A DNA stretch of 64,000 nucleotides, taken from Pirellula sp. Lineage in GTDB: Bacteria > Planctomycetota > Planctomycetia > Pirellulales > PNKZ01. A model generated the notes under the pieces. That model saw only the letters and a list, made by a program, of their open reading frames with translations. It had not been told where the DNA came from and did no database searches. Position numbers and translations under genes: made by a program. The DNA lies in NCBI GenBank assembly GCA_013822735.1, contig PNKZ01000017.1:1-64000 (forward strand), written 5' to 3'. Within the stretch, counting starts at the first letter, position 1. Every line of letters starts with the position of its first letter. This document shows, one piece after another, positions 1-64,000 of this stretch.

Positions 1-7
1 GTTAGCT
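1..7 (+). repeat. Putative attC right-end core (GTTAGCT) of a truncated site
   Basis: The window begins with GTTAGCT, sixteen bases before the likely start of the first gene. The same kind of heptamer (GTTAGGC, GTTAGAC, GTTAGCC, GTTAGTC) closes the inverted-repeat sites at 742, 1532, 8052, 9530 and 10068, each time shortly upstream of a cassette gene. It is therefore read as the R' end of an attC site whose body lies outside the window. Seven bases alone prove nothing; the inference rests on position. Confidence 0.45.
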
Positions 8-22
8 TCGATGGAGGTGGCT

Positions 23-577
23 ATGAAACAGATTGCATTCGCCTTTCTAATGCTCGCCTCTGCACACTGCGATTTCCTTGCGGCCGCAGATACAAGATCG
101 GTCGAGCCGATCCCGTCGAAGTACGAAAAAGCGACTTCACTTGCCCTCTACGTCGAAAGCAATCAGTCACAGAAACTTGAAGAACGCGAAATTCGCATTT
201 TCAAGGTGAGGTTGATTAATCCCACGGATACTGCGATTTCATTTGAAGGGTACGGGGAAGCAGGCCCGTGGTACGACATCCAGACTTGGACTGATGGGCA
301 ATGGAAAGATTACTACGTCGGATGGTTCTGTGGCACCGGCCTGCGCAAATGCGTAATTCGACCGGGCGAGTCGTCTGTGATATTCGTTGACATCGACACA
401 ACAAGAGCTCGTTTTCCCGTTAGGGTCGGTGTTAGGTACACTCTTGAGAACGGCGCGAAGCCCGCGGCGCAAACGGTCTGGTCGGACCGAATAGAGAAGA
501 ACTCTACTTACGTCGATCCGAAACCGCTGCCGCAGCCGCCGACATTCAAAAAACGGTATCCGCCGCCTGCACGGTAG
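23..577 (+). CDS. Secreted hypothetical protein, cassette gene 1
   Basis: Unrecognised protein of 184 residues. The ATG at 23 is preferred over the in-frame ATG at 11 because GGAGGTGG sits just before it and because translation then opens directly with a signal peptide (MKQIAFAFLMLASAHCDFLAAAD, cleavage probably after the Ala run). The mature part is hydrophilic, with several Trp and Tyr residues and a proline-rich tail (KPLPQPPTFKKRYPPP). Two cysteines in GWFCGTGLRKC could form a disulfide in the periplasm. The gene is followed by an attC-like site (618-742) and is oriented as all other cassettes are, so it is read as a mobile cassette gene. Function unknown. Confidence 0.7.
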   Translation: MKQIAFAFLMLASAHCDFLAAADTRSVEPIPSKYEKATSLALYVESNQSQKLEEREIRIFKVRLINPTDTAISFEGYGEAGPWYDIQTWTDGQWKDYYVGWFCGTGLRKCVIRPGESSVIFVDIDTTRARFPVRVGVRYTLENGAKPAAQTVWSDRIEKNSTYVDPKPLPQPPTFKKRYPPPAR

Positions 578-617
578 CCAACAGATCAACTTCCTATTGG
601 CCGCTGGTGAAGTCCGA

Positions 618-742
618 CGCTAACAATACGCTGCAGTCGACCCGCCCGTCGTTCGGAGCTTTGGCGCGCTCGCTTCGGTCGCGTTACAATTCGATTCGAC
701 TCGCCCGTCGTCCGGGCGGGCAACTGAGCACAATCGTTAGGC
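618..742 (+). repeat. attC: attC-like recombination site 1
   Basis: Imperfect inverted repeat of 125 bp. The left end reads CGCTAACAATACGCT followed by GACCCGCCCG; the right end reads CGGGCGGGCAACTGAGC then CAATCGTTAGGC. The reverse complement of the right arm (GCCTAACGATTG, then GCCCGCCCG) aligns with the left arm with a few bulges, as in integron attC sites. The terminal GTTAGGC fits GTTRRRY perfectly. The loop between the arms is long, as in chromosomal-integron sites. It lies between the stop at 577 and the start at 757. Confidence 0.8.
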
Positions 743-756
743 CGCTCAACCACACC

Positions 757-1335
757 ATGCGCCAATTCGACGACATCGTTCAGAAACTGCGGCAGCACTT
801 TGGAGCCGTGACTGTTAACCCGCCAGTGAGTGACGTTGCGCTTCGCGAGTTGCACAAGCGCGTCGCTGGTGTCCCCGACGTGCTGCTTTCATTCTGGCGC
901 TACTGCGATGGCATTCGTGTCACACGTTTTGAGGAAGGTGAATTGTTCGGCATTGAGGAGTCACTTTCGTACTATCCACTTTGCGGCGACGCCCAACGGC
1001 TTGGCAGGTTCGTTCCGTTACGAGGCGACGGTTGCGGAGACTACGATTGCCTGATTATCGGAGACGGACCTTGCGAGAGAGCGATGGTCTTCTGGGACCA
1101 CGACGTTTACGACGGAGCGGCGTATTTGCTCGGAGGCTCGTTACTCAATTATCTCGACATGTGGGCGGACCACATGGTGCACGAGTTTTTGCCAAGCGGC
1201 GAGAGAGCCCCTGAGGATCAGCACCCTTGGCCATTCGACGAGGCATGGATGCGCCGGCGCGACCCGATCGCAGATAGGTTGCTAGGCGACGAGTCCTCAC
1301 GTCGTTGGTTGTTGAGGCAGGATAACTTGACCTAG
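757..1335 (+). CDS. SMI1/KNR4 (SUKH) family protein, cassette gene 2
   Basis: Protein of 192 residues starting at ATG 757, fifteen bases after the attC core GTTAGGC; the open frame upstream of this ATG runs through the attC site and is not expected to be coding. The body has SUKH/SMI1-KNR4 features: an N-terminal helix with VPDVLLSFWRYCDGIRV, then FGIEESLSYYPL, VPLRGDGCGDYDCLIIGD and MVFWDHDVYDGAAYLLGGSLLNYLDMW. Bacterial SUKH proteins are known as immunity proteins against polymorphic or contact-dependent toxins; no toxin is visible next to it, so an orphan-immunity role is only an inference. The family call is by eye, fairly secure. Confidence 0.75.
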   Translation: MRQFDDIVQKLRQHFGAVTVNPPVSDVALRELHKRVAGVPDVLLSFWRYCDGIRVTRFEEGELFGIEESLSYYPLCGDAQRLGRFVPLRGDGCGDYDCLIIGDGPCERAMVFWDHDVYDGAAYLLGGSLLNYLDMWADHMVHEFLPSGERAPEDQHPWPFDEAWMRRRDPIADRLLGDESSRRWLLRQDNLT

Positions 1336-1351
1336 GCGAGAGACACGAGCG

Positions 1352-1358
1352 GCCTAAC
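1352..1358 (+). repeat. Orphan attC left-end heptamer GCCTAAC
   Basis: GCCTAAC fits RYYYAAC exactly and lies 17 bp after the SUKH stop codon, where the left end of an attC is expected. The complementary arm that forms site 2 pairs instead with the TATAACC at 1409, so this heptamer may be the remnant of an older or duplicated site. Weak as a stand-alone feature. Confidence 0.35.
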
Positions 1359-1407
1359 AGTTTTACGGCCTGTGCATTCAAGTAGGGGCACGGGTGGCGA
1401 GGTTCTC

Positions 1408-1532
1408 GTATAACCATTTGCTCCAGTCGGCCCGCCGGTCTTACGGCCGATTTGGCTCATGCGCTTTGAGTGCGTTAGGATAGTTCCCGATCTCGCTCGC
1501 TTCGGGCGGGCAACTGATCAACACCGTTAGAC
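1408..1532 (+). repeat. attC: attC-like recombination site 2
   Basis: Inverted repeat of 125 bp, the same length as site 1. Left arm: TATAACCATTTGCTCCAGTC then GGCCCGCC; right arm: TCGGGCGGGCAACTGATCAA then CACCGTTAGAC. The right stem CGGGCGGGCAACTGA is identical to that of site 1. The final GTTAGAC matches GTTRRRY. The left heptamer GTATAAC deviates from RYYYAAC at one position. Confidence 0.75.
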
Positions 1533-1603
1533 GATTCCGTGCTCCATCCCATGGGTCGAACCATTCGATGCGGTCGTCCCGCCGACTTCCCGTTGGTTTT
1601 GCA

Positions 1604-1863
1604 ATGACACCTTCGCGCCTGCTGCCTTTGATGCTGATCGCCGTCCTGGCGCCGGCGTCTCGCGGCGCCGATTGGGTGACCAAATTAGTCGCGTGCCCGC
1701 GGGCGAAATCGAACTCTGCGCCTTCTTCTCCGACGACTATTCGATCGACTTAGGATCAGGACAAATCAGTGACGCCGACTTGAAGAAGGTGGGTTTGAAG
1801 CTCACCGCAAAATCCGACATCGACTTAGGGACGATCGTGCTGAAGGGTTGGCCGCCGAAGTAG
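1604..1863 (+). pseudogene. Frameshifted small secreted protein, cassette gene 3
   Basis: Two overlapping frames together read as one small exported protein. The frame of ATG 1604 encodes a clear signal peptide (MTPSRLLPLMLIAVLAPASRGADW) and then drifts into a Pro/Ser/Ala-rich nonsense tail ending at 1753. The next frame, from about 1672 to the stop at 1863, carries the convincing mature part (RVPAGEIELCAFFSDDYSIDL, then ISDADLKKVGLKLTAKSDIDLGTIVLKGWPPK). A single-base indel around 1670-1680 would join them. It may be a decayed gene or a sequencing error. It lies 70 bp after attC site 2, and no attC follows it. Confidence 0.5.
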
Positions 1864-2157
1864 AAACACTATGGATCGCGACCAGTCGCGGCCCGTTGTC
1901 GACTCCGGTCACTCACGTTTCCGGCTCGCTTCGGACAATGGCCTGAGAGCGTACTCTTCTCCACCGGCTGGTCGGCGCGATACCAGTGCGTCTCCGCCAT
2001 CTCTTGCTGCGCAGGAGCGAATCCGCGATCTCCGTGGTTCGGTATGAAATGTGCTCGCTTATGTCCGAACTCCGGAGCGGCGGCCTTCCGAGAGTCGTCG
2101 CACGGCGATGCTATCTTGCCGAATTTTGGTCGTTCTCCTGCAAATACCTCGGCATCT
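1864..2157. other. Intergenic stretch without recognised feature
   Basis: About 290 bases between the broken cassette gene and the AI-2E transporter. No TAAC/GTTA-bounded inverted repeat could be found, so the cassette array seems to break off here. An in-frame extension of the transporter frame exists from 2044, but its translation does not look like protein. Confidence 0.4.
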
Positions 2158-3981
2158 ATGGCTAAAGCTCAACCGGTCGGGATTCACGCGTCGCTGCAAT
2201 TCCTCGCGACGTTTGTCTTGGTCGTGACGATCCTTTACGTCGGCCGGCCGGTCTTACTGCCGATCGGGATGGCCGCGCTCGGCGCATTCTTGCTCACGCC
2301 GGCGATTAAGTTTCTCGAACGTCGCCGCTTTCCGCGGTTGCTGGCCGTGGTGACGGTCGCCGCTCTGGCGGTGGGCGTCGTCGTCGGCTTTAGCTCGCTC
2401 GTGGCGACCGAGTTCGGCGGCTTCTCGGCGAAGGTTCCGATCTATCGCGACAATCTCGTGCATCGACTCGACGGCCTGCGCGTCGGCGGCGGGATCATGG
2501 ACGACATCAAGGGGGTCTTGAACGACGTCACACGCTCGATCGAGCACCCCGACGCTCCTGCCCCGGCCGTAGCGAACGACCAAATCGTACGCGTCGTCGA
2601 AACCTCGGACGACACGTTTGGTCGGATCCAATCGATCATGTCGGCCGTGATCGCTCCCCTAGCCGGAACGGGCGTCGTGCTCGTGTTGATGGTTTTCGTA
2701 CTATTGAGCCGCGAAGATCTGCGCAATCGGATCGTTCGTTTGTCGGGCAAGCACTTTGCGCTGACCACGAGAACGCTCGACGATTTAGGGTCGCGGATTA
2801 GCCGCTATCTCGTGGCCGTCGTCATCGTCAACGGCGGCTACGGAGCGGTCGTCGGCCTCGGCCTGTGGATGATCGGCGTCGACTACGCGGTATTGTGGGG
2901 AGCGCTCGCCGGCGTACTCCGATTTATTCCGTACATCGGGCCGGCGGTCGGCATCTCGCTTCCGCTCGGGATGGCCTTCATCCAGTTTCCGGCGACGGAC
3001 TGGACGCATTTCACCGCCACGGCGATCTTCCTCGGCGTGTTGGAAACGCTTACGAACATCGTCGTCGAACCGCTTACCTACGGCTACAGCATCGGCGTTT
3101 CGATGCCTGCTCTCTTGGTCGCCGCGATCTTTTGGTCATGGGTCTGGGGACCGATGGGCCTGCTGCTCTCCGTTCCCATCACGGTGACGCTCGTCGTGCT
3201 CGGCGAATACATTCCGGCGCTGGAACTCCTGGCCGTCGTGCTGGGAGACAAGCCGGCGCTCGACAGCCATGTGATCTATTACCAGCGGTTGTTGGCGGGA
3301 GACGTAGAAGAAGCCGAGGAAATTCTCGATGCGGAAGTGAAATCGGTCGGCGTGCTGGAAGCGTACGACGCCGTCGCGGTTCGCGCCGTAACGATGGCCG
3401 AGCGCGACCTGCATTTAGGAAAGCTGACCACGAGCGAGCATGACGCCGTGGTGGAAGGAACGACCGACTACGTCGAAGAACGCGCGGCGGCGTCGACAAC
3501 TTCTTCCGACGCCGTATTGCGGGCCCGCATCATCGGCTGTCCGGTGCGCGACACGGGCGACGAGATGGCGCTGCGGATCTTGCAGCGACATTTGACGAGC
3601 GCCGGCGACGGCGATCTGCGAATCCTCTCCTCGACGACGCTGGCCTCGGAAATGATCGCGCAGATCGAGGAAGCGCAGCCCGACGCGGTCTGCTTATCGA
3701 GCTTGGGGCCGCTCGGCAGGCGGCAATTGCGGTACCTTTCCAAGCGCGTGCGACAGAAAAACCCGCAACTGCGAATCATCGTCGGAAATTGGGGCGATCG
3801 CGGCAAGGAGGCCGACAAGGTGGCGGCGAGCCTCAAAGATCAATGCGGCGCCAACGTCGTGTTTACGACTCTCGCGGCGGCGCATGAGTATCTGCAAACC
3901 TTAACGCCGCGGCCGCCGGTCGTGCCCGCAGGCGCTATCACCGCGAGCGTTCCTGAAAGCAGCTTGGCCGCTGCTCACTAA
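2158..3981 (+). CDS. AI-2E family transporter with C-terminal B12-fold-like domain
   Basis: Integral inner-membrane protein of 607 residues. Start at ATG 2158 (MAKAQPVGIHASLQFLATF) is chosen because the 38 residues ahead of it look non-coding. Residues about 10-355 form the AI-2E/PerM-type permease with eight or so hydrophobic segments and the conserved stretch RFIPYIGPAVGISLPLGMAF. From about 355 a soluble region follows: a helical cap-like part (YYQRLLAGDVEEAEEILDAEV) and, at 455-580, an alpha/beta domain resembling cobalamin-binding folds (ARIIGCPVRDTGDEMALRIL, then PDAVCLSSLG and LRIIVGNWG). The DxHxxG motif that ligates B12 is absent (GCPVRDTGDE at its place), so B12 binding is doubtful; it may be a sensory relic. 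Substrate unknown. It is the first gene of the segment separating the two cassette blocks. Confidence 0.85.
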   Translation: MAKAQPVGIHASLQFLATFVLVVTILYVGRPVLLPIGMAALGAFLLTPAIKFLERRRFPRLLAVVTVAALAVGVVVGFSSLVATEFGGFSAKVPIYRDNLVHRLDGLRVGGGIMDDIKGVLNDVTRSIEHPDAPAPAVANDQIVRVVETSDDTFGRIQSIMSAVIAPLAGTGVVLVLMVFVLLSREDLRNRIVRLSGKHFALTTRTLDDLGSRISRYLVAVVIVNGGYGAVVGLGLWMIGVDYAVLWGALAGVLRFIPYIGPAVGISLPLGMAFIQFPATDWTHFTATAIFLGVLETLTNIVVEPLTYGYSIGVSMPALLVAAIFWSWVWGPMGLLLSVPITVTLVVLGEYIPALELLAVVLGDKPALDSHVIYYQRLLAGDVEEAEEILDAEVKSVGVLEAYDAVAVRAVTMAERDLHLGKLTTSEHDAVVEGTTDYVEERAAASTTSSDAVLRARIIGCPVRDTGDEMALRILQRHLTSAGDGDLRILSSTTLASEMIAQIEEAQPDAVCLSSLGPLGRRQLRYLSKRVRQKNPQLRIIVGNWGDRGKEADKVAASLKDQCGANVVFTTLAAAHEYLQTLTPRPPVVPAGAITASVPESSLAAAH

Positions 3982-4298
3982 GTGTTGAAGTCGAACGACG
4001 CCGGCGCGGCAATGGAGTATGAGCCAAGAGGCTGCAGCGAATAACGACGCTTCGCTCGCTCTCCTACCCAAGAATGGGGAGCGAGGTAGGAAGTGGCGCC
4101 CCGGCATATTCGGCACGATCGGCATGGCGGGCCGCGACTTGATTGCCGTCCTGTGAGGTTTACTGCTCGGGCGTCGGCGGGCCAAAATCGCCGAACGCTC
4201 CCTTGTTCTGACGTAGGCTTCCTTGTGGTTCGACGACGCCCTTCGTCGAGCCCGTCAGCCCTCGGATTCGGCAGCGCACTCCCTTCCCGCGGCGGAAT
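3982..4298. other. Intergenic stretch without recognised feature
   Basis: 317 bases between the AI-2E gene and the next forward gene. No RNA gene or strong promoter was seen. A short imperfect inverted repeat (CTCCTACCCAAG near 4061 and GGTAGGAAG near 4084) could be a weak terminator after the transporter. Confidence 0.3.
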
Positions 4299-4868
4299 AT
4301 GTCTCACAATTTGGAACTCGCGACCCGTTCGGCGTCGCACGCAGGCGTCGCTCTCCAAGATCCCGTTCAAGACTCCGCCGAAGACTCGGTCGCCGAACTC
4401 GATGCGCGCTTTGACGCGGTCGAAGCGTTGCTCCGGCAATGCGACGACGGAGAGTTCCCGGCGAATGAACCTGCCGCGCCGTCGCCCGCAAAACGCGAAC
4501 CGCGCCGCTCGCGCCGCACGGTGGCGACCGCCGTTCGTCGCGCCATGTGGCGGCTTGCGGCCCATCCGCAGACCGTCGACATGATTCAAGAAGCGATCAC
4601 CGCACGGCCGGTGCCGTGTCACGAAGCTCGCCCGATCGCATTCGGCGACGTGCTACAACTCCTCGCCGCGCAGCCCGGGCTCCGTCCGTTGCTGCTCCGT
4701 CCGCGGCATCCCGTCGGCCGTGCGATCGGCGTCATCGACCAGCGGCTCGGCCGCTTGGTGCTGGTGGTCGAATCGGCGCCCGACGACACGGCCCGATTCC
4801 GCCTGCCGGCCGTTCGCTCGCCGCACGTCGAAGGGCTGCTCCAGGCGGCCTTCGGCCTGGCGTTCTAA
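4299..4868 (+). CDS. Hypothetical protein
   Basis: Protein of 189 residues that I do not recognise. The N-terminal third is acidic (DPVQDSAEDSVAELDARFDAVEALLRQCDDGEF), the centre is basic and arginine-rich, and the C-terminal half (VLQLLAAQPGLRPLLLRPRHP, then VGRAIGVIDQRLGRLVLVVESAP) looks folded with two predicted beta strands. No signal peptide or membrane segment. It converges with the ion-channel gene, with 25 bp between the stop codons. The coding assignment rests on length and amino-acid pattern only. Confidence 0.5.
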   Translation: MSHNLELATRSASHAGVALQDPVQDSAEDSVAELDARFDAVEALLRQCDDGEFPANEPAAPSPAKREPRRSRRTVATAVRRAMWRLAAHPQTVDMIQEAITARPVPCHEARPIAFGDVLQLLAAQPGLRPLLLRPRHPVGRAIGVIDQRLGRLVLVVESAPDDTARFRLPAVRSPHVEGLLQAAFGLAF

Positions 4869-4893
4869 AACGAAACTTCCATCGGCCGCGCGT

Positions 4894-6042
4894 TCAATGA
4901 AAATGCTCGTCGGCGCCGCGCGCCGCAGGCAGGGCGCCCAGGTCGGGCGAGCGCTGCATCCAGGGACTGGTTTGCCAGTTGTCGATCGGCACATCGGCCG
5001 GCAGAAACGGCGGCAGCGTGAACTGCAGATTCTCTCCTAGGGCATACACGAACGGTTCGTACAAGGCGCGCAGCTCCGTCAGCGCCGAGGCGACTTGCGG
5101 CTCATCGCGAATCTCCAGCCCCGCGGCGCGCAGCGATTCGAGCAGCCGCGCCAGTCGCTCCGGCGGCAGACGATCGATCGGCGGACTCAGCGGCGGCAAT
5201 TGTGCGACGAGCCCCAGATCGACGGCCGCATGCCGGGCCATCGCAAACGTCAGGCGTGCCTGATAGTCGTCGGCGTGTTTCGCGTTGGCGATCAACACGG
5301 CCGTGGTGTCTAACATCGTGGTCAGCGCGGCCACCCAAGATTGGTTGTCGTGCTGCGAACGATAAAACCGAAGCACCGGAAACGAGATGTGGCTTTCCAA
5401 CAGCTCCGCCGCCCACCGTTCCCACTCCGACAAGAGCCCGCCGCTGTTCACCGCCCCTCCGCGCATCGCGAGACGCCGCAGAAGTTCGCCGGCCGTGGGA
5501 GGCGACCCGGCGCGGGCATCCAAGAGCGAAATCGTCACCTCGCGCCGCGAGAACGTTTGGTAGATCACCGGCAAGTAACTGAGCACGACGGCCAAGAACG
5601 CAAACCCGATCCCCGCTTCGGCGATGCTCAGCATGCGACCGACGACGCCGACCGGGACGATATCGCCGTAGCCGAGCGTGAAGAACGTCGTGCCGCTGAA
5701 GTAGAAGTAGTCCACCACTCCCCGTTCGTCGATGTCGGGAAAGACGAGCGCAGTGTTCAGCGACCAATGCAGCAGCGCGAAGCCCGCAATGAGGCCGGCG
5801 GCCCAAACCGTGATGAGACCAAACAGTGACATCGGGCCGAAGGTTCCGAGGAACCCGTAGCGGAGCCAACCTTGCGGCAGGAGCAGCGCCGCCTTGCCCC
5901 ACAGCAGCCACGCGTATCGATAGTAAACGCGCGCCAAGCGGTAACCGTGGCGCACGCGCCGCGGCAGGATCACCACTTCGAACGTGTCGATCATGATGCC
6001 GATGATGATCGCGAGCGCGACGACGATTCCGATCCACGACAT
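4894..6042 (-). CDS. Two-helix potassium channel family protein
   Basis: Membrane protein of 382 residues with a pore module of the Ion_trans_2 type. After an N-terminal hydrophobic segment (residues 3-20) and a further one (70-92), the pore loop carries the selectivity filter TLGYGD at residues 122-127, then a second pore-lining helix (GRMLSIAEAGIGFAFLAVVLSYLPVIY). The cytoplasmic C-terminal 230 residues are mostly helical, without a recognisable RCK (TrkA-N) nucleotide motif; the part LESHISFPVLRFYRSQHDNQSW resembles regions seen in bacterial two-TM channels annotated only as potassium channel family. It should mediate K+ flux in the inner membrane; gating unknown. The gene converges with the preceding hypothetical. 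Confidence 0.85.
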   Translation of the reverse strand: MSWIGIVVALAIIIGIMIDTFEVVILPRRVRHGYRLARVYYRYAWLLWGKAALLLPQGWLRYGFLGTFGPMSLFGLITVWAAGLIAGFALLHWSLNTALVFPDIDERGVVDYFYFSGTTFFTLGYGDIVPVGVVGRMLSIAEAGIGFAFLAVVLSYLPVIYQTFSRREVTISLLDARAGSPPTAGELLRRLAMRGGAVNSGGLLSEWERWAAELLESHISFPVLRFYRSQHDNQSWVAALTTMLDTTAVLIANAKHADDYQARLTFAMARHAAVDLGLVAQLPPLSPPIDRLPPERLARLLESLRAAGLEIRDEPQVASALTELRALYEPFVYALGENLQFTLPPFLPADVPIDNWQTSPWMQRSPDLGALPAARGADEHFH

Positions 6043-6155
6043 AGTTAAGGTTTTCCGTACGCGAAGTGAGCGAGCATCGGCGGGCGACTACCCGAGGCCG
6101 TCGTCGGCCGCCGAGCGCCGGTATTGTAAACCAAGCGGTTGCTACGCGCATTTTG

Positions 6156-6640
6156 GTGCGCCGGACCGACATTTTCCTGCGCGCTGTTGCGCACGGGATG
6201 TAAAAATCGCGCAACAAGCCGTTCGACGAAGTGCGCGGCCGGGGCGAGTTTGCGCACTACCCGACGACGAGCGTCCGCCGCAGCGCGCCGTTTCCGGCAA
6301 ATGTTGCCGCCGACCGCGCCCGAAATCGCCGTAAGTCCTCGTCGTGCGCGCCGTGCGCTGCGCACAGCGCCAGGCCCGCAGTGCGCGGCCTTGTTGGTAA
6401 GCGCTCCGACGCGCACTCGGAGGGGTCGGTTGTGCGCATTGCGAGGACTTAGTGCGCAGGACTTACGTCGATTGGGCGGAGCGCGCCTGAGCCCTCGGCG
6501 AGCCGCCTGCAGGGAGCGGAGCCGAACCGCCGGCCGCCGACCGGCCATCTTGCTGCGCAGAGGTTTCAAGCGGCACATCGAAATATCCTCCTCGCATTCT
6601 CCCCTCGCCCCTTGCGGGAGAGGGGCCGGGGGTGAGGGGT
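6156..6640 (+). repeat. Dispersed TGCGCA-rich repeat, copy A
   Basis: Non-coding element of about 485 bp whose reverse-complement relative lies at 49502-49920. Shared landmarks in the same order: CATTTTCCTGCGCG (6170), a GTGCGCG segment, CCTTGTTGGTAAGCGCTCCG (6389), GGGGTCGGTTGTGCGCA (6422), ACTTACGTCGATT (6461), GAGCGGAGCCG (6515) and finally a CTCCCCTCGCC...GCGGGAGAGGGG hairpin (6599). The hexamer TGCGCA or its core GTGCGC recurs at least eight times. Frames crossing it give Arg-rich peptides that are not credible proteins. No transposase is present. Confidence 0.75.
6598..6640. repeat. CCCCTCGCCCC palindromic intergenic repeat
   Basis: Self-complementary stretch: CCCCTCGCCCCTTGCGGGAG followed by AGGGG. 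Closely related copies occur at 40166-40195 and, diverged, at 49500-49533, always outside genes. It may act as a bidirectional hairpin or simply be a repetitive intergenic palindrome. Confidence 0.55.
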
Positions 6641-7096
6641 TCGTGGATCCAAAAAATGGCGCCCACTGCCCCCGGCGACTCGACGGGGGCTAAGACGCGC
6701 AAAATCTCACGCCGCATTATCCCCAACCCCACGATCCAAAATCCAGGCAAGTTTTGGCCGGCCCCAAGAATGCGCGCCGCGAAGTAGCGGTGGCCCAAAA
6801 GTTCCCTTGACGAACGCGCGCAACGACGTTCCCGTCGCATGGCAATATTTCCTGCCGACGTTCTTCGGCCGGCGTTCACGCAAACCAAGAGGCAGAAGCA
6901 CGCCGCCTGCGGCCGCATTGTTCCGCCGATCCTCGGAGTGATATCAAGAAATGATCTATCACGCATCGCGGCGCGTGAAAAATGAGGAAGCATCGACTAG
7001 GATGCGACTTACGGCAAAGCCGGCTCTGCGTGATAGGCCGCAAACTTGCCGTCTACGGGTGATAGACAGAAACTATCCAGCAACATCGCGGCTGCC
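6641..7096. other. Intergenic stretch between repeat A and cassette block 2
   Basis: About 455 bases with no convincing gene on either strand. There is a pair of complementary short words (GATCTATCACGC near 6951 and GCGTGATAGGC near 7029) that could form a long-range hairpin. No attC right end is recognisable before the gene at 7097, so the 5' boundary of the second cassette block is not resolved. Confidence 0.35.
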
Positions 7097-7498
7097 ATGG
7101 GCGATCACTTGACGAAACTCGACGCCGCGATTGACGAAAACCTTACGTCATTGATTACCAACCGCGGCTGGGTACCTTCGGGTTTCTGCGAGAACCCCTC
7201 TGGCTATGCCGTTAGGCGCTACACGGCAGGTGACGTGAGCATCGAGGTAGAGTACGAGCGCGGCTTGATAGATTTCAGTGTCGGGTCAATACGGTCCCGA
7301 GAGTCTTTGCGTAGTGCGTCGTTTATCCGCGACTTATTGGATCCGCCAAGATCCGGTCGCTGGAATCTTGGACTAGGTGCCGCCATTTTTGTCGATGAGC
7401 GATGGGACGACATCGTGAACCTGATGTCACCGGACCATTGGCATGCAACGATCCGCCGCATCGACGACCTGTACCGAGCCTCTAAAGGTGCCGGCTAA
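7097..7498 (+). CDS. Hypothetical protein, cassette gene 4
   Basis: Protein of 133 residues from ATG 7097 (MGDHLTKLDAAIDENLTSLI); an in-frame ATG at 7046 is possible but adds an unlikely leader. Composition is that of a small soluble alpha/beta protein (GYAVRRYTAGDVSIEVEYERGLIDFSVG, then WDDIVNLMSPDHWHATIRRIDDLY). No family recognised. The stop codon TAA is part of the GGCTAAC left end of attC site 3, a hallmark of cassette genes. Confidence 0.7.
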   Translation: MGDHLTKLDAAIDENLTSLITNRGWVPSGFCENPSGYAVRRYTAGDVSIEVEYERGLIDFSVGSIRSRESLRSASFIRDLLDPPRSGRWNLGLGAAIFVDERWDDIVNLMSPDHWHATIRRIDDLYRASKGAG

Positions 7499-7619
7499 CA
7501 ATTCGCTCCAGTTGGCCCGCCCGTCGTCCTGAACTTTGCATCGTGAGCTTCGAGCACGCTAGACTAAAACGGTACCCGTTCAACTTCGGGCGGGCAGCAA
7601 CTGACCAAAACCGTTCGAC
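7493..7619 (+). repeat. attC: attC-like recombination site 3
   Basis: Inverted repeat of 127 bp. It starts GGCTAACAATTCGCTCCAGT, then TGGCCCGCCCG, and ends TTCGGGCGGGCAGCAACTGA, then CCAAAACCGTTCGAC. The stems are near-identical to those of sites 1 and 2 (GCTCCAGT, GCCCGCC, CGGGCGGGC, CAACTGA), so the three belong to one site family despite being 6-7 kb apart. The right heptamer GTTCGAC has one mismatch to GTTRRRY. It overlaps the stop codon of the preceding gene. Confidence 0.8.
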
Positions 7620-7634
7620 CACTTCGGAGCACGC

Positions 7635-7991
7635 ATGGGGAAGCTCACCTGCCCGTGTGGTAACTGGTTCAGCACCACAGGTTGCCCGGACGACTCGATG
7701 CATGTCGTTCGGGACCGCGACATGGACGCCTATGCCCAGCACGTCTGGCAGTCGTACCAGCTCTCCGATGTGGAACGGGGCGGTATGCTGCCCGAACGGG
7801 CAATCCAAGAGTCGGAGCAGTTCCACAACAGCCTTGAGGCAAGCCTCGACATGGAGGGCGAATTGTGGGAGTGCCCGGCATGTTGCCGGTTGCTGTTCCG
7901 GGGGCCTGGGGACCAGCAGTTTCGGTCCTTCTTACCGGAGAAACTCGCGCCGGACGAACCAGCCGCTGCACCTGACCATGGCGGCGAATAG
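7635..7991 (+). CDS. Cys-rich hypothetical protein, cassette gene 5
   Basis: Soluble acidic protein of 118 residues starting 16 bp after attC site 3. It contains two cysteine pairs, CPCGNWF (residues 6-12) and CPACCRLLF near residue 79, spaced as in a split zinc ribbon; a further Cys lies in TTGCPDD. The central helix (LSDVERGGMLPERAIQESEQFHNSLEASLDMEGELW) separates the two knuckles. The C-terminal codons lie inside attC site 4. Function unknown; metal binding is inferred from the cysteine pattern only. Confidence 0.7.
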   Translation: MGKLTCPCGNWFSTTGCPDDSMHVVRDRDMDAYAQHVWQSYQLSDVERGGMLPERAIQESEQFHNSLEASLDMEGELWECPACCRLLFRGPGDQQFRSFLPEKLAPDEPAAAPDHGGE

Positions 7992-8052
7992 AATCGTTTC
8001 GCGAGTTCAATCACTCACTCGCCGCCTCGGCAGGTGATCTTCTTCGTTAGGC
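7953..8052 (+). repeat. attC: attC-like recombination site 4
   Basis: Inverted repeat of 100 bp that begins inside the preceding gene. Left arm: ACGAACCAG, then TGCACCTGACCATGGCGGCGA; right arm: TCGCCGCCTCGGCAGGTGAT, then CTTCTTCGTTAGGC. The reverse complement of the right arm carries ATCACCTGCCGAGGCGGCGA, matching the left arm with few changes. The end GTTAGGC is a perfect GTTRRRY core. The left heptamer keeps only the AAC end. Confidence 0.75.
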
Positions 8053-8056
8053 AGTC

Positions 8057-8479
8057 GTGAGCAAACTTCCCGAAAGGCTTGTCTGCCGGGCAACTCTTTA
8101 CGGTGCTGATGCTGCGGGCATACTGTTGATGGCGACGTTCGAGGTTGTCCGAAAGAACTCGTACAGCTTTCTGTTTGGACCTACTGGCGCAGATGGTACG
8201 GCGTCGCTCGATGGATCGACCATTCCAGCGGAAGCCGAAGCGCAACTGAGCATGGCGATCATGGACTACTCTCCCATCGCCGCCGCTTATACCGGCAAGA
8301 TTACGGTCAAAGCGATGTCGAAAGCGGAGATCCTTAAAGCGATTGATGCATTTAACCTGTTTCAGAAACACACTGCTTATCTTAGCGGCTATCAAGACCT
8401 GCTTAACGCTGGGTTACGTGTGCCGCTCTTGGATAACTCGGCACTCATCAAGGTCGAGATCATCCAGCTCATTGCCTAA
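8057..8479 (+). CDS. Hypothetical protein, cassette gene 6
   Basis: Protein of 140 residues starting with GTG only four bases after the attC core GTTAGGC, so its 5' untranslated leader would be inside the attC site, as is common for cassettes. Sequence MSKLPERLVCRATLYGADAA, then ILLMATFEVVRKNSYSFLFG, suggests a small beta-rich soluble protein with a helical middle (MSKAEILKAIDAFNLFQKHTAYLSGYQDLL). No family recognised. The stop codon TAA is part of a GCCTAAC heptamer. Confidence 0.65.
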   Translation: MSKLPERLVCRATLYGADAAGILLMATFEVVRKNSYSFLFGPTGADGTASLDGSTIPAEAEAQLSMAIMDYSPIAAAYTGKITVKAMSKAEILKAIDAFNLFQKHTAYLSGYQDLLNAGLRVPLLDNSALIKVEIIQLIA

Positions 8480-8480
8480 C
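8474..8480 (+). repeat. Orphan attC left-end heptamer GCCTAAC
   Basis: Perfect RYYYAAC heptamer overlapping the stop codon of the preceding cassette gene. A short imperfect palindrome may follow, but no GTTRRRY partner is found before the next start codon at 8531. The site looks truncated, which would have fused this cassette with the next one. Confidence 0.45.
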
Positions 8481-8530
8481 AACGCGATGCCGCTTCCCAT
8501 TCGTTTCACCATCGACTTTATGAGGTTGAT

Positions 8531-9343
8531 ATGCCGATCGGTTTCCCCAAACTTGCCGAGCGATCTTGGCTCGGAGTTTTCGTCGCGATGGCCTCCGTGT
8601 TCTTCGTCGGCTGCAATCGCACGCCGGGCTACGACGCAAACGACATTGCGGAAAAACTTCGCAAGCTCGGCCATTCGTCCATGATGCCGTTCGACATTCG
8701 CGAGATTAAAATGGTCTCTTCTCGCGAGGTTAGCAAAGATCAGTATGTTTACGACATCGAGCTTAAGGGCGAATTTCGGGGATCGATCTATTTGCTCATC
8801 GACGGCGAGCATTTGGCGAAGGCCGGCATACGTAGCTTATCCGCACCGCCCTTGGAGTTCCTGCAGATGAAGTCGCCGACTCAAGCCTCGGAACTGAAGA
8901 AGAAGCTGGAGGAAGTCGCTCCGGGCGGAAGCTTCTACGTGACGGCTTGCCGGCAAGGCGAACCGTGCGTCATGACCGGACAACTTTTCGTCCAAAATTC
9001 TCACAAGACGATGGAAAAATGGATGGTGACGGAGTTTGTTATGAGTGGGCCTGAAGGCGTTCGTGGTGCCGGGATGAAATACCAGACTCGCACCGGCGAC
9101 TGGCCGACGCGCCCGACCTTTGTTCCGGACAACTACAGCGACTGGCGACAAAGAATGTATTTGAGCATCGACGGTAAAGGTCTCAGCAACAGCCAAACGC
9201 ATGTTCTTTCCGCATTGCCTCCTGGCGCGACGGCGGTCGACATCGATAGCTCGGAGTTTAAAGATCGAATGAGTGCGCTGAGTAAGGTCTGGTCCGAGAT
9301 CGACGATGCGACACGTAAGATTATTCAGACGGCGAAACCTTAA
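8531..9343 (+). CDS. Putative lipoprotein, cassette gene 7
   Basis: Protein of 270 residues with an N-terminal hydrophobic segment ending in a lipobox-like FVGC (Cys at residue 27: SVFFVGCNRTPGYD), so it is probably a lipid-anchored periplasmic or outer-membrane protein. The mature part is helical at both ends (NDIAEKLRKLGHSSMM; DRMSALSKVWSEIDDATRKIIQTAKP), with a beta-rich centre. No known domain recognised. It is longer than the other cassette genes and is preceded by a truncated attC and followed, after about 100 bases, by attC site 5. Confidence 0.7.
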   Translation: MPIGFPKLAERSWLGVFVAMASVFFVGCNRTPGYDANDIAEKLRKLGHSSMMPFDIREIKMVSSREVSKDQYVYDIELKGEFRGSIYLLIDGEHLAKAGIRSLSAPPLEFLQMKSPTQASELKKKLEEVAPGGSFYVTACRQGEPCVMTGQLFVQNSHKTMEKWMVTEFVMSGPEGVRGAGMKYQTRTGDWPTRPTFVPDNYSDWRQRMYLSIDGKGLSNSQTHVLSALPPGATAVDIDSSEFKDRMSALSKVWSEIDDATRKIIQTAKP

Positions 9344-9439
9344 GAACTCAAAGACGTGTGTCTAGCGGAACGACGGCATAAGGTTTTTAAACAGGAATAG
9401 GCCGTTGGTCGTAAAGTTCCCATTTAGCGGGAGATGCAG

Positions 9440-9530
9440 GCCGAACCAGACGCTCCAGCAGCGGCGGGTTATCATTCGCTCCTTTACTTCACGCTCATCG
9501 GCCCGCCGCTGCTGTGCTGGGACGTTAGCC
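9440..9530 (+). repeat. attC: attC-like recombination site 5
   Basis: Inverted repeat of 91 bp. Left arm: GCCGAACCAGACGCTC then CAGCAGCGGCGGG; right arm: CCCGCCGCTGCTGTGCTGGG then ACGTTAGCC. The central 13-base stem (CAGCAGCGGCGGG against CCCGCCGCTGCTG) is perfectly complementary. The right heptamer GTTAGCC has one mismatch to GTTRRRY and equals that at the window start apart from the last base. Confidence 0.8.
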
Positions 9531-9552
9531 ACAAGGTCGCCAGGCATCTGCC

Positions 9553-9960
9553 ATGAATTACACCGTCGATGTCGTGGCGATACTCAAACCGCTGTTCGGC
9601 GCGTACAAAGTGCCGATGAAGCCCGCAACCGAAACGTCGCTCAACCTATTCAAGGCAAGAGCTGCCGAGCGGAAGGTGCCGGGCGATGTCGCAACACAGC
9701 TTGCGAATTTCTACTCGATTGTTGACGGGGTCCCGTGCTTGGACTCGTTGGATATCCATCGTTGCGATGACTTGAGCCTTTTCGCATGGTGGGATCAGCA
9801 AGAGTTGTGGTTGGGTCAAAGAGACTTCTATACACTGAGATGGTCATCGGGGAAGAAGCGGTTTTGCATCGGAGACGCCGGCAACGTCAGCTTCTCAGAA
9901 AGCAATGAATATCCCACCTTCGCCGAGGCGCTACGGCACATGGTGAAATTGTACGATTAG
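9553..9960 (+). CDS. SUKH-like hypothetical protein, cassette gene 8
   Basis: Protein of 135 residues starting 23 bp after attC site 5. The pattern VPGDVATQLANFYSIVDGVPCLDSLDIH, then SLFAWWDQQELWLGQRDFYT and GKKRFCIGDAGNVSFSESNEYPTFAEALRHMV is reminiscent of the SMI1/KNR4 superfamily (helical start, aromatic beta sheet, C-terminal helix). The similarity is weaker than for the gene at 757 and should be treated as a suggestion. Like that gene, it may be an immunity-type cargo. Confidence 0.65.
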   Translation: MNYTVDVVAILKPLFGAYKVPMKPATETSLNLFKARAAERKVPGDVATQLANFYSIVDGVPCLDSLDIHRCDDLSLFAWWDQQELWLGQRDFYTLRWSSGKKRFCIGDAGNVSFSESNEYPTFAEALRHMVKLYD

Positions 9961-9969
9961 TCGAAAGGC

Positions 9970-10068
9970 TCCTAACCAACGGATGAAGCTGACCGAGGCC
10001 GCCATCGCGGTTTCGCGTGGCACAAAGGACTGGCAGGCGGCCCCGGCAACTTATCCTTATCGTTAGTC
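9970..10068 (+). repeat. attC: attC-like recombination site 6
   Basis: Inverted repeat of 99 bp. Left end TCCTAACCAACGGATGAAGC then TGACCGAGGCCGCC; right end GGCGGCCCCGGCAACTTATC then CTTATCGTTAGTC. The reverse complement of the right arm (GACTAACGATAAGG, GATAAGTTGCC, GGGGCCGCC) follows the left arm closely. The left heptamer TCCTAAC differs from RYYYAAC at its first base; GTTAGTC differs from GTTRRRY at one. Confidence 0.8.
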
Positions 10069-10081
10069 GGCGGAATCATCG

Positions 10082-10528
10082 ATGCTCGCTCGAACGGAAG
10101 AACACCGCGCGTTCATGCGGCCGAAGTTTCCGGCGGCGTTCGATTTGTTCTACGCCGTATTCGCGGGCGCCGTCGCCGATGTTGCCGAACGGTTGGCCGC
10201 CGGCGACGACGCGCACGCCCGTTCCGCAGACGGCAGGACTCCCCTCACATTTGCAGTGAGTTCCGTCGGCGATTTACTTAAAGCGGATTTGCTCTTCGAG
10301 GCCGGCGCACGCATCGACGGGTGGGATGATCTCGGAATGCAGCCCATCCATTGGACAACGGGTTCAGTCTTCCACGACGACGTAAGTTGTCTTGCGTGGC
10401 GGGCCCGACCCTCGGTCGTAAAGGGCAACACGGACCTTGCAGCGACACGGAAAGGGCGCTGCAAGCCCGGCCTAACCATTCCATCCGGCCGACGCCGCTT
10501 CGCGCCGCAGCCTCATTCAGACGTTTGA
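10082..10528 (+). CDS. Ankyrin-like protein, probably 3'-truncated, cassette gene 9
   Basis: Open frame of 148 codons starting 14 bp after attC site 6. Residues about 20-100 carry one recognisable ankyrin repeat and a partial second (FAGAVADVAERLAAGDDAHARSADGRTPLTFAV, then LFEAGARIDGWDDLGMQPIHWTT). From about residue 100 the sequence turns into Arg/Ala/Gly-rich text without ankyrin pattern and ends with a TGA inside the right heptamer of attC site 7. The normal C-terminus therefore seems lost, by frameshift or by deletion at the attC junction. Ankyrin proteins mediate protein-protein binding; partner unknown. Confidence 0.6.
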   Translation: MLARTEEHRAFMRPKFPAAFDLFYAVFAGAVADVAERLAAGDDAHARSADGRTPLTFAVSSVGDLLKADLLFEAGARIDGWDDLGMQPIHWTTGSVFHDDVSCLAWRARPSVVKGNTDLAATRKGRCKPGLTIPSGRRRFAPQPHSDV

Positions 10529-10529
10529 C
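10470..10529 (+). repeat. attC: attC-like recombination site 7 (60 bp)
   Basis: Shortest site, 60 bp, similar in layout to classic 59-base elements. It opens with GCCTAACCATTCC (perfect RYYYAAC), has the core GGCCGACGCCGCTTCGCGCC that folds on itself, and ends GCAGCCTCATTCAGACGTTTGAC. The right heptamer GTTTGAC has one mismatch to GTTRRRY. The preceding frame terminates inside it. Confidence 0.7.
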
Positions 10530-10546
10530 CCTAGAGACCGCGCAGG

Positions 10547-10972
10547 ATGCACACGCTCACGGTTGTCCTCGTTCTCCCCGACACGGCGAACCTTTGGGAG
10601 ACCTGCCGCGACTTGGTCAGGCCGCATCAAATCGTCTGGGACGACTTGGACCGACCATCGCGACTCGATTATTGGACCGTCGGCCGGGAGTCGATCGCAG
10701 ACGCGGAGTCGGCGGCTCTCCTGGGCGTTGCCGACGATGAGGACCTGGCCCGAAATGTTTGCTTCGTCTCGCGCTTGCCGCCCGACTTTGTACCCGGCGC
10801 GGTGGTTACGCCGGACGGCCGGTGGTACGATCTCCAGGACCACGGGTGGCGCTTCATCGCGAGAGACGAACCCGACAGCCTCGCCGCCGAGACCCGTTGG
10901 CTCGCGCAAGTGCGGGAGCTTTTTGCGGCGCATCGATCGTGCGTGGCGATCGAGATCGATACGCACTCATGA
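10547..10972 (+). CDS. Hypothetical protein, cassette gene 10 (last visible)
   Basis: Protein of 141 residues, acidic, starting 18 bp after attC site 7. Sequence MHTLTVVLVLPDTANLWETC, then VPGAVVTPDGRWYDLQDHGWRFIARDEP and AETRWLAQVRELFAAHRSCVAIEIDTHS, suggests a compact alpha/beta protein. No family recognised. No attC-like site follows, so this is either the last cassette of the array or a chromosomal gene that happens to adjoin it. Confidence 0.65.
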   Translation: MHTLTVVLVLPDTANLWETCRDLVRPHQIVWDDLDRPSRLDYWTVGRESIADAESAALLGVADDEDLARNVCFVSRLPPDFVPGAVVTPDGRWYDLQDHGWRFIARDEPDSLAAETRWLAQVRELFAAHRSCVAIEIDTHS

Positions 10973-11090
10973 TGCGCTCGGGGACGAGCCGGTCGCCGCG
11001 CCCGGCGCGGCGGTGTAGAATCGATTCGAATGGCGAATGCATCGGTCGCAAGGCAGGTCCCCTTTCACTTCAGGCCCCTGCCCTCTCGCT

Positions 11091-11663
11091 ATGAGCCGAC
11101 CGTTTCCCCCTTTCTTATCCACGCCGCGCCTACTGCTGCGCCGGTTGCAGAGTGGCGATGCCGAAGCGCTTTGCAGCTACCGTTCGCTGCCGGAAGTGGC
11201 GCGGTATCAGTCTTGGGAATCGTTCGGCCCGGACGACGCGGCGCGCCTCATCGACGACCAGCGCGATCGAGAGCCTGGAATTTCGGGGACCTGGTTTCAG
11301 GTCGCTCTTATCGAGCGCGAGACGGAAAGCATGGTCGGCGATTGCGGGCTGCACTGTCGGGAAGACGATCCGCGTCAGATGGAATTCGGCATCACGCTTG
11401 CGCCGAGCCGGCAAGGCCGAGGTTATGCCGCGGAGGCGCTCGCTTGCCTGCTCGATTTTGTGTTCGGCACCTTAGGCAAGCATCGAGTTTCCGCGATCAC
11501 CGACGCCGAAAATGCCGCCGCCGCGGCGCTATTTCGGCGTTTGGGTTTCCGACAGGAGGCTCACTTCGTGGAGCATCGCTGGTACAAGGGGTATTGGGAC
11601 AGTGAATTTGTGTTTGGTCTGCTGAGGCGAGAGTGGGAGTTGCGCTCGCAGCGGAGTTCGTAG
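11091..11663 (+). CDS. GNAT acetyltransferase, RimJ/RimL type
   Basis: Protein of 190 residues; start at ATG 11091 (MSRPFPPFLSTPRLLLRRLQ) chosen because the family begins with the TPRLLLR strand. Typical of the Acetyltransf_3 group: beta1 LLLRRLQSGDAEAL, the acetyl-CoA loop with SRQGRGYAAEALACLLDFVF (the R/Q-x-x-G-x-G/A motif, residues about 103-112), then the C-terminal NAAAAALFRRLGFRQEAHF with the conserved LGF turn. It transfers an acetyl group from acetyl-CoA to an amine, possibly an N-terminal amine or small molecule; substrate unknown. It converges with a second GNAT gene eight bases away. Confidence 0.85.
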   Translation: MSRPFPPFLSTPRLLLRRLQSGDAEALCSYRSLPEVARYQSWESFGPDDAARLIDDQRDREPGISGTWFQVALIERETESMVGDCGLHCREDDPRQMEFGITLAPSRQGRGYAAEALACLLDFVFGTLGKHRVSAITDAENAAAAALFRRLGFRQEAHFVEHRWYKGYWDSEFVFGLLRREWELRSQRSS

Positions 11664-11671
11664 AGGGCGCG

Positions 11672-12211
11672 CTACGCTTCGGGATGTTGCTGCAGATAGC
11701 GATCGCGGTCGACCGCGAAGTAGTTCAACTCGCGCCCGTAACAATGGACGCGGCGCTGATATTCCAGGCCGATCTTCTCGAGCACGTGGTACGACGCGAG
11801 ATTCTCCGGCGCGACGACCGCCACGATGCGCGCCAGCGCGAGTTTGCGAAAGCCGTGTTCCATACTGGCCGCACCGGCTTCCGTGGCGTACCCCTTCCCC
11901 CAATGCGCGCGGCCGAAACGGTAGCCGACTTCGATCTCCGGCCCTTCTTCCAATTGCTTCAGTCCGCAATCGCCCAAGAGCGCGCCGGTCGCGCGATCTT
12001 CGACGACCCACAGGCTGAAGCCGAACCGCTCCTGATGGTCGATCAACTTCTGCGCCCGAGCGCGCGTCGCTTCGACCGTCGGGTCGGCCCCGCTCATGCT
12101 GAAGCGCATGACTTCGGGATCGCCGAACACGGTGAACATCTCCGGCACGTCGTCGAGTCGATAAGGGCGCAGCCGGAGCCGATCGGTAAGCAATTCCCAG
12201 GTGGGCGACAT
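11672..12211 (-). CDS. GNAT acetyltransferase, RimJ/RimL type
   Basis: Protein of 179 residues with the full Acetyltransf_3 pattern: TDRLRLRPYRLDDVPEM at the N-terminus, acetyl-CoA binding loop GRAHWGKGYATEAGAASMEHGF (residues about 105-126), and NLASYHVLEKIGLEYQRRVHCYGRELNYF at the end. Substrate unknown. The start codon directly abuts the G-rich tandem repeat at 12214-12290, so its 5' leader and promoter lie in or beyond that repeat. It is not closely similar to the neighbouring GNAT gene. Confidence 0.85.
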   Translation of the reverse strand: MSPTWELLTDRLRLRPYRLDDVPEMFTVFGDPEVMRFSMSGADPTVEATRARAQKLIDHQERFGFSLWVVEDRATGALLGDCGLKQLEEGPEIEVGYRFGRAHWGKGYATEAGAASMEHGFRKLALARIVAVVAPENLASYHVLEKIGLEYQRRVHCYGRELNYFAVDRDRYLQQHPEA

Positions 12212-12213
12212 GT

Positions 12214-12290
12214 TTGGGGTTCAGGGTTTGGGGTTCAGGGTTTGGGGTTCAGGGTTCAGGGTTCGGGGTTTAGGGTTCAGGGTTTGGTGT
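12214..12290 (+). repeat. Telomere-like G-rich tandem repeat
   Basis: About 75 bp made of seven-base units GGGTTCA, GGGTTTG, GGGTTTA and GGGTTCG, giving roughly ten G-tracts of three or more on the plus strand. It fills the space between two divergent genes and starts right at the ATG of the reverse GNAT gene. G-quadruplex formation is plausible from sequence; function unknown. Confidence 0.85.
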
Positions 12291-12379
12291 GCGAAGGTGC
12301 GCCGTTGAAAAAGTAGCATGCCGCACGGCGGCAAGCTACCATACGCGCTCCCGCCCCTCTGCCCCGCCGGAGAAACACC

Positions 12380-14572
12380 ATGCGTCGCGCGCTCATCGCC
12401 CTTCTCGCAGCTCCGTTCGTCTTGACGACTTGCGCTCCCTCCTCCTGGGCCGCAGAGAAGCCCGCGACGGCGAAATCCCCCGCCGTCGCCGACGATGCCC
12501 GCTTTGCGCCGCCGAAAGATCTCAACGGCTACTTCCCCTTCACGCCGCCGACGACGAAAGAAGCGTGGGCCAAACGCTCGGCAGCGGTCCGTACGCAGAC
12601 CCTCGTTTCGCAAGGGCTCTGGCCGATGCCGACGCGCACGCCGCTCAAGGCCGTGGTGCACGGCAAGGTTGAGCGGGAAGATTTCACCGTCGAACGCGTC
12701 TACTTCGAAAGCTTCCCCGGCTTCTTCGTCACCGGCAGCTTGTTCCGGCCGAAAGGCTTCGACGGCCCCCGACCGACCATACTTTGCCCACACGGGCACT
12801 TTAAAGACGGCCGCTTCTACGACGCCGGCGAAGCGGCGATGAAAGTGCAGCTCGATACCGGCGCGGAGAAGTACGCCTTGTCCGGTCGCTTCCCGCTGCA
12901 GGCCCGTTGCATTCAGCTCGCCCGGCTCGGATGTATCGTGTTTCATTACGACATGCTCGGCTATGCCGACTCGCAGCAGATCTCCTTCGACGTGGCGCAT
13001 AAGTACGGCACGAAGCGTCCCGAGTTCGAGACGAAAGAAAACTGGGGACTCTTCAGCCCGCAAGCGGAAAGCCGGTTGCAACACATCCTCGGCCTGCAAA
13101 CCTGGAACTCGATTCGCGCCCTCGACTTTGTGGAAAGCTTGCCCGATGTGGACCCGAAGCGCATCGGCGTAACCGGCGCGAGCGGCGGCGGCACGCAAAC
13201 GTTTCTTCTCGGCGCATGCGATCCGCGGCCGGCGGCGATCGTGCCGGCCGTCATGGTGTCGACGGCCATGCAAGGGGGCTGCACCTGCGAGAACTCTTGC
13301 GTCCTGCGCGTCGACACGGGCAACATCGAGCTGGCCGGCCTGTTCGCGCCGAAGCCGCTCGGCATGATTGCCGCCAACGATTGGACGAAGGAAATCATGA
13401 CCAAGGGGTATCCCGAGCTACAACAGCTCTACAAGTTGCTCGGCGCGCCGGCCGGCAACGTTGCGGCGTTCCCCTACATTCAGTATCCGCACAACTACAA
13501 CTACGTCAGCCGCGCGGCGATGTACGGCTTCTTCAACGAGCACTTGAAGTTCGGCGCCAAGACGCCGATCGTCGAAGCCGATTTTAAGCCGCTCACGCGC
13601 GACGAGCTCACCGTGTGGACCGGTGAACACAAACCACCCGCCGCCGGGCCCGACTTCGAACGGAAGCTGCTGCGCCACATGACGGAGGATTCCGACCGGC
13701 AACTCGCGGCGCTTGCCCCGAAGGACCTGCCGTCGCTCGTGAAGTACCACGAAACGGTCGCCGGCGGCATCGACGCGCTGCTCGGTCGCCGGCTTGAAGA
13801 CGTCGGCCCGATCGAGCAAGAGAACTTAGAGAAGGCCGACCGGGGCGAATATTGGTACTTCCGCTGCCTGCTTTCCGAGCGAGCGCGGAAGGAAGTCGTG
13901 CCGGTCGTCTACTACCATCCCAAGCAATGGAACAAGCAGGTCGTGGTGTGGGTCAGCGAGCTCGGGTCGGCGTCGCTCACCGATTCGTCCGGCGATCCTT
14001 CCGCGCCGGTGAAGAGGGCGCTCGCCAAAGGGTACGCCGTGGCGGGCCCCGACCTGTTGGGCATCGGCTCGCACACCGTCGACGGGTTCCCGGCCGATGC
14101 GAATCGGAGCGTCAAGAATCCCCGCCTCTTCGCCGGCTTCACCTACGGCTACAACTATCCGCTCTTGGCCCGACGGGTACACGACATTCTCACGGTCGTG
14201 GCCCACGCGCGGCGTCATGAAGGGACCGAAGCCGTACATCTCGGCGGCAGCGGTCCGGCGGCACCTTGGGTTGCCGCGGCCGGCGCACAATGCGGCGACG
14301 GCGTCGATCGGCTGCTCGTCGACACGGCCGGTTTCCGCTTCGCCGGGCTCACCGATTACCTCGACGCGAACTTCGTGCCCGGCATCGTGAAGTACGGCGA
14401 CCTGCCGGCGCTCTTGGCCCTACGCGCCCCGCAGCCCACCTGGCTTGCCGGCGAAACCGAAGTGCCGGAAATCGTGCGCGCCGCTTACGCCGCCGCCGGC
14501 TCTCCGAAGGAACTCGCGACGCCGCCCGCAGGCGCCAAGCCGGAAGCAGGCCTGGAGTGGATGCTGCGCTGA
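12380..14572 (+). CDS. Exported tandem alpha/beta-hydrolase (acetylxylan esterase-like)
   Basis: Protein of 730 residues with a signal peptide (MRRALIALLAAPFVLTTCAPSSWAAE). The first half is an alpha/beta-hydrolase of the acetylxylan esterase/Abhydrolase_7 kind: oxyanion region PTILCPHGHF, nucleophile elbow GVTGASGGGTQ with Ser268, and candidate catalytic His371 in YPHNYNY. The second half (about 440-730) repeats a hydrolase-like layout (EVVPVVYYHPKQWNKQVVVWV, GYAVAGPDLLGIGSHTV, HLGGSGPAAPWV), with a GGSGPA turn where the elbow should be and no obvious His, so it may be inactive. Planctomycetes carry many such secreted esterases for polysaccharide degradation; the substrate is inferred, not seen. 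Confidence 0.8.
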   Translation: MRRALIALLAAPFVLTTCAPSSWAAEKPATAKSPAVADDARFAPPKDLNGYFPFTPPTTKEAWAKRSAAVRTQTLVSQGLWPMPTRTPLKAVVHGKVEREDFTVERVYFESFPGFFVTGSLFRPKGFDGPRPTILCPHGHFKDGRFYDAGEAAMKVQLDTGAEKYALSGRFPLQARCIQLARLGCIVFHYDMLGYADSQQISFDVAHKYGTKRPEFETKENWGLFSPQAESRLQHILGLQTWNSIRALDFVESLPDVDPKRIGVTGASGGGTQTFLLGACDPRPAAIVPAVMVSTAMQGGCTCENSCVLRVDTGNIELAGLFAPKPLGMIAANDWTKEIMTKGYPELQQLYKLLGAPAGNVAAFPYIQYPHNYNYVSRAAMYGFFNEHLKFGAKTPIVEADFKPLTRDELTVWTGEHKPPAAGPDFERKLLRHMTEDSDRQLAALAPKDLPSLVKYHETVAGGIDALLGRRLEDVGPIEQENLEKADRGEYWYFRCLLSERARKEVVPVVYYHPKQWNKQVVVWVSELGSASLTDSSGDPSAPVKRALAKGYAVAGPDLLGIGSHTVDGFPADANRSVKNPRLFAGFTYGYNYPLLARRVHDILTVVAHARRHEGTEAVHLGGSGPAAPWVAAAGAQCGDGVDRLLVDTAGFRFAGLTDYLDANFVPGIVKYGDLPALLALRAPQPTWLAGETEVPEIVRAAYAAAGSPKELATPPAGAKPEAGLEWMLR

Positions 14573-14603
14573 CGAAGTCGAATAACGAAATCCTAATGCC
14601 GTG

Positions 14604-14653
14604 AGAATGACGAACGACTCGTACCACCAACAATAATGGTGTTTCGTCATTCT
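14604..14653. terminator. Inverted repeat downstream of the esterase gene
   Basis: AGAATGACGAA (14604-14614) and TTCGTCATTCT (14643-14653) are perfectly complementary around a 28-base loop that itself contains a short TACCACC/GGTG pairing. It is placed 32 bases after the esterase stop and could terminate transcription. No T-run follows, so a Rho-independent mechanism is uncertain. Confidence 0.45.
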
Positions 14654-14784
14654 GATTTCGTGCTTCCTTCGTCATGGGGAATTCGACACTCGACATTCGA
14701 CATTCGTCATTTCCGCGGCTCTGATATATTCGCGAAGCGCGTGCGAATCCGCGCGCACGAAAACCATACCTAGGAGTCGCTTCG

Positions 14785-15264
14785 ATGAATGCTCGGCAAT
14801 TCGGTCTACGTAGTCTCACCTGTTTGTTCGCGGCCCTTGCGCTGCTGCCGATCTGCAGCGCGGACGATGAAGAAGATCCGTACTGGGAAGGCTTCTACTC
14901 CGGCTACTACCTCTACCTGCGACAAGCCGATTTGAGCGTCGGCATCTTGAGCGACGCGGCCATCAAGGGAGTCTACGAAAAAGACACGGCGATCGCCGTC
15001 TGCAACATCCACGGCACCAGCGCCGCCACGGTGCAGAAAGACTTGCTCAAGCTCGCCAAGGCCGACGACACCGATGAAGAAGACGCCAAAGTGCTGAAGA
15101 GCATGGCGAAGTCGGCGGGCCTCGTGAAGGCGCAAGCCGATACGCTGGCCGCGCTGCTCGGCGGCGATAAGGAAGAAGCCGCCAAGTTTACGGAAGCCCG
15201 CGAAGCGACCAGCAAGTCGCTGGCGGCGCTCGAAAAGGAAATCAAGGAACTGTTGGGCGAGTAG
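14785..15264 (+). CDS. Small secreted helical protein (paralogue 1)
   Basis: Protein of 159 residues with a signal peptide (MNARQFGLRSLTCLFAALALLPICSAD). AGGAG lies nine bases upstream of the ATG. The mature part begins with an acidic aromatic stretch (DDEEDPYWEGFYSGYYLYLRQ) and then is helical: LSVGILSDAAIKGVYEKDTA, VQKDLLKLAKADDTDEEDAKVLKSMAKSAGL and a C-terminal KFTEAREATSKSLAALEKEIKELLGE coiled coil. It shares the plan SVGxLxDAA...YxxD...LLxG(G/D)...KxxAxLxK with the next gene, so the two are probably an ancient tandem duplication. Function unknown; periplasmic location likely. Confidence 0.75.
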   Translation: MNARQFGLRSLTCLFAALALLPICSADDEEDPYWEGFYSGYYLYLRQADLSVGILSDAAIKGVYEKDTAIAVCNIHGTSAATVQKDLLKLAKADDTDEEDAKVLKSMAKSAGLVKAQADTLAALLGGDKEEAAKFTEAREATSKSLAALEKEIKELLGE

Positions 15265-15400
15265 TTGCTCTTGAATGCGCTGCCGGCATTCCTCCGCCGG
15301 CGGCTCAAGCGACATTGCTTTCGCGGCGGCGGGCCGGTATATCCTCGGCCCGTCGCCGCTTTCTTTATCCATAGATTCACGACTTCGCCTCGCGCCAAGG

Positions 15401-16087
15401 ATGGCCTTCATGCTTCGTCGTTGCTCCGCGCCGTTGGTCTTCGCCGCTCTCCTCATGGTCAACGCCGCCGCGAGCGCGCAAACGCTCGTGCCGCCGGCCA
15501 CGCCCGCGCCGCTCGTGGTCACGCCGGCTCCGGCCGCGCAAGCCGCTTCGCCGCTCGACACCGCGACGGAAGTGGAAGGCGACCCGATCAGCGAGACGTT
15601 GATGACGACGACGATCGCCTTCTTGAATCAATCGTATGTGAGCATCGGCGTCTTGGCCGACGCGGCCGGTAAGGACGCCTACACCGGCGACGAACTGGCC
15701 GAGATGATCGACCTGCACCACTCGCTCGCGGAACAAGTGGAAGAACAATTGCGCGTGTTGGCGAAGACGCCGGGCCTCGACGCCGAAGACGTCGCCGCGG
15801 TGAACGATCTCGCGAAGCTCGCCCAGTTGAACAAATGGCAATGTGAAGCGCTCGCCGGCGTCTACGGCGGCGACGAATCTAAAGAGAAAATCTGGCAGCA
15901 GCTGCGCGAGGCGGCCTACACCGAGTTGGCCAAGTATTCCGACGAAGAAGAAACGGAAACTCCGGCGGCGGCCGCAACGACTCCGACTACCACGCCGACC
16001 ACGACGCCCGCCGCTCCAACGACGACGGCTGCGCCGGACAAGACTCCGACCACCGCCGGTGCGCCGACGACGACCAAGGCGAAGTAA
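15401..16087 (+). CDS. Small secreted helical protein (paralogue 2) with Thr/Pro tail
   Basis: Protein of 228 residues. ATG 15401 gives MAFMLRRCSAPLVFAALLMVNAAASAQ; the ATG at 15410 is equally good because AAGGA lies eight bases before it. The helical core (LNQSYVSIGVLADAAGKDAYTGDELAEMIDL, then LAKLAQLNKWQCEALAGVYGGDESKEKIWQQL) matches the preceding protein in layout. The last 40 residues are a low-complexity Thr/Pro/Ala tail (TPTTTPTTTPAAPTTTAAP), typical of a flexible wall- or surface-exposed linker. Function unknown. Confidence 0.75.
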   Translation: MAFMLRRCSAPLVFAALLMVNAAASAQTLVPPATPAPLVVTPAPAAQAASPLDTATEVEGDPISETLMTTTIAFLNQSYVSIGVLADAAGKDAYTGDELAEMIDLHHSLAEQVEEQLRVLAKTPGLDAEDVAAVNDLAKLAQLNKWQCEALAGVYGGDESKEKIWQQLREAAYTELAKYSDEEETETPAAAATTPTTTPTTTPAAPTTTAAPDKTPTTAGAPTTTKAK

Positions 16088-16091
16088 GCAT

Positions 16092-16204
16092 AGTAGGCCG
16101 CCGCTCCGCGGCGGCAGTGGAGCCTGCATCGCCAAAATCATTTGCCATCGGCATCGACGGCGCATACCGCAATTCCGCCGCGGAGCGGCGGACTACTTTG
16201 GCGG
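16092..16204. repeat. Pair of CCGCCGCTCCGCGGCGG palindromes
   Basis: GGCCGCCGCTCCGCGGCGGC at 16097-16116 and CCGCCGCGGAGCGGCGGACT at 16175-16194 are inverted copies of one palindromic element. The second ends in the stop codon of the reverse gene at 16193. A further copy sits at 55183-55205, again ending at a reverse-strand stop codon. Likely transcription-terminating hairpins of a dispersed family. Confidence 0.6.
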
Positions 16205-16396
16205 CTTCGGCTCGTCTTCGCTCACGAGCACGAGCATGATGCCGATGATGAAGAGCGTCGCGCCTGCCAAGGCTCCTTGGAGCCCTTTCCCTTTGAATTT
16301 GTGGCACACAATGCCGCCGGCCGTACCCCAGAAGAGCATCCAGAGTCCGATGAAGATCCAATAGACCCGATGGTCGAGTGCGCCGGGTTCGTCCAC
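16193..16396 (-). CDS. Small membrane protein
   Basis: Protein of 67 residues with two hydrophobic segments: VYWIFIGLWMLFWGTAGGIV (residues 11-30) and GALAGATLFIIGIMLVLVS (41-59), joined by a basic loop (CHKFKGKGLQ) and followed by an acidic/proline tail (EDEPKPPK). This is a credible two-helix inner-membrane protein. Its start lies 13 bp downstream of the PDZ-protein stop on the same strand, so the two are probably co-transcribed. Role unknown. Confidence 0.7.
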   Translation of the reverse strand: MDEPGALDHRVYWIFIGLWMLFWGTAGGIVCHKFKGKGLQGALAGATLFIIGIMLVLVSEDEPKPPK

Positions 16397-16409
16397 GCTT
16401 TGTCGCTCG

Positions 16410-17816
16410 CTACTTCTTGTCGCCGGCGGGCGCCTGCGATGCTTCGAGTTGCCGCTTGATCTCAGCCGCTTGCCGTTCCAAGTCGGCCAACTTGCGACGG
16501 AGCTCCGCTGCGTCCGCTACGGTCTTCGGCATCGGCGCCGGAGCCGCCGTTTTCACGGAGGGGGGGTTCGCCGCCGGGGGCGCGTCCGACGGAACGCCGA
16601 TCGTCGGGCCGACCACGGGCAACGACGGCAATGAATGAACGGGAGCAGTAACGACAGGCTCGACGACGACAGGTGGCGGCGCCACGAGCTTCACACGCCG
16701 TTCGTAGAGTTGCCCATAACGATAGTAGCTCAAGCGCACTTCGGCCCCCGCGCCGCGCTCGCGGACGATCTCCGCCAAGTCGTTCGGATCGTTGATCCGC
16801 TTCGCATCGACGGCGACGATCACCGCATCGACCGGAATGCCGACCGCTTTCGCCGGCGAATCAGGTCGCACTTCCACGACCAGCGCCCCGCGCGGCTCGG
16901 GCAGGTTCATCGCGAGTTGCAATTCAGGCGTCACACGTGCCGTGCGAATGCCGAGCAGTCCGGTACGCGCGGCGACCGCGGCAGGTCCGTTGGGGTTCAC
17001 GGGAAGAATCAGCGATTCCGAACCACCTGCGTCGACCGGGATCGGTGAGCCCGAGTCCGGCGACAGCTTGGCCGTTTCTTTGGGAGCCGCGGGAATGGTG
17101 CCGGGCACAATCGGTTCGGGAGGCATCGGCACGCCGGCAGGCGCCAAAGTAACCGGCATCGGCGACGCACTTGGTAGCGACGCGTCCGGCAGCGACGTGG
17201 CGGTATCCGGAGTTTGCCCGATGCGGCCGAAGTTGGCAAAGCGGCGTTCTTCCGGCGGCGGGCGCTTCGTGAGCGTCACGTCGATGCGCATCGCTTCCCC
17301 GCCGCGCAGCAACACGAACGTTACTTCCTCACCGACGACGCGACCCTTCATTACGCCCGCCATCGCGTCGAGGCCGGCGATGGCCACGCCGTCGATGCTC
17401 GTGATCAGGTCGCCGATCTTCAAGCCGCCGAGCGCCGCAGGTCCGCCGGCGAGTACGTCGACCAACGTCACGCCGCGCCCTTGCGCATCCTGATCGTCGG
17501 CGATGACGCCGAGATAGCCGGGCTCCACTTCGATGCTCGGCAGCTCCGAAATCTTCGGCGGTTCCGGCTGCGTGAGCAGCGGCTGCCCTCCCTGCTGTTG
17601 ATACGCAGGCTGCTGACCTGCCGGCTGTTGGCGCGCCGGCGCCATGGTCGGCTGCTGCGCAATGCGTCGTTCCAGCTGCTGGAGCGCCGATTGGCCGAAC
17701 GCTTCGCCGGACCCTACGTCGATGCCGACGAGCAAGCCTGCAGCGATTAAGCCCAACGAATAAGGGGCCGCACCGAATCTCGCCGCACTGTATTGCATTG
17801 CGCCGCGCCAATTCAT
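16410..17816 (-). CDS. PDZ-domain protein, exported
   Basis: Protein of 468 residues. The N-terminus has a hydrophobic segment (SLGLIAAGLLVGIDVGSGEAFGQ) serving as signal or anchor, followed by a Gln/Pro-rich stretch. A first PDZ domain spans about 100-190 (GYLGVIADDQDAQGRGVTLVDVLAGGPAALGGLKIGDLITSIDG) and a second about 280-375 (GLLGIRTARVTPELQLAMNLPEPRGALVVEVRPDSPAKAVGIPVD). A proline-rich linker separates them. The end is a coiled coil (AAELRRKLADLERQAAEIKRQLEAS). No trypsin-like protease domain is present, so it is an adaptor rather than an HtrA protease. The gene is divergent from the GNAT gene at 17928. Confidence 0.8.
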   Translation of the reverse strand: MNWRGAMQYSAARFGAAPYSLGLIAAGLLVGIDVGSGEAFGQSALQQLERRIAQQPTMAPARQQPAGQQPAYQQQGGQPLLTQPEPPKISELPSIEVEPGYLGVIADDQDAQGRGVTLVDVLAGGPAALGGLKIGDLITSIDGVAIAGLDAMAGVMKGRVVGEEVTFVLLRGGEAMRIDVTLTKRPPPEERRFANFGRIGQTPDTATSLPDASLPSASPMPVTLAPAGVPMPPEPIVPGTIPAAPKETAKLSPDSGSPIPVDAGGSESLILPVNPNGPAAVAARTGLLGIRTARVTPELQLAMNLPEPRGALVVEVRPDSPAKAVGIPVDAVIVAVDAKRINDPNDLAEIVRERGAGAEVRLSYYRYGQLYERRVKLVAPPPVVVEPVVTAPVHSLPSLPVVGPTIGVPSDAPPAANPPSVKTAAPAPMPKTVADAAELRRKLADLERQAAEIKRQLEASQAPAGDKK

Positions 17817-17927
17817 CGCTGCTTGCTCCAGAGGAGGGCCGAACCACTCGAATACCGTCGACCAAACCTGCTCGATTATAAACCGCGGGGCAGACCAATG
17901 GGAATAAATCGCCTATTCTAACACGTC

Positions 17928-18980
17928 ATGAGCTCACCCCTGATCCAACCTGAGATTCTCACTCCCGCGGCTCCCGATGTGGAGCTCCATGCGGCCTTGA
18001 TGCTGGCGCTGCGCATGCTGCCGCCGCCGACGGCCGAAGCGCTCCGCTGGTCGGTGATCGCGGAAACGCGACGAACGCCCGCGGCGCTGGGGGTCTTGGC
18101 CGTCGCGCGCAACGAACAACGGGGCATCGCCGCTGCGGCCTGGGGGCAGCTTGGTTCGGGCAATGTGGCGCAAGTGTGGCCCACGCAATGGCTCGTCGAG
18201 AGCGAGCTTTCCGGCTGCGATCCGCTCATGTCCGCGCTGTTGGCCGAGTTGCCGAAGCGCGGAATGACCTTCGCCCAAACCTTGTTGCCGGACGTCGCGT
18301 GTCGCGATGCCCAAACGGTGCTCGGCGCAGGCTTCACGCATGCCGCCGACTTGACGTATCTCGGCGCCGACGTCGACCCGCGCGCGAAGAAGCATCCCGA
18401 GGGAAGCGTGCGCTTTGTGCCGTATGAAGCGGACGACCGGACGTCGTTTGCCGCACTTGTGGAAGGAACGTACGAAGGAACGCTCGATTGCCCCGCGCTC
18501 AACGGCTTGCGCCCGGCGCTGGAAGTGCTCGACGAATATGCGGAGATCGGCGCGAGCGGCACGTCGCTCTGGCAACGCGCGGTGGAAAACGACGTCGCCG
18601 TCGGCTGTTTGCTGTTGGCGGATCATCCGTCGCAGAATCAAGTTGAACTAGTGTACATGGCGCTTCTGCCCCACGCGCGAGGGCGCGGGCTCGGCGCGGA
18701 ACTGGTGCGCGAAAGTTTGCGGATCGCCGCAGTTCTCGGTCGTAAGCGGATCGTGCTGGCCGTCGATGCCGCGAACACGCCGGCCGCCGCGCAGTACGAA
18801 GTCGCGGGATTCCGCGAGTGGGAGCGACGCAGTGCTTTTGTTCAAGACCTGCGCGGGCCGCGCGCCGATGATGAGCCTCGTGACAACTCGCGCCGCAGCA
18901 AGCCTTTGCAGAATGCGCCCGATTCCGCGCCGCACGCGCGGCGCGGCAAGCCGACAAGTTTTCCACGCGCGGAGAGTTAG
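17928..18980 (+). CDS. GNAT-family acetyltransferase, two-domain
   Basis: Protein of 350 residues with a degenerate N-terminal GNAT-like half (RGIAAAAWGQLGSGNVAQVWPTQWL) and an intact C-terminal GNAT domain at about 165-310: VELVYMALLPHARGRGLGAELVRESLRIA contains the acetyl-CoA motif R-G-R-G-L-G, and TPAAAQYEVAGFREWERRSAFV the conserved GF turn. The last 40 residues are basic and probably disordered (RRSKPLQNAPDSAPHARRGKPT). It lies upstream of dnaA in the same direction but is separated from it by a promoter. Substrate unknown. Confidence 0.8.
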   Translation: MSSPLIQPEILTPAAPDVELHAALMLALRMLPPPTAEALRWSVIAETRRTPAALGVLAVARNEQRGIAAAAWGQLGSGNVAQVWPTQWLVESELSGCDPLMSALLAELPKRGMTFAQTLLPDVACRDAQTVLGAGFTHAADLTYLGADVDPRAKKHPEGSVRFVPYEADDRTSFAALVEGTYEGTLDCPALNGLRPALEVLDEYAEIGASGTSLWQRAVENDVAVGCLLLADHPSQNQVELVYMALLPHARGRGLGAELVRESLRIAAVLGRKRIVLAVDAANTPAAAQYEVAGFREWERRSAFVQDLRGPRADDEPRDNSRRSKPLQNAPDSAPHARRGKPTSFPRAES

Positions 18981-19498
18981 CCGACGAAACTTTTTTTCTT
19001 TCGGTTTCGCGCGCGACATTCGCTTGATTTGGGTGAAAAGCGGCGGCTATTTTTTCATGCCGTTGCGTAGGAAAAATCGGGTCGCGCGCGGCGCTTTGAC
19101 AGCGGTGCCGGCAGGCGTACAATCCCTGCCTTGGGTGACAACCAACGGACGCGGAGAGAGACGCGGTGAAGGGGCTCCAGGCGGTCGCATTTCCGATGCG
19201 ATTTCGCTCCTTCACTCTCGCTCTACTCGGCACGATCTCGCGGTTATCGACTCGAGCGCTATTGTTTCGCCGCAGGAATCGTGTCGCACGCCACTGGTCC
19301 GCACGCCACTGGTCGACCCGTTCCCCGCCGACAAACGATGCGCCGGGTTGCGCGAGTTGGGAAGTTTCGGGGAGCAGTAAGGACTTGGACGACGACGGCC
19401 ATGCTGCGCGCGCTTTGCGGCGCCGCGGCGGGTCACATCGGCAACCGACGAGCCGCATCGCGACGCAAAGAATCGCGCGATCGACCAGACGGTTGTTG
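18981..19498 (+). other. dnaA upstream region: promoter, long leader, possible origin side
   Basis: About 520 bases between the GNAT stop and the proposed dnaA start. A T-rich patch (TTTTTTTCTTTCGG near 18991) and one DnaA-box-like 9-mer TTTTCCACG (18959-18967, two mismatches to TTATCCACA) are present, but no cluster of boxes. It contains a near-consensus promoter at 19096-19123 and a tandem direct repeat CGCACGCCACTGGTC twice near 19283-19312. An open GTG frame at 19166 with GGAGAGAG before it could add 111 Arg-rich residues to DnaA; I consider this unlikely. Confidence 0.5.
19096..19123 (+). promoter_or_regulatory. Sigma-70-type promoter of dnaA
   Basis: TTGACA at 19096-19101 and TACAAT at 19118-19123, spaced by 16 bp; the -35 is a perfect consensus hexamer and the -10 has one mismatch to TATAAT. 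It points towards dnaA and would give a leader of about 370 bases if translation starts at 19499. Confidence 0.7.
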
Positions 19499-21061
19499 AT
19501 GCAGGTCGAGTCCATGGCAGGGATCGCACATCAGCATGAGGCGTACGTACCAATGCAGGAAGTGAAGTTTGACGATAAGGAAATCGTGACCGCCTTGCGG
19601 CGGGCTCTGGCCGACCGAGTCGGCGCCGAGCGCTACGATCTCTGGTTCGCTTCCTCGGCGCAGTTTCGGATTAGTCCGGAGCGCGTCGTGGTCGCCGTAG
19701 CCAGCACGTTTCTGCAGGACTGGCTCCGCAACAACTTCCGCGGCCAGATCGAAGAAGCGGCGCGCGAAACGGTCGGCCCCAGCGTTTCGGTCGTCTTCGA
19801 GATCGATGCTTACGCTTCGGCGCAAGCCGCCGCACGTCGCACGCAGCGCGAAACCGCACCGAGCGTGACCCGCGGACCGACGACGCAGACGGCCGCACCG
19901 CAAGACCAGGGCGCGGCGAAGGCGCAGTTCACGTCGATCGCGCAAGCTTTTCTCGGCAGCGAGTCCGGCGGCGCGAAGTCGGATTCGGCCGCGCCGACCA
20001 GCACGGCTCCGCGCAAGCCGACGATGCCGCGCCGTCTCCATCGGTTCGACGACTTCGTCGTCGGTTCTTCCAACCGCTTGGCCTACGCCTCGGCCTTGGG
20101 CTGCACGGAACGTCTCGGCGGCATCTCGCCGCTGGTATTGCACGGACCGACCGGCGTCGGCAAAACGCACTTGCTGGAAGCGATCGTCGACACGGCCCGT
20201 CGGGCTCACCCGGAAATTGAAACGGCCCTGATCTCCGCCGAGCAATTCACCACGGCCTTTCTCGAAGCGCTCAACGGCACCGGGCTGCCGAGCTTTCGCC
20301 GCAAATTTCGCGGGCTGCACCTGCTCGCGGTCGACGACTTGCAATTCCTCGCCGGCAAGAAGGCGACGCTCGTCGAACTCGTGCACACCCTCGACGCCCT
20401 GCAACGCGACGGCAAGCAGATCATTTTCACCGCCGATCGTCCGCCGGCCGAGCTGGCTTTTCTCGGGCCGGAATTGCGCAACCGGCTGCTCGGCGGGTTG
20501 GTCGTCGGCCTCGAACCGCCGGACATGCAAACCCGCGTCGGTATTGCGGGGCGGATGGCCGCGCGGCTGGGGCTGGAGCTGCCGCACGACGTGCGTGATT
20601 TCGTCGCCGCGCGATTCACGAATCACGCTCGTGAACTTTCCGGGGCGCTGAAGCGTTTGCTGGCCGCGAGCCGCGCGTATGAGCGGCGCGTGGATCTGCC
20701 GCTCGCGCAGCAAACGCTCGCCGACTTGATGCACCAGCAGCAGAAGACGGTGCGCCTGGCCGATATCGACAAGGCGGTGCGCGACGTCTTCGGACTCGAA
20801 ATGGAAGCGCTGCAATCGCCGCGCAAGGGAAAAGAAGTCAGCCATCCTCGCATGCTGGCCATGTGGCTCGCGCGGAAGTACACGCGGGCCGCGCTCAGCG
20901 AGATCGGTCGGTTCTTCGGCGGCCGGAGCCATAGCACGGTGATCTCGGCACAGAAGAAGGTCGACGTTTGGATGGCCCGCGGCGAACCGCTGCCGACCCC
21001 CACCGGCGACTGCCGCTTTGAAGAAGCGCTGCGAAGAGTGGAACAGGCGCTGACGGGCTGA
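19499..21061 (+). CDS. dnaA: Chromosomal replication initiator protein DnaA
   Basis: Protein of 520 residues that opens the replication origin as an ATP-dependent oligomer. Start at ATG 19499 (MQVESMAG); ATGs at 19514 and 19553 are alternatives. Domain I is visible (EIVTALRRALADRVGAERYDLWF), domain II is a Thr/Ala/Gln-rich linker, domain III has Walker A GPTGVGKTH (216-224) and Walker B AVDDLQFL with Asp279. Domain IV has the DNA-binding signature GGRSHSTVI (474-482), with Ser in place of the usual Asp in GGRDHSTV. ELRNRLLGGL stands where the arginine-finger box lies. The linker is long. No dnaN, recF or gyrB follows, unlike in most bacteria. Confidence 0.9.
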   Translation: MQVESMAGIAHQHEAYVPMQEVKFDDKEIVTALRRALADRVGAERYDLWFASSAQFRISPERVVVAVASTFLQDWLRNNFRGQIEEAARETVGPSVSVVFEIDAYASAQAAARRTQRETAPSVTRGPTTQTAAPQDQGAAKAQFTSIAQAFLGSESGGAKSDSAAPTSTAPRKPTMPRRLHRFDDFVVGSSNRLAYASALGCTERLGGISPLVLHGPTGVGKTHLLEAIVDTARRAHPEIETALISAEQFTTAFLEALNGTGLPSFRRKFRGLHLLAVDDLQFLAGKKATLVELVHTLDALQRDGKQIIFTADRPPAELAFLGPELRNRLLGGLVVGLEPPDMQTRVGIAGRMAARLGLELPHDVRDFVAARFTNHARELSGALKRLLAASRAYERRVDLPLAQQTLADLMHQQQKTVRLADIDKAVRDVFGLEMEALQSPRKGKEVSHPRMLAMWLARKYTRAALSEIGRFFGGRSHSTVISAQKKVDVWMARGEPLPTPTGDCRFEEALRRVEQALTG

Positions 21062-21068
21062 CGTTCAT

Positions 21069-21142
21069 CTGTAGGGAACGCCCTCCGTGGCGTTCCGAGC
21101 GTAACGTTTGGCTCGGAACGCCACGGAGGGCGTTCCCTACAG
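21069..21142. terminator. Perfect 32-bp stem hairpin between convergent genes
   Basis: CTGTAGGGAACGCCCTCCGT plus GGCGTTCCGAGC (21069-21100) is exactly complementary to 21111-21142, with loop GTAACGTTTG. It lies between the dnaA stop and the stop of the convergent DUF1570 gene, so it can terminate transcription from both sides. The perfect stem suggests recent insertion or gene conversion of a mobile palindrome. Confidence 0.8.
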
Positions 21143-21150
21143 AAGCCGTC

Positions 21151-22323
21151 TCACTTCACTCTGCTCATAAAGCGCACGAATTCTTTGTCGAGCGCTTCCA
21201 GGTCGCTGCCGAAGGCGGCGCGGAATTCGGCGACGCGATCTTCCGGCTTGTCGGTCACCAGCGGCGGCTTGCTCGCCAAGACTTGCATGTAAGTTTGAAA
21301 CTGCTTCGGCTTCGCGTTGATGAGGAAGTAGTTGAGCGCCCACGATTCGGCGTAGCCCTCGAGCGTGCGAAGTCGATCGTCGTTTTGCAGCAGCTGCACC
21401 AGCGCATCGGCCGGCCGTCGCGGGAGGTAAGCGCGAAAAGTCGCCAAGCGCGGAGCGTTTACCTTGCCGATGGTGCGCCACCCTTTGGAAGCGTCGAGGT
21501 CGGGCGATTCGAAATATACGGCCAAGCCCTCGCTGAGCCATTTCGGAATGTCTGCGTAGCGGCGATGCATGCCGCAATTGAAAACGATCTGATGGGTCGC
21601 CTCGTGCACGATGGTCGCCACGGTGCCGAATGCCTCCGGGCGCGATAACGTTTGCGTGATCTGTTGCGCGTTGCCGCGCGTTTGCGTCGTACCCGCGGTG
21701 CCGGTCAGGTCGTACATCGTCATCCGGTTCGTCTTCAGACTGTAGTACCCGATGATCGAATTGACGGCGTCTCCCAAGTCGCGCTGGGCGTAGCGTGCGT
21801 AACTCGTCCGATCGGCGAAGACCACGGCCACGAGCAAGCCCGGCGGGTCCTTCGGCGCGAAGCCGCGGTTGCTCCAGTAGTTGCCGAAGCCGAGATACAA
21901 CCGCTCGAACAGTCCGCCGCACCATTGGGCGTAGGCGCGCGACGTGTTGTAGCAAATCAAGTAGTGCTTGGTTTGCAACGTCTCGAAGCCGGGGGGAAGC
22001 TCTTGGAGCAACACGTCGGCAAGTTCGCTCGGCTGGTAGTAGGCAAACGGCTCGTCGTTCGAGTCGCTCGACACTTGCTCTTGCGGAGTGACGGCCCACA
22101 AGACGCCGTCGCGCGTTTCGAAGAGCAAACCGCCGTCGTCGGCCTTGACGACGATGCGCCCCGTGAGCGTTTGCTCGACGTTCTCCCGGCGCATGACGAC
22201 CTGATCCATCGCCTCGCTCAAATTGACGAGGTTGAGACAGCACAGCGCGACGGGGAGCAGCAAGCGAATCAAAAGTGGAGCGCCTCTGACAAAACGGGAC
22301 GAAGGGTCGGCGAGCGGCCGCAC
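21151..22323 (-). CDS. DUF1570 protein, putative zinc metallopeptidase
   Basis: Protein of 390 residues with an N-terminal signal or anchor (LIRLLLPVALCCLNLVNLSEA). It carries HEATH at residues 240-244, the zinc-binding HExxH signature, followed by the Trp/Leu/Ser-rich motif IPKWLSEGLAVYFESPD, in which the Glu of SEGLA can be the third ligand as in gluzincins. The upstream part (FETLQTKHYLICYNTSRAYAQWCGGLFERLY) is the typical DUF1570 start. The family is abundant in Planctomycetes; the peptidase role is inferred from the motif, with substrates unknown. The first ATG was used; a later start would remove only a few basic residues. Confidence 0.8.
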   Translation of the reverse strand: MRPLADPSSRFVRGAPLLIRLLLPVALCCLNLVNLSEAMDQVVMRRENVEQTLTGRIVVKADDGGLLFETRDGVLWAVTPQEQVSSDSNDEPFAYYQPSELADVLLQELPPGFETLQTKHYLICYNTSRAYAQWCGGLFERLYLGFGNYWSNRGFAPKDPPGLLVAVVFADRTSYARYAQRDLGDAVNSIIGYYSLKTNRMTMYDLTGTAGTTQTRGNAQQITQTLSRPEAFGTVATIVHEATHQIVFNCGMHRRYADIPKWLSEGLAVYFESPDLDASKGWRTIGKVNAPRLATFRAYLPRRPADALVQLLQNDDRLRTLEGYAESWALNYFLINAKPKQFQTYMQVLASKPPLVTDKPEDRVAEFRAAFGSDLEALDKEFVRFMSRVK

Positions 22324-22580
22324 AGAATACCCGCTTTTGCGCGCAATGCAGCGCCGATTTTTTCAGTCTAGCACTCAGCGCCGGCAACGGCAGCAATGAA
22401 TTCTTTGGAAAGGGCGCCGCCCCGGTCGGCGACTCGCCTTTTCTCGCCGCTACGGCGTTGCTATAGTTCCGCCCCACATCTCTCCCGATTCGTCATCCGT
22501 CGTGTCCGCAGACGCTCTTGCGTTGCATCGCGACTGCTGAACGATTCGGTCATTTCTCCCATACCTCGTGCACCAGGCCG

Positions 22581-23303
22581 ATGAACCCTATGTTCGTCCT
22601 TCCCTCTCGTCGCTGCGTCGCCTTGAGTTTGGGATTGCTTGCGCTCGTGGTCAGCAACGGCTGTTCCTACGCCCGAGCGCGGCCCAAGTGGGTGCAGTCG
22701 ATCACGTTTTGGGAACAGCGCGAACTCGACGAGAAGTATCTGAAGAAGACCCCGGCGGAAGAGATCGAAGAATTACGAGAGTTGGCGGAGAAAATCCCGT
22801 CGCAGACCTCGGAAGAACAAACCCGAACCGCCGCCGACTTGGCGCAACGGTATCGCAATGAGTCGGACCCGCTGATTCGCCTCGAACTGGTGCTGGCCAT
22901 CTCGCGCTGCGCATCCCCCACGGCAGGCGAAACCTTGCGCGCGGGACTCGGCGATTCCGACCGCGACGTGCGCGTCGCCGCATGTCAGGGCTGGGGCAAC
23001 CACGGCGGACCGGCGGCAGTCGCACAGTTGAGCGACGCCATTCGTAAAGATTCCAGCGTCGACGTACGACTCGCAGCCGGGCGCGCTTTAGGGCAACTCG
23101 GCGGCGACGAAGCCGTTGCCGCCCTCAGGCCCGCGCTTGACGATCCCGACCCGGCGCTGCAATACCGGGCCATGCAATCGCTCCGCCAGATCACGGGGAA
23201 AGACTTCGGCGACAACGTCGCTAGCTGGCGTGAATACATCCGTGGCGAGGGAGCGCCGTCCGAGATTTCACTCGTCGAGCGGATGAAGCTCAAGGCGTTC
23301 TAG
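22581..23303 (+). CDS. HEAT-repeat lipoprotein
   Basis: Protein of 240 residues. ATG 22581 (MNPMFVLPSRRCVALSLGLLALVVSNGCSYARA) gives a signal peptide with a lipobox-like VSNGC, Cys at residue 28. After a charged helical segment (EELRELAEKIPSQTSEEQTRTAADL), three or so HEAT repeats follow: LIRLELVLAISRCASPTAGETLRAGLGD, DVRVAACQGWGNHGGPAAVAQLSDAI and DVRLAAGRALGQLGGDEAVAALRPALDD, then ALQYRAMQSLRQITGKDFG. These superhelical repeats usually scaffold proteins; here probably on the periplasmic face. Binding partner unknown. Confidence 0.8.
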   Translation: MNPMFVLPSRRCVALSLGLLALVVSNGCSYARARPKWVQSITFWEQRELDEKYLKKTPAEEIEELRELAEKIPSQTSEEQTRTAADLAQRYRNESDPLIRLELVLAISRCASPTAGETLRAGLGDSDRDVRVAACQGWGNHGGPAAVAQLSDAIRKDSSVDVRLAAGRALGQLGGDEAVAALRPALDDPDPALQYRAMQSLRQITGKDFGDNVASWREYIRGEGAPSEISLVERMKLKAF

Positions 23304-23316
23304 GTCTATGGCATCT

Positions 23317-23404
23317 GGGTGCCTGGGGCTGGAGCCCTAGCGAAGCCCCAATTTTTTTGGGCACCATATCTCTGGGGCATCTCTTCGTTCTGCCCCAGCC
23401 ACCC
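23317..23404 (-). repeat. GGGTGGCTGGGGC palindromic repeat, copy 1
   Basis: The element has outer arms GGGTGCCTGGGGCTGG (23317) and CTGCCCCAGCCACCC (ending 23404) and inner words CGAAGCCCCA and TGGGGCATCTCTTCGTTCTG. Copy 3 at 63628-63698 is the same element in the opposite orientation, and a shortened copy lies at 25915-25949. The arms are mutually complementary, so a large hairpin can form. Confidence 0.75.
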
Positions 23405-23803
23405 AGTCGCGCTTTGCGACGGGGGCAAAATTCCCTACGTTTGGCGCCGTCGCCAACCATTCTTCTCGGCAAGTTCTTAATTCTGCGCAAGTCTTGCGCT
23501 TTAGCATTGCCGGCGGCAGGGAAGCTGGGCGGTCTAGCTCAGGGCTGACGCTTATTCCCGGACTGCACGGAATTCCGCCCAGGGTAGCCGATACCTCTTC
23601 TACCGAAATGCTTTGTGCGCGGTGCGCCTTATTCAGGCGGAAGGCGACACCCCCTGCGGGAACGCACGAGCTTCGGTAACAACGACACCCGCTACGTCCG
23701 CCCGACCCGATGGCACATCTCAAGCCCCGGGTCCGGGTCGGGTTCGCGGTGTCGACCTGCGGGCGCGCTGAAATATGCTCCTGAGATTTGCAAAGGCAGG
23801 GTC
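23405..23803. other. Intergenic stretch upstream of the Pro/Thr-rich protein gene
   Basis: About 400 bases with no credible gene. The open frame that runs into the next gene from 23615 translates into an Arg/Ser/Gly-rich stretch without structure and is not used. No tRNA or terminator was found. The promoter of the gene at 23804 should lie here; no strong -35/-10 pair was recognised. Confidence 0.35.
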
Positions 23804-25894
23804 ATGAAGATAAGTCGGTTTCGATCGCTATGTGCGTGGTTGGCAGTTGCGGCTTACGGCTGGCAGGCCCTGACTTCGGAAGCCGGCGACCTTGCTCGAG
23901 CTCGCGCTCGGCTGGAAGGATCGTCGACCGCCGCGTCTCCGGCCGCCGCTTCGTCGAATGCGGTGGAGTCGACCGCTAATTCCGCCCCGCAAACGGCCGC
24001 CGCCGACTCGCCGTATATCTACGAAGTGGCCGCCCGTCCGCGCTATAGCCAAGGATCCGGCAACGGTTCGTACGGCGCACCGCGCTATTCGACCGCCCCC
24101 AGCACGGTGAAGCCGACCGCTCCGGCTCGCAACACGCCGACGCTCGCCCCGCCCCGCCCGACGCCGTCGACCGTTGCCCAACCGTATGTCGTAACGCCTT
24201 CAACGACGAAGCCGGCGACGACGATGCCGACGCCCACGGTTACGAAGTCCGCTCCCGTCGGCGCCCCCGTCCAAAGCGAAGTCGTCGTGAAGCCGACGGC
24301 GCCGAAGCCGAGCGACGTGAAACCGAGCGCGACCATCGACGAACCGCGTCGCGTCTATCACAACTCATTGCGGTCGGAACCGATCCTCGAAGCGGCGCCC
24401 GAAGCGACAAAACCGCTCGCGCCGACGCCTGCAACCGAGTCCATCGAATCCGAGCCGACGGAATCGAAGGACGTCGAATCTACGACGACCGGCAAGCCGG
24501 ACTACGTCAGCCCGTTGCGTCCGGTGGTTGTGCCGGAGTCGACCACGACGGCCCCACCTAAATCGACGCCGACTCTCGTGACACCGGCCCTCACGACGCC
24601 GAAGCCGGCCACGACTCCCGCTCCTACCGTTGCAACACCGGCTCCCACGGCCGCCGCGAAACCTTCGGTGACCGAATCACCGAAGGTCGGCCGCGCCACC
24701 GACGCCGCGCCCATTCGTACGGCCGATCCTTCGCAGCCCGGCCGATTGCCGCCGTTGGCCGACGAACTCGAGCCCGGCCAATCGGGCGACGAGCAACGGA
24801 TGACGATCGGCCGCACGCCGGCCGACAAAAAAACTGAGCAGATGTTCGAATCAAAGTCAGAAGTGCCGCTCACGCCCGAATTGCAGTTGCTCAAAAAGCG
24901 CGTGCAGGCGGCGCTTGCGATGTACTACCAAAATTGGACGCTTAACACCCAGGAACATAGCCCCTGGGAAGTGATGCATGCGATCGTCGCCTACGGCGTC
25001 GATACCAAGCTCATCACCAACGGCGGACGCGATACGACCACGGCCATCGGACACCTCTGCTATAGCGGCGTCTGCCGCAACCAGCCGATTCTGACGATTC
25101 GCAACGGCGAACTCTACGCCCTACGCGGCCCCGGCGTTCAAGGGCACCCGGGGCAGTTTCTGGCGATCCTCGCGCAATCGTACCTGCAACGCGACTATCC
25201 GCTCTATGTCGGCGGCGAGCGTTACACGCTGGAAGACCTGATCCAAGCCGAAATGCGCGATTGCGAGGCGGGCACCGAGCTCACCTTCAAGCTCATCAGC
25301 TTGATGCACTACCTCCCCAGCGATGCCAAGTGGACCAATTTCCAAGGGCAGCCTTGGTCGCTCGACCGCCTGGTTCGCGAAGAGATCGTGCAACCGGTCC
25401 GCGGCGCGGCCTGCGGCGGTACGCATCGCTTGATGGGTTTGAGCTACGCCGTGCGGAAGCGCGAACAACGGGGCGAGCCGATCAACGGCATCTACCTCGA
25501 AGCGAAGAAATACATCGACCAGTACCACAAGTACACGTTTAGCCTACAAAACCCCGACGGCTCGTTCAGCACCCAATGGTTCGTACGCCGCGAGGCTCGC
25601 AACGACATCGATCGCCGCATGCAAACGACCGGACACGTGCTGGAATGGCTCGCCTTCTCGCTCACGGATGAACAACTCCGCGACCCGCGGGTGGTCAAGG
25701 CCGTGAAGTACGTCACCGATATCCTGCTGCACGAGCACTACACCCAGTGGGAAGTCGGCCACCTCGGCCACGGCCTGCATGCCCTGCAAATCTACAACGA
25801 ACGGGTCTTCGGCAGTGAAGTCCGCTCGTTTGAAGGGCTCGTCCAGCGCAAGCCGGCGGCAACCGCCAAAGCCCCTGCGGCTCAAAGCCGCTAA
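23804..25894 (+). CDS. Exported protein with Pro/Thr-rich stalk and alpha/alpha-barrel-like domain
   Basis: Protein of 696 residues. Start at ATG 23804 (MKISRFRSLCAWLAVAAYGWQALTSEAGD), which opens a signal peptide. Residues about 30-350 are low-complexity Thr/Pro/Ala/Ser (TPSTVAQPYVVTPSTTKPATT), a long extended stalk. The conserved C-terminal 340 residues (from ELQLLKKRVQAALAMYYQNW) contain helical repeats resembling squalene-cyclase/prenyltransferase-type alpha/alpha toroids (QNPDGSFSTQWFVRREARND, then MQTTGHVLEWLAFSL and HLGHGLHALQIYNERVF) plus three Cys (HLCYSGVC, ACGGTHR). Conserved in Planctomycetes as far as I recall, function unknown. Surface or periplasmic location likely. Confidence 0.75.
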   Translation: MKISRFRSLCAWLAVAAYGWQALTSEAGDLARARARLEGSSTAASPAAASSNAVESTANSAPQTAAADSPYIYEVAARPRYSQGSGNGSYGAPRYSTAPSTVKPTAPARNTPTLAPPRPTPSTVAQPYVVTPSTTKPATTMPTPTVTKSAPVGAPVQSEVVVKPTAPKPSDVKPSATIDEPRRVYHNSLRSEPILEAAPEATKPLAPTPATESIESEPTESKDVESTTTGKPDYVSPLRPVVVPESTTTAPPKSTPTLVTPALTTPKPATTPAPTVATPAPTAAAKPSVTESPKVGRATDAAPIRTADPSQPGRLPPLADELEPGQSGDEQRMTIGRTPADKKTEQMFESKSEVPLTPELQLLKKRVQAALAMYYQNWTLNTQEHSPWEVMHAIVAYGVDTKLITNGGRDTTTAIGHLCYSGVCRNQPILTIRNGELYALRGPGVQGHPGQFLAILAQSYLQRDYPLYVGGERYTLEDLIQAEMRDCEAGTELTFKLISLMHYLPSDAKWTNFQGQPWSLDRLVREEIVQPVRGAACGGTHRLMGLSYAVRKREQRGEPINGIYLEAKKYIDQYHKYTFSLQNPDGSFSTQWFVRREARNDIDRRMQTTGHVLEWLAFSLTDEQLRDPRVVKAVKYVTDILLHEHYTQWEVGHLGHGLHALQIYNERVFGSEVRSFEGLVQRKPAATAKAPAAQSR

Positions 25895-25914
25895 GGCTGC
25901 TCCATGCCGCGTAT

Positions 25915-25949
25915 CGGGCGGCTGGGGCAGAACGAAGAGATGCCCCAGT
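25915..25949 (+). repeat. GGCTGGGGCAGAACG repeat, copy 2 (short)
   Basis: CGGGCGGCTGGGGCAGAACG followed by AAGAGATGCCCCAG. It matches one half of the element at 23317-23404 and 63628-63698. It lies 20 bases after the preceding stop codon and could act as a terminator hairpin (CTGGGGCA pairs with TGCCCCAG). Confidence 0.7.
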
Positions 25950-26166
25950 CAAGGCTCCGGATATAACCGGGGTCGCGCGCAAGCGGCTTGTATGAGTCTC
26001 GCATCAACGAGATTTTTTCCCGCAAGCGGCCGAATCTACGGGTTGCCCGAATCGGGGAAAACTCTTAGTATTCGAGGCGTCTTCTCCGCGGCCCGACATT
26101 CGTCTCGAGAGCCGCTCCCCTGATCTGATTCCCGCAGGCCGCTTGGCTTGCGGGGCGCGAGTGCCG

Positions 26167-27090
26167 ATGGTCCGTTCCAACGTCGAATTCATGACGATGT
26201 TTGGCGAAGTCGTCCGACTGGCAAAGTCGGTCGATGCGGAAGCGGTCTTGCTGTTGCTCGAAAACCATGCCGACTGGGACGACATCAAGAAGGCCGCCGG
26301 CGGCGAGAAAGTCATCATCGCCTCGGAATCGCCCCAGGCCATTGAGGAAGCGTCGAAGGCCGGGCTCATCGGCGTCATGGTCGAAATGTCGGAGATGCCG
26401 GTCTACGACAAGATCTCGCAGGCCCTGCTCCGAGCCATTAGTGAAGAGCGCGTGAAGCCGGGCTCGCGCGTGGCGGCGCTTTACAGCGGCTTCGAGGCCG
26501 GATCTTTGGATTCGATGAGCGTCATCGATCTTGACGACCATCTCGGTCGGCTCACCGTGCGCGATCTGCAGCAGCTCGGCACCCGCGTGCCGCTCGATAC
26601 GCTGCAGACCGTGGTGAACCTGGCGCTCGAGATCGGCCGCGAAGGTCGCGAAGGGAAACCGGTCGGTACGTTCTTCATCGTCGGCGATTCGATTCGCGTG
26701 CGCAAGATGTGCCATTCCACCGGTTTCGACCCCGTAAAAGGTTACAGCCGCAAAGAGCGCAACTTAAAAAGTTCGCGCGTCCGCGAAGGTATCAAAGAGA
26801 TCGCCCAGATGGACGGCGCGATCATCGTGGCCGGCGACGGCACCGTGGAAGCCGCCGCGCAATACGTCGACGCCTCGGCCGCCGACATCATGCTCTCGAA
26901 AGGCTTAGGCGCCCGACACTGGGCCGCCGCCGCCATTAGCCGGACGACCAAAGCCGTGGCGGTCGCCGTGAGCGAGTCGAGCGGTACGGTGCGCATTTTT
27001 CAAAACGGCGAAGTCGTCCTGCGCATCGAGCCGTTCCGTCGGCCCATGAAGTGGAAAGACTACGAGCACGAACCGCCGGGCGGCGAATAG
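26167..27090 (+). CDS. Diadenylate cyclase, DacZ-like (c-di-AMP synthase)
   Basis: Protein of 307 residues making c-di-AMP from two ATP. Start ATG 26167 (MVRSNVEFMTMFGEVV); alternatives GTG 26161 and TTG 26143. The C-terminal DAC (DisA_N) domain from about 155 shows IGREGREGKPVGTFFIVGD, the DGA motif in AQMDGAIIVAGDGTVEAAAQYVD (Asp216) and the RHxxA motif GARHWAAAA (Arg250, His251), all key residues present. The N-terminal 140 residues form an alpha/beta domain (VDAEAVLLLLENHADWDDIK, VIIASESPQAIEEA, GVMVEMSEMPVYDKI) like the pyruvate-kinase C-terminal domain fused in archaeal DacZ, unlike DisA or CdaA. There is no membrane segment. Confidence 0.85.
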   Translation: MVRSNVEFMTMFGEVVRLAKSVDAEAVLLLLENHADWDDIKKAAGGEKVIIASESPQAIEEASKAGLIGVMVEMSEMPVYDKISQALLRAISEERVKPGSRVAALYSGFEAGSLDSMSVIDLDDHLGRLTVRDLQQLGTRVPLDTLQTVVNLALEIGREGREGKPVGTFFIVGDSIRVRKMCHSTGFDPVKGYSRKERNLKSSRVREGIKEIAQMDGAIIVAGDGTVEAAAQYVDASAADIMLSKGLGARHWAAAAISRTTKAVAVAVSESSGTVRIFQNGEVVLRIEPFRRPMKWKDYEHEPPGGE

Positions 27091-27107
27091 TCGTGTTCCG
27101 TCGCCGC

Positions 27108-27779
27108 TTATTCCGCGGGACGATTCATCGTCAGTGAAACTTCAAAGCGCGAATACGCGCTCGTCGTGCGCACGATCGGCGCCGTCTTGATCTTCAGATC
27201 GCTCAGAGCCTGACCGTCTTGCTCGACCTGATACAGGTAGACGCTCGGGTCTGGCGTGAAGCGGCGCTCGAAGTGGTGCCGCGCGATCAAGAATTGCACC
27301 AAGCGTTTGGCGTCTCCCGTCGTGCCGTTAAACACCATCTTCTGTAGTCGCTGTTGCGGATCGAAGTAATACGTCACCGCGCCGGCTACATCGGTTTGAG
27401 TCGTGCCGGTGATTAACGTAACCCGATAGCCTTGCGAATCGAGCGCGGCGAGATGCGTCGTCACGCGCGGCCAATTACCGAGTATCCAAGCCGGGGTAAT
27501 CTCCCAACGGAACGCCTGCTCCAAGTCGACGAACTTCTCTTGCGACGTGCTCGCGGCCGGTTTCGTGCCCGAGGCCGCCGGATGCGCAGCGCCGCCGATC
27601 GTCGCGCCGGCTGCTTGCGCCGCACCATGCGCGGCCTGCGGCGCCTGCGGGGCCGCTTCGCCGCTCACCATCTTCAGCGGCGAAGTAATCGCTTCGCGCA
27701 CGGCCGATTTCCCCGAGAGCACGTACGGGAGAACGGCGCCTCCGACGAGGAACACTAGGAACAAGTTACGGCTGGGCAT
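27108..27779 (-). CDS. Conserved exported hypothetical protein
   Basis: Protein of 223 residues from ATG at 27779 (MPSRNLFLVFLVGGAVLPYVLSGKSAV); the 31 upstream residues in frame are discarded as unlike protein. An N-terminal hydrophobic segment acts as anchor or signal. An Ala/Gly/Pro-rich linker is followed by a compact C-terminal domain (FVDLEQAFRWEITPAWILGNWPRVTTHLAALDSQGYRVTLITG, then AVTYYFDPQQRLQKMVFNGTTGDAKRLVQFL). It resembles a planctomycete-specific conserved hypothetical family; no activity can be assigned. It converges with the diadenylate cyclase gene, leaving 17 bp. Confidence 0.7.
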   Translation of the reverse strand: MPSRNLFLVFLVGGAVLPYVLSGKSAVREAITSPLKMVSGEAAPQAPQAAHGAAQAAGATIGGAAHPAASGTKPAASTSQEKFVDLEQAFRWEITPAWILGNWPRVTTHLAALDSQGYRVTLITGTTQTDVAGAVTYYFDPQQRLQKMVFNGTTGDAKRLVQFLIARHHFERRFTPDPSVYLYQVEQDGQALSDLKIKTAPIVRTTSAYSRFEVSLTMNRPAE

Positions 27780-27994
27780 AGTCCGATCACTGCTCGATGA
27801 GAAATTGCTGCGCTCGACGCGCGTAGGTTTGCGACCGCAGCGATCCGTGCCCAACGTCGCACTTCTAAGCATCGACCATTTCTGCCGGCCAGTCGGGACA
27901 AACTTCGCCGCGCCGCAAGAGTTCGCCGGGCGATACGTTTCCTAAAGCCACGGCATTCGGTAGAACTAGCGCCCCCGACGATTCTTGTTCTACG

Positions 27995-29200
27995 ATGCCC
28001 CCTATGACCGTCGCCGACGTTGCAGATTACCGCTGGTTGGTCGGCGAGGAAGCCGCCGAAGTGTTCGCGGCCCACGCCGACGTCGCCGATCCCCTTGCGC
28101 TCGTCGCGCGGTTGCGCAAGTCGCTCACCGCCGCACGGGCCGCGCTCGTCGCCGAGCAGATCGGTTTGCGACGTCGGGCCGTCGCCAAGTTTCCCGACGC
28201 CGCGCGGATGTTCTTCACGCCGGTCGGCCTGGAGCAAGCCACCGATTTTGTGACGGCGCGTTACAAGGCACAACGCTTCCCCGTGAGCGGCCGCTACGTC
28301 GACCTGTGCTGCGGCATCGGCGGCGACCTCATAGCGCTCGGTGCCCGCGGCGAAACGGTTGGTTACGACCGCGATCCGACGATTGCCTTGTTCGCCGAAG
28401 CCAATGCGCGTGCTTCCTCCACCGCCGTTGTTGCCGAATCTGCAGCATCCGCGCACGTTGCCGAAGCAGGCGCATGGCACATCGATCCCGACCGCCGGCC
28501 GCAAGGTCGACGCACCACGCAACTAGAGTTGCACGAACCGAGCTTGGAATCGCTCGAACAAATGCTCGCCGCCAACGGCAACGCGGCGATGAAGCTCGCT
28601 CCCGGATCCGCACCGCCCGAAGCATGGCAGGCGCGCGCCGAGTGCGAATGGATCAGTCGCGCCGGAGAATGCAAACAAATGGTGCTCTGGTTCGGTACGC
28701 TCGCTGCCGAGATCGGCACGCGCCGCGCCACGCTGCTCACGGCCGACGGCACGGCGCACGGCATTACCGGCGCACCCGACGACCTCGCACATCCCGACGC
28801 CTACGAACAAGTTGCCGCGGATTTCGGCCGCTACTTGTTTGAGCCCGACGCCGCGGTGTTGGCCGCACATTTGACAGAATCCACGGCCCGCCGGTTCTCG
28901 ATTTCCCCCCTCCATGTCGGGAGCGCCTATCTCACAGGGGATGTGCCGCTCCTCGATCCGTTGCTCGCGACCTTCGAGATTCTCGAACCGCTGCCGCTCG
29001 ATGTTCGCAAACTACGTGCTTGGTTCGCCGAGCGCAACGTGGGGCGGTTAGAAATCAAGAAGCGGGGCGTCGACGTGGAGCCGGAAAAGTTGCGCCGCGA
29101 GTTGAAGCTCTCCGGCGACGAGTCCGGCTGCTTGATCTTGGTTCGCCGCGGTGATAGGGTCACTGCTCTTGCCGCTCGTCGGCTTGTCGCACCCGCCTGA
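27995..29200 (+). CDS. Class I SAM-dependent methyltransferase with THUMP-like C-terminal domain
   Basis: Protein of 401 residues. The SAM-binding motif I is YVDLCCGIGGDLIALGA (residues about 101-117), motif II VGYDRDPTIALFAEANA; HIDPDRRPQGRR replaces the usual DPPR loop. The end (ILEPLPLDVRKLRAWFAERNVGRLEIKKRGVDVEPEKLRRELKLSGDESGCLILVRRGDRVTALAARRL) matches the THUMP-like domain found in bacterial proteins of this architecture, whose target is thought to be RNA. An RNA nucleoside is the likely substrate but it is not established. It is followed closely by the dipeptidase gene. Confidence 0.8.
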   Translation: MPPMTVADVADYRWLVGEEAAEVFAAHADVADPLALVARLRKSLTAARAALVAEQIGLRRRAVAKFPDAARMFFTPVGLEQATDFVTARYKAQRFPVSGRYVDLCCGIGGDLIALGARGETVGYDRDPTIALFAEANARASSTAVVAESAASAHVAEAGAWHIDPDRRPQGRRTTQLELHEPSLESLEQMLAANGNAAMKLAPGSAPPEAWQARAECEWISRAGECKQMVLWFGTLAAEIGTRRATLLTADGTAHGITGAPDDLAHPDAYEQVAADFGRYLFEPDAAVLAAHLTESTARRFSISPLHVGSAYLTGDVPLLDPLLATFEILEPLPLDVRKLRAWFAERNVGRLEIKKRGVDVEPEKLRRELKLSGDESGCLILVRRGDRVTALAARRLVAPA

Positions 29201-29226
29201 CTCCCACCTCGCACTAGGTCCACGCC

Positions 29227-30294
29227 ATGCTGCTGTTCGATGCGCATCTCGATTTGAGTATGAACGCCCTCGAGTGGAACCGCGACCTGACGCAATCCGT
29301 CGCCGAGATTCGTCGCCGCGAGGCGGGGCGCACCGACAAGATCGATCGCGCCCGCGGCACCGTGGCGTTGCCGGATATGCGGCGCGGCAAGATCGGCCTG
29401 TGCGTGGCGACCCAGATCGGTCGCTACGTCGGACCCGGCAATCCGCTTCCCGGTTGGCATAGTCCCGAAATCGCGTGGGCCCAAACCCAAGGGCAGCTCG
29501 CTTGGTATCGCGCCATGGAGGAAGCCGGCGAGATGGTACAGATCGTCGATTCCGCAGGCCTAAGGCGGCACGTCGACCTTTGGACGAACAATCCGCCTCC
29601 GAATGCGCCGATCGGCTACATCCTCAGCCTCGAAGGGGCCGACTCGATCCGCACTCCGAAACATTTGGAGCAAGCCTACGCGCAAGGACTTCGCGCGCTC
29701 GGGCCCGCGCACTACGGCGCCGGTCGCTATTCGCCCGGTACGCATCTGCCGGGGCCCCTCTCGCCCTTGGGCCGGGAGCTCGTGAAGGAAATGGATCGGC
29801 TCGGGATGGTTCTTGATGCCACGCACCTGAGCGACGAGGCCTTTTGGGAAGCGCTCGATCTGTTCCACGGCCCCGTTTGGGCCAGTCATTCCAATTGCCG
29901 CAAGCTTGTGCCCGACCAACGGCAATTCGACGACGACCAAATTAAAGCGCTGATTGCGCGCGGAGCGGTGATCGGCGGGGCGCTCGACGCCTGGATGATG
30001 GTGCCCGGCTGGATTCGCGGCACGACCACGCCGGAAACCTCGGGCGTGAAACTGGAGCACTTGCTCGACCATTGGGACCACATCTGCCAACTCGCGGGCA
30101 ACGCGAATCACATCGGCATCGGCACCGACCTCGACGGCGGTTACGGCCTCGAACAAAGCCCGGGCGATATCGATACGATCGCCGATCTCGATCGTCTGCC
30201 GAAGATGCTCACGAGCCGCGGCTACGCCGCCGACGACATCGAGCGCGTGATGCACGGCAACTGGGTCGGCTTCTTGCTGAAAGCGTGGGGCTAG
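29227..30294 (+). CDS. Membrane dipeptidase, peptidase family M19
   Basis: Protein of 355 residues, a dinuclear zinc dipeptidase of the renal dipeptidase family. Ligands are recognisable: DAHLD (5-9) gives His and Asp, SLEGADSIR carries the bridging Glu, DATHLSDEAFW and WASHSNCRKL the two further His, and IGTDLDGGYG the substrate-side Asp; VMHGNWVGFL ends the barrel. There is no signal peptide, so it is probably cytoplasmic. Bacterial members cleave dipeptides, some with D-residues, in peptidoglycan or peptide turnover. The gene starts 26 bp after the methyltransferase stop and may share its transcript. Confidence 0.9.
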   Translation: MLLFDAHLDLSMNALEWNRDLTQSVAEIRRREAGRTDKIDRARGTVALPDMRRGKIGLCVATQIGRYVGPGNPLPGWHSPEIAWAQTQGQLAWYRAMEEAGEMVQIVDSAGLRRHVDLWTNNPPPNAPIGYILSLEGADSIRTPKHLEQAYAQGLRALGPAHYGAGRYSPGTHLPGPLSPLGRELVKEMDRLGMVLDATHLSDEAFWEALDLFHGPVWASHSNCRKLVPDQRQFDDDQIKALIARGAVIGGALDAWMMVPGWIRGTTTPETSGVKLEHLLDHWDHICQLAGNANHIGIGTDLDGGYGLEQSPGDIDTIADLDRLPKMLTSRGYAADDIERVMHGNWVGFLLKAWG

Positions 30295-30392
30295 TCCGTC
30301 GTCAGCTGTCAGTTGCAAAAGACTACTGACCACGGACCACGGACAATGGACCGCATCTCACGAGCGCCTAACGCCCAACGCCTAGCGCCTGC

Positions 30393-31580
30393 TCAGTACC
30401 TAATCACCTTCCGCAGAATCCACGCCCCGGCGGCGATCAAGATGACGTTGCCGGCCCAAACAGACTGCGCCGGCAGCGTGCCGTTTTTGGCAAAGTCGAC
30501 TCCGAACGCCAACAGCGGATAGTAGACGAACAAGATCGGCAGGAAGCAAAGGAAGAAGCTTGTCAGAAAGTCCGAATTCCGCAAGCGAATAGCCAGCGGC
30601 GCGCCGACCAGCGCAAAGCAGAGACAACTGAACCCGTTCGACCAGCGGCGGTGCGGCTCCGTTTCCAGGCGATAGATCTTTTCTTGGTTGCTGCGGAGTA
30701 CGTAGTCGATTGTATTCCACTCGGGCGAAGCCAGTTGTGCAAAATCGCCGGTCATCATGCCGAGCGCCGCAACGGCCGCCATCTCGTCATGCTCGCTCCC
30801 CATCTCCTTCCGCAGGTCGTCGATCGCCTTCGGAATGACGTTCATCGCCATGTACGAAGGGTGCGTTTCTTCGGCGACGACGTTTCCTTGGTCGAGCGGA
30901 ATGGAACGTTCGAGCACGTCGTTGTGAAAGTAAATCCGCGCCTGTCCTTCGACCTCGAGCTCGCCGTTGCGACACACGATCGTCAACGTTCCTTCGTCGG
31001 CGTCGCTGCGCAGCTCCGCCTCTTCGGAACTCATGGTTACCGACTGCCCCTTGCCGTTGGTCTGGAGCGTAATGGTCGGGCTGATGAGCTTGCGCCCCTC
31101 GACCCGTTTGACGACGATCGAAAAGCTTCTCGACGAATATGTGCGCTGCGAGCGGAGCATCCCGTAGACGATTTCTTCCACCGATTCGAGCACGACGCGC
31201 CGCACCCCCGCCCTGCCCCAGCTCACGGCCAAGTCATTGAGCCAGACCGTGGCGATGCTCAACACGAATGACAAGATCAGCACCGGCCACAGCACGACCA
31301 TCGGGCTGATCCCGAGCGACTTGAGAGCCGTGATTTCATTCGAGCTCGACATTCGACCGTAGACCATGCAGGCCGACAGCAGAATAGTCGCCGGCACGGT
31401 GTAGCGCAGGGCGTCCGGCAGAATAAAGGGGATGATCTGCACGACTTGCGTCGGCTCAAGCCCCTGCTCATTGGCTTCGCGCACCAGCCCGATGAGGATG
31501 AACATGAGCGTCATGATCCCCAGCGTGAGGCCGAAGACCTTGAGCAACTCCAACAGGATGTAGCGGCTGAGCATGCGCAT
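30393..31580 (-). CDS. LptF/LptG-family permease (LPS export)
   Basis: Protein of 395 residues, from ATG at 31580 (MRMLSRYILLELLKVFGLTLGIMTLMFILIG); an upstream in-frame ATG at 31619 adds 13 residues without pattern. The N-terminal SRYILLELLKVFGLTL, three TM helices, a periplasmic beta-jellyroll-like region (about 140-280: TYSSRSFSIVVKRVEGRKLI, VCRNGELEVEGQARIYF) and three C-terminal TM helices are the YjgP/YjgQ plan. It would work with LptB to extract LPS from the inner membrane; with only one gene here, a LptF/LptG partner must lie elsewhere. It is divergent from lpxB, fitting a shared lipid A/LPS theme. Confidence 0.85.
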   Translation of the reverse strand: MRMLSRYILLELLKVFGLTLGIMTLMFILIGLVREANEQGLEPTQVVQIIPFILPDALRYTVPATILLSACMVYGRMSSSNEITALKSLGISPMVVLWPVLILSFVLSIATVWLNDLAVSWGRAGVRRVVLESVEEIVYGMLRSQRTYSSRSFSIVVKRVEGRKLISPTITLQTNGKGQSVTMSSEEAELRSDADEGTLTIVCRNGELEVEGQARIYFHNDVLERSIPLDQGNVVAEETHPSYMAMNVIPKAIDDLRKEMGSEHDEMAAVAALGMMTGDFAQLASPEWNTIDYVLRSNQEKIYRLETEPHRRWSNGFSCLCFALVGAPLAIRLRNSDFLTSFFLCFLPILFVYYPLLAFGVDFAKNGTLPAQSVWAGNVILIAAGAWILRKVIRY

Positions 31581-31643
31581 AGGGGCGGCTAGTCTTGCGA
31601 GACGTGCCGGCACGGTCAAGATCAGTCGGGAATTCGCAGCCTA

Positions 31644-31744
31644 TTTAGCCCCGGAGCATGTCTCCGGGAGTTTCATCTTCTCCCATTTTCCACGCTTTGA
31701 CATAATTCCGTCTCAACCGCCCGGTGACAAGCACCGGGGCTAAA
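31644..31744. promoter_or_regulatory. Head-to-head GCCCCGG hairpins in the lptF/lpxB divergent region
   Basis: Two hairpins face each other: TTTAGCCCCGGAGCATGTCT then CCGGG (31644-31668) and CCCGGTGACAAGCACCGGGG then CTAAA (31720-31744). The outer words TTTAGCCCCGG and CCGGGGCTAAA are exactly complementary, so a large stem can form as well. TTGACA at 31697-31702 lies between them and could be a -35 element for lpxB, though no good -10 follows. Confidence 0.5.
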
Positions 31745-31791
31745 TGAGTTCGTCACCGCCGACTGCCTCCCGCCCCCTGCCGACTTCCTTC

Positions 31792-33045
31792 ATGCGCATT
31801 TTTTTCTCCGTCGGCGAACCTAGCGGCGACCTACACGGCGCTAATCTGATTCGCGCGCTGCAAGCACGCCGGCCCGACGTCGAATGCGTCGGCTACGGCG
31901 GTCCGCGCATGGAAGCGGCCGGCTGCCGTCTGCATACCGACCTGACGGCCCACGCCGTAATGGGAGTCGTGCGGGTCCTCGCACAGCTGCACAAGTTTCT
32001 CGACCTCGCCTCGCGGGCCGATCGCTACTTCCGCCATACGAAGCCCGATGCCGTCGTGCTCATCGACTACCCCGGCTTCAATTGGTGGATCGCCCGCCGC
32101 GCCAAGGCGCACGGCATTCCGGTCTTCTACTACACGCCGCCGCAGATTTGGGCCTGGCTCAGTTATCGCGTCGCCAAGATGCGCAAGTTCGTCGACCACG
32201 TGCTCTGTAGCCTGCCGTTTGAAGAGCGTTGGTTTCGCGACCGCGGCTGCAACGCCGAGTTCATCGGCCATCCCTATTTCGACGAGATGCACGGCCAAAC
32301 GTTCGACGAAGCGTTCTCCGCAGAGCTGGCCGCCGACCCGCGCCCGCTGGTGACCATACTTCCCGGCTCGCGCACGCACGAGGTGCACGACAACCTACCG
32401 ATGTTCCTCAACGCCGTGGCGGCGGTGCGCAAGCAAGTACCGAACGCCCGCTTTGCCGTCGCCGCTTTCAAGCCTCATCAGGCCGCGTGGGCCAAGCAAC
32501 TCATCGCCAAGCGCGGGCTCGATGTCGAAGTACACCTCCGCCGCACGCCCGAGCTCATTCGCGCAGCCCATTGCTGCTTGGCCTGCTCCGGCAGCGTGTC
32601 GTTGGAGCTCTTGTTCCATCGTAAGCCGACCGTGATCGGCTACCGCATCGGCGCCGTGAACGATTGGCTGCAGAAGCGTCTGCGCCGGGTCCCGTACATC
32701 ACGCTCGTCAATCTTTTGGAAACCGGTCGCCTCGAGCGCGACCTGGAAGACGAGAAGCGATTCTCCCCCGAGAACGATCCGCGCATCCTCTTCCCGGAGT
32801 TTCTTACCCGCACCGATCGCTCGGCCGACATCGCGGCTTACATCGCACGTTGGCTTACCGATCCGGCGGAGTACGTCGCGCGCGTCGAGCGATTGACCCG
32901 CTTGCGCGAGCGCATCGCCGGGGGCGGGGCGTCGGCACGCGGCGCCGAAGTCATCGTCGACGTGCTGGAGAGTCGCCCGGCGATGCCCTTGCCGAGGCCG
33001 CATTACCTTCCCGCGCCGACGGAAGCGGGTAAGATGGCGGCGTAG
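31792..33045 (+). CDS. lpxB: Lipid-A-disaccharide synthase LpxB
   Basis: Protein of 417 residues joining UDP-diacylglucosamine and lipid X to form the lipid A disaccharide on the cytoplasmic membrane face. Start at 31792 (MRIFFSVGEPSGDLHGANLI), because the family opens with that motif; an in-frame ATG at 31744 lies in a repeat. GEPSGDLHGANLIRAL is the LpxB hallmark, then VLIDYPGFNWWIARRAKAHGI, PVFYYTPPQIWAWLSYR, FIGHPYFDE, TILPGSRTHEVHDNLP and the UDP-sugar-binding ACSGSVSLELLFHRKPTVIGYR. It is a GT19 glycosyltransferase of full length. Presence supports a Gram-negative-type outer membrane. Confidence 0.95.
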   Translation: MRIFFSVGEPSGDLHGANLIRALQARRPDVECVGYGGPRMEAAGCRLHTDLTAHAVMGVVRVLAQLHKFLDLASRADRYFRHTKPDAVVLIDYPGFNWWIARRAKAHGIPVFYYTPPQIWAWLSYRVAKMRKFVDHVLCSLPFEERWFRDRGCNAEFIGHPYFDEMHGQTFDEAFSAELAADPRPLVTILPGSRTHEVHDNLPMFLNAVAAVRKQVPNARFAVAAFKPHQAAWAKQLIAKRGLDVEVHLRRTPELIRAAHCCLACSGSVSLELLFHRKPTVIGYRIGAVNDWLQKRLRRVPYITLVNLLETGRLERDLEDEKRFSPENDPRILFPEFLTRTDRSADIAAYIARWLTDPAEYVARVERLTRLRERIAGGGASARGAEVIVDVLESRPAMPLPRPHYLPAPTEAGKMAA

Positions 33046-33102
33046 CGACTGGCGCATCCGCGCCGGTCGGTCTGCGCCTTCAACCTGCCGCTCCGTCGCA
33101 CC

Positions 33103-33858
33103 ATGATTCTGCAAGAGCCCGATCGCACCGCCTACGACGTCCGTTTCCATCTCTTCGGCGTCGAAGTTCGGATTCATCCCTTCTTCTGGATCTTCAGCCT
33201 GCTCATGTCGCCGACGGGCGACCCGAAGTCGGCTCTGATCTGGATTGCGGCGGTAATTCTATCGCTGCTTGTTCATGAATTTGGCCACGTACTGGCCTTC
33301 CGCCGCTACGGCATCCGCTCCAGCGTCGTACTGCACGCCTTCGGCGGCTTGGCCATACCCGAAGGCTCCGGTTATTCCAGTTCGTACGGCCCCCGCTTCT
33401 CGAACGGCGCCTCCGCCTTCATCGCCTTTGCAGGCCCGGCGGCGGAGATTCTCTCGGCCGTCGCCCTACTTGGCGCCGTGCATCTCTCCGGACACGAAGT
33501 GCTCTTCCTCCGCAGAGGGCTGCTCGGCTTTGAGGCGATTCCCAACCTCGTCGCCTACCCGAATGTTATGGAGTTCGTTTACTTTTACGGGATCATTAGC
33601 TTCGTTTGGGGCGTCATCAACCTGCTGCCGATCATTCCGCTCGACGGCGGGAAGATCTCTCAGGCTCTCTTCCTGCGAATCGATCCGCAGACCGGGCTGA
33701 AGCAAGCGCTGATTCTGTCGATCCTCTCGGCGATCTTCGTCGGACTGTTCCTCGTCGTGCAGACGGGAAGCCTTTGGAACGCGCTGCTCTTTGCTTACTT
33801 GGCGTACATGAATTTTCAGGCGCTCCAACAACTCGGCTTCGGCGGTCGCAGGTGGTAA
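33103..33858 (+). CDS. Site-2 protease family protein, peptidase M50
   Basis: Polytopic membrane metalloprotease of 251 residues. HEFGH at residues 58-62 provides the catalytic Glu and two zinc His, and NLLPIIPLDGGK gives the third ligand Asp in the LDGG motif. Five to six hydrophobic segments (LIWIAAVILSLLVHEFGHVLA, IAFAGPAAEILSAVALLGAV, FYGIISFVWGVINLLPIIPL, LILSILSAIFVGLFLVVQTG). There is no PDZ or CBS domain, so it belongs to the short group. It probably cleaves transmembrane segments of anti-sigma factors or other small membrane proteins; target unknown. The gene lies 57 bp after lpxB in the same direction and 10 bp ahead of the next. Confidence 0.9.
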   Translation: MILQEPDRTAYDVRFHLFGVEVRIHPFFWIFSLLMSPTGDPKSALIWIAAVILSLLVHEFGHVLAFRRYGIRSSVVLHAFGGLAIPEGSGYSSSYGPRFSNGASAFIAFAGPAAEILSAVALLGAVHLSGHEVLFLRRGLLGFEAIPNLVAYPNVMEFVYFYGIISFVWGVINLLPIIPLDGGKISQALFLRIDPQTGLKQALILSILSAIFVGLFLVVQTGSLWNALLFAYLAYMNFQALQQLGFGGRRW

Positions 33859-33868
33859 AGAGGGTAAA

Positions 33869-34672
33869 ATGACGACGACTCTGCCAGAGCCGACGGAGCG
33901 CGTCGTCCTCTTAGGCGCGAGCAACCTCACGCGCGGCTTTGCAACGGTGCTCGGCCTCCTCAAGCACCACCGATCCGGCCCCCTCGACGTGCTCGCCGCG
34001 CTGGGCAACGGTCGGTCGTACGGCATCTATGCCCGTCTGCTTGGTCGGGGACTGACCGGCATTCTTAGTTGCGGCCTTTGGCCCGCACTCGACCGGCGTC
34101 CGAAGCTGCCCCTCACCGCATTGCTCACCGATATCGGCAACGACGTGATGTACGGCGTACCGGTTCCGCAGATTCTGGCATGGGTGGAGGAGTGCCTCGT
34201 TCGCTTACAAAAGCATGATGCGCGGATCGTCGTCACCGGTCTGCCGACGACGAACCTCCCGCGACTCGGCGAGCGCCGGTTTCTCTTGCTGCGAACCCTG
34301 CTTTTCCCGGGAAATCGCGATACTTTGCCCGACGTCACGCGCCGCAGCCAAGAGGTCGACGCGGGCGTGCGCGAACTCGCCGCGCGCTACGCAGCGACGT
34401 TCGTCGAACCCGACGCGCACTGGTACGGAATCGATCCGATCCATGTTCGTCGGCATCATTGGCCGACGGCGTGGCGACAGATCCTCACCGGTCTGCATTC
34501 GAGTGCGAAGCGGGGTCCGACGACGGCCGATAACCTCCCGCGCGTCTCATTTTGGAACTCTCTCGGCACCCAATTTTGGATTCCCGAAGAACGATTTCTC
34601 TTGGGACTGGCGCAACGCAGAGCGCAACCCTGTAAGACGCTCGTCGACGGCACGCGCATCTCAATTTACTAG
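33869..34672 (+). CDS. SGNH-like hydrolase domain protein
   Basis: Protein of 267 residues without signal peptide. The start VVLLGASNLTRGFATVL resembles SGNH block I (G-x-S-N/L), with Ser18 as candidate nucleophile; LTDIGNDVMYGVP matches block III (G-x-N-D); and IDPIHVRRHHWPTAW carries the D-x-x-H pair at the end. RIVVTGLPTTNLPRL is the fourth strand. Together these indicate an SGNH/GDSL esterase fold; substrate unknown. The C-terminal 60 residues are basic and less structured. It starts only 10 bp after the M50 gene, so both are likely co-transcribed. Confidence 0.7.
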   Translation: MTTTLPEPTERVVLLGASNLTRGFATVLGLLKHHRSGPLDVLAALGNGRSYGIYARLLGRGLTGILSCGLWPALDRRPKLPLTALLTDIGNDVMYGVPVPQILAWVEECLVRLQKHDARIVVTGLPTTNLPRLGERRFLLLRTLLFPGNRDTLPDVTRRSQEVDAGVRELAARYAATFVEPDAHWYGIDPIHVRRHHWPTAWRQILTGLHSSAKRGPTTADNLPRVSFWNSLGTQFWIPEERFLLGLAQRRAQPCKTLVDGTRISIY

Positions 34673-35099
34673 CGCCGAAATCGCGCGCGACGACGAATCG
34701 CGCGGCGTAGAAAACAGTTTCGCGCATGAAGTTCGCGCGACGTCGCGCATCATCACGCGCGCCGCGCGCGAAAGTGGAACGCGCATGAGCGCCGTAAAAA
34801 AATTCTGTGTTCGAGTCAAGGAATTATGAAAAATAGTGTTGCAGAATTTTGGAGAATGCGTAAAGTTACGAACGAGGTTCATCACTCAGACAAGTAGACC
34901 TGACTCACGACGATCGATCGATCAAAGCGCTAAGTTGTGTGTCGGGCCTTGTGATAGGATGTCCGTTTCTTGTCAAGGGTGGGAATCGCTCGACTCCGTC
35001 TCCTGACTGATTGAGGTCGAAGCAACATGCTTCGGCAACAAAAAGTATCGAGGCGGTCGGTAGAGGGATCTCACCGAATTTTTTCCGGAGGACGTTAGC
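34673..35099 (+). other. Long leader region ahead of the Lys-rich microgene
   Basis: 427 bases with a CGCG-rich first part (34676-34790) and a distinctly AT-rich middle (34795-34870, e.g. TAAAAAAATTCTG and GAATTATGAAAAATAG). TTGTGT at 34935 and TAGGAT at 34955 could be a weak promoter with a short 14-bp spacer. GCATGCTTCGGC-type short hairpins occur near 35025. No longer reading frame is credible. The region ends in a strong RBS (CCGGAGGA, 35085-35092). Confidence 0.45.
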
Positions 35100-35165
35100 G
35101 TGGCCAAGAAGAAGAAAGCTGCTGCCAAGCCTGCTAAGAAGGCTGCCAAGAAGAAGAAGAAGTAA
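35100..35165 (+). CDS. 21-residue Lys/Ala-rich microprotein (histone-tail-like)
   Basis: GTG at 35100 opens a 21-codon frame ending in TAA (35163-35165). The peptide begins MAKKKKAAAKPAKKAAK and finishes with four further Lys; 12 of 21 residues are Lys, 7 Ala, one Pro. GGAGGA lies eight bases before the start, a strong RBS for this window. The AKP/KKAA pattern is like the tails of bacterial histone H1-like and HU-extension proteins, which bind DNA non-specifically. A T-run terminator 160 bases downstream suggests a dedicated small transcript. Alternative: the frame could be a translated leader. It is intact and not antisense to anything. Confidence 0.6.
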   Translation: MAKKKKAAAKPAKKAAKKKKK

Positions 35166-35326
35166 CTTCTTCTCCGTCGGGTAGCTCGGTCGACTTTAGC
35201 GAAGCCGAAAGGTTTCGTGATCGACGCTAATAGCAGCCTTAGGCACGTCGAAATCGCCTGATTCAGGCCCTTTTGACGCCAGCTTCGGCACTGCTTCCCG
35301 GACGGAAAATCCGGCTACAACGAGAC

Positions 35327-35363
35327 AGGACCGTTCGACTTCGTCGAGCGGTCCTATTTTTTT
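35327..35363 (+). terminator. Rho-independent terminator after the microgene
   Basis: Stem AGGACCGTTCGAC / GTCGAGCGGTCCT with a TTC loop, followed by ATTTTTTT (35356-35363). It is the best canonical terminator in the window, oriented forward. The 160 bases between the microgene stop and this stem contain further small hairpins (GCCTGATTCAGGC near 35259), so part of the transcript could be a structured RNA. Confidence 0.8.
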
Positions 35364-35460
35364 GCGCTAATGATTCTTTTGCGTCGACCAAACTATTGTG
35401 TCGACGTTATCCGTCGGCGATGTTTGTCGCGAACAAACACTCTCGCGTCGAGTTCACGCC

Positions 35461-36879
35461 ATGAATCCTCGCGCTCCCAACATCTCGCGCCGTGCACTGT
35501 TGCAAACGTCGGCCCTCGCGTTGGCCGGCGGCTATACGACTTCCGCGCTCGGCCGCGCCGCCTCCACCTCGCTACGTTGCGCTTCGTTTCACGTCGACGT
35601 CACGCCGCCGCTCGGCCATCCGACGATCGGCGGCTCGTGGCGGCCGGCAACCGGCATCGACGATCCGCTTTCGGCGCTCGGCATCGTATTGCTAGGAGGC
35701 GACCGACCGATCGTCGTCGCCTGTCTCGATTGGTGCGAACTTCGCAATGAAACTTACTTGGCATGGCGCGAGGCCTTGGCCGAGGCGGTCGAGACCAAGA
35801 TCGACCACGTATTCTTGAGCTGCGTCCATCAGCACGACGCACCCTACGTCGATACCGGCGCCCAACGCATTCTCGACGCCGCCGGGGCGGGTCGGGCCTT
35901 TTGCGATCCGTGGTTCGACCGAATCGCCCGCGGGCGAACGGCCGACGCCGTCGCACGATCACTCGCTGCCGCGCGCCCATTAACGCACATCGGCCTGGGG
36001 CAAGCGGAAGTACGCGGCGTCGCGTCGAGTCGTCGCGTGTTGAAGCCCGACGGCACGCCTTACTTCGGCCGCTTTAGCGCTTGCTCCGACCCCCGACTCC
36101 GCGCCCAGCCCGAGGGTGAAATCGATCCGCTGCTGAAGTCCGTCACGCTCTACGACGGCGCTGCGGCGCTTGCGACCCTGCACGCTTATGCGGTGCATCC
36201 GATGAGCCCCTACGGCCGAGGCATGATTTCCGGCGATTTCGTCGGCCTGGCACGTGCCCGGAGACAGGCATCGGCCGGCGACTCGCTGCAGATTTACGCC
36301 ACCGGCTGCTGCGGCGACGTGACGGCCGGCAAGTTCAACGACGGTTCCGCCGCCGTGCGCGGCAGGCTTACCGACGCCCTGCACGACGCAATGGTCCGGA
36401 GCGAGCGTTCGACCGAACGCTTCGCCATCGACCAACTCGCGGCCCGTAGCGAAGAGACGCTGCTGCCGTTCTGGAACGGGCCGGGCCTTGATCAGGAATC
36501 GATGGCGCGCCGTGCGGCCGATGAGAAGCTCGCCTTCGGCCGCAGGGTCGATGCCGCGCTCGGGCTCAGTTCGCTGGAGTTCAACATGCGCGACGGCGGG
36601 AGCGAGGGACACCACGCCCTGTTGCAAACTCTTCAGATCGGACCTGCACATCTCGCATTGTTTCCGGCCGAGAGCTTCGTCGCATTTCAACGCGCCGTGC
36701 AGAGTGCGGCGCCGGATGCCTTCACGATGTGCATCGGCTTCGGCGAATGCGCCCCCGGCTACATCCCCACGCGCCAAGCCGTGCAGGAAGGGTTCCGCGA
36801 AGAACACGGCTACTGCTGGGTCGACGAAACCGCCGAAGACCGGATCGTCGGCGGAATGCTAAAGCTCTTGAAACGCTGA
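35461..36879 (+). CDS. Tat-exported ceramidase-like (neutral/alkaline non-lysosomal type) protein
   Basis: Protein of 472 residues. Start at ATG 35461 opens a twin-arginine-type signal (NISRRALLQTSALALAGGYT). The body resembles the N-terminal domain of neutral ceramidases, a common planctomycete architecture: FHVDVTPPLGHPTIGG at the start, FLSCVHQHDAPYVDTG with the metal-binding His pair, LHAYAVHPMSPYGRGMISGDFVG with another His, and YATGCCGDVTAGKF. Real ceramidase activity is not certain; many planctomycete homologues have unknown amide or ester substrates. Periplasmic location. It is followed by a hairpin terminator. Confidence 0.75.
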   Translation: MNPRAPNISRRALLQTSALALAGGYTTSALGRAASTSLRCASFHVDVTPPLGHPTIGGSWRPATGIDDPLSALGIVLLGGDRPIVVACLDWCELRNETYLAWREALAEAVETKIDHVFLSCVHQHDAPYVDTGAQRILDAAGAGRAFCDPWFDRIARGRTADAVARSLAAARPLTHIGLGQAEVRGVASSRRVLKPDGTPYFGRFSACSDPRLRAQPEGEIDPLLKSVTLYDGAAALATLHAYAVHPMSPYGRGMISGDFVGLARARRQASAGDSLQIYATGCCGDVTAGKFNDGSAAVRGRLTDALHDAMVRSERSTERFAIDQLAARSEETLLPFWNGPGLDQESMARRAADEKLAFGRRVDAALGLSSLEFNMRDGGSEGHHALLQTLQIGPAHLALFPAESFVAFQRAVQSAAPDAFTMCIGFGECAPGYIPTRQAVQEGFREEHGYCWVDETAEDRIVGGMLKLLKR

Positions 36880-36892
36880 ATTCTAGAACGAA

Positions 36893-36925
36893 GAATGCCG
36901 AACAGAATCACGCTGTTCGGCATTC
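36893..36925. terminator. Hairpin terminator between convergent genes
   Basis: GAATGCCGAACAG (36893-36905) and CTGTTCGGCATTC (36913-36925) form a perfect 13-bp stem with a seven-base loop. It lies 14 bases after the ceramidase-like stop and 37 before the end of the convergent DUF1598 gene. Confidence 0.75.
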
Positions 36926-36962
36926 CGCATTCAGTCATTCAGCATTAGCCGGCAATACGACC

Positions 36963-38342
36963 TTAGTCCCACCACCATTGGCCGGCCTTCAGGCCGTCGA
37001 GCGTCGTATCCGCTTTCGCCTTCGCGGTGAGCCCCTTTGCGTCGTCAAGCTGGTTCTCGGTCGAGAGAGCCATGCGCGGTTGGATCGTCACGCCGCCGGC
37101 GACCGGCGTCAACAAACGATTTCCCTTCCAAACGCTGGTCACCACGGTGTCGACCTGGACCGGTGCGCGGTACGTCTCGATCGGGAACTTCTCTTCGCTC
37201 ATGAAGGTCGGCATCTGCCAATCGGCCTTGCCGTAGTAGTCTTGCTGTTGGATGTAGGCCGAAGCCACGACCATGTCGATCAGGTTGCGGAGTTGAGCGT
37301 ACACCGGCTTCTTTGCGGCGAGTTCGGCGTACTTCTGCGTGAAGGCGTTGGTGAAGAGCAGGCTCGCCCGATTCACTTCGCCGGCCGCAATGGCTCGCTT
37401 GCCGTTGTCGAGCACCACTTCCTTTTCGTCGACCAGCTTCACGCCGTCGCCGACCAGTTCCATGGCTTGAGCGTCGTCCGAAACTCGGACGCACTTGTAG
37501 TCGGGCACGAAGTACCAGCGGAACAGCGCGTTGCGCACGGTCGACGGATCGGCCTTGTCGATGAACGTCGTCATCCGGATCTGCGGCGGTTCCAGGCCGA
37601 TGCCGATCAGCTTCATGCGATAATCGGCTTCGACGAGCACCTGAGCAAAGTGCGTGCTCGGGTTGACGCCCATGATGCGCACGGTTTGCAGGCCGAGGCT
37701 CGTGCGGAGGTTATCGACGATGTATTGCGTGTCGTTCGGCGTCGCTTGGCCGCCGTGTTGACGCAAGAAATCTTGCATCCGTTGCAGGCCTTCTTGGGTC
37801 GGGTCGATCGAGCAACCGACGACCGGTCCGCTCGTCTGGCCCGGAGCATAGGCCCGCATCGCGGCGACGAGGTCTTGCAGTTCGAGCACGGGCCGACCGG
37901 AATTCAAACCGACGACGCGGCCCGACAGATCCGGCACGTAACCTTCGGCGGGGCCGGCAATCACGACGTCGCCCGAATCGGGGTAGAAGAACACATATTG
38001 AATGCGGGTGAGGCCGGCGAGGTACTTCATGTCGTCGGTCGGCTTACGATCGTTGGCGAGTTGCGCTTCGACCGCTTTCTCTAAGCGGTTGAGCGACACC
38101 TTGCGGAGCTTGCTCGGCTTGGCGAGGTCGGCGGCCAGCACCGACTTCGCGGCTTGCACGCGTTCGCGCATGAGTTGGCCCGTCGGGTCTTGGAAGACCT
38201 CGGTGCGGAGCACGCCGTTGGCATCGATGATGACACCGGCACCCGGCGTCAGCTGAGCTTGAACGGTCGAGGTGTTGAGACTGCCGACGAAAGCGAGCAG
38301 CGCGCCGCAGAGAACCCGAACCCAATTGCGTCGCAAACCCAT
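36963..38342 (-). CDS. DUF1598 exported protein
   Basis: Protein of 459 residues with a signal peptide (MGLRRNWVRVLCGALLAFVGSLNTSTVQAQ). The sequence follows the DUF1598 pattern found in Planctomycetes: GVIIDANGVLRTEVFQDPTG, then LRKVSLNRLEKAVEAQLAN, YLAGLTRIQYVFFYPDSGDVVIAGPAEGY, CSIDPTQEGLQRMQDFL, and QPRMALSTENQLDDAKGL. No catalytic motif is known for the family. The mature protein is probably periplasmic and globular, of mixed alpha/beta type. Its length is usual for the family. Biological role unknown. Confidence 0.8.
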   Translation of the reverse strand: MGLRRNWVRVLCGALLAFVGSLNTSTVQAQLTPGAGVIIDANGVLRTEVFQDPTGQLMRERVQAAKSVLAADLAKPSKLRKVSLNRLEKAVEAQLANDRKPTDDMKYLAGLTRIQYVFFYPDSGDVVIAGPAEGYVPDLSGRVVGLNSGRPVLELQDLVAAMRAYAPGQTSGPVVGCSIDPTQEGLQRMQDFLRQHGGQATPNDTQYIVDNLRTSLGLQTVRIMGVNPSTHFAQVLVEADYRMKLIGIGLEPPQIRMTTFIDKADPSTVRNALFRWYFVPDYKCVRVSDDAQAMELVGDGVKLVDEKEVVLDNGKRAIAAGEVNRASLLFTNAFTQKYAELAAKKPVYAQLRNLIDMVVASAYIQQQDYYGKADWQMPTFMSEEKFPIETYRAPVQVDTVVTSVWKGNRLLTPVAGGVTIQPRMALSTENQLDDAKGLTAKAKADTTLDGLKAGQWWWD

Positions 38343-38739
38343 AACGGCAAACTCCTAGCGGAATTGATCAGTCGCGTGAAATGCTGTGGCGGCAGTAAAG
38401 CGCCGAACGAACGGAAATGTCCGAAAGCCCCCGGCACTGGAAAACTTCCGGTGCCGCCCAAGGCCGGGGGCGTTGTTGACCCGGCAGGTAGAAATGGCAG
38501 CGAAGGCTTCGTAATGAAACCTAGCTCCTATCGATTCTAGATAGGCAAAATAGGCAATTCAAGGAAAAGAGGCGCGAATTGCCTATCCCGGCGAAGGGGC
38601 GGAGCCGCCGAAGGCGGGGAAAACAGGCCGATTCTCCCGGTTTTGACGCCGGCGACCGTGGCGATGCGCGGCCGAGGCACCGATCGGGCCCGAATCCGGT
38701 TAGCCGCGATGTGCAGCCAACCGCGTTCTCGTCGCTCCG
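38343..38739. other. Intergenic stretch with two hairpins
   Basis: 397 bases between two reverse genes. GCCCCCGGCACTGG (38430) and CCGGTGCC with GGCCGGGGGC (38450-38471) form nested stems. GATAGGCAAAATAGGCAATT (38540-38559) faces GAATTGCCTATCC (38577), a second inverted repeat. These probably end transcription of the upstream sulfatase gene or flank the DUF1598 promoter. No gene seen. Confidence 0.5.
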
Positions 38740-40083
38740 TTAATCGGCCGCGACAGCCGCTTTCTTCTTCTTGGCTTTCTTGCCGCCGGGGCGTCCGCCG
38801 GTTTTGCCCCCGGCCGGGTTGAGTTCGTCGAGCGCGGCCTTTAACTCGCCGCGGGCCTTCTCCGCCGCCGGATCGTTCGCGTCGGCCGCGACCGGAATCT
38901 GTTCGAACGGCGCGTTCTTCATCGAGAACAGCTGGCCCGACTGATCGAGCTTCCACGCCGAGTTCCGGGCATACCACTGCGCGCCGAGTTGCACGAAGAC
39001 CGAACTCCGCGGCGTCGCCGTCTCGCCGCGCACTTGCGGCGCGAAGCTATGGCCGTCGAACTTTGTTCCTTCCGGCAGTTTGCCGCCGGCAAGCTCGACG
39101 AACGTCGCATAGAAATCGGTGAAGTCGACCAGATCGTCGACCACTTTTCCGGCCGGCGTCGTTCCCTGCCAATTGACGATCAGCGGTACTCGGCTTCCCC
39201 CTTCGAGCAGCGAACCCTTCTTGCCGCTGATGGTCTTGCCGTCGACGGTGAACGGGCCGGCGCCGGTGCTGCCGTTGTCGCCGGTGAAGACGATCAGCGT
39301 ATTCTCGCGCAGCTTCAAGGAGTCGAGTTCCGCCACGAGCTTACCGACGAGCTTATCGAGATACGCGACATTGTCCGCGTAATGGTCGCCGGCGAACTTG
39401 TTCTTCTTCTCGTCGGTTTGGTTCTTGCTGTCGGGCGTATGCAAGATCGGGCCGTGCACGAGCGGCGTCGGGTAGTAAACGAAGAACGGCTCGTCGCGAT
39501 GACGTTTGATAAAGTCGACGGTGAACTCGTGCAACAAGTCCGGGCCGTACTTGTCGCCGGCCTCGACCTGCTTGCCGTCGTGAAAGTAGACCGGGTCCCA
39601 GAAGCGCTCTCCCTTCGGATGTTTGCCGCCGGGATTCCAGACCATCGCTTCGTCGAAGCCCCAAGCCTTGGCGTCTGCGGGGCCGTCGAAGTGCGTGAGT
39701 TGGCCCCATTTGCCGGCGACGGCCGTCGTGTAGCCCGCCGCCTTCAGCGCCACGGCAACCGACGGCGAATCGCTCGGCTTGTAAGCGTCGCCGAATTGGT
39801 TGGTGAGGACGCCGTTGCGAAACGTATACCGGCCCGAGAGCACCGTGGCCCGCGACGGCCCGCACAGCGGCATGGCGTAACAGTGCGTATACCGCTGCCC
39901 GCCGGAGGCGAGCGCATCAAGATTCGGAGTCTTGTAAGCGCCGCCGTAGCAACCGACGCCCGGAAGGCCGTAGTCGTCGGCGAGGATCAGAATTATATTC
40001 GGCTTGCGAGCCTCGGCGGCATGGGCAGACGACGCGACAAAACAGACGGCCCACAGCGCAAGGGCCGATAGAAGCGACTTCAT
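38740..40083 (-). CDS. Sulfatase, formylglycine type
   Basis: Exported type I sulfatase of 447 residues with a signal peptide (MKSLLSALALWAVCFVASSAHAAEA). The metal site begins NIILILADDYGLPGVGCYGG, and the catalytic Cys74 lies in LCGPSRATVLSGRY, the (C/S)xPSR signature that a maturase converts to formylglycine. Further family motifs: AGKWGQ, FFVYYPTPLVHGPI, IVFTGDNGST and KKGSLLEGGSRVPLIVNW. The C-terminus ends in a Lys/Gly-rich tail (GRPGGKKAKKKKAAVAAD). It hydrolyses sulfate esters, probably on algal polysaccharides, in the periplasm; specificity unknown. A maturation enzyme must be encoded elsewhere. Confidence 0.9.
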   Translation of the reverse strand: MKSLLSALALWAVCFVASSAHAAEARKPNIILILADDYGLPGVGCYGGAYKTPNLDALASGGQRYTHCYAMPLCGPSRATVLSGRYTFRNGVLTNQFGDAYKPSDSPSVAVALKAAGYTTAVAGKWGQLTHFDGPADAKAWGFDEAMVWNPGGKHPKGERFWDPVYFHDGKQVEAGDKYGPDLLHEFTVDFIKRHRDEPFFVYYPTPLVHGPILHTPDSKNQTDEKKNKFAGDHYADNVAYLDKLVGKLVAELDSLKLRENTLIVFTGDNGSTGAGPFTVDGKTISGKKGSLLEGGSRVPLIVNWQGTTPAGKVVDDLVDFTDFYATFVELAGGKLPEGTKFDGHSFAPQVRGETATPRSSVFVQLGAQWYARNSAWKLDQSGQLFSMKNAPFEQIPVAADANDPAAEKARGELKAALDELNPAGGKTGGRPGGKKAKKKKAAVAAD

Positions 40084-40165
40084 GGGAGCGAATCTCCGGA
40101 GCGGGAAGGAACGTCCGGAGAAACAGACGCGCGGGCCCGCGGAATTATCGCAGTCGCCGACTCAA

Positions 40166-40195
40166 ACACCCCTCGCCCCTAGCGGGAGAGGGGAG
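40166..40195. repeat. CCCCTCGCCCC palindromic repeat, copy 2
   Basis: CACCCCTCGCCCCTAGCGGG followed by AGAGGGG. It is nearly identical to the hairpin that ends repeat A at 6598-6640. It lies 18 bases after the dnaE stop on the reverse strand, so it can serve as that gene's terminator. Confidence 0.6.
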
Positions 40196-40212
40196 AAGTT
40201 TGGGCGGGGCCG

Positions 40213-43200
40213 CTAGTTCGCTCCCGCCTTTTCAAATCGTCGCGGCGGTTTTGGCGGGGTCGGTTTGAACTCGGCGGCCGTGATTTTGAGGCTGTCCGCG
40301 CCGAGGTACTCCGTGACGCGACGGCGCATTTCCGGGTCGAACGCCACTTTCACGGCTTCGCTCGCCAGCACCATCCGTGTGCGGTCGGCGAGCGTGAGCA
40401 CGAGTTGCACATCGCAGGCGCCGGGATAGCCGCGGAGGATTTCGAACAGATCCTGCAGCCCCTTCTCGCCGTGCTTCGCTTCGTCGACGCGGACGACGAT
40501 TCCCTTCACGAAGCGCGATTCCATCTGCTCGATCGGAATAATCTCGTTGACGATGAAGTTGGCGTCTTCGCTGCCGGGACGCTTGTCGATCACGCCGCGG
40601 ACGACCACGATCTTGTCGGCTTCGACCAAGTGCCCGTGCTTGGCGAAGTCTTCCGGCCAGAGAATGCAGCGCATGATGCCGTGCATATCTTCCAAGTCCC
40701 ACATGGCGTACTTGGTGTTTACTTGGCCGGGGCGCGGGTTCTTGGTGTGCGAAAACTTGATCGCCGCGAGCATGCCGCCGAGGCGAACTTCCGTGCGATT
40801 GCTGAGGAGCGCCGCCTCGGTCGTCGGCCGCAAGTCGTAGGTCTTGAACGTTTCTTCGTATTCGCCGAGCGGATGGCTCGTGAGGTAGTAGCCGAGCACT
40901 TCCTTCTCGGCAGCCATTTCTTGGCGCTGTTCCCACGGCGGGATCATCGGCAACAGCGACTTGCCGGCCGCCGCGCCGGGCGAGGCCGCCTCTTCGGCAT
41001 CGTCGTCGTCAAACAAGCCCTTCTGGCCGCGCTTCTTATCGGCGAGCACCGAGGCGGCCGATTGCATGGCCTTGTCGAGCACGGCGCTCCATTGAGCGCG
41101 GTGGCCGCCGAGTTTGTCGAAGGCGCCGGCCTTGATGAGCGACTCGATCGCCGTACGGTTCACGGTCGACGAATCGAGCCGGCCGCAGAAGTCGAACAGG
41201 TCGCGATACGGGCCGTTCTTCGCGCGCTCTTCGGCCAAGGCCGTCGCCGCGCTGCCGCCGCAACCCTTGATGCCGGCGAGGCCGAAGTAGATCTTGCCGT
41301 CGTTCACGCCGAACTCGGCCGAGCAAGTGTTCACGTCGGGCGAGACCACCTCGATGTTCATGCGCCGGCAATCTTCGAGATGCTCGACGAGCGAGTCTTT
41401 CTTCTTGAAGTTGCGCCCTTCGATATCTCCGCAAAGCAGCGCCGCCATGAATTCGACGGGGTAATGCGCCTTCAAGTACGCCGTCATGTAGGCGATGAGG
41501 GCGTAGGCGGTCGAGTGGCTCTTGTTGAAGCCGTAGCCGGCAAACTTTTCGATCATCTCGAACAAGTTCACGGCCTGCGCTTCGGTGAGCCCCTTCTTCT
41601 TGCAACCGGCGACGAACTCGGCGCGGTACTTGGCGATCATCTCCAGCTTCTTTTTGGAGATAGCCTTAATACAGGTATACGAGTTCGGCAGTTCGATATC
41701 GCCCAAGCGATTCAAAATGCGCATGACCTGCTCTTGGTAGACCATCACGCCGTGAGTCTCTTCGAGCACTTCCTTCATTACCGGGTGCAGATACTCGGCC
41801 TGCTTCCGGCCCAGCTTTACCTGGATATATTCGTCGACCATGCCCCCTTCGAGCGGACCGGGACGGTACAGCGCGTTCGTGGCGATGATGTCGCGGAAAT
41901 GGTCGGGCTTCATCCGCTGCAAAAGGTCGCGAATGCCGCCGCTTTCAAGTTGGAACACTCCCTTCGTTTCGCCGCGTCGCAGGAGCGCGAAGCTCGCTTC
42001 GTCGTCGAGCGGAAACTTGTAAGGGTCGATGCGCTTGCCGGTCGATTGTTCGATGAGGTCGACCGTCTTGGCGAGCACCGTCAAGTTGCGCAGGCCGAGG
42101 AAGTCCATCTTGAGCAGGCCGGCCTTTTCGACGTCGGCCATGGCCCACTGCGTGATGACTTCTTCTTTCCCCTGCACGTGCTGCAGCGGCACGTATTCGA
42201 TGAGCGGCGAATCGGCGATCACCACCGCCGCGGCATGCGTGCCGACGTTGCGGGCCAGGCCTTCGATCTTCATCGCGAAGTTATAGAGCTCGCGCGTTTC
42301 CGGATCGGCGTCGTACTGCTTCTTCAGGTCGGCGCTCTTCTCCAGGGCTTCGCTCAGTTCGATGCCGAGTTCTTCCGGCACTTTAGAGACGAGATCGTCG
42401 ACCTTCGGAATCGGCCAACCGAGCGTGCGGCCGACGTCGCGAATCGCCGCCCGCGCCGCGAGCGTGCCGAACGTGCCGATCTGTGCGACATTCTTCTCGC
42501 CGTACTTTTGCTTAACGTAGTTGATCACATCGACGCGGCGGTCTTTGCAGAAGTCGATGTCGATATCGGGCGCTTCCTTGCGGCTTTCGTCCAAGAAGCG
42601 TTCGAAGAGCAAGTCGTACTTCAGCGGGCAGACGTGGCTCAGCTTCAGCGCGTAGGCGACGATCGACCCGACGCCGGAACCGCGCGCGGAGCATGGAATA
42701 TTCTGCTCGACGGCGAAGCGGACGAAGTCCCACACCACGAGGAAGTAATTCGCGAAGCCGAGCTTATTGATGCAGGAGAGCTCGCGATCGAGCCGCGCGA
42801 CCACCACGGGGGCGAGCTCCCCTTCGGGCGTGAGCATGTCGGGGACGTCGGCATAGCGCTCTTTGAGGCCTGCCACACAGAGCTCATAGAGATAATCGGC
42901 GGGGGTGCGTTCCGGCGGAATCGGCAACGTCGGGAAGTAACGCTTGCCGAGTTCGAGATCGATGTCGACCGTATTGGCGATCTCTTGGCTGCGGGCCACG
43001 GCGTCTTCCATGCCCGGGAAGGCCGCATACATTTCTTCCGGCGCGCGGAGGAAGAATTCGCTCCCCTCCATCTTCATGCGCTTCGTGTCGGTACGAAATT
43101 TCCCCATGTTGATGCAGAGCAGCACGTCCTGCGCATCGGCATCTTCACGGTTCACATAGTGCGCATCGCTCGTGGCGACGAGCGGCAGGCCTGTTCGCTT

Positions 43201-43803
43201 GGCGACTTCGACCGTCGCCTCCAAGGCCCAGCGTTGGATTTCGACGCCGTTGTTCTGTACTTCCAAGAAGTAGCGGTCGCCGAAGATGTCGGAAAACCAG
43301 GTGGCGATCCGCTTTGCTTGTTCCCAGTCGGGCTCGCCGCCGCCGGTTTGCAGCAAGGTCTTACTCAGCTCGCCGGAAACGCAGCCGGAGAGACAGATGA
43401 TCCCTTCGCTGTGGGCCTTGAGCAGTTCCTTGTCGATGCGCGGCTTGCGGTAGAACCCTTCCAAATAGGCGGCCGACGCCATCTTGATGAGGTTCTTGAA
43501 GCCGGTGCGATTTTGCGCGAGCAGCGTGAGGTGGTAGCTCGCTTCTTGGTCGCCGGTCGGAGCTTCTTTGATGAACCGGCTGCCCGGGGCGATGTACGCC
43601 TCGTAGCCGATGATCGGGTTGATCCCTTTGTCTTTCGCCTTCTGATAAAACTCGAGCGCGCCGTACAGGTTGCCGTGATCGGTGATCGCCAACGAGTTCA
43701 TGCCGGAAGCCTTCGCCTTGGCGATGAGCCCGCCGATGGGGCTCGCTCCGTCGAGCAGGCTGTAGTGGCTATGGCAATGCAGATGGACGAACGAACGGCT
43801 CAT
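40213..43803 (-). CDS. dnaE: DNA polymerase III subunit alpha
   Basis: Replicative polymerase subunit of 1196 residues, DnaE type. The N-terminal PHP domain opens with FVHLHCHSHYSLLDGASP (its His/Asp residues appear intact). The palm carries the catalytic PDIDIDF at 412-418 (Asp413, Asp415 and nearby), preceded by CSARGSGVGSIVAYAL; the fingers include LYRPGPLEGGMVDEYI and KSHSTAYALIAYMTAYLKAHYP. A helix-hairpin-helix region and an OB fold (TEVRLGGMLAAIKFSHTKNP) follow, and the end is a short tail. No 3'-5' exonuclease insertion, so proofreading needs a separate DnaQ. Length is normal. A frame of 1139 codons antisense to it is a shadow. Confidence 0.95.
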   Translation of the reverse strand: MSRSFVHLHCHSHYSLLDGASPIGGLIAKAKASGMNSLAITDHGNLYGALEFYQKAKDKGINPIIGYEAYIAPGSRFIKEAPTGDQEASYHLTLLAQNRTGFKNLIKMASAAYLEGFYRKPRIDKELLKAHSEGIICLSGCVSGELSKTLLQTGGGEPDWEQAKRIATWFSDIFGDRYFLEVQNNGVEIQRWALEATVEVAKRTGLPLVATSDAHYVNREDADAQDVLLCINMGKFRTDTKRMKMEGSEFFLRAPEEMYAAFPGMEDAVARSQEIANTVDIDLELGKRYFPTLPIPPERTPADYLYELCVAGLKERYADVPDMLTPEGELAPVVVARLDRELSCINKLGFANYFLVVWDFVRFAVEQNIPCSARGSGVGSIVAYALKLSHVCPLKYDLLFERFLDESRKEAPDIDIDFCKDRRVDVINYVKQKYGEKNVAQIGTFGTLAARAAIRDVGRTLGWPIPKVDDLVSKVPEELGIELSEALEKSADLKKQYDADPETRELYNFAMKIEGLARNVGTHAAAVVIADSPLIEYVPLQHVQGKEEVITQWAMADVEKAGLLKMDFLGLRNLTVLAKTVDLIEQSTGKRIDPYKFPLDDEASFALLRRGETKGVFQLESGGIRDLLQRMKPDHFRDIIATNALYRPGPLEGGMVDEYIQVKLGRKQAEYLHPVMKEVLEETHGVMVYQEQVMRILNRLGDIELPNSYTCIKAISKKKLEMIAKYRAEFVAGCKKKGLTEAQAVNLFEMIEKFAGYGFNKSHSTAYALIAYMTAYLKAHYPVEFMAALLCGDIEGRNFKKKDSLVEHLEDCRRMNIEVVSPDVNTCSAEFGVNDGKIYFGLAGIKGCGGSAATALAEERAKNGPYRDLFDFCGRLDSSTVNRTAIESLIKAGAFDKLGGHRAQWSAVLDKAMQSAASVLADKKRGQKGLFDDDDAEEAASPGAAAGKSLLPMIPPWEQRQEMAAEKEVLGYYLTSHPLGEYEETFKTYDLRPTTEAALLSNRTEVRLGGMLAAIKFSHTKNPRPGQVNTKYAMWDLEDMHGIMRCILWPEDFAKHGHLVEADKIVVVRGVIDKRPGSEDANFIVNEIIPIEQMESRFVKGIVVRVDEAKHGEKGLQDLFEILRGYPGACDVQLVLTLADRTRMVLASEAVKVAFDPEMRRRVTEYLGADSLKITAAEFKPTPPKPPRRFEKAGAN

Positions 43804-44049
43804 GCGGCTTCCCTCGCGCGGTAGAAATGCTCCGTCAGGCGGTCGAACAGACGGGCGGCAGAACAGAATTCTACCCCGTCGGGCGCGAAAATCGAACGAC
43901 GCGAAAACGCCGAGAAAAGCGCGGGCTTGACGAAGCGGAGTTCGCGCTAAGACGCAAAGCCGGAGACTGGAAGACGGAGAGAAGAGGAGACTGGGAGAAT
44001 GAGATCCGAATCTCCCCCTCTCCTAATCTCCAAGTCTCTTAGTCTTCCG

Positions 44050-44733
44050 TTACTCTTCCGTCGTCTTCGGCTCGGCGATGGAGCGGGCGTATTCGGCCAG
44101 GCGCCATTGCAGGTCGATCAGGTTTTGCCAGTGGCGCTCGTCGACGATCACGCGCTTCGCTTGCGGCTCGGCCTTCATGCCGCTGAGGGCTTCGCGAACC
44201 CGCACGTGGCAAAACTCCAGCACTTCGCAGAGTTGCGCGGCCTGCAGCGGGGAGAGCTTCTGCGGCAGCTCGGGCGGTACTTTGATCTTCCGCTCGGCCG
44301 CTTCGCTGAGCCGTTCCGACCAATGCTCTTCGTAATCGACGCCGGCCTGCGCGGCCTGCCGCTTCAGGTCTTCCGGCACCATGGTCTGGTCTTGCGGGCC
44401 GCCGTCTCCCTGCATGCCGATCAGGCGTTCGGCGATCTCCTCGCGCGAACCGAAGAGCACCACCGACCGGCCGACGGAGATAATGTCGCCGTAGCGGAGG
44501 ATGCGGAGCGAGACGTCTTCGCCGTTGACCTTGGTGCCGTTGGTGCTGTCGAGATCGGTCAGCACGTATTGCTGCTGGTCTTCCTGAATCTTCAGGTGGT
44601 ACCGGCTGACCCGTTCGTCGTTGAGTTGAACGACGTTTCCTTCTTCCCGTCCGATGGTCACGGGGGTCGGCAGACCGCCGAACACGCGTCCGCGATCGGC
44701 GCCGTCGAGAACCCTTAGTGTGATCATCGCCAT
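44050..44733 (-). CDS. FHA-domain protein
   Basis: Cytoplasmic protein of 227 residues. The N-terminal 100 residues are a forkhead-associated domain: TPVTIGREEGNVVQLNDERVSRYHLKI holds the G-R and S-R-x-H phosphothreonine-binding residues, and LTDLDSTNGTKVNGEDV the N-G turn. The C-terminal half is helical (LKRQAAQAGVDYEEHW; PLQAAQLCEVLEFCHVRVREAL), without known domain. FHA modules read Ser/Thr-kinase phosphorylation; Planctomycetes have many such kinases. The partner kinase is not in the window. It is upstream of dnaE on the same strand, 246 bp away. Confidence 0.85.
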   Translation of the reverse strand: MAMITLRVLDGADRGRVFGGLPTPVTIGREEGNVVQLNDERVSRYHLKIQEDQQQYVLTDLDSTNGTKVNGEDVSLRILRYGDIISVGRSVVLFGSREEIAERLIGMQGDGGPQDQTMVPEDLKRQAAQAGVDYEEHWSERLSEAAERKIKVPPELPQKLSPLQAAQLCEVLEFCHVRVREALSGMKAEPQAKRVIVDERHWQNLIDLQWRLAEYARSIAEPKTTEE

Positions 44734-45044
44734 AAGAGGTTCGCGAGCGGACGGGGGCCGATCGTTCGGGAAATACGTAGTTTCGATACTCTAAGCGCTT
44801 ATAACATGCGGCGGAAAGAGCGGCAAGGATAAGCCCCGCGAAGAGTTAGGAAGCGGCGGTTTTCTGCGCGTCGCGTCGTAATTATGCGGTTCTTGCTCGG
44901 CGATCGGGGGCGGTTCTACGGCAATCCGCAAACCTTTGCGAGCACGCGGCTAACGCCCCGAACCGGTTGTCAAAGACAACGTCTTTGCTAGAGTGGGCGT
45001 TGCGCGTTTGCCCCGGTCTTGCAGGCCGGCAATTCCGCGCGGAT
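44734..45044. other. Intergenic stretch upstream of tRNA-Arg
   Basis: 311 bases without a protein gene. It must contain the FHA-gene promoter (reverse) and the tRNA promoter (forward). Short inverted words (GGTTGTCAAAG and CTTTG-type) occur near 44965, but no confident -35/-10 pair could be assigned. Confidence 0.3.
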
Positions 45045-45118
45045 GCACCCGTGGCGCAATTGGATAGCGCATCGGTCTTCGGAACCGAGGGTTACAGGTT
45101 CGAATCCTGTCGGGTGTA
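45045..45118 (+). tRNA. tRNA-Arg (anticodon UCG)
   Basis: Complete cloverleaf: acceptor GCACCCG pairs with CGGGTGT (first pair G-U), D stem GCGC/GCGC around AATTGGATA, anticodon stem TCGGT/ACCGA with loop CTTCGGA giving anticodon TCG, and T stem ACAGG/CCTGT around TTCGAAT. The discriminator is A and CCA is not encoded. It reads CGA (and CGG) arginine codons. Confidence 0.95.
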
Positions 45119-45198
45119 CTGGGTCTCGTGCATGGGGGTCTAGTGCATGGGGCGATTGACGTTCTGAACATCGATGCTCGTGCGAAGTGCGCCCGTCG

Positions 45199-45588
45199 AT
45201 GGCAGGCCGCCGGATCGGAGCAGCTTTGACGTCCGAGCATTCTGATCCGCCGCCTATCGCCGGCATCCCCATCCCCGGTAAGCCCATCGCGGGTGACGCC
45301 GTTGCCGGTAGCTCGGCTCCGCTTGATGTCGCCGGCCGCGTTGACGTTCCGGTCTTCAACTGCATCGTCGCCATCATCGCCGAAGCCGGCGGGGTTCGGG
45401 CTCGCGTCGTGAACCTCGCAGGCTTGGAGTTCTCCGCCGCAAGCGAACGGGCCGCGCTCGCACAAATCGTCCCGGCCTTCAAACGACGCGTCGTCGACCT
45501 GCTTCAAGCCGAGCAGCCCATTCCCTGGATCGATCCTCCGCCGCCCGAGCCGAAGGAGCAACGTCGCTTCGTGCCGGTTCATCTCTAG
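45199..45588 (+). CDS. Hypothetical small protein
   Basis: Protein of 129 residues from ATG 45199; a GTG at 45187 and a TTG near 45226 are alternatives. The first 50 residues are Pro/Ile/Ala-rich (PPPIAGIPIPGKPIAGDAVAG); the rest looks folded: VPVFNCIVAIIAEAGGVRARVVNLAGLEFSAASERAALAQIVPAFKRRVVDLL, ending in WIDPPPPEPKEQRRFVPVHL. The last part resembles a one-strand/one-helix unit similar in flavour to HicB-like small proteins, without certainty. It lies 80 bp after tRNA-Arg and convergent with the CHAT gene. Function unknown. Confidence 0.65.
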   Translation: MAGRRIGAALTSEHSDPPPIAGIPIPGKPIAGDAVAGSSAPLDVAGRVDVPVFNCIVAIIAEAGGVRARVVNLAGLEFSAASERAALAQIVPAFKRRVVDLLQAEQPIPWIDPPPPEPKEQRRFVPVHL

Positions 45589-45645
45589 GCAACACGCGAC
45601 TTCGAGCAGCGCGAGACCCACGCGGCGATCTTTATCGACCGAACG

Positions 45646-48600
45646 TCATTTCGCCGCGTCGTCGAGATTCCACACGTAAATCCCTCGCGCTCCCGCCGTG
45701 GCCGCGATACGTTTGCCGTCCGGCGAGTACGCCACCGAGTAGCCCGCCCCGCGAAGTCCGTCGAGTTGACGCTGCAAAGCAGGTTCGGAAAGGTTGAAGA
45801 TGAACACCGGCGTCGGACTGATTCCGCTACCGGTCGCGACCGCGAACGATTTGCCGTCCGGGGAAAAGTCGATATCGCGGATCATCGCCGCGTGGTGCTC
45901 AAACTCGCGTACGACTCGGCCGGTCGTCGCGTCATGCAATCGCAAATGACGACCGAAGCCGACGACGACTTGCGTGCCGTCGGGGGTAAAGTTTGCGGCA
46001 CGAAGGAAGCTGCGCGGTTCCCCGGTGACGGTCCAGCGATGCGTGATGGCGCCCGTCGCAACATCGATGAGTGCGAGTTCGTCGGAAGAAAGGTCGACAA
46101 GTATCGAGTTGCCGTCCGGATGAAAACTTAGGACCAGACCGTTCGATTTCGGGACTTTTGCGTCGACGATGTTGCGCGGCCCCTCGGTCGATACGATTCG
46201 AACGTGAGATATTCGGTCGCTCATTGCCAGGCGTTTACCATCGGGCGAGAATTCCGCCGACGAAACGTCCGGCAGCACGTCGTCGATACTTTCCCGCGTC
46301 GCCCCCGCGGGCGTTCGGGGCGCGGGCCTCCAAATAAAGTTGCGTCCCCCGTTCAGATGCGCAAACCAGCGACCGTCGTGAGCCGCGGCAAACGCCAACG
46401 GCATCCCGGCGGCATCCAGCTGGACCGTGTGCGGAATCGCAACGTTGATGACGTAGAACTCGTTCTTTCCTTCGAGGATGAGTACGTCGTCCGACCACCA
46501 GTGAAGCTTTTTCGAATAGTACGAATAAGTGAGTCCGTCCGCCTTCCGACTCGATGCCGGTTGTTTCAAGAACAACGCCGCCCTCGGCGGCGCCTCGCGA
46601 ATCTCAAGATCGGACGCCGGCGGGATATGCGTCGCGACTTGGAATGCTCCCCACATCAGCGGATGGGAGCCGCCGAATCTCGTGCGGCGGTCTTCAATCG
46701 CGGCCAATTGCGCTCCGCGCAACGCGGTCGCAGGATCGTCGCCGGCTGCGTGGAGTTGAAAAAATCTCTGCATCAAGACGGCCGTTTCTTGATCTGGAAT
46801 CGACCACAGCGTCGAGAGCACGGTGTCGGCGCCGGCGAGGTGAAACGCGTGTCGCAATCCCGCTACTCCCTCTCCGTTTCGAATCTCGCCGACGCCGGTC
46901 TGGCAGGCGCTGAGCACGACCAGCCTGGTTCCGCGCAAATCGAGCTGCGAGGCTTCCCAACTGGTCAAGATGCCGTCCTTCTCACCGGTCATCGCCGCCG
47001 GATCATTCGCCCCGGCCAGCGCCAATCCGCCGCGCAGCAGCGGATTCGGAACGGCGACGTCGCCCCCGGGGAAATAAAAGCCATGAGTACTGAGCACCAG
47101 TGTCGAGGGGCCTCGCGCCTCGCGCAAGCGGCGTTCCGTCGCTTCGTCGTCCAGAAGCACCACCGGCTTCGTCCCGGACAGCCTTTCCAGCTGAGGGGCG
47201 ATGCCGAGCACTTCGCGGCGTGTTCCCGGCAATTCATTGAAAGGCCCTTCCATGTCGCCGGCGCCGTCGACGCCCAACCCGTAGTTCGGAGAGCCGACGA
47301 CCAGTGACGGCGCCTCACTGGACGAAGATTTTTTGAGGACGAGTTCACGACTGCTGGTCACGATCGTAATGCTATGTTCCTGAACGGCATAACGCCCGCT
47401 CTGGAGCGGCAAGACGGCCCAAGGGATCATCCAGAGATCGGAATCCGGCGCGATGATCCAGTGATCGTATTGTTCGAGCTCATTGAGCAGCACGTGAAAG
47501 TGGAGCGACAGCATTTCTTCCATGCGATTGGAAAACTCCAGCTCCGCTCCCGCTTCCCCCTGCGTCGAACGAGGGCCCACGCCGCTCAAGCGTTGATGAA
47601 TCGTAGCGACGACGTCGTCAATTTTGTCGGCCGGACCGATGTCCAAGAATTGGTAGTTCCCGTTGAGGTCGTTCGGGTCCGTCTTGCGCGTCAGTAGGCA
47701 GGCGACATAGTGATCGCCGTCGCCGTAGGGCCCCAGCAAATTGCCTCGCGGACGAATCTTTATTTTGACGAATTCCACCAGCGCGGTCCGCGGGGGCAAG
47801 GCCTTCATCACTTCCTCGGCCTCGACCCAGCGCTGCGTGTTGCCGGATGCCGCCGCCAACTGCGCTCGCAACTCCGCCTCTTCTTTCCGAAGCCGTGCGA
47901 CATCTGCGATGTGTTCGCCGCCGCTCGCTAGTTCGGCGAGCGGCGTCAGCATCCGCTTCGCCAACTCCCCGCGAACTCCCCGGAGTTTGGTCGCCGTTTC
48001 GCGGAGCTTTTCGTCTTTCTCGGCCCAGGCGAATCCTTGAGCGGCCTCGGCGGCCGCGCCTTTGCCGTTGACGAACCATCCGGCCGTTACGAGCGGATTC
48101 GGCACCGGCGCCTTCGGCTCCGTCAGCAATAACGACATCGTCTTTTCCAAGAGGGGACGATCGAACTTGACGGTGAACGTCGCTCGTTCTTGTTCCGAAT
48201 ACGCGGGTAGCACCTCGATCGTGAAGTTACGTAAGATTTTTCGCGATTGATTCATCGAGTCGTAAGCGCCGGGTTCGAGCAACAGCCCTTGAATCATCGC
48301 TAAAGTGCCGTACGCGTTCGCGGTTTCGGGATGGCCTTCGCCCAGCGTCTTCTCCAAAATGGCGATCGCCTTTTGAGCCGCGTCGCGCGCTGCGGAGAAG
48401 TCGGACGCTCGCTCCAAAGCCCTCGAGTATTCCTGATAGAGCGCGCCCAGCGACGCGTGCGACGCCCCATACTTCGCCACGACCTCGTCGATCGCTTTAC
48501 GACAAAGCTCGACCGACCGTTCCAGGCGGTTCTCGTCTGGCGCCGCAGCGCTCCACTCGTCCGCGCGATCGACGACCTCGGTCGGGTTCGGTGACGTTGC

Positions 48601-49032
48601 GACGGAAGTATCGCCGGAGAGCGCCGGTGCTGATGCGGATGACGAGGCATCCACGACCGGCGACATGGCGGTATTCGCCGTCTGTGGAACGGCGGACGAC
48701 CCGGCTTGAAGGGCCCACACGGCAATGCCCGTCGCAACACCGACGAGTACGAGCGCGACTACGGCGAATAGCAGCTTCTTTTGACGCGGCTGCGCCCGCG
48801 TCGCGAGGGGCGTCCCCTTCGCAGCGCCGCTGACGCGCGGAGTCGTCACGATTTGGATGCCCGTCGTCGACGTCGGCAAAGGCGCGGAAGGCGTTGCCGT
48901 CGGATCGCTCGCTTTTCGAATGGGAATGGGTACCGCGCCGCCGCACGTGGGACACTTGCCCGTTTTTCCACCTAACTCGTCGCGAACTTGAAATGTTCGT
49001 CCGCAACCGACACAGGAAACTTTCTGCGGCAT
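45646..49032 (-). CDS. Membrane-anchored CHAT protease with zinc ribbon, TPR and WD40 domains
   Basis: Protein of 1128 residues. Order: zinc ribbon with CVGC (Cys7, Cys10) and CPTC (Cys27, Cys30); basic linker; one TM helix at 87-108 (LLFAVVALVLVGVATGIAVW); TPR-like helical repeats about 160-260 (ALYQEYSRALERASDFSAARDAAQKAIAIL); a central helical segment; then a CHAT caspase-like domain at about 530-800 with candidate dyad His650 (LVLSTHGFYFPGGD) and Cys710 (LVVLSACQTGVGE); finally five WD40-like blades (FSPDGKRLAMSD, FHPDGNSILVDL, FTPDGTQVVVGF, FSPDGKSFAVAT, YSPDGKRIAATA) to the end. CHAT domains are caspase-clan proteases, several in defence or cell-death pathways. Substrate and trigger unknown. 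Confidence 0.9.
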   Translation of the reverse strand: MPQKVSCVGCGRTFQVRDELGGKTGKCPTCGGAVPIPIRKASDPTATPSAPLPTSTTGIQIVTTPRVSGAAKGTPLATRAQPRQKKLLFAVVALVLVGVATGIAVWALQAGSSAVPQTANTAMSPVVDASSSASAPALSGDTSVATSPNPTEVVDRADEWSAAAPDENRLERSVELCRKAIDEVVAKYGASHASLGALYQEYSRALERASDFSAARDAAQKAIAILEKTLGEGHPETANAYGTLAMIQGLLLEPGAYDSMNQSRKILRNFTIEVLPAYSEQERATFTVKFDRPLLEKTMSLLLTEPKAPVPNPLVTAGWFVNGKGAAAEAAQGFAWAEKDEKLRETATKLRGVRGELAKRMLTPLAELASGGEHIADVARLRKEEAELRAQLAAASGNTQRWVEAEEVMKALPPRTALVEFVKIKIRPRGNLLGPYGDGDHYVACLLTRKTDPNDLNGNYQFLDIGPADKIDDVVATIHQRLSGVGPRSTQGEAGAELEFSNRMEEMLSLHFHVLLNELEQYDHWIIAPDSDLWMIPWAVLPLQSGRYAVQEHSITIVTSSRELVLKKSSSSEAPSLVVGSPNYGLGVDGAGDMEGPFNELPGTRREVLGIAPQLERLSGTKPVVLLDDEATERRLREARGPSTLVLSTHGFYFPGGDVAVPNPLLRGGLALAGANDPAAMTGEKDGILTSWEASQLDLRGTRLVVLSACQTGVGEIRNGEGVAGLRHAFHLAGADTVLSTLWSIPDQETAVLMQRFFQLHAAGDDPATALRGAQLAAIEDRRTRFGGSHPLMWGAFQVATHIPPASDLEIREAPPRAALFLKQPASSRKADGLTYSYYSKKLHWWSDDVLILEGKNEFYVINVAIPHTVQLDAAGMPLAFAAAHDGRWFAHLNGGRNFIWRPAPRTPAGATRESIDDVLPDVSSAEFSPDGKRLAMSDRISHVRIVSTEGPRNIVDAKVPKSNGLVLSFHPDGNSILVDLSSDELALIDVATGAITHRWTVTGEPRSFLRAANFTPDGTQVVVGFGRHLRLHDATTGRVVREFEHHAAMIRDIDFSPDGKSFAVATGSGISPTPVFIFNLSEPALQRQLDGLRGAGYSVAYSPDGKRIAATAGARGIYVWNLDDAAK

Positions 49033-49501
49033 CGCGTCCTCGCGTAGACGATCTCACAAACGACAAATCGGGCCGATTTTTCCAGAATCGACTGGGCCAA
49101 GAAGAGAACTCTTGGATACTCGACAATTACCGGCAAGTCAAAGATGAAACGGTCGGAATCGTACGGGCGCTAGGCAGCGAGCTGGAGCAATCAGAGACCT
49201 CGCCGTGGGATACTCGCGGACCGTCGTCGATGAGAGATGTCGGATGATGCCGCTGTTTGCCGAAGGCGCCTCGACTGCAGGGACCTGATGTCGGAATCAC
49301 CGTAGCGCGGGGCGTGCCTACTGCGCTCGTCAAGCGACGAATTGGGCCGGCCAAATCTGCTCTGGAAAGTGGGCCGGCGGATTTGGGATAATGCGGCGTG
49401 ATTTTCTATCCGCGACCCGTTGCGAGTCATGCGCCATGACGAACGCTGCTCAGTTCGCTCTTTCCGCAAAGGTCCCTAGGCCCGCTCATCCGCCCCGACG
49501 G
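49033..49501. other. Intergenic stretch upstream of the CHAT gene
   Basis: About 470 bases without credible gene. The promoter of the CHAT gene should be here. An inverted pair AGAACTCTTGG / CCAAGAGTTCTC-type occurs around 49095-49112 (AAGAGAACTCTT), a possible short operator-like palindrome. Otherwise nothing recognised. Confidence 0.35.
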
Positions 49502-49920
49502 GGCACCTTCTCCCGCGAGGGGAGAAGGGAGAATCGTGTTACGGCAGAGCGGCTCCGCTCACGACAGGCGGCTCCCCGGGGGTTAAGGCGCGCGCTCGCA
49601 AATCGACGTAAGTGCTGCGCACTAACTCGCGATTCTGCGCACAACCGACCCCTCGCAGTGCGCGTCGGAGCGCTTACCAACAAGGGAGCGCACAACCGGT
49701 TTCACGTAGTGCGCACCGCTCGCTGCGCGCTTCGGGTACTTACGTCGATTTGCGGCGCGGCGATCGGCGCCATTTGCCGCGAGCGGCGCGTTGCGTCCGG
49801 CGCGGCGTTGCGCGAAGTGCGCGTTCGGCCTGCGGTCGCGCACTACGAGAAATATCACGACGGGCGCAGCGCGCAACAAATGCGCAACACCGCGCAGGAA
49901 AATGGGCGTGCGGCGCACAA
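49502..49920 (-). repeat. Dispersed TGCGCA-rich repeat, copy B (inverted)
   Basis: Reverse-complement relative of the element at 6156-6640. Reading the minus strand, the same landmarks follow in order: CATTTTCCTGCGCG, AGTGCGCGACCG, GCTCGCGGCAAAT, CCCTTGTTGGTAAGCGCTCC, GGGGTCGGTTGTGCGCA, CACTTACGTCGATT, GAGCGGAGCCG and a CTCCC hairpin. The ACTTACGTCGATT word occurs twice within this copy (near 49575 and 49741 on the plus strand as AAATCGACGTAAGT-like). It separates the CHAT gene from the VWA gene and encodes no credible protein. Confidence 0.75.
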
Positions 49921-49950
49921 TCGGCGCAGTAAATCGCCGCCTCATGGCGT

Positions 49951-51324
49951 CTACAGGGCCGGCGGCGTTGCTGGAGCAGGGGACGCCGGCATGGAAGTCG
50001 CCGCCGGTAACGGCGGCAGGGGCATCGCCGCATCCGGAGAAATCTGCGGAGGAACTTCCGGCAGCGGCTCGATGCCGTCGATCGGTTTGATGAAGCGGTA
50101 CGTGCCGCCCGTCATCCGGGCGAGCGCCTCCAACTGTTTCTCTCCCTCGTCTCCTTCAATGGCAATAGTATGAATCGGGATCTTTTTCGATCGGCTATAC
50201 GTCCGCACCTTGTTGATCACGTCGTCATCGAAAGCGCCGTCGGTGAGGAAGTACACGGCGTCGGGGTTCATCCGCAAGGCCAGCGAGAGCGCCGGCCAAG
50301 GCTCCGTCGTGCCGACCGGCTGAACCCCTTCGATCCAAGGAATGAGGCGATTAATGGCGTCGGGCTTCGCCTCCACCAGCTGTTTGCCCGGCATCGCATG
50401 CGTCTTGTTATTGAAGTAGATAATGAAGAATCGCTGGTCGCGCTGCAGGCTGCGAAGCGACTCAATCAACTCCATCCGGCATCGCAAGTAGCGACCGTTG
50501 CCGAACATGCTGCCCGAAGTGTCGACCACGAAGATAAACTTTCGCCCGCGCGCGGGGACGCCGAAGAACTGAGCCCCCTGCCCCGCGCCGCCCGCCGCGC
50601 CCAGGCGCGACGATCCGTGGCCCGAACCGGTTGCGGTGTTGCGACCAGGAATGTTCGGCGCCGGAATTTGCAACGCTTCCAGAACTCCGGCCCCGCTGCT
50701 GTTTGGCGTATTCAAGGCCTTGTTGATGTCGTGGAGCCGGGCCATCGGGAGAACGGCGACGCCGTTCGAGATCGCGGTCGCGGCGGCCGTTACGATCGGT
50801 TGACCGTGCGGATGTTTCGTGTCGAGGGAGTCGATCGTCGCTTCGAGCACCACGGGCTTCTGCTTCGTCTTCTCCATGCGAAATGTCATGAGCGCCAGCA
50901 GGAGCAACAGCAGCATGTGCACGAATGCCGACGTCGCGCCCGAAATTGCGGAGCGTCGCAGCAGCCAAGCCCACTCGGGCACGGCGAGCACCAATTGCGG
51001 CCGTCGGGACGGACGAGCGAACGTCTTGCGGAGCTTTTCGATGCGCTGCCGCTCGGCAAGCCGGCGCGCTTGCACGCGGGCCGGCGTTTCCAAAACAGGC
51101 GGACTAGTCGGAAGCGGCGGAGGAACGGGAACTGCCGGGTACGCGACTACTGAAGCGACGGGAGTAGGCGGATACAAGATCGGCGGATACGCAACGGGCG
51201 GAGCGATGGGAGGCGCGCGATTGATGGGATACGTGTACGCAGGGTATGCCAGCGGCTGCGGCAGGTTTGCCAAGGGAGGCGGCAGCGGACGCAGCGCTTG
51301 TTGCGTGCTTCGATCGTTTGACAT
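49951..51324 (-). CDS. VWA-domain membrane protein
   Basis: Protein of 457 residues. The N-terminal 85 residues are extremely Pro/Tyr/Ala-rich (YPAYTYPINRAPPIAPPVAY), a disordered cytoplasmic region; a basic stretch precedes one TM helix (SAFVHMLLLLLLALMTF, about 130-147). The extracytoplasmic part has a VWA domain with the MIDAS start FIFVVDTSGSM at Asp268, then FFIIYFNNKTHAMPG and YFLTDGAFDDDVINKV with the second metal Asp. The C-terminus is again Pro/Ala-rich. VWA modules bind ligands through a metal ion; target unknown. It is transcribed towards repeat B and the CHAT gene but separated from it by over 900 bp. Confidence 0.85.
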   Translation of the reverse strand: MSNDRSTQQALRPLPPPLANLPQPLAYPAYTYPINRAPPIAPPVAYPPILYPPTPVASVVAYPAVPVPPPLPTSPPVLETPARVQARRLAERQRIEKLRKTFARPSRRPQLVLAVPEWAWLLRRSAISGATSAFVHMLLLLLLALMTFRMEKTKQKPVVLEATIDSLDTKHPHGQPIVTAAATAISNGVAVLPMARLHDINKALNTPNSSGAGVLEALQIPAPNIPGRNTATGSGHGSSRLGAAGGAGQGAQFFGVPARGRKFIFVVDTSGSMFGNGRYLRCRMELIESLRSLQRDQRFFIIYFNNKTHAMPGKQLVEAKPDAINRLIPWIEGVQPVGTTEPWPALSLALRMNPDAVYFLTDGAFDDDVINKVRTYSRSKKIPIHTIAIEGDEGEKQLEALARMTGGTYRFIKPIDGIEPLPEVPPQISPDAAMPLPPLPAATSMPASPAPATPPAL

Positions 51325-51564
51325 GGGTGCGGCCGTGGAAGAGATGAATCAGACTTGGCCGGCGGACTTGCACATCTATCGTTCCATCATGGACTCGGTT
51401 CTGTGCGGCGTAAACGACAATCGCGACGCCGGCGAAACATTCGCCGCGCCGTGGCTATTTCGTCGCCTAAGCGGCACGGCCTCGTGCTTTCATCCCCAAC
51501 GAGAATTGGTAAGATCGCTCCCGTCGAAGCATGGGAACCTTCTGTCCCGCATCGGAGTATGTGC
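51325..51564. other. Divergent promoter region, VWA gene / pyrimidine locus
   Basis: 240 bases between divergent genes. It should hold the promoters of both the VWA gene and the hydA transcript. No consensus pair is obvious; a GGAG RBS precedes the start at 51565. Confidence 0.4.
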
Positions 51565-52947
51565 ATGGCGCTCCTGATTCGAAACGGCGAAATCGTCACG
51601 GCCGCCGAGCGCTATAAGGCCGACGTCTGGTGCGAAGGGGAAACCATCACGCGGATCGGCCCGAACCTCCCTGCGCCCCCCGGAGCCGAGGTGGTCGACG
51701 CGTCGGGCAAGTTCGTGTTTCCCGGGTTCATCGACCCGCACGTGCATATCCATCTTCCCTTCATGGGAACGCTGGCGAAAGACACGTACACCACGGCAAG
51801 CCGCGCGGCACTCGTCGGCGGCACGACGACGCTCATTGAAATGGTCTGCCCGGCCCGCGGCGACGACCCTTGGGAAGCGTATGAACTGTGGAAGGCCAAC
51901 GCCGCGGGGAAATCGGCCTGCGACTACGCCTTCCACATGGGCATCACGCGCTTCGACTCCGGCACCGAAGCGATGGTGCGGCGCGTCACGGCCGACGGCA
52001 CCGCATCGCTGAAGATTTTCCTAGCGTACAAGGGGGCGTTCGGCATCGACGACGCCGAACTGTATCAAACGCTCGACTTGGCGAAGCGTCTCGGCGTGAT
52101 CGTCACCGCGCATTGCGAGAACGCCGAGATCGTGGCCCGACTGCAGCAGCGTTTGCTCGCCGAGGGGAAGACCGGTCCCGAGTGGCATGAGCCGTCGCGA
52201 CCGGTGACCGTGGAAGCGGAAGGGGTGCATCACTTGGCGACGTTTGCGGCCCTCACCGGGGCACATACGTACGTGGTGCACACCTCGTGCACCGAAGCGC
52301 TCGCCGAAGCCGCCGCGGCGCGCGAGCGCGGCTTGCCGATGTGGGTCGAAACCGTGGCGCCGTACTTGGTGCTCGATCGGTCGTACTCGGAGCTGCCGAA
52401 CTTCGAAGGGGCCAAGTATGTGATGAGCCCCCCGCTCCGCGAACTTCGTCACCAAGAAGTGATTTGGGACGCGATCCGCTCCGGCCTGGTGAGCACCGTG
52501 GCGACCGATCATGCGCCGTTTGACTTCGCCGTTCAAAAAGAGATGGGACGCGGCGACTTCACGAAGATCCCGAACGGCATTCCGAGCGTCGAGCATCGCG
52601 TGCATTTGCTCTATACGCACGGTGTGGCCCGGGGCCGGCTCGACTTGCAGCGCTTCGTCGATGCGGCGAGCACGCAAGCGGCGAGGATCTTCGGCATGTA
52701 TCCGCGCAAGGGGACGATCGCCGTCGGGTCGGACGCCGATCTCGTGGTGTTTGATCCTGCGTACCAGGGCGCGATCACCGCCGCCGCGCAAGAGATGAAC
52801 GTCGACTACAGCGCTTTCGAAGGTTGGCCGATCACGGGGCGCGCGGAGACCGTGGCCGTGCGCGGAAAACTCCAAGTGCAAAACGGCCGTTTCACCGGCA
52901 CGACCGACCACGGCCAAATGCTCCGCAGACCTGCCACGCACGCGTAA
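51565..52947 (+). CDS. hydA: Dihydropyrimidinase (hydantoinase family)
   Basis: Cytoplasmic amidohydrolase of 460 residues that opens the ring of dihydrouracil/dihydrothymine to N-carbamoyl-beta-amino acids. ATG 51565 is chosen since GGAG lies seven bases ahead; ATG 51559 is too close to it. The dizinc site is complete: DPHVHIH (His59, His61), carboxylated Lys150 in SLKIFLAYKG, His183 (VTAHCEN), His239 (YVVHTS) and Asp315 (VATDHAPF). Substrate choice between hydantoins and dihydropyrimidines is decided by the locus, where the remaining steps of pyrimidine reduction are encoded. It is followed 31 bp later by a secreted protein gene in the same direction. Confidence 0.9.
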   Translation: MALLIRNGEIVTAAERYKADVWCEGETITRIGPNLPAPPGAEVVDASGKFVFPGFIDPHVHIHLPFMGTLAKDTYTTASRAALVGGTTTLIEMVCPARGDDPWEAYELWKANAAGKSACDYAFHMGITRFDSGTEAMVRRVTADGTASLKIFLAYKGAFGIDDAELYQTLDLAKRLGVIVTAHCENAEIVARLQQRLLAEGKTGPEWHEPSRPVTVEAEGVHHLATFAALTGAHTYVVHTSCTEALAEAAAARERGLPMWVETVAPYLVLDRSYSELPNFEGAKYVMSPPLRELRHQEVIWDAIRSGLVSTVATDHAPFDFAVQKEMGRGDFTKIPNGIPSVEHRVHLLYTHGVARGRLDLQRFVDAASTQAARIFGMYPRKGTIAVGSDADLVVFDPAYQGAITAAAQEMNVDYSAFEGWPITGRAETVAVRGKLQVQNGRFTGTTDHGQMLRRPATHA

Positions 52948-52978
52948 TTCGCCCGCCAACGCTTAAGGAACTCAAGCT

Positions 52979-53845
52979 ATGTCGCAATCCCCTGCCTCGG
53001 TTCGCTTTGCAACTGCCGCTTCGATAGCCCTCGCTCTTGCGATGGGCTCGACGCTCCGCGCCGCCGACGAGAAAGCCCCGCCCGCCGGAGTCCGCGTGTT
53101 CTACACCGGGCACAGCTTTCACATGTTCGTGCCGATGATGGTCGAGCAGCTCGTGAAGGAGGCGGGTATTCAAGGGCACGTACTCGTCGGGCGGCAAGGG
53201 ATCGGCGGCTCAAAGGTCATTCAACATTGGGACAAGCCGGACACGGAGAACGAAGCGAAGAAGGCGCTGATGACCGGCAAGGTCGACGTCTTCACGATGG
53301 CCCCGCATGTGATGGTGCCGGACCCGGGCATCACGAACTTCGTCGAGCTCGGGCTCAAGCACAATCCCGACACGCGGTTTCTCCTGCAAGCATCGTGGTA
53401 TCCGTATGATGTGGCCGATCCGGAGAAGCGGATCAAAGACAACGCGGCCCGCGACGCGATGAAGATCGAAGACCTGCAGGCGGCCGTCGACGAATGGCGC
53501 ACGCGACTCGAAGCCCAGGCCGATGAATTGAATAAGTCGCACGGCAAGCGCTGCGTGTTCATCGTGCCGGCGGGCGACGCCGTCATCAAGCTGCGCGCGA
53601 TGATCGTGGCGGGAAAGTTTCCCGGGATCACGGAGCAATCAAAGTTGTTTCGCGACCCGATTGGTCACGGTCTCGGGCACGTGATGGCACTGGTGGCTTA
53701 TTGCAACTTTGCGGCGATCTACAAGACGAGCCCCGTGGGCCTGGAAGCTTCCGAGCGCAGCATCAGCGCCGAGCAGCACAAGATTCTGCAAGAGATCGCG
53801 TGGGAAACGGTGTCGAAGTACCCGCACGCGGGCATTGCGAAGTGA
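52979..53845 (+). CDS. Exported SGNH-like hypothetical protein
   Basis: Protein of 288 residues with a signal peptide (RFATAASIALALAMGSTLRAAD). VRVFYTGHSFHMFVPMMVEQLVKEAG resembles SGNH block I with the G-x-S turn (Ser in GHSF), and DPIGHGLGHVMALVAYCNFAAIYKTSP could supply the C-terminal D-x-x-H-like residues, so an SGNH esterase-like fold is suggested. The middle part (FTMAPHVMVPDPGITNFVELGL) has no known motif. Conserved in Planctomycetes as far as I recall, function unknown. It sits in the transcript of dihydropyrimidinase, although the other enzymes of that pathway are cytoplasmic, so the link is unclear. Confidence 0.7.
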   Translation: MSQSPASVRFATAASIALALAMGSTLRAADEKAPPAGVRVFYTGHSFHMFVPMMVEQLVKEAGIQGHVLVGRQGIGGSKVIQHWDKPDTENEAKKALMTGKVDVFTMAPHVMVPDPGITNFVELGLKHNPDTRFLLQASWYPYDVADPEKRIKDNAARDAMKIEDLQAAVDEWRTRLEAQADELNKSHGKRCVFIVPAGDAVIKLRAMIVAGKFPGITEQSKLFRDPIGHGLGHVMALVAYCNFAAIYKTSPVGLEASERSISAEQHKILQEIAWETVSKYPHAGIAK

Positions 53846-53912
53846 TTGCGAAGCACTAACGCCCAGGGATAGCCGTGCCTGGGCGTTAAAAAAACTTCAT
53901 TGGTAGCCAGAA

Positions 53913-55061
53913 CTATCCGCGGGCCAGCGCATCGGATTGTTTGACGAAGTCGTCGCCCGACCATTGAGCATCGGCTTTGACGACTTCCGGCTCGGACTTC
54001 GCCGCGGCTTTTGCGGCGGGGCCGGCCTTAGCTTTACGCGCTTCCACTTGGCGATGCACGAGGTCGTAGTGCGTCGTGAAGTATTGCAAGCTGTGGCCGC
54101 GGAACTCGTCGATGGTCTTAAAGTTATGCTTGTCCATGAAGGCGGCGAGTTCGTCGAGCATTTCGCGCACGCAACGGTAACCGACCTTCATGACGTGCGT
54201 GCAGACTTGCACGGTGTGGGCGCCGAGCAAGATGAATTGAGCGGCATCGCGGCCGCTTTCGACGCCGCCGATGCCGGAGAGCGTGCGGCCGGGAAACTCG
54301 TCATGTTCGAGCTTGGCAACTTCCATGCACATGCGCAAGGCGATCGGCATGATCGCCTTCGACGAATAGCCGCCGGGCGTCGTGTAGCCCTCGACGCTCG
54401 GCTCCGGCCGAAGCGTCTCAAGGTCGACGCCGATGACGCTACGGATCGTGTTGATGGCGCTGATCCCTTGGCAGCCGGCCTTGAGCGCCGCGCGCGTCGG
54501 GTCTTCAATGTGCGTGACGTTCGGCGTCATCTTGGCCCAGACCGGCACCTTAGCCGCGCTCATGACCCAGCCGCAGACCTCGGCGAGAATCTCGGGGTTC
54601 TCTCCCATCGCCGAGCCCATCCGGCGCTCGGGGAGGCCGTGCGGGCAGGAGAAGTTGCACTCGAAGGCATCGACGCCGGCCGCTTGACAACGTTCGACGA
54701 TTTCGACCCAGGCGTCTTTGCGGAACTCTTCCATGATCGACGCGATTAGAATCCGCTCGGGATACTTGTCTTTGAGCTGTTTGAATTCGTCGATCCACAC
54801 CTCGAACCCGCGGTCGCTGATGAGCTCAATGTTTTCCCAACCGATGATCTCTTGCGATCCGGAGGCGCGCAGACGCCCGTAACGCGGCTGCACGTTCACG
54901 ACCTTCGACGCGTCGAGGCTCACCGTCTTACAGACGACCGCGCCCCACCCTTCGTCGAACGCCTTGCCGATGACGTTGGCATTCGTGCCGGGAGGGCCCG
55001 AGCCGATGATGAGCGGGTTCGGAAGTTTGAGGCCGTCGACGACGAGAGAAAGGTCGGGCAT
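53913..55061 (-). CDS. preA: NAD(P)-dependent dihydropyrimidine dehydrogenase subunit PreA-like
   Basis: Flavin enzyme of 382 residues, reducing uracil/thymine to the dihydro forms. Start at ATG 55061 (MPDLSLVVDGLKLPNPLIIGSGPPGTN), which is the family start; the 38 upstream codons lie in a direct repeat. It has the DHODH/DPD barrel: NANVIGKAFDEGWGAVVCKTVSLD, the active-site loop FECNFSCPHGLPERRMG (Cys139), PVWAKMTPNVTHI and the FMN phosphate site GIGGVESGRDAAQFILLGAHTVQVCT. E. coli PreA ends with a ferredoxin-like 4Fe-4S domain; here the last 70 residues have no Cys, only an Ala/Lys-rich tail. No PreT gene adjoins. It is the last gene of a reverse operon. Confidence 0.85.
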   Translation of the reverse strand: MPDLSLVVDGLKLPNPLIIGSGPPGTNANVIGKAFDEGWGAVVCKTVSLDASKVVNVQPRYGRLRASGSQEIIGWENIELISDRGFEVWIDEFKQLKDKYPERILIASIMEEFRKDAWVEIVERCQAAGVDAFECNFSCPHGLPERRMGSAMGENPEILAEVCGWVMSAAKVPVWAKMTPNVTHIEDPTRAALKAGCQGISAINTIRSVIGVDLETLRPEPSVEGYTTPGGYSSKAIMPIALRMCMEVAKLEHDEFPGRTLSGIGGVESGRDAAQFILLGAHTVQVCTHVMKVGYRCVREMLDELAAFMDKHNFKTIDEFRGHSLQYFTTHYDLVHRQVEARKAKAGPAAKAAAKSEPEVVKADAQWSGDDFVKQSDALARG

Positions 55062-55117
55062 GAGACGAGTCTTCAAAAAGTGGGCCGACGTTCCGTGGGA
55101 CTGATGAGCGACTAACT

Positions 55118-55153
55118 GATTGCGGTAGAGATACTGATTGCGGTAGAGATATT
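55118..55153 (+). repeat. Short tandem direct repeat upstream of preA
   Basis: CTGATTGCGGTAGAGATA occurs twice in tandem (18-bp unit, second copy followed by TTGT). It lies 60 bases upstream of the proposed preA start, in the gap after the transaminase gene. Could be a slippage product or a protein-binding site. Confidence 0.6.
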
Positions 55154-55182
55154 GTATCAACGGCGCAGGCCGCATTTCCGCC

Positions 55183-55205
55183 GACGGAGCGGCGGACTAC
55201 TTTGC
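55183..55205. repeat. CCGCCG-CGGCGG palindrome at a stop codon
   Basis: GCGGCGGACTACTTTG preceded by TTCCGCCGACGGA, almost identical to 16172-16204. In both places the reverse gene's stop TAG is provided by the repeat edge (AAG-TAG-TCCGCCGC on the minus strand). Probably a terminator-like mobile palindrome that inserted at gene ends. Confidence 0.6.
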
Positions 55206-56588
55206 CGCCAAAAGCCCCAGCACTTCGTCGAGGCAATCGACCATGAAATCCGCGTCGTCCTTCGTCAGGCACATCGGCGGCTTGATACGCAGGACATTCC
55301 CGTAGAGCCCTCCTTTGCCGAGAAGCAAGCCGCGCTCGCGGCAGAGTTCGAGCACTTCGGCCGCTTCCGTATTGGCGGGGTCCTTCGATTTGCGATCGCG
55401 CACGAGTTCCACGCCGAGCATCAGGCCGAGCCCGCGCACGTCGCCGATCAGCGGGCGCTTTTCTTGCAGCGCGAGGAGACGCGACTTGAGATGGCCGCCG
55501 ATCTTCAGAGCGTTGGCCTGGATGCCTTCGGCGTCGATCACTTCGAGCGTCGCCAGGCCCTGCGTCATCGAGATCGGGTTGCCGCCGTAGGTGTTGAAGT
55601 GGATGCGGTTTTTCATTTGCGCGGCGAGTTCCGGCTTGGTCACGCAGGCGCCGAGCGGTGCGCCGTTGCCGATCCCCTTGGCCATGGTGACCATGTCGGG
55701 CGTGACGTCCCAGTTCTCGAAGCCCCAGAAATGCTCGCCGGTGCGACCGAAGCCGGCTTGTACTTCGTCGGCAATGCAGAGCCCGCCGTACTTGCGCACG
55801 ATGTCGTAGACGATTTGGAAGTAGCCCGGTGGCGGCGTGACGGTGCCGCCGACTCCTTGAATGCTCTCGGCGATGAAACAGGCAGGCTCGCCCGAGGTCT
55901 CCTGGCGAATGACGTTCTCCACATCGTGCGCGCACTTCAGGCCGCAGCTCGGAAACTCAAGCCCGTAAGGACAACGGTAACAATACGGCGCAAGCGCATG
56001 CTTCACGTTTGCCGACGGGTTGCTCTTGAATTTCCAGGTGCCGACGGCCGTCAGGCCCATCGTGGCGCTGGTACCGCCATGGTAAGCGTTGCGCAGGGCA
56101 ATGATCTCGTTGCGGCCGGTCTTCTCACGAGCCATCAACACGGCCAGCTCATTCGCTTCGCTGCCGGAGTTCGTAAAGTACGAAACGCTCAAGCCGCTCT
56201 CGGCCGGCATGTGCTCGGCCAGCGCTTTTCCGAACTGTCCGATGGTCGGATGCAAATAGATCGTCGTCACATGCTGAAGCCGGCCGACTTGCTCGCGCAC
56301 CCGCTCGACGATTGTCGGATGGCAATGGCCGACCGACACGGTGACGATGCCTGCGAAGCCGTCGAGATAGCGCTTGCCGGTCTCGTCCCACAGGTACTGC
56401 ATCTTCCCTTCGACGACCAAGAGCGGATCTTTGTAATACGTGAGCAGGCCCGGCGTGAGGTACTGCTGCCGCAAAGCGAGCACTTCCGCGCGGCTCGGGC
56501 CGACATACTTCTCCGGCTCGAAGTTGCACGGCGGAAGTTGCGGCGCGGCAGGGCTCGACGGAGCAGAGTTCGAAGGAGTGGGGGTCAT
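55197..56588 (-). CDS. Class III aminotransferase (beta-alanine/3-aminoisobutyrate type)
   Basis: PLP enzyme of 463 residues, similar to AGXT2 and beta-alanine--pyruvate transaminases. YLWDETGKRYLDGFAGIVTVSVGHCHPTIV opens the fold; FTNSGSEANELAVLMAREKTGR is the PLP phosphate cup; FIAESIQGVGGTV, CIADEVQAGFGRTG gives the cofactor Asp; and Lys304 in MAKGIGNGAPLG is the Schiff-base lysine; FNTYGGNPIS follows. An unusual Cys-rich insert (YCYRCPYGLEFPSCGLKCAHD) may bind metal, also seen in some AGXT2-like proteins. In this locus it should convert beta-alanine and beta-aminoisobutyrate to the semialdehydes. It begins six bases after the mmsA-like stop, a tight operon. Confidence 0.85.
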   Translation of the reverse strand: MTPTPSNSAPSSPAAPQLPPCNFEPEKYVGPSRAEVLALRQQYLTPGLLTYYKDPLLVVEGKMQYLWDETGKRYLDGFAGIVTVSVGHCHPTIVERVREQVGRLQHVTTIYLHPTIGQFGKALAEHMPAESGLSVSYFTNSGSEANELAVLMAREKTGRNEIIALRNAYHGGTSATMGLTAVGTWKFKSNPSANVKHALAPYCYRCPYGLEFPSCGLKCAHDVENVIRQETSGEPACFIAESIQGVGGTVTPPPGYFQIVYDIVRKYGGLCIADEVQAGFGRTGEHFWGFENWDVTPDMVTMAKGIGNGAPLGACVTKPELAAQMKNRIHFNTYGGNPISMTQGLATLEVIDAEGIQANALKIGGHLKSRLLALQEKRPLIGDVRGLGLMLGVELVRDRKSKDPANTEAAEVLELCRERGLLLGKGGLYGNVLRIKPPMCLTKDDADFMVDCLDEVLGLLAAK

Positions 56589-56594
56589 GGGAAG

Positions 56595-58136
56595 TTATCC
56601 GCCTGCTTTAGTTTTCCAGATCGGATCGACATGCGACTCATCGGCGCTTTGGAACCAGCGCGTGAGCGTCATCTTCTGTTGCGTGTAGAACTGCACCCCT
56701 TCGGTCCCTTGAATATGCAGGTCGCCGAAGAACGATTTGTTCCAGCCGGTAAACGGGAACCATGCCATGGGGGCCGGCACGCCGACGTTCACGCCGATCA
56801 TCCCGGCGTTGAAGTGCCGCTTAAACTGCCGCGCGGCCCAACCGCTGCGGGTGAAGATGCACGCGCCGTTGCCGTATTCGCATTGCCGGCCGAGCGCGAG
56901 AGCTGCCTCCAAATCGTCGGTGCGCATCACCGAAAGGACCGGGCCGAAGATCTCTTCTCGGGCCAGCCGCATCGTCGGCTTCACGCGATCGACCACGCTC
57001 GGGCCGAGCAAGAACCCATCTCCGGGGAGATCGAAAGACCGGCCGTCGAGCGCAACGTCGGCACCTTCGTCGCGAGCCACGTCGAGATAGCCCGCCACGC
57101 GATCGCGATGTTCGCGCGTAATCAGCGGGCCCATATCGACTTCGCCGGCGGCGTTGCCCAGCGACCCGTCCGTCGGCCCCACCTTCATCGAGCGGCCGAC
57201 CTTGCAAAGCCCTTCGACCAAATCGTCGGCGATCCGTCCGATCGGTACGGCAATGCTGCCGGCCATACACCTTTCGCCGGCGCAGCCGAATGCGGAAGCC
57301 TGCAGCGCGCGCACGGCCTGATCCAAGTCGGCATCCGGCATGATGATGACGTGGTTCTTCGCACCGCCGGCCGATTGCACGCGTTTGCCGTTTGCGGTGC
57401 CGGTGGTGTAGATGTACTTCGCGACTCCGGTAGAGCCGACAAACGACACGGCCCGCACCAGCGGATGGTGCAGCAGCGCGTCGACCGCTTCCTTATCGCC
57501 ATGCGCGACGTTGAACACGCCCGGCGGCAAGCCGGCTTCGTGCAGCAGTTCGCCGAGCCGCATCGACGACAGGGGAACCTTCTCCGACGGCTTCAAGATG
57601 AACGTATTGCCGCAGGCGATGGCGACCGGAAACATCCAGAGGGGCACCATCGAGGGAAAGTTGAACGGCGTAATACCGACGCACACGCCGACGGGGTGCC
57701 GGCTCGTTTCGCTATCGACGTTGGTCGCGATGTTCTCGAGCGACTGACCCATTAACAAGCTGGGGATGCCGCAAGCAAACTCCACCATCTCGATGCCGCG
57801 CTGCATTTCGGCTCGCGCTTCGGCGGGGGTCTTGCCGTGCTCACGCGTGACGAGGGCCGCCAGTTCCCCTAACTTGCCTTGCATCAGCTCGCGGAAGCGA
57901 AACATGACTCGGGCTCGTTCCACGGCCGGCGTTTCCGCCCAAGCCGGCAGTGCGGCGGCCGCGACTTCGACGACCTTGTTGATCTCCGCGGTCGAGCAAA
58001 GCGGCACGCGCGCCAACGGTTTGCCGGTCGACGGGTTATGCACGGTCGACCAGCGATTGGTGGTCGATCGCTGCGGCACACCGGCCACGAGCAACGGGAC
58101 TTCGACGACCGAAGCGTCGACGGACGGGGAAGACAT
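56595..58136 (-). CDS. mmsA: CoA-acylating methylmalonate-/malonate-semialdehyde dehydrogenase
   Basis: Aldehyde dehydrogenase of 513 residues. Start at ATG 58136 (MSSPSVDASVVEVPLLVAGVPQ); an ATG at 58181 adds 15 residues. VHNPSTGKPLARVPLCSTAEI, CVGITPFNFPSMVPLWMFPVAIACGNTFILKPSEKVPLSSM and VGSTGVAKYIYTTGTANGKRVQSAGGAKNH fit the MMSDH family; catalytic Cys290 lies in GCAGERCMAGSIAV, the variant of GxxC typical of the CoA-dependent group. FGPVLSVMRTDDLEAAL and WFPFTGWNKSFFGDLHIQGTEGVQFYTQQK complete it. It turns malonate semialdehyde into acetyl-CoA and methylmalonate semialdehyde into propionyl-CoA, the last step after the transaminase. Confidence 0.9.
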   Translation of the reverse strand: MSSPSVDASVVEVPLLVAGVPQRSTTNRWSTVHNPSTGKPLARVPLCSTAEINKVVEVAAAALPAWAETPAVERARVMFRFRELMQGKLGELAALVTREHGKTPAEARAEMQRGIEMVEFACGIPSLLMGQSLENIATNVDSETSRHPVGVCVGITPFNFPSMVPLWMFPVAIACGNTFILKPSEKVPLSSMRLGELLHEAGLPPGVFNVAHGDKEAVDALLHHPLVRAVSFVGSTGVAKYIYTTGTANGKRVQSAGGAKNHVIIMPDADLDQAVRALQASAFGCAGERCMAGSIAVPIGRIADDLVEGLCKVGRSMKVGPTDGSLGNAAGEVDMGPLITREHRDRVAGYLDVARDEGADVALDGRSFDLPGDGFLLGPSVVDRVKPTMRLAREEIFGPVLSVMRTDDLEAALALGRQCEYGNGACIFTRSGWAARQFKRHFNAGMIGVNVGVPAPMAWFPFTGWNKSFFGDLHIQGTEGVQFYTQQKMTLTRWFQSADESHVDPIWKTKAGG

Positions 58137-58293
58137 AGCGTCACCAGAAAGAAGGGAAATCGCCTCGGTGCCCGAGGACAAGCGGCGCGGCGACGCTTGT
58201 TCCGTCGGCCGCGCGCCGTATTATAGGACCATCACTTCGCCGACCGCAATCGAAGAGCACGAACCAGAGCCAAGGATCTCAGAGGACGCAAGC
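58137..58293. promoter_or_regulatory. Divergent promoter region of the pyrimidine degradation genes
   Basis: 157 bases between the reverse mmsA-like operon and the forward beta-ureidopropionase gene; both transcripts must start here, allowing common control. AGAGGA lies seven bases before the forward ATG. No regulator gene adjoins and no clear operator palindrome was found. Confidence 0.5.
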
Positions 58294-59163
58294 ATGTCGA
58301 ACACTGTCCGCGGCGGGCTCATTCAGGCCACGTTGTGCGAACCGGCCACGTCGCCCGTCGAGAAGATCAAGCAGGCGATGATCGACAAACACGTCGCCCT
58401 CATCGAAGACGCCGCGAAGCGCGGGGCGCAAATCGTTTGCTTGCAGGAGCTATTCTACGGACCGTACTTCTGCGCCGAGCAGCAGACGAAGTGGTACTCG
58501 CTTGTGGAGCGCATTCCCGAAGGCCCGACGACGAAGCTCCTCTGCGCGTTGGCGAAGCGGCTCGGCATCGTCCTCGTAGCCTCGATGTATGAAGAAGAGA
58601 TCACGGGGCTCTATTACAACACGTCGGCCGTGATCGACGCCGACGGGTCGTACCTCGGCAAGTTTCGCAAGATCCACATTCCGCAGGTGCAGCCCGGCTT
58701 TTGGGAGAAGTACTACTTCCGGCCCGGCAACCTCGGCTATCCGGTGTTTCAAACGCGGTTCGCGCGCGTCGGCGTCTACATTTGCTACGACCGACATTTC
58801 CCGGAAGGAGCCCGTTGCCTCGGGCTCAACGGCGCTGAGATCGTCTTCAATCCGTCAGCCACCGTGGCCGGGCTCTCCGAGTATCTTTGGAAGCTCGAGC
58901 AGCCGGCACATGCCGCGGCCAACGGGTACTTCGTGGGCGCCATCAATCGGCCCGGCTGGGAAGAGCCGTGGCGGATCGGCGAGTTTTACGGACAGAGCTA
59001 CTTCTGCGACCCGCGCGGCAAGATTCTCTGCGAAGGAACGCGCAACACCGACGACATCGTCACGGCCGATTTGGACCTGGACCTGATTCGCGAAGTGCGG
59101 AACACGTGGCAGTTCTACCGCGATCGCCGGCCGGAGACGTATGGGGCGATTACCGCGCCGTAG
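58294..59163 (+). CDS. Beta-ureidopropionase (N-carbamoyl-beta-alanine amidohydrolase)
   Basis: Nitrilase-superfamily enzyme of 289 residues that releases CO2 and ammonia from N-carbamoyl-beta-alanine or its methyl homologue. ATG 58294 is supported by AGAGGA and by the family start (VRGGLIQATLCEP); the frame extends upstream only through the mmsA shadow. The catalytic triad is visible: Glu52 (CLQELFYGPYF), Lys126 (FRKIHIPQV) and Cys164 (VYICYDRHFPEGAR). FYGQSYFCDPRGKIL and ATVAGLSEYLWKLEQPAHAAANGYFVGAINR are typical. Known eukaryotic homologues are longer at the N-terminus. Converges with the NCS1 permease gene at 15 bp. Confidence 0.9.
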   Translation: MSNTVRGGLIQATLCEPATSPVEKIKQAMIDKHVALIEDAAKRGAQIVCLQELFYGPYFCAEQQTKWYSLVERIPEGPTTKLLCALAKRLGIVLVASMYEEEITGLYYNTSAVIDADGSYLGKFRKIHIPQVQPGFWEKYYFRPGNLGYPVFQTRFARVGVYICYDRHFPEGARCLGLNGAEIVFNPSATVAGLSEYLWKLEQPAHAAANGYFVGAINRPGWEEPWRIGEFYGQSYFCDPRGKILCEGTRNTDDIVTADLDLDLIREVRNTWQFYRDRRPETYGAITAP

Positions 59164-59178
59164 TTTGACGAACGACTA

Positions 59179-60699
59179 CTACGCGCTCTGCTTAGCATCG
59201 CGGCCAACTGCGAGAGTCAGCACGTAGAACACCGCGAGCGCCGCGCCGAAGCTGGCGAACCAGGCGTAGTCGTAGAGCCGTTTCCAGAATTCCGGAAGCG
59301 ACGGTTTATCGATCGCACCCACCTCGGCCAAGAAGCCGGGCAGCCCCAGCGCGATGCCCACGGCCAGCGCCACAAGCGCGATCGGATTGAAGCCGCCGGC
59401 GTACCAATAGGGGCCACGGCGGCGATAGAGCCCGGCCAGGTCGAGTCGGGTTTTGCGGATGAAATAGTAGTCGGCAATGAGCACGCCGCCGACGGCGCCC
59501 AGCAGCACCGAGATGCCGATCAACCATGTAAAGATGTAGCCGTTCGGGTCGGCTAAGAGTCGCCACGGCTGGATCGCGATGCCGATCAGACCGGTAATGA
59601 GTCCGCCGATGCGAAACGTGATCCGCTTCGGCCAAAGATGAGCGAAGTCGTTGGCGGGGCTTACGACGTTGGCCGCGATGTTCGTCGCCAGCGTCGCCAC
59701 GGCCACGGCAAACATCGCAAAGCAAAGCACCACCGGATTGTCGAAGAGCGACAGTAAATACATCGGCTTCCACAAGTCCGCCTGTTGGGCGGGGCCGAGG
59801 TCGTGATAAATCACATGCGCGGCGGAGGTCACCGCGACGCCGATAAACGAGAACAGTCCCATCGTCGTCGGCAGGCCGAGCGCTTGTCCCCAAGCCTGAT
59901 CGCGCTGCGAGCGCGCGTAACGACTGAAGTCGGGAATGTTGAGCGAGAGCGTGGCCCAATAGCTAACATTGGCGGTGAGCGCGGGAAAGAAGATCAACCA
60001 GAACTTGCCGGCTTGCGAACCGCCGTCGGCGAACTCCGACGGCTTCGAGAGAATCGGCCCGAAACCGTCGGCCCGATCGTAGGCCCAACCCAAGAGCAGC
60101 AGGCCGAGCCCGATGAGGAGCGGCGCTTTGATGTTGAGCAACACGCGAATGGAATCGATGCCGCGCCACACCACGGCCATGTTCACAAGCCAGAACAGCA
60201 GGAAGCAGACGAGTTCCGCGCCGTTGATGCCCAGGCCTGCGATGTCGGGCAGCTGATGCACGCCGGGGGCAAAGACGGCGAGCATATGAAACAGGGCTTC
60301 GCCGCCGATCCACGTTTGAATGCCGAACCAACCGCAGGCGACGAAGGCTCGCAGCAGCGCCGGAACATTCGCGCCGAGAATGCCGAACGACGCGCGACAG
60401 TAGACGGGAAACGAAATGCCGTACTTCGTGCCGGCGTGGGCATTGAGCACCATCGGAATCAGCACGATGCAGTTGCCGAGGAAAATCGTGACGACCGCCT
60501 GCCGCCAATCCATTCCCTTTTCGATCAACGACGAAGCGAGCATGTAGGTCGGAATGCAGGCCGACATACTAATCCAGAGCACGGCAATGTCGCGCAAGCC
60601 CCACTTCCGCCCGCTCGCCCCGACCGGCGCCATGTCGGGGCTCCAATACGGGGAGTCGGCGACGTTTTCCGTCAGTTCGCAAATTTCGTCGCCGGCCAT
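59179..60699 (-). CDS. NCS1-family nucleobase permease
   Basis: Inner-membrane transporter of 506 residues with about twelve TM helices. Start ATG 60699 (MAGDEICELTENVADSPYWSPDMAPV); the frame further upstream is Arg-rich shadow. Family landmarks: RKWGLRDIAVLWISMSACIPTYMLAS, YGISFPVYCRASFGILGANVPALLRAFVACGWFGIQTWIGGEAL, and PDFSRYARSQRDQAWGQALGLP. NCS1 members co-import uracil, cytosine, allantoin or hydantoins with Na+ or H+; the surrounding genes make a uracil/thymine or dihydropyrimidine substrate likely. It belongs to the pyrimidine locus by position, on the reverse strand. Confidence 0.9.
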   Translation of the reverse strand: MAGDEICELTENVADSPYWSPDMAPVGASGRKWGLRDIAVLWISMSACIPTYMLASSLIEKGMDWRQAVVTIFLGNCIVLIPMVLNAHAGTKYGISFPVYCRASFGILGANVPALLRAFVACGWFGIQTWIGGEALFHMLAVFAPGVHQLPDIAGLGINGAELVCFLLFWLVNMAVVWRGIDSIRVLLNIKAPLLIGLGLLLLGWAYDRADGFGPILSKPSEFADGGSQAGKFWLIFFPALTANVSYWATLSLNIPDFSRYARSQRDQAWGQALGLPTTMGLFSFIGVAVTSAAHVIYHDLGPAQQADLWKPMYLLSLFDNPVVLCFAMFAVAVATLATNIAANVVSPANDFAHLWPKRITFRIGGLITGLIGIAIQPWRLLADPNGYIFTWLIGISVLLGAVGGVLIADYYFIRKTRLDLAGLYRRRGPYWYAGGFNPIALVALAVGIALGLPGFLAEVGAIDKPSLPEFWKRLYDYAWFASFGAALAVFYVLTLAVGRDAKQSA

Positions 60700-60767
60700 C
60701 GTCAGTGCCTTCCGCGAGCCTATCGTGAGGAAACTCCCGGCAAAGCTAACGTCGGCTTCGAAATTGC

Positions 60768-61205
60768 TCAACCTCGGTTCGCCGTGGCGGCGCTTTGAGC
60801 CTCGTCGCGCAAGGGGATTTCGTCGTTTATCAGCCAGGAAGGATGAAATACGACGAAGTGTTCGCCCGGGCGTAGCGTGCGATCGGCCGCGCGAACGGCC
60901 CCGGCGATGTCGCGTTCGACGACGATCTCGCGCCAACCCAGCGCGGAGCCGGTCACCAACAAATCGCCGATCGATTCCCATCCCGGTAGCCGTCCACTTT
61001 CAATCGCGAGGATTAATCGCGCCGCCGGCCGACGGCGCTCGATGAGCGAGGAGAGATGCCCGGCGAAGCGATTGTCTAAGACCAGAACGACGGTCAGTTG
61101 CGTGACATGCTCCAATTCGCAAAGCTTCGCACGGAGTTCCTGCAGCGTCGTGTACGGGCAACTCACGGTTGGTGAAGAAGTGGGGGGCAGCGGGGCGATC
61201 GACAT
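60768..61205 (-). CDS. Hypothetical protein
   Basis: Protein of 145 residues without recognised domain. QLTVVLVLDNRFAGHLSSLIERRRPAARLILAIESGRLPGWESIGDLLVTGSALGWREIVVERDIAGAVRAADRTL has the look of a Rossmann-like or receiver-like alpha/beta fold with strands TVVLVL, RLILAI and LLVTGS. No motif. It lies 68 bp upstream of the NCS1 permease start on the same strand, so it may be co-transcribed with it. The stop lies just inside the shadow frame of the permease, and overlap is not an issue. Confidence 0.65.
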   Translation of the reverse strand: MSIAPLPPTSSPTVSCPYTTLQELRAKLCELEHVTQLTVVLVLDNRFAGHLSSLIERRRPAARLILAIESGRLPGWESIGDLLVTGSALGWREIVVERDIAGAVRAADRTLRPGEHFVVFHPSWLINDEIPLRDEAQSAATANRG

Positions 61206-61434
61206 TTGCTCGGCTCCTGAAAACGGGCAGCTGGTTCGGACACTACGAGCACTTTAAGAACGCTGCGCAAAGCCTGGATGAAGCTCGGCTAAAATCGAGT
61301 TCAGCAACACAAGACGTTCGAAGATGAAGCCGAATTTATCTAGATCTCAGCCTCAGCTCAGCCGCCGTCGGCCGTAGCGAGATAGAATGAGAAAAGTAAG
61401 GTGCCCCATAGATTCTTCGTAGGCTATCTCCGTC

Positions 61435-62127
61435 ATGAGCGGTCGGATTCTCCTCGTCGAAGACGATCGTCGTATCGCCGACTTCCTGCTGCGCGGCCTG
61501 ACGGAAGAAGGGTACCGGCTGGAACATGCGGCCGACGGCGGCGCAGCGCGCCTCGCATTGCAGCAAGGCCCTTGGGATTTAGTGCTGCTCGACTGGTGGC
61601 TTCCCGGCGAAGACGGCATCGAGCTCTTGCGGCGCTTTCGCCGCGCAAACCGCTCGACACCGGTTCTCTTTCTCACGGCGCGCGACGCCGTGGCGCAGCG
61701 CGTGGAAGGGCTCGACGCCGGGGCCGACGACTATCTGACCAAGCCGTTCGCGTTTGAAGAACTCTTGGCCCGCGTCCGAGCGCTGCTGCGGCGCGGCAGT
61801 CAAGCCGATAGCCACACGTTGGAATATGCCGACATCGCGGCGGATCTGGCTTCGCAACGCGCCACGCGCGCCGGCGCAGCGCTCGAACTCACGGCCAAAG
61901 AGTTCCTGTTGCTCGCATTCTTCCTCCGCCATCCCGGCACGGTGCTCTCGCGAACGCGCATCTTCGACGCGGTCTGGGGCGATCAATACGACGGGCTCTC
62001 CAATACGCTGGAAGTGCACGTCAAGGAATTGCGTCGCAAGCTCGAGGCGTTCGGGCCGCGACTGATTCAAACACGTCGCGGGCAGGGCTATCTGCTCGCC
62101 AAGCAAGCCGACTACGACGGCGAATAA
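61435..62127 (+). CDS. OmpR-family response regulator
   Basis: Protein of 230 residues. Receiver domain at 1-118: ILLVEDDRRIADFLLRGL with the acidic pair, phosphoacceptor Asp53 in VLLDWWLPGEDG, Thr in FLTARDA and Lys in LTKPFAFEEL. The winged-helix output domain at about 130-225 has ELTAKEFLLLAFFLRHPGTVLSRTRIFDAVWG and LEVHVKELRRKLEAFGPRLIQTRRGQGYLL. It is phosphorylated by the adjacent kinase, 45 bp downstream, and binds DNA as a dimer. By subgroup it looks like QseB/PmrA/CusR-type regulators. Target genes may include the exported protein at 63871. Confidence 0.95.
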   Translation: MSGRILLVEDDRRIADFLLRGLTEEGYRLEHAADGGAARLALQQGPWDLVLLDWWLPGEDGIELLRRFRRANRSTPVLFLTARDAVAQRVEGLDAGADDYLTKPFAFEELLARVRALLRRGSQADSHTLEYADIAADLASQRATRAGAALELTAKEFLLLAFFLRHPGTVLSRTRIFDAVWGDQYDGLSNTLEVHVKELRRKLEAFGPRLIQTRRGQGYLLAKQADYDGE

Positions 62128-62172
62128 CCCTCCCCTTCTCCGCGGCGCCACGCTGCGCCGGCTGCAAACTCC

Positions 62173-63609
62173 ATGTCGCTCGTCAATCGACTTTCGCTCT
62201 TCTTCCTCGCCGCCATCACGACGGCGCTGGTCGGCATTTCGATCTTGTTCTACGGATTGAGTCGTCGCCAACTCGAAGAGCAATTTGACCAGCAACTTTA
62301 CGGCGCGCTGCATCTGCTGGTCGCCGCAGTCGAGGTCGAGTCGGACGACGTGAAATGGGAGCCTTCCGACCATACGATCGGGCTCGGCATCGAAGACGGC
62401 CTGGAAGACATTCGCTGGACCGTTTTCGACGAAGACGAACGGGTGATGGACCACTCGCGCAACCTTTCCCTTGCGAAGGCGGGCGTCGACGCCAACCTGC
62501 GCGACTACGGCCGGCGGTTGCAGAGCGACAGCGACGCAGCCGTCGATATCGACGGTTGGCGCGTGCTGCAACGTCGGCTCGCCGCCGCGCAACCGAAACC
62601 GGAGGAGGAACGCGATCCGCTCGAACGGGAAGGGCTCGTCGTCACCGTCGGGCGCTCTCCGGATGATTTGCACGCCAACCTGCGCCGCCTGGGCGCGCTG
62701 AGTATCGTCGTTCCCGTGGCAGTGGGCATTGTCGCGGCGCTCGTGGCTCGTGCGCTGTCTCGGCGCGCGCTGGCTCCGCTCCGTCGCATGGCCGATCAGG
62801 CACACGACATGCCGGGCACCAATCCGGCCGCACGGTTGCCCATTCCCGCGGCGCGCGACGAATTGGCCGAGCTGGGTACCGCTTTCAATGCGCTGCTTGA
62901 CCGATTATTCGAATCGCTCGACAAGCAGCAGCGATTCACCGGCGACGCCGCGCATCAATTGCGAACCCCGCTGACGGGCCTGCTCGGCAACGTCGAGGTG
63001 GCGCTGCGTCGTGAACGCTCGGCCGACGAATATCGTGAGACGCTCGTCGGCGTACGCGAGCAAGCGGAGGAAATGCGTCGCATGGTCGAAAGCTTGCTGT
63101 TTCTGGCTCGTGCGGAAGGTGAAGCTGTTGCGCCCGACTCGCAGTCGCTCGTTCTCGACCAGTGGCTCCCCGAGCAGTTGCGCAATTGGCAACCGCGGCA
63201 TCCGTCGACGCCGCTTCAGTTGATCGGACTTGAGACGGCGGCAGCGCGCTCCGAGCTCACCGTGCGTGCCTCTCCGGCATTGCTGCGGCAAGTGCTGGAG
63301 AACCTGATCGACAACGCCGTAAAGTACGGGGCACCGGACAAGCCCGTGATCGTTGCGTTGCAACGGCTGGGCCACGACGCGTGCATCTCCGTCGTCGACC
63401 AAGGGCCCGGCATCGCCGAGGCCGATCGCGCAATGATCTTCCAGCCGTTCTTCCGTTCGGCCGACGCGCGACGTTCCGGCGCCGCAGGCACAGGGCTCGG
63501 GCTGGCCGTCGCCGCCCGGATTGCCCGGGCTTTGGGAGGTTCGCTCGAGTGCACGAGCAGGCCCGGCAGCGGAGCGAAGTTCACGCTGAAGTTGCCGCTT
63601 TGCTCGTAG
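62173..63609 (+). CDS. Sensor histidine kinase
   Basis: Protein of 478 residues with two TM helices (LSLFFLAAITTALVGISILFYGL at 8-30 and LSIVVPVAVGIVAALVARAL about 175-194) around a periplasmic sensor of about 145 residues. A HAMP domain follows (ALAPLRRMADQAHDMPG). The dimerisation helix has AAHQLRTPLTGLLGNVE with phospho-His261. The ATPase domain shows the N box LENLIDNAVKYG, G1 VVDQGPGIAEADR, F box FQPFFRS and G2 GTGLGLAVAARIARALGG. It phosphorylates the response regulator before it. Signal unknown. Confidence 0.95.
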   Translation: MSLVNRLSLFFLAAITTALVGISILFYGLSRRQLEEQFDQQLYGALHLLVAAVEVESDDVKWEPSDHTIGLGIEDGLEDIRWTVFDEDERVMDHSRNLSLAKAGVDANLRDYGRRLQSDSDAAVDIDGWRVLQRRLAAAQPKPEEERDPLEREGLVVTVGRSPDDLHANLRRLGALSIVVPVAVGIVAALVARALSRRALAPLRRMADQAHDMPGTNPAARLPIPAARDELAELGTAFNALLDRLFESLDKQQRFTGDAAHQLRTPLTGLLGNVEVALRRERSADEYRETLVGVREQAEEMRRMVESLLFLARAEGEAVAPDSQSLVLDQWLPEQLRNWQPRHPSTPLQLIGLETAAARSELTVRASPALLRQVLENLIDNAVKYGAPDKPVIVALQRLGHDACISVVDQGPGIAEADRAMIFQPFFRSADARRSGAAGTGLGLAVAARIARALGGSLECTSRPGSGAKFTLKLPLCS

Positions 63610-63627
63610 CTCGCGAAGGTGAGCGTC

Positions 63628-63698
63628 GGGTGGCTGGGGCAGAACGCAGTGATGCCCCAGAACTGGGGCTTCGCCTACGGCTCCAGCCCCAGCCACCC
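63628..63698 (+). repeat. GGGTGGCTGGGGC palindromic repeat, copy 3
   Basis: GGGTGGCTGGGGCAGAACGC to GGCTCCAGCCCCAGCCACCC with TGATGCCCCAG and CTGGGGCTTCGCC inside. The 15 terminal bases are perfectly complementary. It is the inverted counterpart of 23317-23404. It lies 19 bases after the kinase stop and may terminate that operon. Confidence 0.8.
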
Positions 63699-63870
63699 GA
63701 AACGCGGCAAGTCGCCGTTTCTGAAGCCGATCTTATCTTCAACTCACGGGCTCTTTAGCGGCCACGGCGATAGTTCTCTTAGTCATGCGGCGCGATGGAG
63801 CCGAGCACGAAGATCGAACCTCTCGATCAGCGGCTCGCACGCCGTCCATGACCTATTCAGGAGAATTGTC

Positions 63871-64000
63871 ATGCGAGTTTCCAAATTAAGTTGGCTGGTG
63901 CCGGTGTTGATGACGGGGGCGGCCGTTGTGATGGGAGCCGCGGCGCCCGGCGGGAGCAACGCCGCGAAGCTGTCGGCCATTCTGGACGAGGTCGCCAAGC
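63871..64000 (+). CDS. Exported protein, 5' part only
   Basis: The frame runs off the window end. It opens with MRVSKLSWLVPVLMTGAAVV followed by MGAAAPGGSNAAKLSAILDEVAK; the first 25 residues are a clear signal peptide. AGGAGA lies seven bases before the ATG. Only about 43 codons are visible, so the family cannot be called. Its position after a two-component system that could sense the periplasm makes a target or accessory-protein role conceivable. Confidence 0.7.
   Translation, partial: MRVSKLSWLVPVLMTGAAVVMGAAAPGGSNAAKLSAILDEVAK

Follow-up and report, generated by a model that had tools for sequence, protein, structure and literature searches.

The integron integrase (IntI) recombines attC sites in single-stranded, folded form. 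Groups of at least two attC sites (PMC9024848), spaced by up to 4 kb (PMC8352920) and with no neighbouring intI, are called CALINs, and an origin as degraded integrons is proposed for them in the description of IntegronFinder 2.0 (PMC9024848). Same-direction chromosomal integrons, in which intI is transcribed towards attI and the cassettes, have been described in Treponema, one species of which has attC sites without intI (PMC3607928). In Xanthomonas, intI has been lost repeatedly and CALINs are found away from the intI locus; according to the same source, mobilisation of CALINs can occur in trans, insertion at attG sites scatters cassettes in E. coli, and IntegronFinder offers a promoter-attI option (PMC12444791). 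In Delta-attI gene cassettes, attI-derived sequence travels with cassettes and recombines (PMC12901181), and the attC sites of Planctomycetes form a class already modelled by Ghaly et al. (PMC8352920). Planctomycete attC sites, CALINs and the loss of the integrase are known; what looks new here is the repeated occurrence of attI/promoter heads on CALINs.

We analysed a window of 64,000 nucleotides, the beginning of a contig of Pirellula sp. (genome G000), whose first 10,972 positions hold two cassette clusters without a neighbouring integrase (Table 1). As in the CALINs of IntegronFinder 2.0 (PMC9024848), each cluster (618-1408 and 7493-9970) has at least two attC sites and no IntI over the cut-off, the left neighbour of cluster 1 lying beyond the contig edge; unlike CALINs as described there, many clusters of G000 begin with a repeated attI/promoter-like block. 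The gene order of the Treponema integrons (PMC3607928) recurs at G036:C17 and G016:C330, but the host here is a planctomycete and the heads of G000 are many, none of them with intI. The Xanthomonas system (PMC12444791) also differs, in that intI stands there at one locus (ilvD) and attI heads on CALINs do not figure in its description. In Delta-attI cassettes (PMC12901181) pieces of attI replace the attC at the cassette end, whereas here whole attI/promoter-like blocks head the arrays. For orphan or duplicated attI, integrons are treated only under off-target activity among the literature matches listed (PMC10127599).

Table 1. Features of the two cassette clusters and of the DNA between them
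Feature	Position	Strand	Remarks
Cassette, ORF 11-577	1-577	+	contig starts GTTAGC, read as right end of a cut-off attC
attC site 1	618-742	+	R2 89.4 bits, E 3e-20
Cassette ORF	757-1335	+	weak SMI1/KNR4 (SUKH-type) similarity, Pfam PF09346 E 0.0063, below cut-off
attC site 2	1408-1532	+	R2 80.2 bits; last site of cluster 1
attC-free stretch	1533-6899		three genes and intergenic DNA
AI-2E-family transporter	2044-3981	+	in attC-free stretch
Gene, no family assigned	4299-4868	+	in attC-free stretch
Ion channel	4894-6042	-	in attC-free stretch
Type B head, attI/promoter-like block heading cluster 2	6940-7096	+	about 155 bp; 10 copies in genus, sharp left border
Promoter-like hexamers	6975-7003	+	GTGAAA 6975-6980, 17-base spacer, TAGGAT 6998-7003
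Degenerate attI core	7082-7096	+	AACATCGCGGCTGCC; commonest form of other copies AACATAGTTCGGC (alignment A4)
Cassette ORF, no known family	7097-7498	+	92% copy at end of contig C1
attC site 3	7493-7619	+	R2 76.4 bits
Cassette ORF, no known family	7635-7991	+	end overlaps attC site 4
attC site 4	7953-8052	+	R2 69.6 bits; overlaps 3' end of ORF 7635-7991
Cassette ORF, no known family	8057-8479	+	stop codon 8477 in heptamer 8474-8480
Lone R''-like heptamer GCCTAAC	8474-8480	+	right half absent; no R1 or R2 match, hence no attC
ORF of 270 aa, no known family	8531-9343	+	within cluster 2
attC site 5	9440-9530	+	R2 38.0 bits, E 2.2e-7
Cassette ORF, no known family	9553-9960	+	between attC sites 5 and 6
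attC site 6	9970-10068	+	R2 55.2 bits; last certain site
Ankyrin-type ORF, perhaps last cassette	10082-10528	+	Pfam Ank_4 24.2 bits, cut-off 22.7
Possibly decayed attC, doubtful	10470-10577	+	R2 17.9 bits, E 0.023; different ends, low posterior; no R1 match
ORF, no known family	10547-10972	+	last ORF of region

Six sites of the window are identified as attC by covariance and position. Covariance model R1 was seeded by eye on these six, and model R2, derived from it, was built on 88 sites outside the window (alignment A3). R2 recovers the six on the + strand, with scores of 38-89 bits and E values between 2.2e-7 and 3e-20; none of its seven window matches up to E 10 lies on the - strand. The uniform orientation described in a first-pass annotation of this DNA is thus borne out, with one hit more than the five of one orientation that it had named as support. 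Among its seven inverted-repeat sites, however, the one at 10470 proved marginal, and the stop codon at 8477, which it had placed in a left heptamer, lies in a heptamer that stands alone. By eye, the six sites have R''/R' boxes, L''/L' arms, a variable loop and an extrahelical base on the L'' side, the last appearing as an unpaired L'' column in alignments A1 and A3. Across the 88 sites 89.1% of cells are paired and the covariation score is 0.312 as against 0.116 (sd 0.008) in shuffles, pair counts that lean towards the model structure because the alignment was fitted to that of R2; in a control with partners slid by 1-3 columns, pairing falls to 20-36% of cells. As R2 derives from R1, the evidence free of this loop is only the position test of R1 at 79 IntI loci of other bacteria. 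There R1 gave 67 matches (E < 0.01) in 30 of the loci, and every one of the 67 precedes intI and is on the strand opposite to it; the test covered 310 kb of upstream and 588 kb of downstream DNA. R1 also has a weak match at 1555-1690 (12.2 bits), in the stretch between the clusters that is devoid of R2 matches. A home-made attC scorer was discarded as too permissive: it returned 14 + strand and 8 - strand matches in the window, the former including only 618, 9440 and 9970 of the six. Rfam at gathering scores matched nothing in the array.

The first-pass annotation had seen a single array; we distinguish two clusters, because the transporter, the second gene and the ion channel separate them across 5.96 kb between attC sites. 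Its reading of CALIN-type integron cassettes stands, given the attC sites confirmed by R2 and the absence of an integrase alongside, and its start codons close behind right heptamers are found at 757, 7635, 8057, 9553 and 10082 (4-22 bases) but not after 1532. Over positions 9-492, the first cassette has 81% DNA identity to a homologue on contig C182 of the congener G004, about 100 bp from an attC. As a guess, cluster 1, cut by the contig edge, continues contig C35, which bears its own head. With nine proteins of the array as queries, PADLOC gave no match at E <= 0.01. Neither the 6.3 kb before the esterase orthologue of G004 nor the 14.4 kb before that of G006 contains a match to any window ORF upstream of 12317 (at least 100 aa; tblastn E <= 1e-12). 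The genes downstream of the esterase are matched in G004, not in G006, and the contig of G005 ends there. As far as seen, the location of the cassettes appears not to be conserved among G004 and G006; the conserved gene order that, according to the annotation, would have marked the array as immobile was not found over these distances.

Ahead of the first cassette of cluster 2 stands an attI-type block, the type B head, in which the GTT of the core is mutated. The genus copies number at least eight in G000 and two in congeners, and an attC (E <= 0.01) follows on the same strand within 0.9 kb in nine of these ten. Mean pairwise identity is 0.27-0.39 outside the left border and rises to 0.74 over the ten bases that follow it, two of the ten copies beginning two bases further left in this comparison; the border reads GTTATC in 7/10 and GATATC in 3/10. 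Head lengths and right-border identities in the genus rest on right ends chosen by eye. Type A heads, defined as the region from a divergent intI to its first cassette, occur in 13 copies in three genomes, and an attC lies within 0.9 kb after 10 of the 11 testable copies. The commonest forms of the head cores, TAATAACAAGTTAGGC and TAATAACATAGTTCGGC, resemble the minimum attI1 core AAACAAAGTTRRRY given in PMC12901181. Judging by its core and its abrupt right border, the type B head would have been cleaved by IntI at G^TT. Promoter-like hexamers have the same position and spacing in 9/10 genus copies of type B; a stricter scan of the window block found no promoter, and the promoter scores, with means of 8.1 of 12 for type B in the genus vs 6.9 (sd 1.8) in shuffles and 7.5 vs 6.5 (sd 2.0) for type A, are ordinary for single heads.

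Outside the genus, the block sometimes keeps the company of an integrase gene. R3, a model of the type B head, was run over 57 genomes of the order, G004 excluded, and gave at least 33 matches in 17 genomes (with 53 candidates scored per genome, head numbers are lower bounds): nine in G000, namely eight complete copies plus a weak, partial match of 29.7 bits at C25, one in G005 and 23 elsewhere. Seventeen of these 23 were examined; the remaining six, with E values from 5.8e-5 to 0.006, were the weakest. In four of the 17 (G016, G047, G036 and G034) intI or a 3' intI remnant directly precedes the block; the 1.3 kb before each of the other 13 shows no similarity to IntI, seven of the 17 lack an attC (E <= 0.01) within 1.2 kb, and IntI similarity was found to the left of none of the ten genus copies. 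The blocks of G016 and G047 stand between intI or its remnant and an attC, which is the position of an attI, and so does that of G034, where the attC is weak (E 0.0036); in G036:C16 the nearest attC after the block is 1.36 kb away. Only in G016 is the intI directly before the block near full-length, and this gene, whose 3' end no longer matches IntI, is read as carrying a frameshift. G036 has a full-length same-direction intI whose attI is not matched by R3. Because four of the 17 copies adjoin intI or a remnant, the type B block probably represents the attI/promoter end of an integron of the same-direction kind that has lost its integrase.

The best score to the integron-integrase model TIGR02249 in G000 is 82.4 bits against a cut-off of 265, and no complete integron was found; the genes behind scores up to this value are taken to be Xer-like. 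IntI is recognised in G000 only as N-terminal stubs, at C6, C5 and C2, and none was found beside the window's type B block. A search for intI, as the first-pass annotation had advised, thus returned nothing over the cut-off, and its idea that genes are captured at present by an integrase encoded upstream or at another place in the genome is not supported. The congener G004, a genome listed as 8% contaminated, has a full-length IntI (372.5 bits). Two candidates in G000 were rejected: a tyrosine recombinase of 425 aa on C9, which misses part of the insertion common to six aligned IntI, and a gene on C10, judged by TIGR02249 scores alone.

How else might these arrays be explained? Other short palindromic repeats are present in G000, but that the sites are chance hairpins or a different palindromic family has negligible probability and is refuted for the six window sites, 10470 excepted, by covariation, strand bias, position beside the intI of other bacteria and ORF spacing. 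It is also unlikely that the arrays are live and belong to a working integron, its integrase gene being hidden in an assembly gap or carried by an unbinned replicon. The genome is a draft of 38 contigs, several of which break off at an attC or within a cassette (the starts of C17, C26 and C6, the ends of C35 and C1), so an intI may have escaped assembly, and the region upstream of the full-length IntI of G004 is 82% identical to that of C6; against this, completeness is 99%, IntI is recognised only as N-terminal fragments and type B blocks without IntI over the cut-off occur also in the single-contig genomes G012 and G029.

A further proposal, conceivable if on the unlikely side, is that type B heads multiplied themselves: IntI would have joined the G^TT beside its own stop codon to an attC, and circles of head and cassette would have inserted elsewhere as landing pads. 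The common left border in unrelated contexts, the near-constant length and the lack of IntI similarity to the left of the genus copies are in keeping with it, as is cassette insertion at many non-attC, non-attI sites in E. coli (PMC12444791). By eye, however, this border falls on the stop codon of the former intI and may therefore merely mark the start of selection; a search at one locus (C2:216 kb) showed no synteny and recovered no empty site, and the pair C17/C2:220 kb has about 40 further common bases on the left. Equally doubtful, if not more so, is a decentralised integron in which many attI-plus-promoter landing pads were spread by the integrase at G^TT, served by one IntI in trans and kept as expressed islands after its loss.

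We consider it very probable that the window holds two clusters, the second headed by the attI/promoter end of an integrase-less integron that was loaded in the past. Each cassette would consist of a short + strand gene followed by its attC, and the head would be what is left of the order intI, attI, cassettes once the intI gene had gone. An ancestral IntI, acting at attI and attC, would have loaded cassettes at G^TT and perhaps served many heads in trans. Because no intact IntI was found and the GTT of the window head is mutated, the cassettes have most likely become immobile and are expressed, if at all, from the putative promoter of the head.

What are the implications of a head on a CALIN? 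CALINs are mostly regarded as headless remains of integrons, and many of those seen here carry an attI-like block of about 155 bp with a putative promoter. To our knowledge, the promoter-attI option of IntegronFinder covers only known attI classes. A search model for heads could help to distinguish decayed integrons from cassettes that were inserted at random, and would allow a test of whether one integrase served many arrays. In G000 at least about 43 attC-like sites (E <= 0.01), numbers from the R1 and R2 searches being lower bounds because 150 candidates were scored per genome, fall by the 4-kb rule into 19 clusters on 10 contigs; 13 of the clusters contain more than one site. The genome also carries short palindromic repeats of other kinds.

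The six leading inverted-repeat sites in the window, which comes from a 6.88-Mb draft assembly of 38 contigs (99.06% complete), have outer boxes that align well. A covariance model built from them (R1) gave high scores in the window to its six seed sites only, with other matches at or below 17.4 bits. As R1 was seeded on window sites, it was applied in reverse to integrase loci elsewhere: 80 loci encode relatives of the congener IntI, and 79 were searched, the congener's own locus being omitted. Up to E 1, 83 of 85 matches had a strand orientation opposite to that of intI. The 67 with E < 0.01 all had this orientation and lay upstream of the gene, spread over 30 of the 79 loci. The DNA covered was 588 kb downstream versus 310 kb upstream of intI, with more than 1 kb upstream present in 50 loci. 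By record title, the loci with matches include Planctomycetes, Verrucomicrobia, Betaproteobacteria and Thermoanaerobaculales. These matches sit where ordinary integrons, whose usual layout is divergent (PMC3607928), carry attC, and thus the six window sites are attC. The first-pass annotation had named seven, and proposed at least five covariance matches in the same orientation as a check. A model from 88 non-window sites (R2, alignment A3) recovers the same six, at E 2.2e-7 to 3e-20, and none on the other strand of the window; the seventh, at 10470, is doubtful under R2. Covariation of the attC pairs is present, in an alignment itself fitted to the structure.

The single array proposed across 1-10972 resolves into two clusters separated by genes without attC (see table). 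Pfam searches of ten array and neighbouring proteins gave one match over the cut-off, an ankyrin in 10082-10528, and a weak SUKH-type match for ORF 757-1335; nine of the ten matched no defence family. The cassette gene at 7156-7510 recurs at the end of contig C1 (L060, 9079-9433; 92% over 355 bp), and the similarity ends inside attC, so that the attC sites of the two copies differ. Across the window's genome (G000) at least 43 attC were counted at E <= 0.01, the weakest of which may be chance, in 19 clusters on 10 contigs; 13 clusters hold two or more. At the same threshold the lower bounds are 12 and 8 in the congeners G004 and G005, and 10, 3 and 6 in G006, G001 and G002, with none in G003 among the matches listed. 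The window spans bases 1-64000 of contig C17, whose first bases, GTTAGC, form an attC right end; C35 ends within an attC and might, as a guess, be the left neighbour of cluster 1. Window position 1, the starts of C26 and C6 and the ends of C35 and C1 all fall inside attC or cassettes, which suggests that such arrays interrupt contig assembly here.

Coordinates of cassette clusters, integrase stubs and short palindromic repeats in G000
Feature	Location	Remarks
Cluster 1	window 1-1532	truncated by contig start
Genes without attC between clusters	window 1533-6900	
Cluster 2	window 6940 to about 10530	
IntI stub	C6	about first 39 residues, then short palindromic repeat
IntI stub	C5	residues 2-22, 81% identity
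IntI stub	C2, L056:11306-11416	residues 1-37, 70% identity to other planctomycete IntI (L123), internal stop
Palindromic repeat	C6, L055:8744-8772	
Palindromic repeat	C5, L062:8176-8203 and 9273-9300	
Palindromic repeat	C1:571 kb, L105:5286	
Palindromic repeat	C2:628 kb, L106:6114-6176	
Palindromic repeat	L057, L058, L067	

Does this genome still acquire genes through an integrase encoded elsewhere, as had been suggested? A TIGR02249 profile search of G000 returned nothing over the cut-off and the IntI sequence recognised there is confined to stubs, which does not support it. At a distance of about 7 kb from the C6 stub lies a 1.5-kb stretch with a 73% match in G004, where the counterpart is about 10 kb away from intI and on the corresponding side, a hint that stub and gene may occupy the same chromosomal place. 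The C2 stub, about 2 kb from an attC, may be left over from a different type of integron.

Two families of non-coding blocks, here termed type A and type B heads, directly precede the first cassette of many clusters. Type A (commonest core TAATAACAAGTTAGGC) occupies the space between a divergently oriented intI and its array, upstream of both the full-length G004 intI (132-1091 of G004:C4) and the stubs on C6 and C5. Thirteen copies occur in G000, G004 and G005; two end at a contig start, and among 11 testable copies 10 are followed by an attC (exception, G004:C358). In L062 a second, truncated type A head (8229-8280) lies in the same array, directly after a palindromic repeat that cuts an attC. 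Type B (commonest core TAATAACATAGTTCGGC) is the block at 6940-7096 of the window, where the core GTT is lost, with eight copies in G000 and single copies in G004 and G005. Seven of the ten measure 155-156 bp, with ends set by eye. At the left border, GTTATC, mean pairwise identity is 0.27-0.39 outside versus 0.74 just inside, except that the C17 and C2:220 kb copies share about 40 more bases; on the right the copies diverge after the core. An attC follows in nine, and the tenth (C1:571 kb) has, by eye, an apparent left half of attC and then the short palindromic repeat. Both cores resemble the published attI1 core, AAACAAAGTTRRRY (PMC12901181).

A type B sequence model (R3) matched at E <= 0.01 in at least 17 of 57 genomes of the order, from 14 of 44 genera, G000 and congeners included, the weakest possibly by chance. 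Among matches outside G000 and G005 the best 17 of 23 were inspected. Immediately in front of the block and in the same orientation, G016 carries an intI (334.6 bits, residues 11-291) whose unmatched end was taken by eye as a frameshift, and G047, G036 and G034 just a 3' intI remnant; the other 13 show no intI similarity in the 1.3 kb upstream. An attC lies within 1.2 kb after the block in 10 of the 17. Another G036 intI is full-length and same-direction (446.4 bits), with attC beyond its 3' end; R3 finds no match in its attI region. Taken together, these arrangements make type B most likely the attI/promoter end of same-direction integrons, a layout likewise described for Treponema (PMC3607928). 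The best promoter-like pair starts at model position 36, with 17 bases between the hexamers, in 13 of these 17 blocks and in nine of the ten genus copies. Outside the genus, 10 of 17 score at least 9 of 12, versus 6% of shuffles; the genus hexamers, GTGAAA-17-TAGGAT, are weaker, their score alone not above shuffles. Type B blocks also occur in G012 and G029, both single-contig genomes with no IntI over the cut-off.

We envisage that the IntI of an ancestor would have loaded cassettes into arrays that are now most likely fixed. The heads may have multiplied through IntI-mediated insertion at G^TT, as the left border is GTT in seven of the ten genus type B copies. That border also coincides roughly with the former end of intI in G047 and G036, in line with the alternative that heads may be what selection kept of full integrons. 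Planctomycete attC (PMC8352920), CALINs, attC clusters without a neighbouring integrase (PMC9024848), and intI loss, CALIN mobilisation in trans and attG insertion (PMC12444791) are already published; repeated attI/promoter heads on CALINs were not reported in the accessible portions of the literature searched, which covered few subscription papers.

The short palindromic repeat has arms AAAAGGGGACATTCT and adjoins the truncated intI on C6 as well as several attC that are cut short or halved. It occurs at 10 places in seven of 25 G000 stretches, and is missing from the window and nine other attC-bearing stretches; in L067 a weak attC is more than 3 kb away from both copies, so these places do not establish that the repeat favours attC. 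At window 21073-21138 stands an almost perfect palindrome whose arms measure about 30 bases; a related copy lies in G004:C389. Window 6324-6763 and 49342-49789 and L061 4969-5453 hold copies, about 77% alike, of a dispersed repeat that reaches about 450 bp.
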